Virus record (IMG/VR): IMGVR_UViG_3300013132_000132
Location: 1 to 34,045 of that record
Length of the DNA: 34,045 bases
Source of the DNA: a virus
Direction: 5' to 3' (one strand)
The notes below the pieces were generated by a model. It saw only the letters and a program-made list of their open reading frames with translations, was not told the DNA's origin and did not search any database. Shown here piece by piece: positions 1 through 34,045 of this stretch. Made by a program: the position numbers and the translations under genes. Each line of letters opens with the position of its first letter. The first letter of the stretch is position 1.

Positions 1-717
1 AAAAGATATTATGTTGTGTCCGATACCAGTCGAGCTGCCGAGGGTTGTAGTCCGACCTGGTGGGCACATTTATGGCGTGTTAAAATGCAACCTCTAGTAG
101 ACAGCCAAGAATATAAAGATATAACTAAAAATATCCTAGCAGGAGAAAATACTGATAAGTCATTAGAAGATATTCTCAGCACATATAATCTATACTCAAA
201 CATCAACGACGGAATTATTTCACAGGCCGAAACAGATGTTCCGCTTAGTGGATACGATACTGTTCCTCTGTATACCAAAGGACTACGGGCCGACGGATCC
301 CCAGAAGATCCTTTTAGTCCCACTGTTGATCAAACTAATATACTGATAGATGATACGGATTTAACCGCTGATCAAATCATACAAAGTCCAGATAAAAGTA
401 TCAGTGGATATCTAACCGGAGACGGAAAGGCACCAAATGGACTTCAAGTCACTAGCGGAGTTGCCTTTCCTTCAAGTCCAACATTTGGACAGTACTTTTT
501 ACGATTGGATTTTTTACCAAATAGATTATTTAGATACAATGGAACTAAGTGGGTTAAAATAGAAGATTCTGTTCGTACATCATTGACTCCGGGCGTAAAC
601 AACAAAACACTGAGATCAAGTTTTGTTAACAACACCAATACGCACATTAACAGCAGCGGCGATAGTTATAATGAGCGACAAGCACTGAACGAAATATTCA
701 AACCAAGAGCAGATTGA
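1..717 (+). CDS. Virion structural protein, 5'-truncated by the window edge
   Basis: The reading frame is open from base 1 (KRYYVVSDTS...) to the TGA at 715-717, so the true start lies upstream; the GTG at 16 is only an internal codon that could serve as a start. About 238 residues are visible. The N-terminal part has a Cys/Trp-rich patch (GCSPTWWAHLW) followed by QPLVDSQEYKDI. The C-terminal part has a YNGTKWVKI motif, a pattern seen again in gp15 and the tail fibre here, and ends in a polar tail. I do not recognise a specific family. It lies three bases upstream of gp15; in T4 the neck genes 13 and 14 precede gene 15, so a neck or tail-completion role fits by position only. No catalytic motif or membrane segment is visible. 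Confidence 0.6.
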   Translation, partial: KRYYVVSDTSRAAEGCSPTWWAHLWRVKMQPLVDSQEYKDITKNILAGENTDKSLEDILSTYNLYSNINDGIISQAETDVPLSGYDTVPLYTKGLRADGSPEDPFSPTVDQTNILIDDTDLTADQIIQSPDKSISGYLTGDGKAPNGLQVTSGVAFPSSPTFGQYFLRLDFLPNRLFRYNGTKWVKIEDSVRTSLTPGVNNKTLRSSFVNNTNTHINSSGDSYNERQALNEIFKPRAD

Positions 718-719
718 TT

Positions 720-2087
720 ATGCAACAATTTTTTTATAGCGGCCAGATACGCAGATTCGTTAGTCAGTTTATACGAATGATCAGTAATTTTCAAGTTGAG
801 TTTGGTAAGGATCGCGAAGGTAATACCAGTCTTTTACGTGTACCAGTGGTGTATGGGGATAGTTCAAGACAAGTATCGCAAATTCTAAGAGGCAATAACG
901 AAAATGCAATCAATCATGTCCCTGCTATGGCAGTATATATTTCGGGACTGACCTACGACAGAGAACGTGTGCAAGAACCATATCATGTCAGTAAAGTACA
1001 TCTACGCGAAAGAGTATACGACACAGAAACAGGAACGTATGACCAATATCAGCAAGATTCAATCACGGTCGAAAGACTCATGCCTGTTCCATATAAGCTA
1101 GAAGTTAAACTAGACATTTGGACTAGTAATACTACACAAAAACTGCAATTAGCTGAACAAATATCATGCTTATTCAACCCTGCATTAGAAATTCAAAATA
1201 CAGATAATTATCTCGATTGGTCTAGTTTAAGCATGGTCATGCTAACCAATATCAATTGGTCCAGTCAAACGATTCCCCAAGGAGCAGAAGAAACAATCGA
1301 CATAATGAGCTTGACATTTGAAATGCCAATTTGGCTTAGTACCCCGGCAAAAGTTAAAAAACTCGGCGTCATACAAAAAATCATTGCCAGCATTTATGAT
1401 CCCAGAGGCGAAGTAAATGAAGATTCTATACTAGACAGTAATCTTGTCAGTAGACAATACATTACTCCATTAATGTATGGAGTAATACTGATGGACAATC
1501 AATTAATACTAGTTAAACAAAGTGAAATACCAACCGATAACGGAAAGATTGGTACTAGAGATAGTTGGCCGGCACTAATAGACGTTTACGGAACATTAAA
1601 TTCTGGTGTAAGCGAAATTCGTTTACAACTAGATGACGGCACCGAAATTATTGGTACTATTGCCTATAATCCGTTAGATAGTTCACTGTTGGTATTTAAT
1701 CCATTTGAAGATACATTACCCACAAATAATCATCCTCCGATACATGCAATAGTAGATCCGTTCAATGTCAACAGCAACGATACTAACATTACTTTACCGG
1801 ATGCCGGCACAAGATACTTGATCTTACAAGACATTGGCTATGCTGATGATTCAGAACAAGCAGACATCTGGGCTGGTACAAATAATACCGAATTGATTGC
1901 CAGGCAGAATGATATTATAGAGTACAATGGAACTAATTGGGAAGTAATTTTTGATAGTTCAACAAATGCTGGGCCGACATATGTAACTAACTTAAATACT
2001 GCTATTCAATATAAATGGGACGGCACTCAATGGAAGAAAAGCTATCAAGGACATTACCCTGCGGGTCAGTGGAGTTTATTTCTCTAA
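720..2087 (+). CDS. 15: Tail sheath stabiliser and completion protein, gp15-like
   Basis: 455 residues from ATG 720; a TTG at 714 would add only two residues. T4 gp15 caps the top of the contractile sheath and tube and joins the tail to the head. The N-terminal half carries the family pattern as I know it: aromatic/basic start (MQQFFYSGQIRRFV), a VPVVYGD segment at about 45, an LRGNNEN...VPAMAVYISGLTYD stretch at about 60-85, then a beta-rich core to about residue 225. T4 gp15 is about 270 residues, so the remaining 230 are an extension. That extension contains YNGTNWEV and YKWDGTQWKK motifs and ends GHYPAGQWSLFL, a style of ending I associate with marine gp15. It follows the truncated structural gene by two bases, and its end overlaps the Nudix gene, indicating one plus-strand operon. 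Confidence 0.8.
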   Translation: MQQFFYSGQIRRFVSQFIRMISNFQVEFGKDREGNTSLLRVPVVYGDSSRQVSQILRGNNENAINHVPAMAVYISGLTYDRERVQEPYHVSKVHLRERVYDTETGTYDQYQQDSITVERLMPVPYKLEVKLDIWTSNTTQKLQLAEQISCLFNPALEIQNTDNYLDWSSLSMVMLTNINWSSQTIPQGAEETIDIMSLTFEMPIWLSTPAKVKKLGVIQKIIASIYDPRGEVNEDSILDSNLVSRQYITPLMYGVILMDNQLILVKQSEIPTDNGKIGTRDSWPALIDVYGTLNSGVSEIRLQLDDGTEIIGTIAYNPLDSSLLVFNPFEDTLPTNNHPPIHAIVDPFNVNSNDTNITLPDAGTRYLILQDIGYADDSEQADIWAGTNNTELIARQNDIIEYNGTNWEVIFDSSTNAGPTYVTNLNTAIQYKWDGTQWKKSYQGHYPAGQWSLFL

Positions 2088-2527
2088 ACAAAAATTCTTC
2101 TGTCGAATCTGTGGGTGCGCTAATATACTGTACATCAACAAATCGTTATTTGTTTTTATTAAGAAGTGGCAATAAATTCGACGGCACCTGGGGTATACCG
2201 GGTGGAAAAATTGAAGCCGGAGAAACTATCATATCGGCGCTACATAGAGAACTTGATGAAGAAATTCAGTTCACCATAGTTGATAAAAAAATAATACCAC
2301 TAGAGACTTATACAGCAGAAAATTATTATTTTTCTTACCATACATTTTTAATTATTGTAAAAAACGAATTTGTTCCGATCTTAAATGACGAACATCGAGG
2401 ATGGGCTTGGACTAAGATTGAAGATGTGCCGAAGCCGGCACACCCAGGATTATTTAAAACAATAAAACTAGACGAAATTAAAAGCAAATTAAAAACTATA
2501 GAATTACAATCGCTGTCTTATCTATAA
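2069..2527 (+). CDS. Nudix hydrolase
   Basis: 152 residues from GTG 2069. ATG 2015 is also in frame but would add residues that merely read gp15 codons out of frame, so the shorter form with a 19-base overlap is preferred. The Nudix box lies at residues 46-68: G46, E52, R60, E61, E64 and E65 are all present in the G-x5-E-x7-REUxEE arrangement that binds the divalent metal and hydrolyses nucleoside diphosphate-X substrates. The usual Gly after EEx is replaced by Gln67. The sequence GTWGIPGGKIEAGE before the box is typical. The substrate cannot be read from sequence; candidates include oxidised nucleotides, NAD-type dinucleotides and nucleotide sugars. It is the last gene of the gp15 operon and meets the fibre gene tail to tail with one base between stops. 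Confidence 0.85.
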   Translation: MEFISLNKNSSVESVGALIYCTSTNRYLFLLRSGNKFDGTWGIPGGKIEAGETIISALHRELDEEIQFTIVDKKIIPLETYTAENYYFSYHTFLIIVKNEFVPILNDEHRGWAWTKIEDVPKPAHPGLFKTIKLDEIKSKLKTIELQSLSYL

Positions 2528-2528
2528 A

Positions 2529-5500
2529 TTATTTTTTTGCTTTTAACATATCAACTTCTTGTTTTAGCTCTTTAATAGCCTCAACTAATAGTGGAACAAG
2601 TTTCTCGTATTGAATTGTCATGTAATTATCACCGGATTTGCTATTACCAGCGAAATCCGTATCAAACGGAGCCGGTTTGACTATATCCGGTAAAACTTTT
2701 TGCACTTCGTCGGCTAGTAATCCAATTTGTTTTTCTTCTCTACTAAACCCACCGAGTTTGTAGGCCAATTCGTTAAAATTATACGAAACACCGTTTAGTT
2801 GAGATACTTTGTCTAAAGCATAATCGATATTTACAATATTTTCTTTTAATCTACGATCAGAAGCAAATGCTGTAATATTATTACGAACGTTCAAATCCCC
2901 AGTTGGTGCAGTTAACCACATGGCATATGAAGGTGGAAGACTATTATCGGCTGCTGTATTGGTTCCCCACCACCAAGCATCGGGACCAATCGTTGCTCCG
3001 AACATTTTTTTGTTCGTTCCATTGGCCCATATTATGGCATCGCCTTCATTCAAAACTAATTTTTTCTGCCAACCAACAGTAGCCCATAAACCATTCATTC
3101 CAATGTGTGATGGGTTAGTTGTTCCAATGGTTAAAACATCATTTGTGGCATCGTATGTAAGTCCACTATCGCCTACTATATCTGTGCCGGTTGAAGAATA
3201 TAATATCTGCCCGGCAACAACCGAAACTGTTGCTCCACCAGGAGAAGAAGCACCCTGGAGTCCTTGAATGCCTTGTACCCCTTGTGCCCCTTGTACCCCT
3301 TGTATTCCCCCTAATGGAAAATACAAATCAAATGCTCCCGCGGTAGAAGTTGCAGTCCAACTCGATACCGGTAGATTTGACATCTTATAAACAACATTGC
3401 AATCTAAATAATTGCCACCGGTATTAAAAATTGCTGTAGAAACTAGAAAATCAATATATCCACTATCTTCTGCACCGGCGAGTGAAGGATTATGAAATCT
3501 TAGTATCCAATTTGTATTTGCTGCTAATTTTCTTAGTTGATCTGCGTTATTGTCCGAATATCCGGATACTGCATTAATTTGTATCGATGTAGTAGACGCT
3601 ATATCAAGTTGGTCGGGTCTATACTGTCCAAGTACTACAGTAGAATTTGAATAAACATATCCCCCGGCCCAAAGTCCGCCGGCTCCTAAAACACCAGTTC
3701 CTGTAAGTCCCTGCCGTCCCTGTATTCCCTGTATTCCCTGAACACCTTGTATTCCCTGAACACCTTGTATTCCCTGTATTCCCTGTATTCCCTGTATTCC
3801 CTGCCGTCCTTGAATACCTTGAATACCTTGTATACCCTGGAATCCCTGGAATCCCTGGAATCCCTGAATTCCCTGGCTTCCCCGAACTCCCTGAATTCCC
3901 TGGAATCCTTGAATGCCTTGTTGTACCGCGTTTGATCCTTGTATACCTTGACGACCCTGAAATCCTTGTATACCCTGAAATCCTTGTATACCCTGAAATC
4001 CTTGAAATCCTTGAAATCCTTGAATTCCTTGAACAACTGCATCTGAACCTTGCAGTCCTTGCTCGCCTGTTATACCTTGAAATCCCCGGAATCCCTGAAA
4101 TCCTTGGATTCCCTGAATTCCCTGAAATCCCTGGAATCCTTGAATGCCTTGTTGTACTGCGTCTGATCCCTGGACTCCCTGAATACCCTGGAATCCTTGT
4201 ATACCTTGACGACCTTGTATACCCTGTAATCCCTGTAATCCCTGAATACCTTGGCGTCCTTGAATTCCTTGCTGTATTGCATTCGACCCTTGGACACCCT
4301 GAATTCCCTGTATGCCCTGTACGCCCTGTATGCCCTGTACGCCCTGAATTCCCTGAATTCCCTGATCGCCCGGTATAACGGACGCAGGACCCTGTATACC
4401 CTGTATACCCTGTACACCCTGTATACCCTGTACACCCTGTACGCCCTGTACGCCCTGTATACCCTGTATACCCTGTACACCCTGTACACCCTGAATTCCC
4501 TGAATTCCCTGTACACCCTGTATACCCTGTACGCCCTGTACACCCTGAATACCTTGTTCGCCCTGAATTCCCTGAATTCCCTGATCGCCTGGTATAACAG
4601 ATGCAGGACCCTGTATACCCTGTACGCCCTGCATACCCTGTACGCCCTGTACGCCCTGAACTCCCTGTACACCCTGTACACCCTGTACACCCTGTACACC
4701 CTGTACGCCTTGCTCTCCTCGAATACCCTGTACGCCTTGCTCTCCTCGAATACCCTGTACACCCTGTACGCCTTGAATACCCTGTATACCCTGTACGCCT
4801 TGAATTCCTTGTAATCCCTGAACACCCTGAAATCCCTGAATGCCTTGTGGTCCTTGTATTGCACCAACATTAATCCATTGTGGAGGAATTTCGGTTGGGC
4901 CCCATACATACAAATTACCATCAATTATATATCCGTCTGACAAACTATCAGGTGGAGTAAATCCTGCTCCTGGTAAATCGTTATAAGTAGCAAGAGTACC
5001 CAAAATTCTTAATCCTGGACCAACCTGACCTTGTAATCCTTGGATTCCTTGTATGCCCTGAATTCCCTGAATACCTTGTATGCCCTGAATGCCCTGACGA
5101 CCTTGTACTCCCTGACGACCTTGTATTCCTTGCGATCCCTGAATACCTTGTGTTCCCTGAAGGCCCTGTATTCCCTGAAGGCCCTGTATTCCCTGTATAC
5201 CTTGTTGTACTGCATCAGATCCCTGAGTTCCCTGTATACCTTGTTGTCCTTGGATTCCCTGAATACCCTGAATACCCTGAATACCCTGTATACCTTGGAC
5301 ACCTTGTTCGCCGCGAATACCTTGAATTCCCTGTACACCCTGAGGGCCAATAAAAGGTCCAACATTAACCCAACTTACACCATTGTATACCCACAGATCT
5401 CCTAATGCTTCGTCAATGACACCATCACCAACCACAACACCCGGAAAGGCAGTATTAAGTGTAGTTTGCGGATTTCCAGGAGGAGCAACATTAACATCAG

Positions 5501-5912
5501 CAACTGTTCCTAAAATTGTGATCGAAGGACCATATCTTCCTTGAATGCCTTGAAATCCTTGTATACCTTGTATACCCTGTATACCCTGTGGACCAGCAAA
5601 CCCGTCGGGCCCAGTTTCTACCCACTGGGCACTATTGCCATCGTCTATCCAAGTAAATTCTTTACCGGTATCGATATCAATCCATCTATCGCCAGCAAAT
5701 AACGGAGTTACTAAAGGATCAGGAGGAGTTGATTGAAAATAATATATTGAACTAGTAGCTACACTCGATTTACTAGCAAATCTTAGACTATTGCCGTCTT
5801 TATCAACAACTACTAGATCGTCTGGTTGTGCAGGAGTCCCGTCAATTCTTGTATAAGAATTCGGTGCATCTTTAAGTCCTTTTACAAAGCGATCATCAAG
5901 TAGCCGTGGCAT
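2529..5912 (-). CDS. Tail fibre with collagen-like repeats and S74 self-cleaving chaperone
   Basis: 1,127 residues from ATG 5912; an in-frame TTG at 5918 is less likely. It overlaps the end of the upstream gene by 17 bases. Order: a globular N-terminus (about 1-110, probably the virion anchor); collagen-like Gly-X-Gln triplets interrupted by two related insertions of the type ILGT...[13 protein letters not shown]; a non-repetitive region at about 740-860 followed by a short second collagen stretch; then a head domain and a C-terminal Peptidase_S74 intramolecular chaperone of about 110 residues starting at Ser1018 (SDRRLKENI) and ending in a Lys-rich helix. In S74 proteins this domain drives trimerisation, then cuts itself off just before that serine; this is inferred from the family. 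The Y position of the triplets is nearly always Gln, while X is Ile, Val, Phe, Leu or Arg. Likely role: host-recognition fibre. Confidence 0.85.
3701..5592 (-). repeat. Nine-base coding repeats of the collagen-like fibre shaft
   Basis: Degenerate 9-base units (plus strand CCCTGTATA, CCTTGAATA and relatives) encode the Gly-X-Gln triplets. They occur in three blocks, about 3701-4858, 5024-5344 and 5537-5592, separated by the two non-collagen insertions. A further small patch lies at about 3250-3308. Stretches near 4380-4550 and 4660-4720 are almost identical from unit to unit, pointing to recent slippage or recombination. The repeats keep other frames open, which creates spurious long ORFs on both strands. 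Confidence 0.9.
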
Positions 5913-6549
5913 TAGCAATCTCCAATAAACTTACAGTGACATTTACTACACCGGCATGTTCTGCACTTATATACAATCCTAATTTTGATGTTAAAATTAA
6001 GTTTCCATTCAATGGGTCAAATGCATTGCTAGGAGCAACTGAGTAATCTTTTACTAAATTCATTTGGGTGTTTGTCAACAAATCTATTACTTTAGCAGTT
6101 ACTTTAACAGAACTATCGATGTCAATGAATAAATCAGTTATACCTGCCGACGAACCAGTAGGAACATATTCTGCACCTCCGATGGTTTCACTTATTGTAA
6201 AAGTAGTTGCGGTGGGTTTATCGACTACATAATATTTTTTACCTAAAGTCACACCGCCGTACGACGTATCTCTAAACGTCACCATCATACCTTCTTCAAG
6301 ATCAGTGCTGTCAGCGCAGGTAAATCTATTGTTAACAGCACTTACTTCGGTGATCAATTTATCATCAATATATGTCCAAGTATTAGCGCATTGAATAGTT
6401 AGAACCACTGAGCTTACTTCTTCAGGTAAAACACCAATATCTAAGCCGTTTTGCCCTCGGCCAATGTCAACTGCATAGATTAATGTGTCAGTCGCTGCTG
6501 TTGTTATTGGAACTCGAACATTCTTAAATTTAAAAATCGGGGCGGCCAT
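5896..6549 (-). CDS. Small virion structural protein sharing a beta module with its neighbour
   Basis: 217 residues, ATG at 6549 with a good AAGGAAG ribosome site that overlaps the end of the upstream gene. I do not recognise a named family. Residues about 70-130 form a module of the type TCADSTDLEEGMMVTFRD followed by GKKYYVV and TTFTISE. The same pattern recurs four times in the 1,548-residue protein just upstream, so the two genes share an exchanged or duplicated domain. The rest is beta-rich with no signal peptide or catalytic motif. It is the middle gene of a three-gene unit (large structural protein, this protein, tail fibre), translated in close coupling. This suggests a fibre connector or baseplate-peripheral part, which is inference from position. 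Confidence 0.7.
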   Translation of the reverse strand: MAAPIFKFKNVRVPITTAATDTLIYAVDIGRGQNGLDIGVLPEEVSSVVLTIQCANTWTYIDDKLITEVSAVNNRFTCADSTDLEEGMMVTFRDTSYGGVTLGKKYYVVDKPTATTFTISETIGGAEYVPTGSSAGITDLFIDIDSSVKVTAKVIDLLTNTQMNLVKDYSVAPSNAFDPLNGNLILTSKLGLYISAEHAGVVNVTVSLLEIANATAT

Positions 6550-6551
6550 TA

Positions 6552-9500
6552 TTACTTCCTTCTAGTAAGTGCTAAAACAAATGGGGCCACAAATCCAAAA
6601 ATGCTTTGATAAAATGCACGCCCATCTATACTACCTGTCTGTTGATTAATTCTAAACAAGGGCCGAGCAGTTTCTCCAGCTTCTTGCGGTGTGACTTTTC
6701 CTACATAAAAGTCTCCTTTTTCGTCAGTTGCTGTGATAAACACTCGTCCGCCATCTAATTCAATTGTGTATTTATTAGGATCAGCAACACCGGTTCCGCC
6801 TTGACCTTTACTTAGTTTTGTGTAGTCAATTCCAGCACCGGCATAACTTAAAGTATAACCGGTAGCTTCTACTAGACTACCAAATTCTTCTTCTAAAGGC
6901 TCAGCACCGTCACGAATTATTCTTATAATAGAATTAAAATTCTTTGTTATTTCAAATCCAGAACTGGCTCCAGTGGGAGCCACTGCCATCGAACTGGGCC
7001 CGGCTGTGGTGATTCCAGTGAATACAAGTCCATCCTCAGTTTCGCTAATTGTAAACGTAGTTGAATCGATGACTTCTTTTATGTAATATGTTTGCCCTGC
7101 AACTACACCACCAAATAACGGCGTACCCGAAGATGTTTGAGTAAATTTAATTGGGTTTCCTTTGGCTATATAAAATGTTCCATATGTTGGGTCACAGGTA
7201 AAAGTGCTAGGAGCAGTAGTTGACACCACTGTAGCAACAAAATCTTGATTGACCACATTTTGATACGGGGTACTATAATAACCAGTTGGCGTTGAATTAC
7301 TAAACTCAATCGAAGAAATATCCCAATTATTTAATAAATTAAACGAAATTACCGAATCACTAGTTAAACCTATAATATATAGTTGACTTCCGTCTGAGGT
7401 ATTAAATTGTATACCGGTAATTTCTTCTTCGTAGTTCGAGACATTAACTATTTCAACTAAGTTGACATCTGCAACAGCTAAACTCCAGGCAGTGGTTAAT
7501 TCATAATCAGCAATAATATCGTTTGTTGCTCCAGTAATATACATGTGAGTTCCATTGGGATTAAATGTTATACCGGTCACAAAATTATCTTCGTTGCCTA
7601 AATTATACGATCCGTCAACTGGATTGTATGTGACTGTAGTAATATCCCATGCAACTCCTAGAGAATACTTATAAACGGCAGCATCACTAGATCCCACAAT
7701 GAACATAATTTGTCCATCATTTATTCCGTCCTCGACAAAATAAATTCCCGACGGAGACGAAACAAATCCATTGCCCACTGTTAATCCATTTAAATCAAAA
7801 TCATTTGTATAAGCAGCAGTAGTAATATCGTAAGGGCTGCTTAATGTATACTGAAATATCTTTCGACCATCGGCTTCGCTGTCAACTGCACCAGTCCCAA
7901 TAATATATAGTTCAGCGCCACCATTGCCCAAGTACATGCCTTGTGGGGTAAATTCGTCGTCGCCTACATCAAAACTACCAACGAATGTAATATCACTGGT
8001 ATCCCACGGAGTATTAACTGTAAACTGATAGACCTTAGGACCTACTCCGCCCAATACATATAAGTTTGATCCGGTACTATCGATCTGTAGATCGCGCGGC
8101 TCTAGTAGTTCTGCTTTTCCAATCGGAGGAGTTATGTCACTGTTAACTACTTTAAGGGCTAAACGTTTGACGTAATCGATCGCACTCAAAGTATCAGGAA
8201 TTTGTCTCACGAACTCTTCTGACACAGATGCAGCACCTCTCCAATAAGCATTTCCTGCCATTAGGGTAGATTCCTGGCTGTTAGTAGCTAGATCGCTAAT
8301 TATAGCATCTACAAGATAACCAACATCGCGTTCACATTTTGTTTGATTATAAGTGAATACTGTAGCCGAAGTCAGGTCCCCAGTTAATGCTACAAATGAT
8401 GCTAGATCGGATGTAGCCGAAATTTTAAATTCAGTTGCGCTTACAATACTGTAAACATAATAAACTGTTCCAGCTGTGATAGACGAGTCTAGTCCAGATC
8501 CTTCGAACGTCACCGGTAATCCTGCTGATAAAATATTAGTTCTTACGCAGGTAATATTATCAGTTCCTGCCGAGCTTGATAAACAAGTTGTAGTTAAAGA
8601 TAATTCATCATTGACGTAAGCAACAGCTTCTTTCTGTATAAACTCTTTGTTAAGTGTAAGTAAAGTCCTAGAAGATTCATACATAGGACTCAATAATAAA
8701 TCGTCGGGGTCGGGTCCGTTAAAAATTATATCAGTTAAAGTATAAAAATACTTTGTCACTGTATCATTTGCATAGTCTGCATCATCAAAATTTACAAAGT
8801 AATCGCGAGCCGAAGGATCTGGCAATCCCGATGCTGAGTCATTTAATATTGCTAAAACTAAATTTAATAATTGATTAAATGCAGCCTGTGTTTGTGCAGT
8901 TTGTTCTATTTCGGCCCTGCCAGTACCGGAACCGTAATTTATCACAGTCACAGGATCTCCGACAGAATAAGTACCAGCAATACCAGTAATAGCTTCCCAA
9001 TCGGTGTCGCCTAGCACAGTGATTGTATATGTTCTTCCGATCAATAAATCCCCAGCTGCAAACTCAAACACTGATGTCACAGTCGGAAGAGGAATATCAA
9101 TTACCCCCTTATAGTAAGCATTGGCCGCAGTGCGAATTGCTCGTCCAGTTCCGGTAATTAAATCACTGATCACTGCATCTAAAACATATCTAACATCGCG
9201 TTCGCATTTGTCTTGCATATAGGGTGTATAATTAAACCCATCCCAGATCGGATCACCGCTAGAACCGGGCCCATCTGCTATTTCGTTATTAATCCACGCA
9301 GACACTTCGGTAGCAAGCCAATTTTTATTTTCTTGAATTAGTTTTCTTGCCGATTCAAATGGACGGTTTGGTCCATTTCTCATAAAATCTTTAATTGCAT
9401 TAATACTCGACAATACAGCATTTTCAGCAATGTCACCTCCTAAATCCGACACAATCTCGGCTGCTAACAAATCAACTGCATTAACCGTAGGACCAATTTG

Positions 9501-11198
9501 TCCTTGTATTAAACTAGTCACACCGTCCCAATAAGCAGCACCGGCTCTTCTAGAATAAATTAAACTTTCAGTGGCAAGATCGTTGATAATAGCATCAACT
9601 AAGTACCCAACATCCCTTTTACATTTACCCTGATCGTAGTAAAATGCTACTGTCATCGATCCAGCATCATTGGTTAAACTTACTTCATTACCGTCATAGC
9701 TTTCACTGATAGTAAAATCAGTAGCATTTAAAATTTCTTTTACATAGTAGGTTGTATATTCATTAATGTTTGATCCACCAAACAGTGTTCCGCTAAATCT
9801 AATTGTCATACCAACAAATAATTTTGTAGTGTCATTACAAGTGACAATATTAGTACCGGTTGTGGTGCTTGTGCAAGTTGTTGTATAGTTTGCAGTCACA
9901 TCTAAATTAACCGCAGTCACTACATCATTTTGATAATTTAGTCGATTCGATTGCAATATAGTTCTAGCTAAACTGTACGGAACAACTTCGTCGAATGCTT
10001 TTCTTACATAAAGAGTTCCGCCGGTTTGATTTCCGCCGGTTAACTCAAATTCGGGCCCGGCAGTACCATAAGCAATAGTTTCGCTTAGTTTTATATTAAG
10101 TCCATTAATTTCCTTAATATAATATACCTGCCCTACAACAATATTGTTTAATGTCGGACCACTGTTGATTCCGCCAAACTGTATCGGCATATTAAGTGTA
10201 ATATCGTCATCACTGGTCAAAGTGATTTCGTTTGTGGCTTCGATTGTATCAGTGGCTAGAGCAATTATTTCGGGATCTAAAATTTCATCTGGTTCCCGAA
10301 CCAATGTTCTTTTTCCTTCGGCCCAAAATGCATAGTTTCCGAAAGAACAGTTTGAATTTAGTAGTGTGACATGTCCGCCATCTACACAAAGAACACCGAA
10401 TTGACAAAAATTCACAAAAAACGAAACCAACTGCATATATCCACGACCAACAACTTTACAACCAATTCCACCTTGATTGATCTGCGTAAATGCATCAAGA
10501 ACGATACTGTTAATTCGATTGCCCTCTTCGCAGACACTGGGATCAACTAAAATACCACCACCGCCGGGTACATAATCTGGATTTCCAAATACTCCACGAC
10601 CGCTAATACTAGAACAGTTTTGAATGTAAGGACTTACTCGAATTATTGATCCTGGTGTAAAACTAAATGCGAAACCAACTTGTTTGGTACTTCTAGGAAA
10701 TCCTTGTCCGTTATATCCTGCATATCCTTCCGGTGTTATGTCAAGAGCACTAGGATATAGTTGGTGATCTCTTACTGTGATACCCCACACATAAGAATTA
10801 CTACTAACGTAAAATACATTGCTTCTTGGATTGCTTGGTCTAACAGTGACTGATCTTAGATTGTCTCCCAATAATGCACACCCTTCGGGTATAGTGACAG
10901 GACAATCCTCGGTGTAGTCACCACTGGCAACAAGAATAGACACATGGTTAGGAGTTAGTTCATCTGTATCTAGTAGAGTTTGTGCTGTTTCACATGCGGC
11001 CTTGATAGTTAATTTAGCCTTTTCCCAACTAAGTCCGTCTTGGTTGTCGTCGCCGCTTTTTGCTACATAAATTCTATTAGCCACATTTTCAAAATCAATA
11101 TCACCAGTGACTATTAGATCACTATCAATTACAACCTTAGATCCCGGACCTAGTGTTGTTATAGTATAATCGCCTGTTACTCTTTTATTTTCAGCCAT
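6552..11198 (-). CDS. Giant virion structural protein: beta-helix, composite repeats and beta-propeller
   Basis: 1,548 residues from ATG 11198, with AAGG nine bases upstream; an in-frame TTG at 11204 would sit on that site. Domains seen: (1) residues about 40-310, starting IYVAKSGDDNQDGLSWEKAK, a right-handed beta-helix (pectate-lyase-like) pattern. (2) About 320-1020, composite repeats: a beta module ending YYVKEI...TFTISE, a KCERDVGYLVDAIISDL helix module (about 524, 664 and 954), and an ESARxLIxxNK helix segment. (3) About 1036-1300, five blade-like repeats of the type GSxLYVxG...VYQYxLxxPWDIST, suggesting a beta-propeller. (4) A fourth beta module at about 1333-1413 and a C-terminal domain. 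No catalytic residues were recognised. Such proteins in marine T4-like phages are virion components, probably baseplate- or fibre-associated. It is first in a unit driven by the box at 11222-11229. Confidence 0.75.
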   Translation of the reverse strand: MAENKRVTGDYTITTLGPGSKVVIDSDLIVTGDIDFENVANRIYVAKSGDDNQDGLSWEKAKLTIKAACETAQTLLDTDELTPNHVSILVASGDYTEDCPVTIPEGCALLGDNLRSVTVRPSNPRSNVFYVSSNSYVWGITVRDHQLYPSALDITPEGYAGYNGQGFPRSTKQVGFAFSFTPGSIIRVSPYIQNCSSISGRGVFGNPDYVPGGGGILVDPSVCEEGNRINSIVLDAFTQINQGGIGCKVVGRGYMQLVSFFVNFCQFGVLCVDGGHVTLLNSNCSFGNYAFWAEGKRTLVREPDEILDPEIIALATDTIEATNEITLTSDDDITLNMPIQFGGINSGPTLNNIVVGQVYYIKEINGLNIKLSETIAYGTAGPEFELTGGNQTGGTLYVRKAFDEVVPYSLARTILQSNRLNYQNDVVTAVNLDVTANYTTTCTSTTTGTNIVTCNDTTKLFVGMTIRFSGTLFGGSNINEYTTYYVKEILNATDFTISESYDGNEVSLTNDAGSMTVAFYYDQGKCKRDVGYLVDAIINDLATESLIYSRRAGAAYWDGVTSLIQGQIGPTVNAVDLLAAEIVSDLGGDIAENAVLSSINAIKDFMRNGPNRPFESARKLIQENKNWLATEVSAWINNEIADGPGSSGDPIWDGFNYTPYMQDKCERDVRYVLDAVISDLITGTGRAIRTAANAYYKGVIDIPLPTVTSVFEFAAGDLLIGRTYTITVLGDTDWEAITGIAGTYSVGDPVTVINYGSGTGRAEIEQTAQTQAAFNQLLNLVLAILNDSASGLPDPSARDYFVNFDDADYANDTVTKYFYTLTDIIFNGPDPDDLLLSPMYESSRTLLTLNKEFIQKEAVAYVNDELSLTTTCLSSSAGTDNITCVRTNILSAGLPVTFEGSGLDSSITAGTVYYVYSIVSATEFKISATSDLASFVALTGDLTSATVFTYNQTKCERDVGYLVDAIISDLATNSQESTLMAGNAYWRGAASVSEEFVRQIPDTLSAIDYVKRLALKVVNSDITPPIGKAELLEPRDLQIDSTGSNLYVLGGVGPKVYQFTVNTPWDTSDITFVGSFDVGDDEFTPQGMYLGNGGAELYIIGTGAVDSEADGRKIFQYTLSSPYDITTAAYTNDFDLNGLTVGNGFVSSPSGIYFVEDGINDGQIMFIVGSSDAAVYKYSLGVAWDITTVTYNPVDGSYNLGNEDNFVTGITFNPNGTHMYITGATNDIIADYELTTAWSLAVADVNLVEIVNVSNYEEEITGIQFNTSDGSQLYIIGLTSDSVISFNLLNNWDISSIEFSNSTPTGYYSTPYQNVVNQDFVATVVSTTAPSTFTCDPTYGTFYIAKGNPIKFTQTSSGTPLFGGVVAGQTYYIKEVIDSTTFTISETEDGLVFTGITTAGPSSMAVAPTGASSGFEITKNFNSIIRIIRDGAEPLEEEFGSLVEATGYTLSYAGAGIDYTKLSKGQGGTGVADPNKYTIELDGGRVFITATDEKGDFYVGKVTPQEAGETARPLFRINQQTGSIDGRAFYQSIFGFVAPFVLALTRRK

Positions 11199-11221
11199 GT
11201 GCAATAACCTTGAATTATAGT

Positions 11222-11229
11222 TATTTATC
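11222..11229 (-). promoter_or_regulatory. T4-late-type promoter box GATAAATA
   Basis: On the minus strand GATAAATA matches the T4 late box TATAAATA at 7 of 8 positions and fits the NATAAATA form reported for marine T4-like phages. Using T4 spacing, transcription would begin near 11216, giving a leader of about 18 bases that contains the AAGG ribosome site of the 1,548-residue protein. It lies directly after a terminator. Confidence 0.6.
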
Positions 11230-11256
11230 TGTTCGGAATAATTATAATGACCAAAT

Positions 11257-11281
11257 AAAAAGGGCCGATTTGGCCCTTTTT
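11257..11281 (-). terminator. Intrinsic terminator, probably bidirectional
   Basis: A perfect 10-bp inverted repeat, AAAAAGGGCC and GGCCCTTTTT, around a 5-base loop. It ends in a T-run on both strands. It closes the unit of the 314-residue gene, whose stop codon is just upstream on the minus strand. Confidence 0.85.
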
Positions 11282-11300
11282 ATAATTACAAAAACAAAAC

Positions 11301-12245
11301 TTATGTATTTGCTATTTGTACAGTGGTGTCGAGAGTTGGCGAGTCAAATGTCCAACGAACAGATGCATCGGTGGCAAACTCGTGCCCAGCAGCACCATAA
11401 CGAACTAAAGTAGCTCTGTGTGCAGTAATTTTTTTGACATAGTAAGTTTTACCAGAACTGTCTGTAGCAGTGATATCCATCTCTCCTGCTGCATCGGCAT
11501 TTCCGTCAGTGACTAACAAACATTTTTCAGTGCCGTCGGCAGTTTCAACTAAGAATCTCCGACTACCGACCTGTTTGACAATATCACCAATTTTACGACT
11601 GCCACCAGTCACAAATGCATATATTGTAATAGCATTCTCATTATTGCCAATTAGACCACCAATTGAATATGTTTCAAGTACGCTAGTACCAGCGGCAACA
11701 CCTGCACTGAATGTAACAGCGGCATCAGCGGCATCAGTATAACCAGAACCTGGCTCGCTAATAGAAATGCTTTTTACACGATAAGTCACATCAACTTGTG
11801 CATTGCCATCGCCACTACCACCCGTAGTAGCAACAGCACTGGTAATACCTGTTAAAACAGTTTGATCACCACGTGCAGCACCAGTTCCAGTAAAGTTAAC
11901 TCCGGTCACAGCACCAGTGACTCCGTCAACTGTGGCAACATAAGCAATAGCACCGCCTGCACCAGTGATTGTTAAAAGATCACCAACTACATAGTTAAGG
12001 CCACCTTGACCGGCTGTGACTGCTACAGTATTACCTTCCATGTTAGTTGTGCCAATGGCAGTAACTGCGCCAACACCGGTTAAATCAGGCGCACTAAATG
12101 TCACTGTTGGACGAACAGTATAAGATCCTTGATTGGTGATAGTGACACTAGCTACACGATTACCACCCAATCCATCGTCGGCAGTAGTACTGCTTGAACC
12201 AAGATTTCGATTACCAAAGTATTTTTTATGAAGCGGACGTCCCAT
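11301..12245 (-). CDS. Virion structural protein, 314 residues (MGRPLHKKYFG family)
   Basis: ATG at 12245 has a strong ribosome site (AAGGAG, six bases away). The protein starts MGRPLHKKYFGNR, an opening I associate with conserved proteins of marine T4-like phages near the head genes. The middle (about 25-200) is a low-complexity Gly/Thr/Val-rich beta region with repeated VTGAV and GTG motifs. The C-terminal part (about 210-314) has KQVGSRRFLVE...CLLV and YYVKKITAHRATLVRYG, and looks like a small compact domain. Highly expressed signals (own late promoter, structured leader, own terminator) argue for an abundant virion part such as a head decoration or tail component; the exact role is unknown. 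It is transcribed alone. Confidence 0.65.
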   Translation of the reverse strand: MGRPLHKKYFGNRNLGSSSTTADDGLGGNRVASVTITNQGSYTVRPTVTFSAPDLTGVGAVTAIGTTNMEGNTVAVTAGQGGLNYVVGDLLTITGAGGAIAYVATVDGVTGAVTGVNFTGTGAARGDQTVLTGITSAVATTGGSGDGNAQVDVTYRVKSISISEPGSGYTDAADAAVTFSAGVAAGTSVLETYSIGGLIGNNENAITIYAFVTGGSRKIGDIVKQVGSRRFLVETADGTEKCLLVTDGNADAAGEMDITATDSSGKTYYVKKITAHRATLVRYGAAGHEFATDASVRWTFDSPTLDTTVQIANT

Positions 12246-12275
12246 TTGTTTCTCCTTAAAGTTGGCGTTCTAGGC

Positions 12276-12296
12276 CTACGCGGTGGGTTTCCGCAT
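12276..12296 (-). CDS. Candidate six-codon upstream ORF (MRKPTA) in a late leader
   Basis: On the minus strand an AAGGAG at 12309-12304 stands seven bases before ATG 12296, followed by CGG AAA CCC ACC GCG and TAG. This is a better ribosome site than many full genes here have. The ribosome site lies inside the first stem-loop of the leader. It may be a leader peptide affecting translation of the 314-residue gene 30 bases downstream, or only chance. Confidence 0.3.
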   Translation of the reverse strand: MRKPTA

Positions 12297-12301
12297 AAAC
12301 T

Positions 12302-12315
12302 CTCTCCTTGGAGAG
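12302..12315 (-). promoter_or_regulatory. Stem-loop near the 5' end of a late mRNA
   Basis: Minus strand CTCTCCAAGGAGAG folds on itself, and lies a few bases from the start expected for the TATAAATA box at 12325-12332. Two further short stems (GCGG/CCGC and GCGT/ACGC) follow before the ribosome site of the 314-residue gene. It may stabilise the mRNA or mask the upstream AAGGAG. Confidence 0.45.
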
Positions 12316-12324
12316 CGAACAATA

Positions 12325-12332
12325 TATTTATA
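12325..12332 (-). promoter_or_regulatory. T4-late promoter box TATAAATA
   Basis: An exact match on the minus strand to the T4 late consensus, placed between the terminator of the 75-residue gene and the leader of the 314-residue gene. The expected start is near 12319, giving a leader of about 75 bases. In T4 such boxes are read by host polymerase with gp55 and gp33; gp55 is encoded in this window. Confidence 0.75.
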
Positions 12333-12333
12333 A

Positions 12334-12357
12334 AATAAGCCCCTTTCGGGGCTTATT
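12334..12357 (-). terminator. Intrinsic terminator after the 75-residue gene
   Basis: Perfect 10-bp inverted repeat AATAAGCCCC/GGGGCTTATT around TTTC. On the minus strand it is followed by a short T-rich stretch that merges into the next late promoter box. Confidence 0.75.
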
Positions 12358-12379
12358 AGTGCAAAATATATCACCTAAT

Positions 12380-12607
12380 TTAGGTATTACTTACAAACCG
12401 ATTAAGGCATTCGGCTTGAGCAATCACATCATTCACTGACGGAAAATCAGGCAAAGTTGGAAACGATAAATTCTCTCTATTTTCATCAGTTAACTTAGAA
12501 TGATATTCGTTCATTAATGATTCACGCCGTTGAAAAACTGGCGTAGTTAGAATTTCGTTTGAAAGTTTCAGAAGTTCGAGACGAATCTCGTATGGTGTTT
12601 TACTCAT
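12380..12607 (-). CDS. Small conserved phage protein, 75 residues
   Basis: ATG at 12607 with AAGGAG eight bases upstream. The sequence (MSKTPYEIRLELLKLSNEIL..., FPTLPDFPSVNDVI, ending LNRFVSNT) has the style of a short conserved protein found next to gene 23 in marine T4-like phages; no function is known to me. It is mostly helical, with no signal peptide or membrane segment. It is flanked by its own late-type box and terminator, so it is a monocistronic late gene between the major capsid protein and a structural protein. A capsid-associated or assembly role is only a guess. Confidence 0.65.
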   Translation of the reverse strand: MSKTPYEIRLELLKLSNEILTTPVFQRRESLMNEYHSKLTDENRENLSFPTLPDFPSVNDVIAQAECLNRFVSNT

Positions 12608-12634
12608 GTTTGCTCTCCTTTGTGTGTATGTGTA

Positions 12635-12655
12635 TTGTAGATGAGCAATCTACAA
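12635..12655 (-). promoter_or_regulatory. Perfect 8-bp stem-loop at the expected mRNA 5' end
   Basis: TTGTAGAT and ATCTACAA pair perfectly around five bases. No U-run follows on the minus strand, so it is not a terminator. It begins within a few bases of the start expected from the TAAATA box at 12659-12666, suggesting a 5'-terminal stem-loop of the 75-residue gene's mRNA. Confidence 0.5.
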
Positions 12656-12658
12656 AGA

Positions 12659-12666
12659 TATTTAGC
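12659..12666 (-). promoter_or_regulatory. Possible late promoter box GCTAAATA
   Basis: Matches the T4 late box at 6 of 8 positions (core TAAATA). Its position, after the gp23 terminator and before the 75-residue gene, matches the pattern of the other units. Confidence 0.4.
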
Positions 12667-12685
12667 GGCAGATTTTAGAGCCAAC

Positions 12686-12711
12686 AAAAAACCGCCTTAC
12701 AGCGGTTTTTT
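12686..12711 (-). terminator. Intrinsic terminator after the major capsid gene
   Basis: AAAAAACCGC and GCGGTTTTTT form a perfect 10-bp stem with a 6-base loop, ending in six T on the minus strand. It closes the core protein-21-22-23 unit. Confidence 0.85.
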
Positions 12712-12739
12712 GACTCCCCATCCCCTCTGGAAGATTTAA

Positions 12740-13903
12740 TTACTGGAAAGTAACGTTTTGAACAACGATCTCACCGAGGTAGTCAGCAGCGTTACCGAAC
12801 GAACTTGCTGTGTTAGTAAGTTCGATGTATCCATAACGTGTCATAAAGCCAACTACTGGCTCGAAAGTGCTAGGATCAAGAATCACTCCACTGCTCATTA
12901 ATGGTACATATGGGCAGTAGAATGCAGCAGCATCAGCTTCGCTAGAACCTTTGTAGCCGACTAGTACGCGAGTATTGTCAGCAGCATAGGTGTCAACGTA
13001 AACTTTCATTGCGCCGTTTAGTGTACCAACAAACTTAGTGTTGGTTGGAGCTTCGAAAGTGCCTTCTGTGGTACGAGCAAAAGCACTGGTTGTAGCACTC
13101 TGTAGAACAGTAAGAGCCTGTGGGCTTACAACGGCCCAATTACCAGCACCACGACGTGTACGCTGAGCAATCTTGTTAGCAACACGATTCATTAGAACGG
13201 CTAGTGCAGCGTGCTCGTCACCAACGAAAGTGGCGGTACCGCTAACAGTAGCTTGGTTAAATGTTTCTTCGTCGCCAGCAAGAGCACGTAGCGAACCAAG
13301 AATTTCTTGGTCGATTTCAACGGTGATCTCTTGTGCTAGAGCAGCCATAATTTCTGCTTCAACATCAAGACCATGCATTGCTTGTGCATCTTGTGCAGCT
13401 TCAAATGTCCAACGTGCGCTTAATTTACGGGTCTTGGCTTCTACGACCTGTTTTAAGATCTGAACATTAATTTTACGTCCGGGTTCGCCTTCGAGTGAAC
13501 TTGTTGCAGCAGCAGTACCAGTAGGATCTGAACCAGTGCCCGAATATGCGGTTGCAATTTTGAATGGGCTTAGTGCTTCATCACCAGCAACAACGATATC
13601 GTTGGTCTCGGCATAACGAACACGTAGTGTATGGATTTGAGCAACGGGACCAGTCATTGGCTGAACACCAATGATTTCGTTAGCGATAACGGTGGGCATT
13701 ACACGTCGTATTACCGGAAGAATAACACGATTTAGTGAAGCAACGTTGCTCGAAACGGTTGACCCGGCGGTTACACTTTCTGCTAGGTACTTGCGAGTAT
13801 TTTCCAAAACAACTGCCATTGATGTGCGACGAGATCCTTGTAGACCTTCTAACAGGGCTTCTTTGGTCTCGCCCCAACGGCTTTCTAATAGAACTTGTGA
13901 CAT
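12740..13903 (-). CDS. 23: Major capsid protein, gp23-like
   Basis: 387 residues; ATG at 13903 with AGGAG nine bases upstream. It forms the head shell hexamers (HK97 fold). Supporting features are its position directly after gp22 and gp21, its length (marine gp23 is shorter than the 521 residues of T4), and the family-like stretch VILPVIRRVMPTVIANEIIGVQPMTGPVAQIHTLR (about 66-100, given here as its overall pattern of conserved hydrophobic and Pro/Gly residues). T4 gp21 cuts gp23 after an (I/L)-x-E site; L40-A41-E42 near the N-terminus fits, so residues 1-42 may be removed on maturation (inference). The C-terminal end has FEPVVGFMTRYGYIELTN. A strong terminator follows. Confidence 0.93.
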   Translation of the reverse strand: MSQVLLESRWGETKEALLEGLQGSRRTSMAVVLENTRKYLAESVTAGSTVSSNVASLNRVILPVIRRVMPTVIANEIIGVQPMTGPVAQIHTLRVRYAETNDIVVAGDEALSPFKIATAYSGTGSDPTGTAAATSSLEGEPGRKINVQILKQVVEAKTRKLSARWTFEAAQDAQAMHGLDVEAEIMAALAQEITVEIDQEILGSLRALAGDEETFNQATVSGTATFVGDEHAALAVLMNRVANKIAQRTRRGAGNWAVVSPQALTVLQSATTSAFARTTEGTFEAPTNTKFVGTLNGAMKVYVDTYAADNTRVLVGYKGSSEADAAAFYCPYVPLMSSGVILDPSTFEPVVGFMTRYGYIELTNTASSFGNAADYLGEIVVQNVTFQ

Positions 13904-13928
13904 GTTTAATATCTCCTAAACTAAATTG

Positions 13929-15029
13929 TCAATTAAGCCCTGCTAAACGTTTTAGTTCAACGACATTACTGACGTCAGATGTAACGTTTACATTAGCAGA
14001 TTTATCTCCAGTAGCTACTTTACGATTTTCAGTTAATACACGACTGTCGTCTTTAGTTTTAACTGTTTTTTCGTTAAGAACTGCGGGTAGATACTTTTCA
14101 AATGCAGACTGGAGCTTATCAGTTTGCACATTTTCAAGGAGCTGGCCCATTATCTGAGCTTTTTCCTTATTAAGCGTTTTTAGCAATCCAGACATTGTTT
14201 GTTGTCTTTCTGCTGATTCTTTGATGATACGAATCTCTCGTTGTTTACTTTCAACTAGTTTTTGTGTTTGGTCAATCATTTGCATTGACTCAGCAAGTTG
14301 CTGTTCACGTGATTCTAGTCGTTGACGTAAATTACGAATCTCTTTGTTCTCATTCAAGTGGGTAACTGCAAACTCATTGGCGAATGCTTCAAATAGTTTA
14401 CGGCCAAACATGTTCTCTCTGGCCAATTGAATATCCTCTTTGAGTTGGGTGATCTCACCCTTTAACCCATGCTCTACAGTTTCGGCCACTAATACAGCAC
14501 TTTTCTCAATAAAACTTTCTTTGATTTTATTAAGTTTCTGTTTGGCTTCCGAAATTAAACGTACACGAGTTTCTACTAGAGCACGTTTGTCTTGTGCGAA
14601 TTCTTGAATTTCTTCAGCTAACTGCTTGACAACAAATTTTTCCATTGTGCCAAGAGCATTACGATACTGTTCACGATCGGCACGAAGTTCTTGAATCTCT
14701 TCGGCTAATTTTTTAGTTAGGAAAGTATCGAATTTTTTTGCACTTTCAATCATGTGTTGTTGAAACTTCACACGATCTAATGCTAGTGCTTTCTTTTCTT
14801 CATGAAATTCTGCTAATTCGCCTTGGAGACTTTCTGTAAGCATACGGTCCATTGCTTCTACCATCACTTGTTTGTCATGTTGGTAACGACCAGCAAATTC
14901 TTCACGCAATTCAGCTTTAACTTGCTCACGAGCCTCATTTAATTTGGCTTCCCAAGCTTCGTTGATAGCAGTGCGTGTTTCCTCATTGATCATACCACTT
15001 TCCATCAGTGATTTGATAGCATCCAACAT
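13929..15029 (-). CDS. 22: Prohead core scaffold protein, gp22-like
   Basis: 366 residues; ATG at 15029 with AGGAG eight bases upstream. T4 gp22 is the main internal scaffold on which gp23 assembles; it is later digested by gp21. The protein is almost entirely charged, heptad-rich helix (about 20-300: Glu/Lys/Arg/Gln runs such as REQVKAELREEFAGRY), as expected for a coiled-coil scaffold. It has several LxE motifs that gp21 could cut. The C-terminal tail (about 320-366) is polar and ends ELKRLAGLN; a short conserved hydrophobic end of this kind may contact the shell. It is longer than T4 gp22 (269 residues). It sits between gp21 and gp23 in the T4 order. Confidence 0.9.
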   Translation of the reverse strand: MLDAIKSLMESGMINEETRTAINEAWEAKLNEAREQVKAELREEFAGRYQHDKQVMVEAMDRMLTESLQGELAEFHEEKKALALDRVKFQQHMIESAKKFDTFLTKKLAEEIQELRADREQYRNALGTMEKFVVKQLAEEIQEFAQDKRALVETRVRLISEAKQKLNKIKESFIEKSAVLVAETVEHGLKGEITQLKEDIQLARENMFGRKLFEAFANEFAVTHLNENKEIRNLRQRLESREQQLAESMQMIDQTQKLVESKQREIRIIKESAERQQTMSGLLKTLNKEKAQIMGQLLENVQTDKLQSAFEKYLPAVLNEKTVKTKDDSRVLTENRKVATGDKSANVNVTSDVSNVVELKRLAGLN

Positions 15030-15039
15030 TGCCTATCTC

Positions 15040-15663
15040 CTATATTTTTAATTCTTTGATTAGGCTTGTGACAGCCTTTTTCAAATGTTGTTGTACTGCT
15101 TGATTGTTTGCAGCATCTCTAGCAATGTCTAGTACACGATGCCCATAACGCATATTCATTAACCCTTCGTAAACGGCACGTGGATAAGCATTGGGGGCGC
15201 TAGGCTGTGCAACTACATCAATTGTAACGATTTCAAAATCGCTAACATTCCCTGTTGAATCATCAACATTACCACTACCCCTACTGCTTACACCTAGTTT
15301 GACACCACTTTTTAACATGGTGCTAACTAAATTTCCCATCGGGGTAGGAAGTATCTTTAGCTTTCCGTATCCGTTTGGACCATCCATCCACATGTTTGTA
15401 ATCATGTGACTGACACGATCTAAATTGACTTTGAGGTCATCTGGGTGATCTAACTCACCCAGAATACTATGACCTTCACGGATTTGCTTACCTATACTGT
15501 CAACTGCACGAGAGATTTCTTTAACTGAATAAACTCGACCATTTCCGTTTTTGACTCCGCCTTGTAGACAAATTCCTTCCATGTGGAGAGTTTTTTTGTC
15601 ATCGTTGTCTTCAACAATAATGTTGGCTTGATCAAAACTTAAACTTTCTCGTAGCATTAACAT
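15040..15663 (-). CDS. 21: Prohead maturation protease, gp21-like
   Basis: 207 residues; ATG at 15663 with AAGGA eight bases away (a second ATG at 15657 is possible). It is a serine protease of the prohead-protease type that degrades the core and trims capsid proteins. Likely catalytic residues are visible: His73 in GELDHPDD and Ser126 or Ser127 in LGVSSRGSG, with the family stretch NGNGRVYSVKEI at 39-50. The motif DVVAQPSAPNAYP at about 155 also fits. Order acidic core protein-21-22-23 is that of T4. The last 30 residues are helical and basic. It is expressed in the same unit as its substrates. Confidence 0.92.
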   Translation of the reverse strand: MLMLRESLSFDQANIIVEDNDDKKTLHMEGICLQGGVKNGNGRVYSVKEISRAVDSIGKQIREGHSILGELDHPDDLKVNLDRVSHMITNMWMDGPNGYGKLKILPTPMGNLVSTMLKSGVKLGVSSRGSGNVDDSTGNVSDFEIVTIDVVAQPSAPNAYPRAVYEGLMNMRYGHRVLDIARDAANNQAVQQHLKKAVTSLIKELKI

Positions 15664-15674
15664 AAATTTGTTCC

Positions 15675-16526
15675 TTAGTTACTGCCAGACTCTATACTAT
15701 GTTTGTTAACACTGGATTCTTCACCTTTTTTAGCACTGGCTTTATTGGAATAACCCTTGGTGCGTGCACCGGGAACATTTTCATATTGCCCTGCATGTGG
15801 AAGATTTCCGCGTCCTTTTGTTCCATAGTTGTTAGCCGTTTTGGGAGAATGACCGTCTGGGGCAACTTCGGCTCCGCCTTTAACGATGTTTGCAGCAGAT
15901 CCGCCCATGTTATTGGCTTTTTGTAAAGCAGGTGATTTCTTCTGAATCGCTGCGCTACCACCGGCACCAACTTCGTGTCCTTCGGCAGTATTTGAAGGAG
16001 CAGCAACTTTTTCTACGTATTCACGAACAAGATTTTCGTCCATTTCTTCTTCGTCGTCTTCTTCGCCTTCTTCTTCGCCGGCCATAATTTTGTCAAATTC
16101 GGCTTTAAGCTCGTCGAGTGCAGCTTCTAGATCGTCAACACGGTCTTCAATTCCTTCTTCGCCCATGTCGGACATTTCTTCTTCGCCACCCATTTCTTCC
16201 TCGGAATCCATGTCACCCATGTCGTCCATGCCTTCTTCGTCGCCCATTTCTTCCTCGGAATCCATGTCACCCATGTCGTCCATGCCTTCTTCGTCGCCCA
16301 TCGGCATGTCCATCATATCGTCTTCCTGGCCTTCGTATGCACCGGTATGATCGACTGAAATCTCTTTTACAAGATCCTCGACCTGACTTCCGCCCATTGG
16401 ATCATTTTCTAATAGGCTTTCGTAAATGCCACGGCTTTTTTCAACTACTATATCGTGAAATAATTCACGAGCAAGATCGTGTTGCTCGGAAATAATGTAT
16501 TCAATAAGTTTTTCGTACTTGTTCAT
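15675..16526 (-). CDS. Acidic prohead core-type protein in the gp67/gp68 position
   Basis: 283 residues. ATG 16526 is chosen because AGGAG stands six bases upstream; a TTG at 16541 lies before that site. The N-terminal 60 residues are a mixed helix (MNKYEKLIEYIISEQHDLARELF). Residues about 75-165 are extremely acidic and Met-rich (repeats of MGDEEGMDDMGDMDSEEE, then DLEAALDELKAEFDKIM and a Glu run). The C-terminal 110 residues are Gly/Asn/Lys-rich and disordered-looking. In T4 the small acidic core proteins gp67 and gp68 lie between gp20 and gp21; this gene occupies that place and has the right character, so a core scaffold component cut by gp21 is likely. Homology to either T4 protein is not shown. 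Confidence 0.65.
   Translation of the reverse strand: MNKYEKLIEYIISEQHDLARELFHDIVVEKSRGIYESLLENDPMGGSQVEDLVKEISVDHTGAYEGQEDDMMDMPMGDEEGMDDMGDMDSEEEMGDEEGMDDMGDMDSEEEMGGEEEMSDMGEEGIEDRVDDLEAALDELKAEFDKIMAGEEEGEEDDEEEMDENLVREYVEKVAAPSNTAEGHEVGAGGSAAIQKKSPALQKANNMGGSAANIVKGGAEVAPDGHSPKTANNYGTKGRGNLPHAGQYENVPGARTKGYSNKASAKKGEESSVNKHSIESGSN
16191..16298 (-). repeat. Perfect 54-base tandem duplication inside the acidic core gene
   Basis: Two identical 54-base copies, 16191-16244 and 16245-16298, each encode 18 residues of the Asp/Glu/Met-rich segment. A third, diverged partial copy lies towards 16140-16190. Because synonymous sites are identical, the duplication is recent. Confidence 0.9.
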
Positions 16527-16551
16527 AAGAACTCCTGTCAAATGTTAAAGT

Positions 16552-16559
16552 TATTTAAT
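16552..16559 (-). promoter_or_regulatory. Possible late promoter box ATTAAATA
   Basis: Core TAAATA with 6 of 8 matches to the T4 late box. It lies just after the terminator at 16568-16598 and about 26 bases before ATG 16526, where a promoter for the core protein-21-22-23 unit is needed. Confidence 0.45.
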
Positions 16560-16567
16560 ATCCTGTT

Positions 16568-16598
16568 AAAAAAACACCGCCATTAAGGCGGTTTTTTT
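16568..16598 (-). terminator. Intrinsic terminator after the 76-residue gene
   Basis: Stem ACCGCC/GGCGGT with a 5-base loop, flanked by A-runs and T-runs on both sides. On the minus strand the stem is followed by a run of seven T, so it ends the unit containing the 76-residue gene. Confidence 0.85.
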
Positions 16599-16615
16599 GC
16601 GTTTTTTGAGTTATT

Positions 16616-16846
16616 TTACATCAAACCGGGCTGTTGAGGCTGGGCTCCGGGGCCATACTGCCCTGCTACTTTTTCAACTTTTTTCTCGTATTCTAACTTA
16701 CGTATGTCATTCATAATACGCAAACGATTTATTTGATCAATTGTTAATCGTGTTTTTCTAACATCATTTTTCTGAATGATGCTATTATCTTGTCCGCCAC
16801 TGTAAAATCCATATGGCTCCGGTGAGAAAAATTCAAATAAAGTCAT
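16616..16846 (-). CDS. Small head protein in the prohead core gene cluster, 76 residues
   Basis: ATG at 16846 with no visible ribosome site; a TATAAATA box lies only five bases upstream. The protein has an aromatic N-terminus (MTLFEFFSPEPYGFYSGG), a basic helical middle (RLTIDQINRLRIMNDIRKLEYEKK, in pattern) and a Gly/Pro/Gln tail. Small proteins with the same DVRKTRLTIDQINRLR layout lie between gp20 and gp21 in marine T4-like phages, where they are listed as prohead core or virion proteins; T4 gp67 has this position and size. A role in the prohead core is inferred from context. Confidence 0.65.
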   Translation of the reverse strand: MTLFEFFSPEPYGFYSGGQDNSIIQKNDVRKTRLTIDQINRLRIMNDIRKLEYEKKVEKVAGQYGPGAQPQQPGLM

Positions 16847-16851
16847 AATTT

Positions 16852-16859
16852 TATTTATA
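16852..16859 (-). promoter_or_regulatory. T4-late promoter box TATAAATA very close to a start codon
   Basis: Exact consensus on the minus strand in the gap between gp20 and the 76-residue gene. With T4 spacing transcription would start at or within the ATG at 16846, so the mRNA would be leaderless, or another start is used. Confidence 0.6.
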
Positions 16860-16862
16860 CAT

Positions 16863-18599
16863 TTATGCTGTTACTGGCCCTGCTACTGGAGGTGGTACTG
16901 CTGTTGCTCCAGGTCCTGCTGGTGCTGCCCCGGGTGGTGCTGCCCCGGGTGGAGCTTGCCCTTCAGCACCAGGCGGTACTTGTTCAGCAGCAGGCTCGGA
17001 CGTAAATGTTTCAAGATCAGACGCTAATCCTCCGGGTGTAATACCAGTGGCTCGCAATCCAAGATCTTCAGTGCCCGACCGTTTATCGCCGCGCTCTTCT
17101 CTCCATAGCTTTTCGTTTTCAGTAATTTCTTCTTCAGTAAGCCCGAGATATCGCTGCAACATAAATCTCTTACTCATATATGGCAACTGCTCTAACTGTG
17201 CAAATGCTTGAATCTTAGCAGAATCGAGTTCGGCTTGACGATATTTGGCAAAGTTCTGAGGCTCATTGAACTTTAATTCAAATAATGCATTGTCGATATT
17301 AATACCTCTCCAACGCATAAAGAGCTTGAACTCTTTATCTAAATTTTTAATTATGGTTTTTTGTAATCTAGAACAGTATTGATTAAATCTCCACTCTTGA
17401 ATCAATGCTGTAGTCACTCGCCCATCATTATAGCTCTGTGTTCCATCCTCGGTATCTTGTGGCAAATAGCTACTAGGGATACGTAATCCCCTAAACAATT
17501 TGTTAGTGAAAAATCGTAAATCAGTGATTTCGCCTACATTAGATCCGCCTTGGAGAGTCTCGACACTGCTACCACGTCCCTCAGAAGTCTGTGGAAAGAA
17601 GTAATCTTCTAAAGTACTTAAAGGATTATATGTGGCATCCATCATATTCAATCCACCCCCAGTCTGGGTAGGAATGCGACGCTGGTGAATTTCGTTTTTA
17701 ATTCTCTCTACGTAGGCCATAGCCATGTGCGGAGGCATATTACCTACGTCAATTTTAAAAATTCTTCGCTCAGGTGCTCGCTGAACTCGATATATGATCA
17801 CAGCATCTTCAATTAGTTCTTTTTGTTTGAATACCTTAAAAACACTCTCTAATACACTAGTACCAAAAGGCCATGTCACATCCAAGCCTTCTGTTAGACT
17901 TAGATGCAATACATGTTGAGCTTCGATTGCGTATTCATTTTGTGCTCGGCCAAATCGTGTGCCGCCAGCATAGGGAACGTTAGGCTGAACATAAGCACCA
18001 CTAGGGCCACCAATCTGTGGTCTTGTGATATAAGTATCGCTAACACTGACCTGTGTCACTGTTAAATTTTCTAAATTCGGACTGATTTCCTTAATTACAT
18101 ATTGCTCAGGTTCTTTTCCTTCGCCTTCGTTTACAATAACTTTAACCACTTTACTCATTTCAACCCAATAAAGTTGAAAAGTTTCGGGATCTCTTATAAA
18201 AAGTTGATCGCCATACTTGATGGTATTACGTACTAATTTAAATAGTCTTTGATCAAAATGATTTAATTTAATCCATTGCTGAAGTTGATCTTTGATGATA
18301 TTAACTTCGTTTTCTGTGGGTTCATCTTTGTAATCAAGGTCAAATACACGGCCACTCTTTGGATCCATTTGGCTACAAAATTCGGCTAAAATGTCCAATG
18401 CACTATTAATCTCCGAATCCATATCCATTTGTTCGTACTGATTATATCGCTCAATTCTGTTAGGGTGACCGATATAAACATCAGGTAAATTACTTTGATA
18501 ATTTCTAAAGACAGGAACATAATCCTGTCTTCCGCTGATAGGACTTGAACTTGTTCGATCTAAATTTTGTACTTTAAAATATTTTTTCCAAGATGCCAC
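16863..18599 (-). CDS. 20: Portal vertex protein, gp20-like
   Basis: 578 residues. The start is GTG at 18599 (MASWKKYFKV), supported by AGGA seven bases upstream; no nearby ATG gives a better start. Gp20 forms the dodecameric ring through which DNA enters the head and on which the head is nucleated. Family-like stretches are visible: YVPVFRNYQSNLPDVYIGHPNRIERYNQYEQMD in pattern at about 25-60, DSEINSALDILAEFC at 61-75, the RAPERRIFKIDVGNMP motif at about 275, and QRRIPTQTGGG...EDYFFP at about 305-335. The length is close to T4 gp20 (524) plus a Pro/Ala/Gly-rich tail at about 535-578. Upstream lies the tape-measure-like gene on the same strand, with a CATAAATA box between them. Confidence 0.93.
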   Translation of the reverse strand: MASWKKYFKVQNLDRTSSSPISGRQDYVPVFRNYQSNLPDVYIGHPNRIERYNQYEQMDMDSEINSALDILAEFCSQMDPKSGRVFDLDYKDEPTENEVNIIKDQLQQWIKLNHFDQRLFKLVRNTIKYGDQLFIRDPETFQLYWVEMSKVVKVIVNEGEGKEPEQYVIKEISPNLENLTVTQVSVSDTYITRPQIGGPSGAYVQPNVPYAGGTRFGRAQNEYAIEAQHVLHLSLTEGLDVTWPFGTSVLESVFKVFKQKELIEDAVIIYRVQRAPERRIFKIDVGNMPPHMAMAYVERIKNEIHQRRIPTQTGGGLNMMDATYNPLSTLEDYFFPQTSEGRGSSVETLQGGSNVGEITDLRFFTNKLFRGLRIPSSYLPQDTEDGTQSYNDGRVTTALIQEWRFNQYCSRLQKTIIKNLDKEFKLFMRWRGINIDNALFELKFNEPQNFAKYRQAELDSAKIQAFAQLEQLPYMSKRFMLQRYLGLTEEEITENEKLWREERGDKRSGTEDLGLRATGITPGGLASDLETFTSEPAAEQVPPGAEGQAPPGAAPPGAAPAGPGATAVPPPVAGPVTA

Positions 18600-18620
18600 A
18601 GTATTTTCCTAGATGTTTTA

Positions 18621-18628
18621 TATTTATG
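18621..18628 (-). promoter_or_regulatory. T4-late-type promoter box CATAAATA
   Basis: Matches the late box at 7 of 8 positions, 22 bases before the GTG of gp20. Expected start is near 18615, leaving an AGGA ribosome site in a leader of about 15 bases. Confidence 0.6.
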
Positions 18629-18637
18629 GTATTGAGA

Positions 18638-20941
18638 TCAACTGTAAGCGTTCTTTAAAAGTTCGGTAGAAACATCCTTGTGATCACCTATAGCGGCCAG
18701 CATACCTTCGTTAATTTCAATTAATAAATTAAACTTTTTAGTTTGTTCGGCTAAAGCATTCATTAATGGTGTCACAATATCAATCCCGCCTGTACTAGGT
18801 TCTGCTTCGTTGACTATAGAAGATTTTACAGCAATTGTTCCGCCTTCGGGGATGACCATTTCGTTTCCGTGCAATACTGCAAAATATCCCGATCTTGGTC
18901 CGGATATAACCCCACCTTTTGCACCCTCAGGCAAGGGATCAACGATAGTCACTGGCAAAGGATTATTTCTGTCTGCATTTATAGTGACCGGTCCGGCACC
19001 GCCTGTCGGTGATTGACCCGATGATGTTTGTTTTCCTTCACTTTCGCTTTGTTGACGTATCTCTTTGTTAATCTCCTCTATTCCCTGAATACGAGTTTTT
19101 TCATCTTTTAGAAGATCGCCGATTTGTTTTTTTCTTTCGGCATCTAATCCAAGAGTTTCCAACACTGTTTCGGCCTGATTTGCATCCTTTACCATTGCCA
19201 CTTGAACTTTTTTAAATGCTTCACCAAATCCCTCAAGTCCGGGTATTTTTGACAACATAGTAGACAGCACACCCAAAGTACCCAACAGTAAACTACTGTA
19301 TTTGGGCAATAGCTCTGTGGCAATTTTTTCAAATTCAATAGCAAAATTCTGAGAAGCAGTAGTTGCTTTTCTGAAATTTGCAGTTAATTCATCACGTGCT
19401 TCTTTTTGTTCTCTTGCTGATCGCTCAGCATCCTCAATGGACTCTTTAGTGGTTTTATTTCTAAAAGCCAATTCACCACCTAATATCTTAGCTAATTCAC
19501 TAACTATACCGCCCACCCCAGCAGCACCAGCTAATCCAATTTCTCTTAAATTCAATATTTCCTGTTTGGTTTGTTCGCCTAATTGTTTGTTAGCTTCTCT
19601 TACCGACTCGGGTGTCAACTGCCCTCTTGCAAACTGATCTGCATATGAGTTAACACTATCAGTTAATCCCTGACTCATAGCCGCAGCAGCAGCGCCCTCA
19701 CGATTGATCACAGAACCAAAATTAACTACATCCATGAAATTACGTTGTTGCAATTCACTCATATTGGCCATTGCCATTACAACATTCTGACGCTGAACTT
19801 CATCCATCCCTGCTAATTTTTGCTGGAACGCCAATTGACTAGCTGCTTGTCTAGCAGATTCCATGCGTTTTTTAGCATCTTCACCAGTTGATGCTGCAAT
19901 AATTCTTAAATTTTCGGCATATTTTTCAGTCTGCTGCGCTACCACAGCATTACTTGCACGTAGTGGTCCACCACTCTGACGCATATCACGCATGACTTCT
20001 GCGGTTAGTGCAGCCTGTTCTTCAAAACTAAAACCGAGATTTAATAATCTCATTTTCATAGTCTCGCCGCCTTTCTCCAATACACCACCCATCCTTGCCG
20101 CAGCTTCTCGTACCCCAATGCCTAGATCGGCTAGTATAGGACCACTGGACTTTACTACCGAACTAAACTGTGTTAGTGTTAATCCGCTTTTACTGGCTGC
20201 GTCTCGCATTCCGGTAAGACCATCAGCATAAAGAGCACCTGCGTTGGCCATCCCAATGAAGGCAGTGTTAGTTTTTTCTAATTCTTTGCTTAAAATATCC
20301 AATGCAAAGTTAACACCCTGCGCGGCCATTCCGCCCATTCTCAACAAACCACCGGCTGCATAAGTAAGTGCACCGGCCAATTTGGCCATAGGATTTTGTA
20401 CAGCAAATAATGCTGCACCAAAATTGGTTAACATCTTACCGCCCGATGTTAACCCAGTACCGATTAAGCCCAAGCCAGCAGATAATGCTCCGCCGGCCAT
20501 TTCTGTTGCACTACCGCCACCTTGTAAGGTTCGTATAAACCCGCCCATAGTAGAAGTCAATGTTGTCAATGTATTTCTGAAAATAGCAGTGGCATTGTCC
20601 ATATTAAACAAACCACTGATAAAATTATCTTTAGCTAATTTGACTTGAGCATCGTTAATTCTTCTTAGTTGTTCAGCCTGTTCTGCTCTATTACCATACT
20701 TGACTACATTTTGTCTAAGTTCATTAAATTGTTGAGCCAATGTCGATGCTTGATTTCCTGCTATACTATATCGACCTCTTAGATTTTCTAAGCTAGCAGA
20801 TATATTAACTGCTCCGCTAGTTGCTCTAGAATTAGCAGCAGTAGATCGATCGACACTGTTTGAATAGACAATACTGGAACTACGCATACGCTCAATGGCG
20901 TCAACTAGTTGTCTAACCAGATCATCGGTATTTGTTGCCAT
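18638..20941 (-). CDS. Tail tape-measure-like protein (gp29-type position)
   Basis: 767 residues from ATG 20941. Long helical, Ala/Gln/Glu-rich regions (about 1-120 and 260-560) flank a Gly/Ala/Leu-rich hydrophobic stretch at about 130-215, the usual plan of a tape measure that fills the tail tube and sets its length. Near the C-terminus (about 670-695) is the KGGVISGPRSGYFAVLHGNE motif common in phage tape-measure-like proteins. In T4, gp29 is the baseplate hub and tape measure, encoded near genes 26 and 51; here the gene lies back to back with a gp26-type gene. T4 gp29 is 590 residues, so this would mean a somewhat longer tail if length scales. Another hub-associated structural role remains possible. 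Confidence 0.7.
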   Translation of the reverse strand: MATNTDDLVRQLVDAIERMRSSSIVYSNSVDRSTAANSRATSGAVNISASLENLRGRYSIAGNQASTLAQQFNELRQNVVKYGNRAEQAEQLRRINDAQVKLAKDNFISGLFNMDNATAIFRNTLTTLTSTMGGFIRTLQGGGSATEMAGGALSAGLGLIGTGLTSGGKMLTNFGAALFAVQNPMAKLAGALTYAAGGLLRMGGMAAQGVNFALDILSKELEKTNTAFIGMANAGALYADGLTGMRDAASKSGLTLTQFSSVVKSSGPILADLGIGVREAAARMGGVLEKGGETMKMRLLNLGFSFEEQAALTAEVMRDMRQSGGPLRASNAVVAQQTEKYAENLRIIAASTGEDAKKRMESARQAASQLAFQQKLAGMDEVQRQNVVMAMANMSELQQRNFMDVVNFGSVINREGAAAAAMSQGLTDSVNSYADQFARGQLTPESVREANKQLGEQTKQEILNLREIGLAGAAGVGGIVSELAKILGGELAFRNKTTKESIEDAERSAREQKEARDELTANFRKATTASQNFAIEFEKIATELLPKYSSLLLGTLGVLSTMLSKIPGLEGFGEAFKKVQVAMVKDANQAETVLETLGLDAERKKQIGDLLKDEKTRIQGIEEINKEIRQQSESEGKQTSSGQSPTGGAGPVTINADRNNPLPVTIVDPLPEGAKGGVISGPRSGYFAVLHGNEMVIPEGGTIAVKSSIVNEAEPSTGGIDIVTPLMNALAEQTKKFNLLIEINEGMLAAIGDHKDVSTELLKNAYS

Positions 20942-20952
20942 GGTTTAAATCC

Positions 20953-20960
20953 AATAAATA
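20953..20960 (+). promoter_or_regulatory. T4-late-type promoter box AATAAATA (plus strand)
   Basis: 7 of 8 match, 34 bases before ATG 20995 of the gp26-like gene. Expected start is near 20966, five bases inside the region transcribed from the opposing box at 20977-20984. Confidence 0.5.
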
Positions 20961-20976
20961 TTTGGTGCTTTTCTAT

Positions 20977-20984
20977 TATTTATG
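20977..20984 (-). promoter_or_regulatory. T4-late-type promoter box CATAAATA (minus strand)
   Basis: 7 of 8 match, about 36 bases before ATG 20941 of the tape-measure-like gene. It faces the plus-strand box at 20953-20960, so the two transcripts would overlap at their 5' ends by a few bases. Confidence 0.5.
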
Positions 20985-20994
20985 GGATAAAAAC

Positions 20995-21831
20995 ATGTCA
21001 ACTAATCCGCTTTCAAATTTCTTTAGGCAACCTGCTATACATCTAAAACTGCCCAGCGGAGGAAAATATTGGCCTGATGGCGCATTGGATTTACCAATCA
21101 CCGGCGAAATACCCGTTTACCCAATGACTACCAAAGACGAAATTACACTGCGAACTCCTGATGCACTATTAAATGGTGCAGGTGTTGTGGATCTGATTCA
21201 TAGTTGTTGTCCAAATGTGTCCGATGCATGGAACATGCCCAGTATTGATGTTGATGCTACAATTATTGCTATACGTATTGCCAGCTACGGCCAAAACATG
21301 GATTTTGAAAATCGTTGTCCACATTGTAATGAAGATAATACTCACGCCATAGATCTTACTGCTATATTAGATAACATCAAAACACCCGATTTTCAGACAC
21401 CAGTGAAGCACAACGGGCTAACATTTAAGTTGAAACCGCAGAGTTATTTCAGTATTAATGCCACTAATAAACAGAATTTTGAAGAGCAACAATTGCTGAG
21501 AAATGCCAACGACCTCGAAGATGAAGAAGAAAAACTTCGTGTTTATACTGAACAATTACAGAGAATTATTGTACTCAGTATCAAATTGGTCACCGATTGC
21601 ACCGATTGTATTATAACACCCGACGGTATTAAAGTCACTGACCCGGACCATATCAAGGAGTTTTACGAACGTGCCGAAAGTCGACTAGTTAATTTGATCA
21701 GGGATCACATTTCAGCAATAGTCAAAGATTCAGCTATACCAGATATTGGTGTCACCTGCGGTAGTTGCGATAAAGAATATTCAATAAATTTAACCTTCGA
21801 CTACGCAAGTTTTTTCGGAAAAGGCTTTTGA
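20995..21831 (+). CDS. 26: Baseplate hub assembly protein, gp26/T4_baseplate-type
   Basis: 278 residues from ATG 20995 (a longer TTG start at 20932 would run through the promoter region and is rejected; GGGAT lies six bases before the ATG). The opening (NPLSNFFRQPAIHLKLPSGGKYW, in pattern), PVYPMTTKDEI, RTPDALLNG and SCCPNVSDAWNMPSIDVDAT are hallmarks of the T4 baseplate gp26 family as I know it. It has two CxxC pairs, C108/C111 (CPHC) and C255/C258 (CGSC), which may form a zinc site. Residues about 160-220 are a charged helical insert. T4 gp26 has 208 residues. The stop TGA overlaps the TTG start of the next gene, so the pair is translationally coupled. Confidence 0.8.
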   Translation: MSTNPLSNFFRQPAIHLKLPSGGKYWPDGALDLPITGEIPVYPMTTKDEITLRTPDALLNGAGVVDLIHSCCPNVSDAWNMPSIDVDATIIAIRIASYGQNMDFENRCPHCNEDNTHAIDLTAILDNIKTPDFQTPVKHNGLTFKLKPQSYFSINATNKQNFEEQQLLRNANDLEDEEEKLRVYTEQLQRIIVLSIKLVTDCTDCIITPDGIKVTDPDHIKEFYERAESRLVNLIRDHISAIVKDSAIPDIGVTCGSCDKEYSINLTFDYASFFGKGF

Positions 21832-22046
21832 CCCTGAGCAGGGAAGAGATCGTAGAGTTATTAGAAAAATACGATCAAGAGTCAAAAGCCATACGTAAAG
21901 AAGCATTAAAGTTTACTTGGTACATGCGTGGTGGATTGAGTTATAACGAAGCTATGGCTCTTAGTCATCAAGAGCGTGAGATAGTGGCTGCTATAATCAA
22001 AGAAAATATTGAAACTACCGAGAAAACTAAACTTCCATTTTTCTAA
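21828..22046 (+). CDS. Small partner of the gp26-like gene, possible baseplate-hub assembly protein
   Basis: 72 residues starting at TTG 21828, whose TG is shared with the TGA of the gene before (TTGA overlap); no ATG or GTG lies near enough to replace it. The protein is helical and charged (SREEIVELLEKYDQESK), with WYMRGGLSYNEAMALSHQEREIV in the middle and TKLPFF at the end, a layout I associate with a short conserved gene directly after gp26 in marine T4-like phages. In T4, gene 26 is followed by gene 51, a hub assembly factor, but similarity to gp51 is not shown. It is the last gene before the structured non-coding region. Confidence 0.65.
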   Translation: MTLSREEIVELLEKYDQESKAIRKEALKFTWYMRGGLSYNEAMALSHQEREIVAAIIKENIETTEKTKLPFF

Positions 22047-22105
22047 GTCGCTATTATTCATTTATACCAGCAGTTTCATTGTTCTGAGCGGTGCTACACA
22101 CCGCT

Positions 22106-22171
22106 AGTGATTAGATTTTTTCCTTCATTCGCTATCGCTCACGTCAGTAAACAAATCTAATCACTGTTTTT
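22106..22171 (+). terminator. Long-loop stem with U-run after the gp26-like unit
   Basis: AGTGATTAGATTT (22106-22118) and AAATCTAATCACT (22153-22165) form a perfect 13-bp stem around a 34-base loop, followed by GTTTTT. A GC-rich stem-loop AGCGGTG/CACCGCT (22087-22105) abuts it. This could end the gp26 unit, or it may be the first domain of the RNA described next; the long loop is unusual for a simple terminator. Confidence 0.5.
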
Positions 22172-22194
22172 AATATTGATATTATTATGTTCTT

Positions 22195-22700
22195 TGGGTT
22201 AGTATTCGACGAAGATGTAGTCAATATTCGCCCGTCCGCAGGGCGAAATTGATATAGTGCATTCGACGCGAGTGTCATATCAATCAACTAAAAGAGCTGC
22301 CTTTTACTACCTTTCTTGAATATTCCACCCAGGGTTGGGGCGGACTACCTTGATTGATCTTGTGCGTAAACTGCAAGAAGCGGTCGGTCTGTACTTCTAT
22401 CGCTCTAGTATTCGCTGTGGATCTCTCCACAACCGGCGGGCTGGCAGGTATACCGTAGTTGACCAATATCCTGTCCAGTCAGGTTGTATCTTTTTCACAG
22501 AGCCTGAATCCTTAAAACCATGATCGTTTTATGCCGCTCTTTGCTGTGGTTAACAGCGTCCCACCGGCGGTCATTACACGAGCCGGATCACCTAAGAGCA
22601 CAGAGACTAACACTCTGCATCTGTGGCTGCAAGCTGAATTTTAGGGCACTGACCTAAAATTGCCTGAACTTTACCTTAATTTGAGCCTTGATTGGGAATT
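22195..22700 (+). ncRNA. Candidate large structured non-coding RNA
   Basis: The 779 bases between the stop at 22046 and ATG 22826 hold no credible gene, but are full of inverted repeats. Examples: TCAAT-TTCGCCC/GGGCGAAATTGA (22221-22252, one bulge), TTGATAT/ATATCAA (22249-22283), TAAAAG/CTTTTA (22289-22306), TGTGGA/TCCACA (22416-22431), CCTG/CAGG (22470-22483), ATGCCGC/GCGGTCAT (22531-22574, one bulge) enclosing GCTGT/ACAGC (22543-22557), CACAGA/TCTGTG (22599-22625) and AATTTTAGG/CCTAAAATT (22637-22661). My hand count gives about 50% G+C for 22321-22620 against about 37% for 21841-21900 in the preceding gene, as expected for selected RNA structure in an AT-rich genome. Strand is assumed from the neighbours. 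Size and phage setting recall the large ornate RNA classes GOLLD and ROOL, but I cannot show membership. Ends are uncertain; no clear promoter or strong terminator was found. Confidence 0.55.
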
Positions 22701-22718
22701 TGACGTGGTGTCTAGTGG

Positions 22719-22752
22719 TGCCATGATGTGTGTGCCTATATGTGTGCCATGA
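22719..22752 (+). repeat. Short direct repeats between the structured region and the nuclease gene
   Basis: GTGCCATGA occurs twice and TGTGTGCC occurs twice within about 35 bases. No pairing partner or function is apparent. The remaining bases to 22825 are AT-rich, with a weak AAAATT/AATTTT stem and T-run at 22775-22800 that might end an upstream transcript. Confidence 0.5.
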
Positions 22753-22813
22753 ATACAGCATTACTTATGTAGATAAAATTAACGCAGGAATTTTTTATTT
22801 ACACCCGTTTGTC

Positions 22814-22821
22814 CTTAAATA
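22814..22821 (+). promoter_or_regulatory. TAAATA-type box four bases before the nuclease start
   Basis: CTTAAATA matches the late box at 6 of 8 positions. It is too close to ATG 22826 for a normal leader, the same arrangement as at gp55 and the 76-residue gene. Chance in AT-rich DNA is possible. Confidence 0.25.
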
Positions 22822-22825
22822 TTCT

Positions 22826-23326
22826 ATGCCTAAAAAGACTAACGGAAAACAAAAGGGAAATAGTTTCGAACGTAAGATCGCTAATCTACTCAGCGATCGG
22901 TTTCAAACTTATTTGGGAGTCGAAACTGGTTTTAGACGTAATAGCGATTCTGGAAGCTATTTTGGAGGAACCAATAAAACTCGCACCGAAACGCATAATT
23001 TAGACTATGCAATATTTGGGGACTTAATTTGTCCCACCGACTTTCGATACGTTGTTGAATGTAAACACTACAAATCTCCGCCAAGTTGGCAGGCATTTGT
23101 GGATGGTACAGTTAAACAATGGGATGATTGGATTGCTCAAAACGACCAAGATAGCATCAGTGCTAAGAAACCTGGTGTGTTGATTATCAAATATAATAAC
23201 GTTAGCGAATTATTATTTTCCCAACACCACATCGAGCAATTGAGACCCTGTTTTATATATCAAACTAGATATGTTTATAGATTGTCGGATTGGCTCACCC
23301 TGCCCGACAATCAATTTTTCTATTAA
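22826..23326 (+). CDS. PD-(D/E)XK nuclease, resolvase-like
   Basis: 166 residues from ATG 22826; a longer frame from 22730 is rejected because it begins in the non-coding repeats. No ribosome site is visible. The start is Lys-rich (MPKKTNGKQKGNSFERKIANLLS), with an early Glu in the first helix. FRRNSDSGSYFGG (about 50) and DYAIFGD lead to VECKHYK at about 90. The pattern E...GD...ExK is the core of the PD-(D/E)XK nuclease fold, and the overall plan resembles Hjc-type Holliday junction resolvases and related phage nucleases. The N-terminal G-x2-FERKIA fits that type. It meets gp46 tail to tail, stops sharing one TTAA, and lies beside recombination genes 46 and 47, consistent with a role in DNA branch processing. 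The exact substrate is inferred. Confidence 0.7.
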   Translation: MPKKTNGKQKGNSFERKIANLLSDRFQTYLGVETGFRRNSDSGSYFGGTNKTRTETHNLDYAIFGDLICPTDFRYVVECKHYKSPPSWQAFVDGTVKQWDDWIAQNDQDSISAKKPGVLIIKYNNVSELLFSQHHIEQLRPCFIYQTRYVYRLSDWLTLPDNQFFY

Positions 23327-25089
23327 TTATTCTCTTGTTGATTAAATGTAGTAAAGCCATTTTCCTTAACTACACTTAGTATATTACCTACACGAGCACT
23401 GAGTTCTTCTCTGTGGCTAATTAAGAAAATAGTTTTCTTACGATCCCGTACCATACTTTTTAGTATGGCTAAACTATTCTCCACACCTATAGTGTCTAAT
23501 CCACTATCAATCAATTCATCTACAATCATAAAGTTAATGGGTTGATATAGACTTTCCCAAACATCTCTAAATGCCCAACTTAGACTTAGAATAAGTCGAT
23601 TGCGTTCGCCACGACTGAGATTGTCGAAATCCAAATCACGACCCAATTCAGTAATACTGACACTGAGATCATTTTGAAAACTCACAGTATGCGGTAATCC
23701 AATACGATCTAGATAATAACTCAAACGCTGATTTAGATAACTGAGATTTTGATCGATAATGCGTTTACGAACAAAACTGTCTTTGCTGGTCAGTATCTTC
23801 AACAAAAACTCTTGATGATCTAACAATCTCTTGAATTCATTGATCTGAGTATAATCAATGTCAGTCAATCCAGTTTGTTCCAATTCATCAATTTGTTCTT
23901 GATAGGGATCAGTTTCTTGGCTGCGGCTGAGATATTGAGTTTGAAGATTACTCAATTGATTGCGATGATCGTATGCTGCTTCTAGTGAGTCATAAAAGAC
24001 AGTGGGTTCGGGTCCCAATACAGGCGATGTGTCTAATTCGTTCTGTACTGCGATCATATCCGTGCCCAAACTCACCAAGTGTTCGCGAATCTCCGCCAAT
24101 GCGGTGGTTTTTTCGTCTCGTAGTTCCTGATTCTTGCTGTTGTGTAATGCTTGATCACATTCCGGACAACGATGCTCCAACAGTTTAGTGATTTGAATGG
24201 TCAAACGATCGGCACGGTCAGTTTCGGTTTTGATGCTGATAGCCAAGGCCTTTAGTGCTTTTTCCAGTTCCAACCGATAATCTCTATCCCGGATCCACTG
24301 CGATTTTAGTCCGTGATTGAGAATCTCTACATCAATATTCAACAATTTGAGACTGTCGATGTCGGCTTGTAGAGTGGCCAGATCTGTGTCACGTTTTTTA
24401 CGCCAAACACTTTGTTTGAGTTTGAGACTGGCAATTTGATTATTGATCTTTTGATTGAATTCCTGTTGTGTACGTATACGAAATTCTTCCTGAGTGATCA
24501 TGTCCTTGACATTGCGATTGAGATCTTTTAATTGATCGGCTTTCTCACTCAACAATGTAATACCCAACAATTGTTCAATAATGATACGTTGATCATTTGC
24601 TCGCAAACTCAGAAAAGGTTCGGTGTAGGTATTCAATGCCACAACATGTCGAAACATGTCATGGCTCATGTTCAACAGTCGATCGATTTCCTGTTGAGTT
24701 TCTCTGCTGTCACCTTGAGCATCGTCTGTGGGTTTTTGTTCTTGACCACCTACAAAGAATTTCATTGTATTGGGTTTGCGACCCCGCTCGATGCGATATT
24801 CCACACCGCGAGATTCAAATTCCAAAGTCACTAACATGCCTTTTTCGTTGGTACGATTAATGAGATTGTCTTTGCGAATGTTGCTGAGTGCTTGACCGTA
24901 TAGAGCGTAGCTGATGGCATTGGCCAACGTGGTCTTCCCAACACCATTTCTTGACCCAGCGTCGTTACCACCGAGATCCAGATTTTCTCCCAAGACCAAC
25001 GTGAGGTTGCCGGATTCCAATGTTATGGCCTGAGTGACATTACCTACGCTGAGAAAGTTTTTTAGTGTGATATTTTTGAGGCGAATCAT
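23323..25089 (-). CDS. 46: Recombination endonuclease large subunit, gp46-like (Rad50/SbcC type)
   Basis: 588 residues. ATG 25089 overlaps the gp47 stop as TAATG. An SMC-type ATPase that works with gp47 to resect DNA ends for recombination-dependent replication. Visible: the Walker A GSRNGVGKTT at 45-54; a long coiled-coil arm on each side of a zinc-hook CPEC at about 306-309; the ABC signature LSRGERN at about 493; a Walker B with NFMIVDELID at about 518-527; and an LISHREEL switch region near the C-terminus. Length is close to T4 gp46 (560). The last gene of the 55-47-46 unit, it converges on the nuclease gene with overlapping stops and no room for a terminator. Confidence 0.95.
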   Translation of the reverse strand: MIRLKNITLKNFLSVGNVTQAITLESGNLTLVLGENLDLGGNDAGSRNGVGKTTLANAISYALYGQALSNIRKDNLINRTNEKGMLVTLEFESRGVEYRIERGRKPNTMKFFVGGQEQKPTDDAQGDSRETQQEIDRLLNMSHDMFRHVVALNTYTEPFLSLRANDQRIIIEQLLGITLLSEKADQLKDLNRNVKDMITQEEFRIRTQQEFNQKINNQIASLKLKQSVWRKKRDTDLATLQADIDSLKLLNIDVEILNHGLKSQWIRDRDYRLELEKALKALAISIKTETDRADRLTIQITKLLEHRCPECDQALHNSKNQELRDEKTTALAEIREHLVSLGTDMIAVQNELDTSPVLGPEPTVFYDSLEAAYDHRNQLSNLQTQYLSRSQETDPYQEQIDELEQTGLTDIDYTQINEFKRLLDHQEFLLKILTSKDSFVRKRIIDQNLSYLNQRLSYYLDRIGLPHTVSFQNDLSVSITELGRDLDFDNLSRGERNRLILSLSWAFRDVWESLYQPINFMIVDELIDSGLDTIGVENSLAILKSMVRDRKKTIFLISHREELSARVGNILSVVKENGFTTFNQQENN

Positions 25090-26102
25090 TAGAGATTTTG
25101 ATAGATTTCAAGTAGCAGTTTTTTATCGTAATTGACACTGTCGATGCTGTTGATCTGGTCAGACACAATTTGATCAACACTTTGAAAACTGAGATCTGCC
25201 AGACCCTGGGCTTCTTCGCCGGTGTCTTTTTTGGGCACAAGACTGAGGTCACGCATACCGTATTGAGTCACTAGTGTTTCCTTGACGTATGCTGCTTCTT
25301 CATAACTGATGTCGACATCAATTGTGATTCTGGCATGCATATTAGATTTTAACAGATTATCTGTATCAGTCAAGACCTCACTGAGCGTATATGTTCGATA
25401 TGTGGGTTGTCCGGGCCATGCATAAAATTCAGGTTCTTCGCCCCATTCGAGAATCATTGCACCGCGACGGTCATCACCGGCATCGGAGTAATTGTGTGGA
25501 AAACAATTTCCGATATAGGTAATATTGTGTCTGGTCTGCCGCATATGAAAATGCCCGGTGAATACACGCTCGATACCTTGAAAGTGTTCATGTTTAATTT
25601 CACCGTGGTCGGGCATTTCTACACGAGCATTCATTAAGAATTTAGGCAGTTCGAAATGCCCAAACATATACTTGGCCGATAGTTTAGGTATACGGCGGTG
25701 GTCGTCACCTACTAGCCATGGAGCGACGACAACGTCGCCATCGACAAACCAATCATTACAGAGTTGAACATTACGGAGGTGACGAGCCCATTCCACACTT
25801 TGAATATCTCGCTTATCGCGATAATACAAATCATGATTGCCAGGAATGAAAAACACACGCTGAAAGTTAGCATTTAAGTGCTCTAGTGAACGCAGACTAT
25901 AGTTTAGAGTTAGGATATTTACTGTACTACGATTGTTATGCCAATCTCCGAGAAAGAAACAGGCATCGCAATCGTATTTACGTCCAAGTTCAGTGGCCCA
26001 CTGTACAAACTGCCAACAATCTTCATTATGAACTACGCTATTTGACTTTAGGCCATAGTGTATATCAGTGAATGCAATGGCCCTCTTAAAGAGATTAGCC
26101 AT
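25089..26102 (-). CDS. 47: Recombination endonuclease small subunit, gp47-like (Mre11/SbcD type)
   Basis: 337 residues from ATG 26102; a TTG/ATG-type start further up (26120) lies inside gp55 and is less likely, and GAGGA five bases before ATG 26102 supports the choice. Metallophosphoesterase with all expected metal motifs: D13-I-H15, GDWHN at about 52-56, GNHD at 88-91 and GHFH at 182-185, plus NCFPHNYSD after it. The C-terminal third should bind gp46. T4 gp47 is 339 residues, almost the same. Both junctions, 55/47 and 47/46, are TAATG overlaps, which implies translational coupling and balanced amounts of the two subunits. Confidence 0.95.
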   Translation of the reverse strand: MANLFKRAIAFTDIHYGLKSNSVVHNEDCWQFVQWATELGRKYDCDACFFLGDWHNNRSTVNILTLNYSLRSLEHLNANFQRVFFIPGNHDLYYRDKRDIQSVEWARHLRNVQLCNDWFVDGDVVVAPWLVGDDHRRIPKLSAKYMFGHFELPKFLMNARVEMPDHGEIKHEHFQGIERVFTGHFHMRQTRHNITYIGNCFPHNYSDAGDDRRGAMILEWGEEPEFYAWPGQPTYRTYTLSEVLTDTDNLLKSNMHARITIDVDISYEEAAYVKETLVTQYGMRDLSLVPKKDTGEEAQGLADLSFQSVDQIVSDQINSIDSVNYDKKLLLEIYQNL

Positions 26103-26941
26103 TATTCCTCGTATTTCCAATCACCTTGGCGTGTGTAGCTGGGATTATAGTTGTTAATTTCGAGAATATCATCACGAATATTCTGGTGACGTTTTTCAAT
26201 ATTCAATACACGGGTGAAACTGTTAGTTAAACTCTGTGTATAATAACTAAACGGATTGCTGCTTTTGCTTTCGTCGAACTGTAAACCAATTTGAGTGAGG
26301 TGCAGTAGAGCCTGCCCTTTCATTTCATCGTTATAAGTATATCCACGCCAATTGCCACGGCTAGCATAACGATCGCAGAGTTTCATAAACATCATAGCAA
26401 GTTCGCGTGTCATTGTTCCGTGATCTTTACTGAATGCTCCTGATTCTAAATTGCCTTTCCAGTGGCTACGCCCAACACAGTAAGGTATTAGTTCAGCGGA
26501 TAGCCTATAGTGCTCGAATGGGGGAAAATTAACACGAACATGTTTTTTACTCATTTTTACAAGTTCGACATCCAATTCTTCCAATTCTTCGTTTTCTTCT
26601 TCGAGTTGTTGTTGTTTTTCAATCCAAGCATCATTTTCTGGAATATGCTGCCAGGTCATTAATCTAAAAACTAAAGTTTCAACGGGCAAGGATTCGGGAT
26701 CGACTTGATGTTCTTCGAGTTTTGTTTTCTTTCCGTTTTTTAGTAATTGTTCTTGGGCCTCAGCGGCCATTCGGTTGGCACGATTTTGTCTAGCTTGAAC
26801 AATTTTTTCGTCGAGATCATCGAAATTTTTAACGATTAAATCGTAATCTTGATCTTCTTTGTTTGTGTAAGCTGAGTATGTGATCTTGCTTCGATGAATT
26901 TCGCGAAGCATGTCTCTATTGTTAAGATAGTTGATTTTCAT
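26102..26941 (-). CDS. 55: Late-transcription sigma factor, gp55-like, with N-terminal extension
   Basis: 279 residues from ATG 26941. T4 gp55 (185 residues) directs host RNA polymerase to late TATAAATA boxes. The C-terminal half fits: SAELIPYCVGRSHW, RELAMMFMKLCDRYASRGNWRGYTYNDEMKGQA (in pattern, about 180-225), then SNPFSYYTQSLTNSFTRVLNIEKR at about 235-260, resembling sigma region 2. The first 110 residues (MKINYLNNRDMLREIHRSKITY..., VETLVFRLMTWQHIPE) are an extension typical, as I know it, of marine T4-like phages. A Glu-rich segment (EEENEELEELD) links the two parts. It is first in the unit, preceded by both a host-type promoter and a TATAAATA box, so it may be made early and again under its own control. 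Confidence 0.88.
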   Translation of the reverse strand: MKINYLNNRDMLREIHRSKITYSAYTNKEDQDYDLIVKNFDDLDEKIVQARQNRANRMAAEAQEQLLKNGKKTKLEEHQVDPESLPVETLVFRLMTWQHIPENDAWIEKQQQLEEENEELEELDVELVKMSKKHVRVNFPPFEHYRLSAELIPYCVGRSHWKGNLESGAFSKDHGTMTRELAMMFMKLCDRYASRGNWRGYTYNDEMKGQALLHLTQIGLQFDESKSSNPFSYYTQSLTNSFTRVLNIEKRHQNIRDDILEINNYNPSYTRQGDWKYEE

Positions 26942-26945
26942 CTAA

Positions 26946-26953
26946 TATTTATA
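26946..26953 (-). promoter_or_regulatory. T4-late promoter box TATAAATA four bases before the gp55 start
   Basis: Exact consensus on the minus strand. With T4 spacing transcription would start at the ATG itself, giving a leaderless mRNA or making this box non-functional for the annotated start. If active, it would let gp55 drive its own gene. Confidence 0.45.
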
Positions 26954-26973
26954 TCCTGTGTTGCAGGCTTAAT

Positions 26974-27001
26974 ATTACATGATCTAAGAGAGCAATGTCA
27001 A
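26974..27001 (-). promoter_or_regulatory. Host-type sigma70 promoter for the gp55-gp47-gp46 unit
   Basis: On the minus strand a perfect -35 (TTGACA, 27001-26996) is followed after 16 bases by TGTAAT (26979-26974, 5 of 6). The expected start is about 30 bases before gp55 ATG. This is the best host-type promoter I found in the window and fits early or middle expression of gp55 and the recombination nuclease. Confidence 0.65.
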
Positions 27002-27020
27002 ATTAACTGAGATTTTACGC

Positions 27021-27028
27021 AATAAATA
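27021..27028 (+). promoter_or_regulatory. T4-late-type promoter box AATAAATA
   Basis: 7 of 8 match on the plus strand; expected start near 27034, leaving an AAAGGAAG ribosome site before ATG 27049. It likely drives the whole baseplate unit to the window end. Confidence 0.6.
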
Positions 27029-27048
27029 AATGATACAAAGGAAGAATA

Positions 27049-27933
27049 ATGCCGGTAATCAATTTATTTAATAGTGTGATGCAAGGTGCTAATTCTGCGG
27101 TCACTTCGTTGACCAGTGTTGCTAGTTCGGCTATTGGCATAGTTGATCCAAAAATGGGCAGATTATTGGCATCGGGGCTCAATCCTGGCGGTCGTGCTAA
27201 TTCAGCAAAGTCTTTGAGTAAATTCAATATGCCGGTGAGTTTCGGTGGATTAAAAGAAAATCAAGATTGGCGTGTAAAAATTTCAGTGGGAGAGGGCAGC
27301 GGACTCTTTTATTTAAACAACGACGTTGGCGATGTTTTAGCTCCGTTAAAAGCCACAAAAGGTGTGATTTTTCCTTATACACCCAAAATTGACACAGTAT
27401 ATCAAAGCAATTATCAAGATACTGACATTACTCATACTAACTATTCTTTTTATTCTTATAACAAATCGGCAGTATCCAGTATTACTATTAGTGCTGATTT
27501 TACTGCACAAACTCCCGAAGAAGCTCAATATGTGTTAGCAGTGATTCATTTTTTCAGAACAGCAGGAAAGATGTTTACGGGGCAAGATAAACTAGCTGGA
27601 AATCCGCCACCTTTGCTATTCTTAGACGGTTATGGGCAATATTATTTCCCTCATGTGCCCTGTGTATTGACACAGTTTAGTCACAGTATGCCCGAAGATG
27701 TGGATTATATTTCTGCACCAGTGGTCAACATTGAACAGGCCAAAAAACGACCAGTCCCTCCAGGAGAGCCAGATTCTGAATTTAGTGCTGGCGGAAGTAG
27801 TGTAAGAACCAAGATTCCTACTGTTAGTACAATGTCAATTGTATTGCAACCAGTTTATAGCCGCCGACGAGTATCAGAATTCAGTACCGAAAAGTTTGCT
27901 CGTGGTGAGTATTTAAATAAAGGATACATTTAA
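27049..27933 (+). CDS. Baseplate tail-tube junction protein, gp48/gp54-like
   Basis: 294 residues; ATG 27049 with an excellent AAAGGAAG site. The first 60 residues are helical and small-residue-rich (NSVMQGANSAVTSLTSVASSAIG). The core begins DWRVKISV at about 73 and has VIFPYTPKID at about 104, then SNYQDTDITHTNY, SSITISADFTAQTPEEAQYVLAVIHFFRT at about 145-172 in pattern, PPPLLFLDGYG and a VPCVLTQFSHSMPEDVDY segment. I know this plan from baseplate proteins that cap the hub and start the tail tube in marine T4-like phages, the role of gp48 and gp54 in T4. Which of the two it matches better is undecided. The C-terminus is basic. It is followed two bases later by gp53. Confidence 0.7.
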   Translation: MPVINLFNSVMQGANSAVTSLTSVASSAIGIVDPKMGRLLASGLNPGGRANSAKSLSKFNMPVSFGGLKENQDWRVKISVGEGSGLFYLNNDVGDVLAPLKATKGVIFPYTPKIDTVYQSNYQDTDITHTNYSFYSYNKSAVSSITISADFTAQTPEEAQYVLAVIHFFRTAGKMFTGQDKLAGNPPPLLFLDGYGQYYFPHVPCVLTQFSHSMPEDVDYISAPVVNIEQAKKRPVPPGEPDSEFSAGGSSVRTKIPTVSTMSIVLQPVYSRRRVSEFSTEKFARGEYLNKGYI

Positions 27934-27935
27934 AA

Positions 27936-28238
27936 ATGGCTGCTACTTATAAAAAAAACAGTCCGTACAGTGATACTGGGCTGTATGGTAAATTTTTAGA
28001 TGTATTGGAATATCGTTCTATACCCAAGAATCCCAATGATGTAATTTATGTCATTGACGCTATTTACGAACGTCGACCTGATTTATTGGCTAATGACCTG
28101 TATGGCGATCCTGCTCTTTGGTGGGTATTTGCTGCACGTAATCCAAATGCGATCGAAGATCCTATATTTGATTTTGTTGCCGGGCGGGTAATTTATATTT
28201 CTACACAAGAAACGTTAAACGCAGCATTGGGAATTTAA
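27936..28238 (+). CDS. 53: Baseplate wedge protein, gp53-like
   Basis: 100 residues; ATG two bases after the previous stop, with AAGGA rather far upstream. Sequence features: NSPYSDTGLYGKFLDVLEYRSIP at the start (in pattern), a middle DPALWWVFAARNPNAIEDPIFDF segment, and an end GRVIYIST. The W-W-F-A-A-x-N-x-N-x-I-x-D-P core and LysM-like finish are those of the gp53 baseplate wedge family. T4 gp53 is 196 residues, so this is the short, N-terminal-domain-only form. In T4 gene 53 lies next to gene 5; here two genes separate it from the gp5-like gene. It should help join the baseplate wedges around the hub. Confidence 0.85.
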   Translation: MAATYKKNSPYSDTGLYGKFLDVLEYRSIPKNPNDVIYVIDAIYERRPDLLANDLYGDPALWWVFAARNPNAIEDPIFDFVAGRVIYISTQETLNAALGI

Positions 28239-28239
28239 G

Positions 28240-28359
28240 ATGACCCTAGAAAATTTTGTCTCCAAAGTTCAAGAATATGTACGTCCAAAAATTTCAGTTA
28301 AAGCACAAAACACAATGACTGTTATCAACGAACTTAGACTATACGGGACAGCATTATGA
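28240..28359 (+). CDS. Small ORF of 39 residues between gp53 and the large baseplate gene
   Basis: ATG 28240 begins one base after the gp53 stop, with GGGA eight bases before it. The TGA at 28357-28359 overlaps the ATG of the next gene (ATGA). The product starts MTLENFVSKVQEYVRPK and ends LRLYGTAL; it looks like one amphipathic helix plus a short tail. Precise packing between two coupled genes argues that it is translated. No family is recognised, and a small baseplate or chaperone component is only a guess. Confidence 0.5.
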   Translation: MTLENFVSKVQEYVRPKISVKAQNTMTVINELRLYGTAL

Positions 28360-31300
28360 CTGTGACTGTAGCATCGGGTGCACCCACTGGTGGCCAAGGT
28401 CAAACTTTAGCGTTTTATTATGATGCTTTAGGCAATAGATGGGTGTTGGAAGACACTAGATTTGGCACAAGACTGAGCTCGGGAAAAACCGCAGCACAGG
28501 CATTGCAATCTGCACGTGATTCACAAAGCATTGGGCCAGGAACATTCAATGATTTTTCGGCTTTGGCAACCTACGCCGATTCTCAACAGAATGCAGTAAT
28601 CTTAGAAGGCATAAGAAACACAGGTGGCATTAATCGATCAAGTTCAATTGGGTATCGGTCTCAAGCCGCTCCGGGCAATACCGGTCAGACTGTGGTCACA
28701 GAAAAAAGAGATAGTGTTCAACAAAACATCGAAACATCGGGACAGGCAACTACAGAAGTCACACAAGAAAAAATTACATCCCCTGTTGAAGCTAAAAAAA
28801 TTAACATAGGCAATCAACTAGAAACCGGGGTATCAACCCAACCTGTGTATAATCCCGACCATCCAATGGCCGATGCTGATGGATATATTTGGCCCACAAG
28901 AGGTAATGCGCCTGAGCAAAAATATTCAATGGCCTATGCACCCGACCATCCTAATGCCGATGCTGATGGATACGTCACAGTGTCTAGACCACTGGCGCCT
29001 GGAGAAACTGTTGGTACTGGTGTTGATGCTTCGTTAATTGGTTCTTTTGAATCAGCTGAATCTGCTGGTCCATCGCGAGAGGACAGCGGAGAAAACGATA
29101 CCGCAGCAGAACAAACTGTCGCCCGAACTACACAGCAAGCTACACCTCAGCAGACTGGAACACTGTTGAACAATTTAAATCCATTGTTTGAGCTGTCTGA
29201 CTATACATATTCATTTATTTTAGCTGCACTAACACCGGACGTGTTTAACAAGATAATGACAGATCCTGGGTACAAGTACGTAAAGAATAATGTCATTATT
29301 GCCAGTGGAAGTCGCCGTGGGGAAAACTTAAATCGTAATGAAAATTTTCTCTATGATTTTTATATACAGGAATTAAAGTTTGATAGCATCATTGGCTTAA
29401 ATTCTAGAACTAAAGGATCGAATGTTCTTGGCATAAATTTTAAAATTGTTGAACCATTGGGTGCCAGTTTTTTTGAGCGGTTATATGTAATGGCCAATGA
29501 ATTGGGAATTAGAAATTATTTAGAAATTCCCTATATGCTAATTGTTGAATTTAGGGGCAATGATGTGGACGGAAATCCAGTGGTACTTACCGAACACACA
29601 AAATTTATTCCTATTAAAATTCTCGGCGCAAGAATGAAGATCACTGGAGCCGGATCCGAATACAATATCGAAGCAACACCTTTTAATCAGGTCGCGTATC
29701 AGGCCACCGAGCACGGATCGACACCGGTAAATGTACAAATAAAATCTTCCACAGTGGGAGAATTCTTTGCTAACAATAACAATATCGACGAGTTGGCTAA
29801 AGAAATTGTAAATGATCAACGAGAACTAGCTCGAGACATTGAACGAAGAAAAGCCACAGTTAATATAGGATTTGAAGTAGTTGACCCTGAAGAAATTAAG
29901 CGTGGAATAAACAAAAGAGTTGAAGAGTCAAGGAAAAAATTCTATAATGCAGCTAGCTATGTACAGGCATTGAATTCTTTTCAGCTGAGATTGAAAGAAT
30001 TAGAAAAAGTAGCACAGATTGATACTTATAGTTTTGTAGTAGATCCCGAAATCGCTAAATCCGCTATAGTTCAACCTAATCTATCGCCTAGTAATCGAAG
30101 TTCTTTTCCTAATAGTGCAAATACTGGCAGTCAGGCAACCGCAGTAGAAACTTCAACTCAAAAAGTTTTTCCAGTTAATGCAGGAACTAGTATAGTTGAT
30201 GTCATTAATACCATAATGAAAAACAGTGACTATATTAGATCTCAACTCACTGATAAAAGTAGTAAAATTAAACCGGGCGGTAGTCCTCAAGATGTAGCCA
30301 ATGCTGAGGGTAAACCGCTTAAATGGTATAAAATTTTACCAGTAGTCACTATTAAAGATTTTGATTTTAAACGAAATACCTATGCTAGATCAATTGAATA
30401 TCATATTATTCCCTACATAGTTCATAATACCAAGAGTCCGTTAGTTTCAAAAAGTTTACCTAAGAAATGGATTCAGGAATACAAGTATATTTTTACTGGC
30501 GACAATCAAAGCATAATTGATCTGGATATTAACTTCGAAGTTATGTTTTATACTTTAGCTACTGCCAGTAGAGAACAATGGGAATCGATGAATTCAGCAG
30601 CCGGTGCACCATCGGAGTCTGATTTAAATTCTGGGCATAATAGATCTAATAGTTTTCAACCAAATAAAATAGTTCATTCTTCAATGAACATGTCGGATCA
30701 AATTGGTAGCTATGACACTGATACTGCCAAAGGAATAGCAGTGTCAGAGTTATACAATAGTCTTTACAGTTCTCAACGCGGAGACATGATCAACGTGAGA
30801 CTAAAAATTGTCGGCGATCCTAGATATATAAAACAGGATGAATTATTTTTTAATCCAGTTAATGCACCTAAACTAGGTAAAGAGTTAGTAAGTAAAAATA
30901 ACAGTGTGATTTTTGATTATGAAGAACGGTATGTAAACTTGATATTTTTTACTCCCATCGACTATGACAGTGAAACGGGATTGCTGGCCAAAGATTCAAA
31001 ATTTTTAACTAGTAAATTTTCTGGATTGTATAGAATACTCAGAGTTGAAAATACTTTTCAAAGAGGAAAATTTGAACAAACATTAGATTTGGTTAGATTG
31101 TTTGATCAGGAAAGTGATGCATCAAAAACCGAACGACGTGCAGCCGAAACATTAGCAGGTGTTGAAGCAGGAATTGCAGGAATCGCTCCTAATAATAAGC
31201 GAGAAGAAACCGGTGTTGCGCCCGATACTAATCAAAGTGCAGCCGAGACTGCTCGATTAAGCAGACAACTACCTGTCGGCGACACTAGCACATTATCTGT

Positions 31301-31907
31301 ACCTAATACCCCGGCTGTTGCAGCAGCTCTGACTAATACAACACCGCCTACAGCGACCGATTTAGCCAGTGACCCGAATACAAATTATAATGAAACACCA
31401 TCCTCGGGCATTTCGGATCAAGAAAAATTAGAAGCATTGAGGAAGTACAATGAAGAAAATAATGAATCTAGAGAGATTTCGTCGCCTGACACAACACAAC
31501 CCCAAAGTGCTGGGCCTGTTCCTATTGACACAGTAAAATCTCTTGAACAAGCAGTAGCAGGAAGCGAAAGACTTATTACAGAAGCAAAGGCATTAGATGA
31601 AAAATTGTCAGCCGAATTTAATTCTCCTCCAAGCAGACGAGATGTAGGTAGAGAACTAAAAGCTGCCCAAGACAGCGGAGCAGACCCAGCAACAATTGCT
31701 CAACTGCAAGAAAAATTTGATCAGGTATCGGCTGAAAAAGCGGAGATTAGCCTCGAAATAGCTCAAAACTCAAAAAAATTAGCAGACCTTGAATACGGGC
31801 TCATTGGAAATCGCGATCGGTTAAATGAAGCCAAAATTAAAGCGGCAAATGCGACTATTACTCGGAGTTCGGTATCTAGAACGCCGTCAATAGAAGACGC
31901 AGGATAA
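28356..31907 (+). CDS. Large baseplate hub-associated structural protein
   Basis: 1,183 residues; the ATG overlaps the preceding TGA. The N-terminal 270 residues are Gln/Thr/Ala-rich and probably flexible, with two copies of a PDHPxADADGY motif at about 165 and 195. A folded region at about 275-480 contains YTYSFILAALTPDVFNKIM, NENFLYDFYIQELKFDS and LGASFFERLYVMANELGI. A second folded region at about 610-940 has WYKILPVVTIKDFDFKRNTYARSIEYHIIPY in pattern, YERYVNLIFFTP-like and FSGLYRILRVENTFQRGKFEQTLDLVR segments. The last 240 residues are low-complexity followed by a coiled coil (about 1060-1165). I recognise this layout from large baseplate proteins encoded beside gp53 and gp5 in marine T4-like phages. 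A role like T4 gp27, the hub ring under gp5, is plausible but unproven. Confidence 0.65.
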   Translation: MTVTVASGAPTGGQGQTLAFYYDALGNRWVLEDTRFGTRLSSGKTAAQALQSARDSQSIGPGTFNDFSALATYADSQQNAVILEGIRNTGGINRSSSIGYRSQAAPGNTGQTVVTEKRDSVQQNIETSGQATTEVTQEKITSPVEAKKINIGNQLETGVSTQPVYNPDHPMADADGYIWPTRGNAPEQKYSMAYAPDHPNADADGYVTVSRPLAPGETVGTGVDASLIGSFESAESAGPSREDSGENDTAAEQTVARTTQQATPQQTGTLLNNLNPLFELSDYTYSFILAALTPDVFNKIMTDPGYKYVKNNVIIASGSRRGENLNRNENFLYDFYIQELKFDSIIGLNSRTKGSNVLGINFKIVEPLGASFFERLYVMANELGIRNYLEIPYMLIVEFRGNDVDGNPVVLTEHTKFIPIKILGARMKITGAGSEYNIEATPFNQVAYQATEHGSTPVNVQIKSSTVGEFFANNNNIDELAKEIVNDQRELARDIERRKATVNIGFEVVDPEEIKRGINKRVEESRKKFYNAASYVQALNSFQLRLKELEKVAQIDTYSFVVDPEIAKSAIVQPNLSPSNRSSFPNSANTGSQATAVETSTQKVFPVNAGTSIVDVINTIMKNSDYIRSQLTDKSSKIKPGGSPQDVANAEGKPLKWYKILPVVTIKDFDFKRNTYARSIEYHIIPYIVHNTKSPLVSKSLPKKWIQEYKYIFTGDNQSIIDLDINFEVMFYTLATASREQWESMNSAAGAPSESDLNSGHNRSNSFQPNKIVHSSMNMSDQIGSYDTDTAKGIAVSELYNSLYSSQRGDMINVRLKIVGDPRYIKQDELFFNPVNAPKLGKELVSKNNSVIFDYEERYVNLIFFTPIDYDSETGLLAKDSKFLTSKFSGLYRILRVENTFQRGKFEQTLDLVRLFDQESDASKTERRAAETLAGVEAGIAGIAPNNKREETGVAPDTNQSAAETARLSRQLPVGDTSTLSVPNTPAVAAALTNTTPPTATDLASDPNTNYNETPSSGISDQEKLEALRKYNEENNESREISSPDTTQPQSAGPVPIDTVKSLEQAVAGSERLITEAKALDEKLSAEFNSPPSRRDVGRELKAAQDSGADPATIAQLQEKFDQVSAEKAEISLEIAQNSKKLADLEYGLIGNRDRLNEAKIKAANATITRSSVSRTPSIEDAG

Positions 31908-31919
31908 TTGGAGTTATGA

Positions 31920-34045
31920 ATGTCAATAGATCGAAAAATTAGTAATAAGCCTGCACCATTTAGTAGACCTGATTTAACGTCTATTAAAATAGATCCCGGT
32001 ACGTATATAGGTATTGTTAAACGCAACGACGATCCCGACCGCAAAGGGAGGCTAATGGTATGGATTCCTGATCTAGGCGGTGACCCTGATAACGATTATT
32101 ATTGGAGAAATGTCAGCTATGCTAGTCCTTTCATCGGCAGCACCTATTATGAAGAAGACAGCAAAAGTAAAGAAACAACCTTTAATACGGTGAATCATAC
32201 CTACGGTATGTGGTTTGTTCCGCCGGACTTAAACAGTCAAGTCTTAGTCACATTTATCAGCGGGCGACCCGACAAGGGATATTGGTTTGCTTGCATAAGT
32301 CCTCATGCAAGTCATAATATGATCCCGGGATTAGCAGCCTCGACAAAATGGCAGGATCCTGGTGTTAAGGATGAACTATCAACTGATATACAAAATCAAA
32401 CACTGAGTGATAATAATTATCCGGTATTAGAGTTTAATGAAAATGATCCGGATCTGCGTAAGCCCGGATTTCAAACAAATAATGCCAGACCTTTGCATAG
32501 AAAACAATTCGAACGATTAGTTGAGCAGGGCCTTGAAAACGACCCAGTACGCGGAACTACCACCACTAGTAGTCAACGGGAAGCACCCAGCAGTGTATTT
32601 GGTTTCAGTACACCCGGCAGACCTGACCCCGATCCAAAAGAAAATCCCGAATTACTGCAACGAATCAATGATCGTACTGCCGACGAAAAAGATTTTCAAG
32701 TTAAAAAAAGACAAGGCGGACATATCTTTGTTATGGATGACGGTGCATTAGAAGGCAATGATCAACAAATTCGATTGAGAACTGCCGGCGGTCATCAGAT
32801 AGTCATGCATGACAGTGGTCAGACCATGTACATAAGCAACAGCAATGGCAGTGTTTGGGTTGAACTTAGTAATTCTGGGCAATTGCATATATTCAGTTCA
32901 AATGGCATTAATGTTCGTACCCAGGGAGACTTGAATATTCATACTGATCGGGACCTTAATGTTAACGTGGGCGGATCGTTCAATTTAAAAACAGCAAATA
33001 ATATAAAAATTGAATCGCAGCAAACCGATATGAGCAGTGAAACAACGACTAAAGTATATGCCGCTAATATTCAAATGTTGGCCAATCAAGAAGTAAAAAT
33101 ACAAGGGCAGTCAGAGGTATTATTAAATTCTGGAAGTCCTATCGAAGTACCTACCGAAATACCTGTTAAAGAATTAGCAGAAACAAAATTAAACCCCAAT
33201 ACACAAACTTGGCAATCGACAGAGAAGTCGCTGACCAGTATTGTGTCAATAGCTCCAACGCACGAACCATTTACAAGAAAAGCCGGGCAAACAGTGACAC
33301 CGAGCAGATCCGGCTCTGCTGGGTCGTCTACTTCGTCGGTTGCTGCACCATCGGCAGAAGATGGCAGTGATGTAAACGAACAAGATCCAAATGTGCCAGA
33401 GTTAACTGCAATTGAGTGTGAAGCCGGTGTTCTTAGAACAACCAGTGGTGGGCAGGTCATCGACGGATCAGGAAATCCAATCGGAACAGGTAGTGCATCA
33501 TTGGATCCTGGTCCGAGTTTAGCACAAGGAAAACCTGTTAAAACTAAATTACCTAAAGCTCAAGTTAAAAGTCAGCCATTGCCTGTTGGTGGCATTGGTC
33601 CGTTATCGGTTAGCGAAGTTCGTGCGGTGATGGCACAGTTAGGTTGGAAAGAAAGCAACTGGAATTACTCAGCAGTTAATACAGTGGGCTATGTTGGTAA
33701 GTATCAATTTGGTGCTGCTGCACTGGTCGATCGTGGCTATATTCATCGAGATTATTATACTAAACACAAAAATGCAGCATTAACTATTGATAATGCTTGG
33801 ACCGGCAAGAATAATATAAACAGTAGAGCTAATTGGCTCAGTAATTCTACTATACAAGAAAAAACCATGTACGAACAGTTATTGGCCAATTATCAACAGA
33901 TGGTCCAAAATGGAGCCATCAAACCCGGGGATGACAAATGTACCATTGCAGGCATGTTGTCAGTGGCTCATCTATTAGGGCCCAATAAAGGATCCACTGC
34001 ACGAGCAGGTGCATTAGGATGGAGACAAAGTGGCAACGGTGCTGA
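31920..34045 (+). CDS. 5: Baseplate hub spike protein, gp5-like, with C-terminal peptidoglycan-hydrolase-like domain; 3'-truncated
   Basis: 708 residues visible, open to the window end. ATG 31920 has GGAG six bases upstream. Residues about 20-150 (PGTYIGIVKRNDDPDRKGRLMVWIPDLGG in pattern) are the OB-fold domain of gp5/VgrG-type spikes. After a linker, GGHIFVMDD and LRTAGGHQIVMHDSG lead to alternating-strand repeats such as DLNIHTDRDLNVNVGGSF at about 335-395, the start of a trimeric beta-helix needle. After a Ser/Pro-rich linker (about 430-560) comes a lysozyme or transglycosylase-like fold: candidate catalytic Glu578 in GWKESNW, then NTVGYVGKYQFGAAAL. In T4 gp5 the lysozyme lies between OB fold and needle, so the order here is different. 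The protein probably pierces the outer membrane and cuts peptidoglycan during infection. Confidence 0.8.
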   Translation, partial: MSIDRKISNKPAPFSRPDLTSIKIDPGTYIGIVKRNDDPDRKGRLMVWIPDLGGDPDNDYYWRNVSYASPFIGSTYYEEDSKSKETTFNTVNHTYGMWFVPPDLNSQVLVTFISGRPDKGYWFACISPHASHNMIPGLAASTKWQDPGVKDELSTDIQNQTLSDNNYPVLEFNENDPDLRKPGFQTNNARPLHRKQFERLVEQGLENDPVRGTTTTSSQREAPSSVFGFSTPGRPDPDPKENPELLQRINDRTADEKDFQVKKRQGGHIFVMDDGALEGNDQQIRLRTAGGHQIVMHDSGQTMYISNSNGSVWVELSNSGQLHIFSSNGINVRTQGDLNIHTDRDLNVNVGGSFNLKTANNIKIESQQTDMSSETTTKVYAANIQMLANQEVKIQGQSEVLLNSGSPIEVPTEIPVKELAETKLNPNTQTWQSTEKSLTSIVSIAPTHEPFTRKAGQTVTPSRSGSAGSSTSSVAAPSAEDGSDVNEQDPNVPELTAIECEAGVLRTTSGGQVIDGSGNPIGTGSASLDPGPSLAQGKPVKTKLPKAQVKSQPLPVGGIGPLSVSEVRAVMAQLGWKESNWNYSAVNTVGYVGKYQFGAAALVDRGYIHRDYYTKHKNAALTIDNAWTGKNNINSRANWLSNSTIQEKTMYEQLLANYQQMVQNGAIKPGDDKCTIAGMLSVAHLLGPNKGSTARAGALGWRQSGNGA

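Follow-up and report, generated by a model that had tools for sequence, protein, structure and literature searches.

What is encoded by the gap at 22047–22825 of this phage sequence? The window, by which we mean the whole stretch of DNA analyzed, is a 34,045-base virus record from IMG/VR that carries T4-like genes, and a preliminary description had proposed that the gap holds a large structured phage RNA. We conclude, with a probability of about 95%, that the minus strand, at approximately 22203–22634, holds a phage gene whose product is a large structured noncoding RNA. This RNA is a divergent representative of a widespread class, and the 5′ domain of that class is, in other lineages, Rfam’s Polynucleobacter-1.

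The gap and its surroundings

On one side of the gap lie a gp26-like baseplate hub gene (20932–21831, plus strand; phrog_150, E = 1.6e-19) and a small plus-strand ORF in gp51’s place (21828–22046) that has no family match and is named by position only. On the other side lie a gene for a phage PD-(D/E)XK nuclease (22826–23326, plus strand; PF24608, E = 5.8e-18; phrog_244, which annotates it as RusA-like) and gp46 (SbcC-like; 23323–25089, minus strand; phrog_77, E = 1.2e-93). The window also carries gp47 (SbcD-like) and the late sigma factor gp55. Elsewhere in it, a 1129-aa ORF with very long collagen-like repeats (2529–5918, minus strand) is probably a tail fibre, and a 288-aa ORF with tandem acidic repeats (MGDEEGMDDMGDMDSEE; 15675–16541, minus strand) adjoins the capsid genes. 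Rfam also matched a freshwater-2 RNA (RF02980, 56.7 bits) at 12243–12332 on the minus strand; it sits directly between an exact TATAAATA (a T4-type late promoter, 12325–12332) and the beginning of the gene at 11301–12245, and so has the appearance of a 5′ leader belonging to a late phage gene.

No supported ORF spans 22047–22825, where the two listed ORFs encode 60 and 62 aa on opposite strands. GC content was 0.455–0.51 in segments across 22200–22699 versus 0.33–0.40 in the surroundings. Perfect inverted repeats of at least 6 bp numbered 17 in the gap versus 7.6 ± 2.3 in mononucleotide shuffles (0 of 60 had as many), and those of at least 8 bp numbered 4 versus 0.6 in shuffles; the arms ATGCCGC/GCGGTCAT and GCTGT/ACAGC that had been reported are present. 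All Rfam models, at the gathering cut-off and at E up to 10, gave no family in the gap, and ARAGORN together with Rfam (E up to 10) gave no tRNA, tmRNA or RNase P RNA there; ARAGORN found no tRNAs near the RNA elsewhere in the window. A DNA similarity comparison of the window stretch with 50,697 phage records returned no match. The preliminary description was right that the gap is free of genes, richer in GC than its surroundings and packed with inverted repeats, and, as far as these tools reach, that it is devoid of those three RNAs.

It had, by reading its hairpins there, implied the plus strand, and in this it was mistaken. When the 779 nt were folded, the plus strand was unremarkable (z = −1.14; 2 of 20 shuffles equally low) and the minus strand was better than its shuffles (z = −2.91; 0 of 20). 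Folding of the refined 432-nt span gave z = −2.6 for the minus strand (2 of 200) and z = −1.17 for the plus strand (29 of 200).

A covarying core shared among phages

Searching with the nuclease gene yielded two relatives, L002 and L003. In L002, whose nuclease protein is 57% identical, the corresponding intergenic region has a 32-base piece around GGTTGTATCTKTTTCACAGAGCC in common with the window. A pattern scan of IMG/VR with GTTGTATCTNTTTCACAGAG returned at least 119 stretches, and the flanks of the motif were complementary, with many different sequences, in nearly all of those listed. A second IMG/VR scan used a piece of hairpin P5, GGGTACMGGNNNACCGCCTCYG, and returned at least 120 stretches, which removes the bias of having used the loop of hairpin P3 as the search pattern; R1, a covariance model of the core built without the window, matched 99 of the 100 loci newly fetched in this way, among the matches listed. 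In the window R1 found 22508–22375 on the minus strand (52.0 bits, E = 1.5e-11, E-values of R1 being rough owing to a shortened calibration), with a next best match of 5.9 bits. The P3 motif alone is worth 19–23 bits, as seen in the chance matches L133 and L135, so about 30 of the window’s 52 bits come from the rest of the core.

The core was examined in an alignment (A1) of 33 dereplicated sequences of 113–120 nt, aligned by sequence alone. Under the named structure 96.0% of cells were paired versus 72.2% in shuffles, and the covariation score was 0.653 versus 0.207 ± 0.016 in shuffles (0 of 500) and 0.075–0.141 when the structure was slid; since the structure came from the very alignment on which it was scored, and relatedness is lost in the shuffles, stems with three to four pair types in all 33 sequences weigh most. 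P3, P4, P5 and a pseudoknot (columns 77–82 with 115–120) all changed on both sides, and covariation of the core was strong, including the pseudoknot between CCG-NNNN and the P5 loop. Having served as the search pattern, the P3 loop does not vary in A1; in the loci from the P5 scan, the inner P3 stem shows compensatory variation (TGT/ACA, CGT/ACG, TGC/GCA). The 5′-domain hairpin P2 also has support. The closing stem P1 was tested three times in all: the wide-window test gave no signal (own 4.37 versus swapped 4.41), an anchored test gave 3.68 versus 3.04 ± 0.14 (0 of 500), and the stem is moderately supported as real.

On the minus strand of the window, the stem of P3 (CAGG/CCUG, 22480–22506) closes the conserved loop GCUCUGUGAAAAAGAUACAAC and is followed by the long, sequence-variable hairpin P4 (22441–22478). 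The R1 alignment places the 5′ strand of the pseudoknot, GCCGGU, at 22432–22437 and its 3′ strand, ACCGAC, at 22383–22388 within the loop of hairpin P5 (AGAAG/CUUCU, 22376–22398); five of the six pairs are kept with new bases, and one is a C·A mismatch. The covariation in aligned homologs that had been suggested as a check is thus strong and, together with membership of a widespread family, upholds the proposal of a large structured phage RNA.

The RNA is read from the minus strand because the key covarying pairs on that strand include G·U and never A·C (column pair 106–125 is G·U in 29 of 33 aligned sequences), because the alignment folds better on it (−58.7 versus −46.3 for the other strand), and because sigma70-like promoters lie upstream on the same strand as the RNA in L036, L046, L047, L075 and L088. 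In L047 the site is TTGACT-16-TATAAT, with a predicted start at the first stem of the RNA. Strong promoter sites (at least 10 of 12 matches), counted over all loci, came to 13/86 on the RNA strand versus 5/86, a modest excess.

The class is widespread in phages, spanning T4-like and jumbo aquatic phages, and almost undescribed. L004, found through gp26, matched R1 at 49.7 bits, and the RNA is also present in contigs of 186–347 kb. The best R1 match in the L003 region lay in the expected place and strand (6.5 bits, E = 0.1) with pseudoknot strands CCGUGUG/CACACCG, which is suggestive only that L003 may carry the same class. Among genome contigs the P3 motif gave three matches, two of them inside coding sequence and judged to be chance and one real, in Terasakiella pusilla DSM 6293 (NZ_JHYO01000055.1; a 7-kb contig with an R1 match of 39 bits and paired repeats). 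This contig also encodes a serine resolvase and a transposase-like ORF. R1 found nothing significant in the Melnitz, Atu_ph07, Campylobacter CP39 and ICP1 genomes, and DNA similarity of four relatives to phage records was limited to the neighboring nuclease gene, in Melnitz phages. Two stretches, L141 and L026, proved to be one 302,518-base jumbo-phage contig with two copies of the RNA. The L026 copy has a core match of 98 bits to R1; the L141 copy has a 5′ part like RF01718, the Rfam model of Polynucleobacter-1 (35.5 bits), and paired GCATGAA repeats, with no R1 core match.

Extent, placement and paired repeats

We place the RNA at approximately 22203–22634 on the minus strand (5′ end near 22634, 3′ end near 22203; about 430 nt) around the R1 core match; both ends are approximate and predicted, the 3′ end being set at the second of two direct repeats. 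The 5′ part resembles that of L018 when compared by eye. The RNA is accordingly smaller than the 779 nt first proposed, and 22047–22202 probably lies outside it. Two strong plus-strand hairpins at 22087–22165, with similar hairpins in relatives, probably terminate transcription of the late operon that lies upstream, gp26–gp51; a terminator scan found none at this site, the hairpin loop being too long for the scan, and the scan found no terminator-like site on the minus strand of the window. The spacer that separates the RNA from the divergent nuclease gene (22635–22825, assigned to neither strand) contains repeats of the GGCAC type, resembling those found 5′ of the RNA in relatives. Repeated units of the UAGGCACA type stand directly 5′ of the RNA in several phages, with many in L026 and, in the window, at 22680–22760 on the minus strand. 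No minus-strand promoter for the RNA was recognized in the window. TGTAAATA at 22796–22803 (minus strand) is one mismatch from the T4-type late promoter and is a candidate only; a late promoter of this type was rejected for the RNA, as the window contains no more sites resembling TATAAATA than chance would give.

Most members are found at a single junction, where they follow gp46/47 and converge with gp26; the others occur by themselves, in some cases behind sigma70-like promoters. Among the matches listed, 225 loci could be oriented: 160 have gp46 upstream in the same orientation, and gp26 and the gp51-like ORF are downstream and convergent in 140 and 151, respectively. Roughly 29 of these 225 listed loci have none of the three within 4 kb, in part because some loci are short. 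In many loci the RNA begins close to the preceding gene’s stop codon. The window’s nuclease gene is inverted relative to that of L002, leaving about 190 bases between the two divergent units.

Beyond P5 on the 3′ side is a hairpin with CTC-X before it and TCT-X after it; X is a sequence of 7–8 nt whose two copies are identical within a phage and different between phages. Among the matches listed, 107 distinct loci displayed 25 different 7-mers with the copies 49–67 nt apart; loci were kept only where at least 6 of 8 letters agreed, and their number is thus no measure of how frequent the repeats are. A longest-repeat test differed only moderately from shuffles, and it is the fixed place and the variety of X that count as evidence. 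In the window X is CGUCGAAU, present after CUCG at 22261–22268 and after UCUU at 22204–22211, around the hairpin UUCGCCC/GGGCGAA (22227–22247, all minus strand), and in the Terasakiella copy GGTTGATG occurs twice. No conserved complement of X was found elsewhere in the RNA, and the simplest inference is therefore a partner outside it.

Possible roles and relation to known RNAs

The reading we favor, at somewhat less than even odds, is an independently transcribed, trans-acting RNA that would present two identical sites to one partner. We infer that the RNA is stable and is transcribed by itself or, in many of the relatives, at the end of the gp55–gp47–gp46 operon. The loci lacking the usual neighbors, and the window’s nuclease gene pointing away, favor a unit of its own; against this, gp46 precedes the RNA on the same strand in most relatives, which also fits an operon tail, and the window yielded no minus-strand promoter. 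The RNA would fold into a compact core held by the pseudoknot and act in trans through its two X sites, which flank a hairpin. Both would bind the same phage- or host-specific partner, perhaps a dimeric protein or a complementary nucleic acid, with the RNA serving as a two-site scaffold or decoy. A more doubtful extension is that this is a new class of large trans-acting phage RNA in which the X repeats form the recognition part, both copies binding one partner and changing jointly whenever it changes, making each RNA a two-site adapter or decoy for a phage- or host-specific target.

Two competing explanations stand out, a multimeric ornate RNA and a 3′ element belonging to the gp46 operon. 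As an RNA of the GOLLD/ROOL type, it would assemble into a defined homomultimer able to hold or enclose other molecules late in infection, and its size, pseudoknot and phage setting recall GOLLD and ROOL, which form RNA-only nanocages (PMC12286853). We nevertheless think this unlikely: there is no sequence or model match to either, the RNA is about half the size of GOLLD and has no tRNAs nearby in the window, and no conserved self-complementary loop was noticed. As a cis-acting element it would end and stabilize the gp55–gp47–gp46 transcript or insulate two convergent operons. The frequent position behind gp46 and facing gp26, and the starts close to preceding stop codons, speak for such a role, but the RNA also exists without gp46/47 and behind promoter-like sites of its own, the preceding gene is inverted in the window, and the structure far exceeds what a terminator needs; this too appears improbable. 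Least credible is an antisense regulator, with minus-strand read-through silencing gp51 and gp26. The convergent placement and the lack of a minus-strand terminator-like site would allow it, yet strong hairpins stand between the RNA and these genes, the RNA is also found without them, and the conserved fold would be left unexplained.

Together, our results turn an orphan motif of 2010 into one domain of a much larger RNA common in aquatic phages, and add its strand, approximate boundaries and a covariance model. Paired repeats evolving in concert are an odd rule that points to a specific partner, and the copy in Terasakiella pusilla, a sequenced isolate, opens the way to experiments without an uncultured phage.

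In 2010 Weinberg et al. (PMC2864571) listed Polynucleobacter-1, from Burkholderiales and fresh water, as probably cis-regulatory. Three loci fetched through gp26 alone (L005, L006 and L012) carry RF01718 on the same strand as an R1 core of 29–33 bits, and in L036, L046, L039 and, weakly, L030, among contigs with the P3 motif, the RF01718 match stops 23–56 nt before the motif. Given this adjacency on one strand, RF01718 is, in some lineages, the larger RNA’s 5′ domain, although its 141 positions include neither the core nor the pseudoknot nor the paired repeats. The window had no RF01718 match even at E 10, the gathering score being 37 bits, and is therefore filed with the larger class and outside that Rfam family; of the earlier alternatives, a new family or a divergent known one, each is partly right, the known family supplying the 5′ part in relatives and the window itself going unmatched. 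A literature search of incomplete coverage returned no other description of this RNA. Identity with GOLLD or ROOL was rejected, with no Rfam model match at E up to 10, in keeping with the earlier statement that the sequence could be placed in neither. All are large structured phage RNAs with pseudoknots, but the present one differs from those two in sequence and architecture, in its length of about 430 nt and in having no tRNAs nearby. Phage ICP1 likewise has a long intergenic RNA, a noncoding RNA of about 800 nt that is its most abundant transcript (PMC7567579), whereas R1 has no significant match in that genome.
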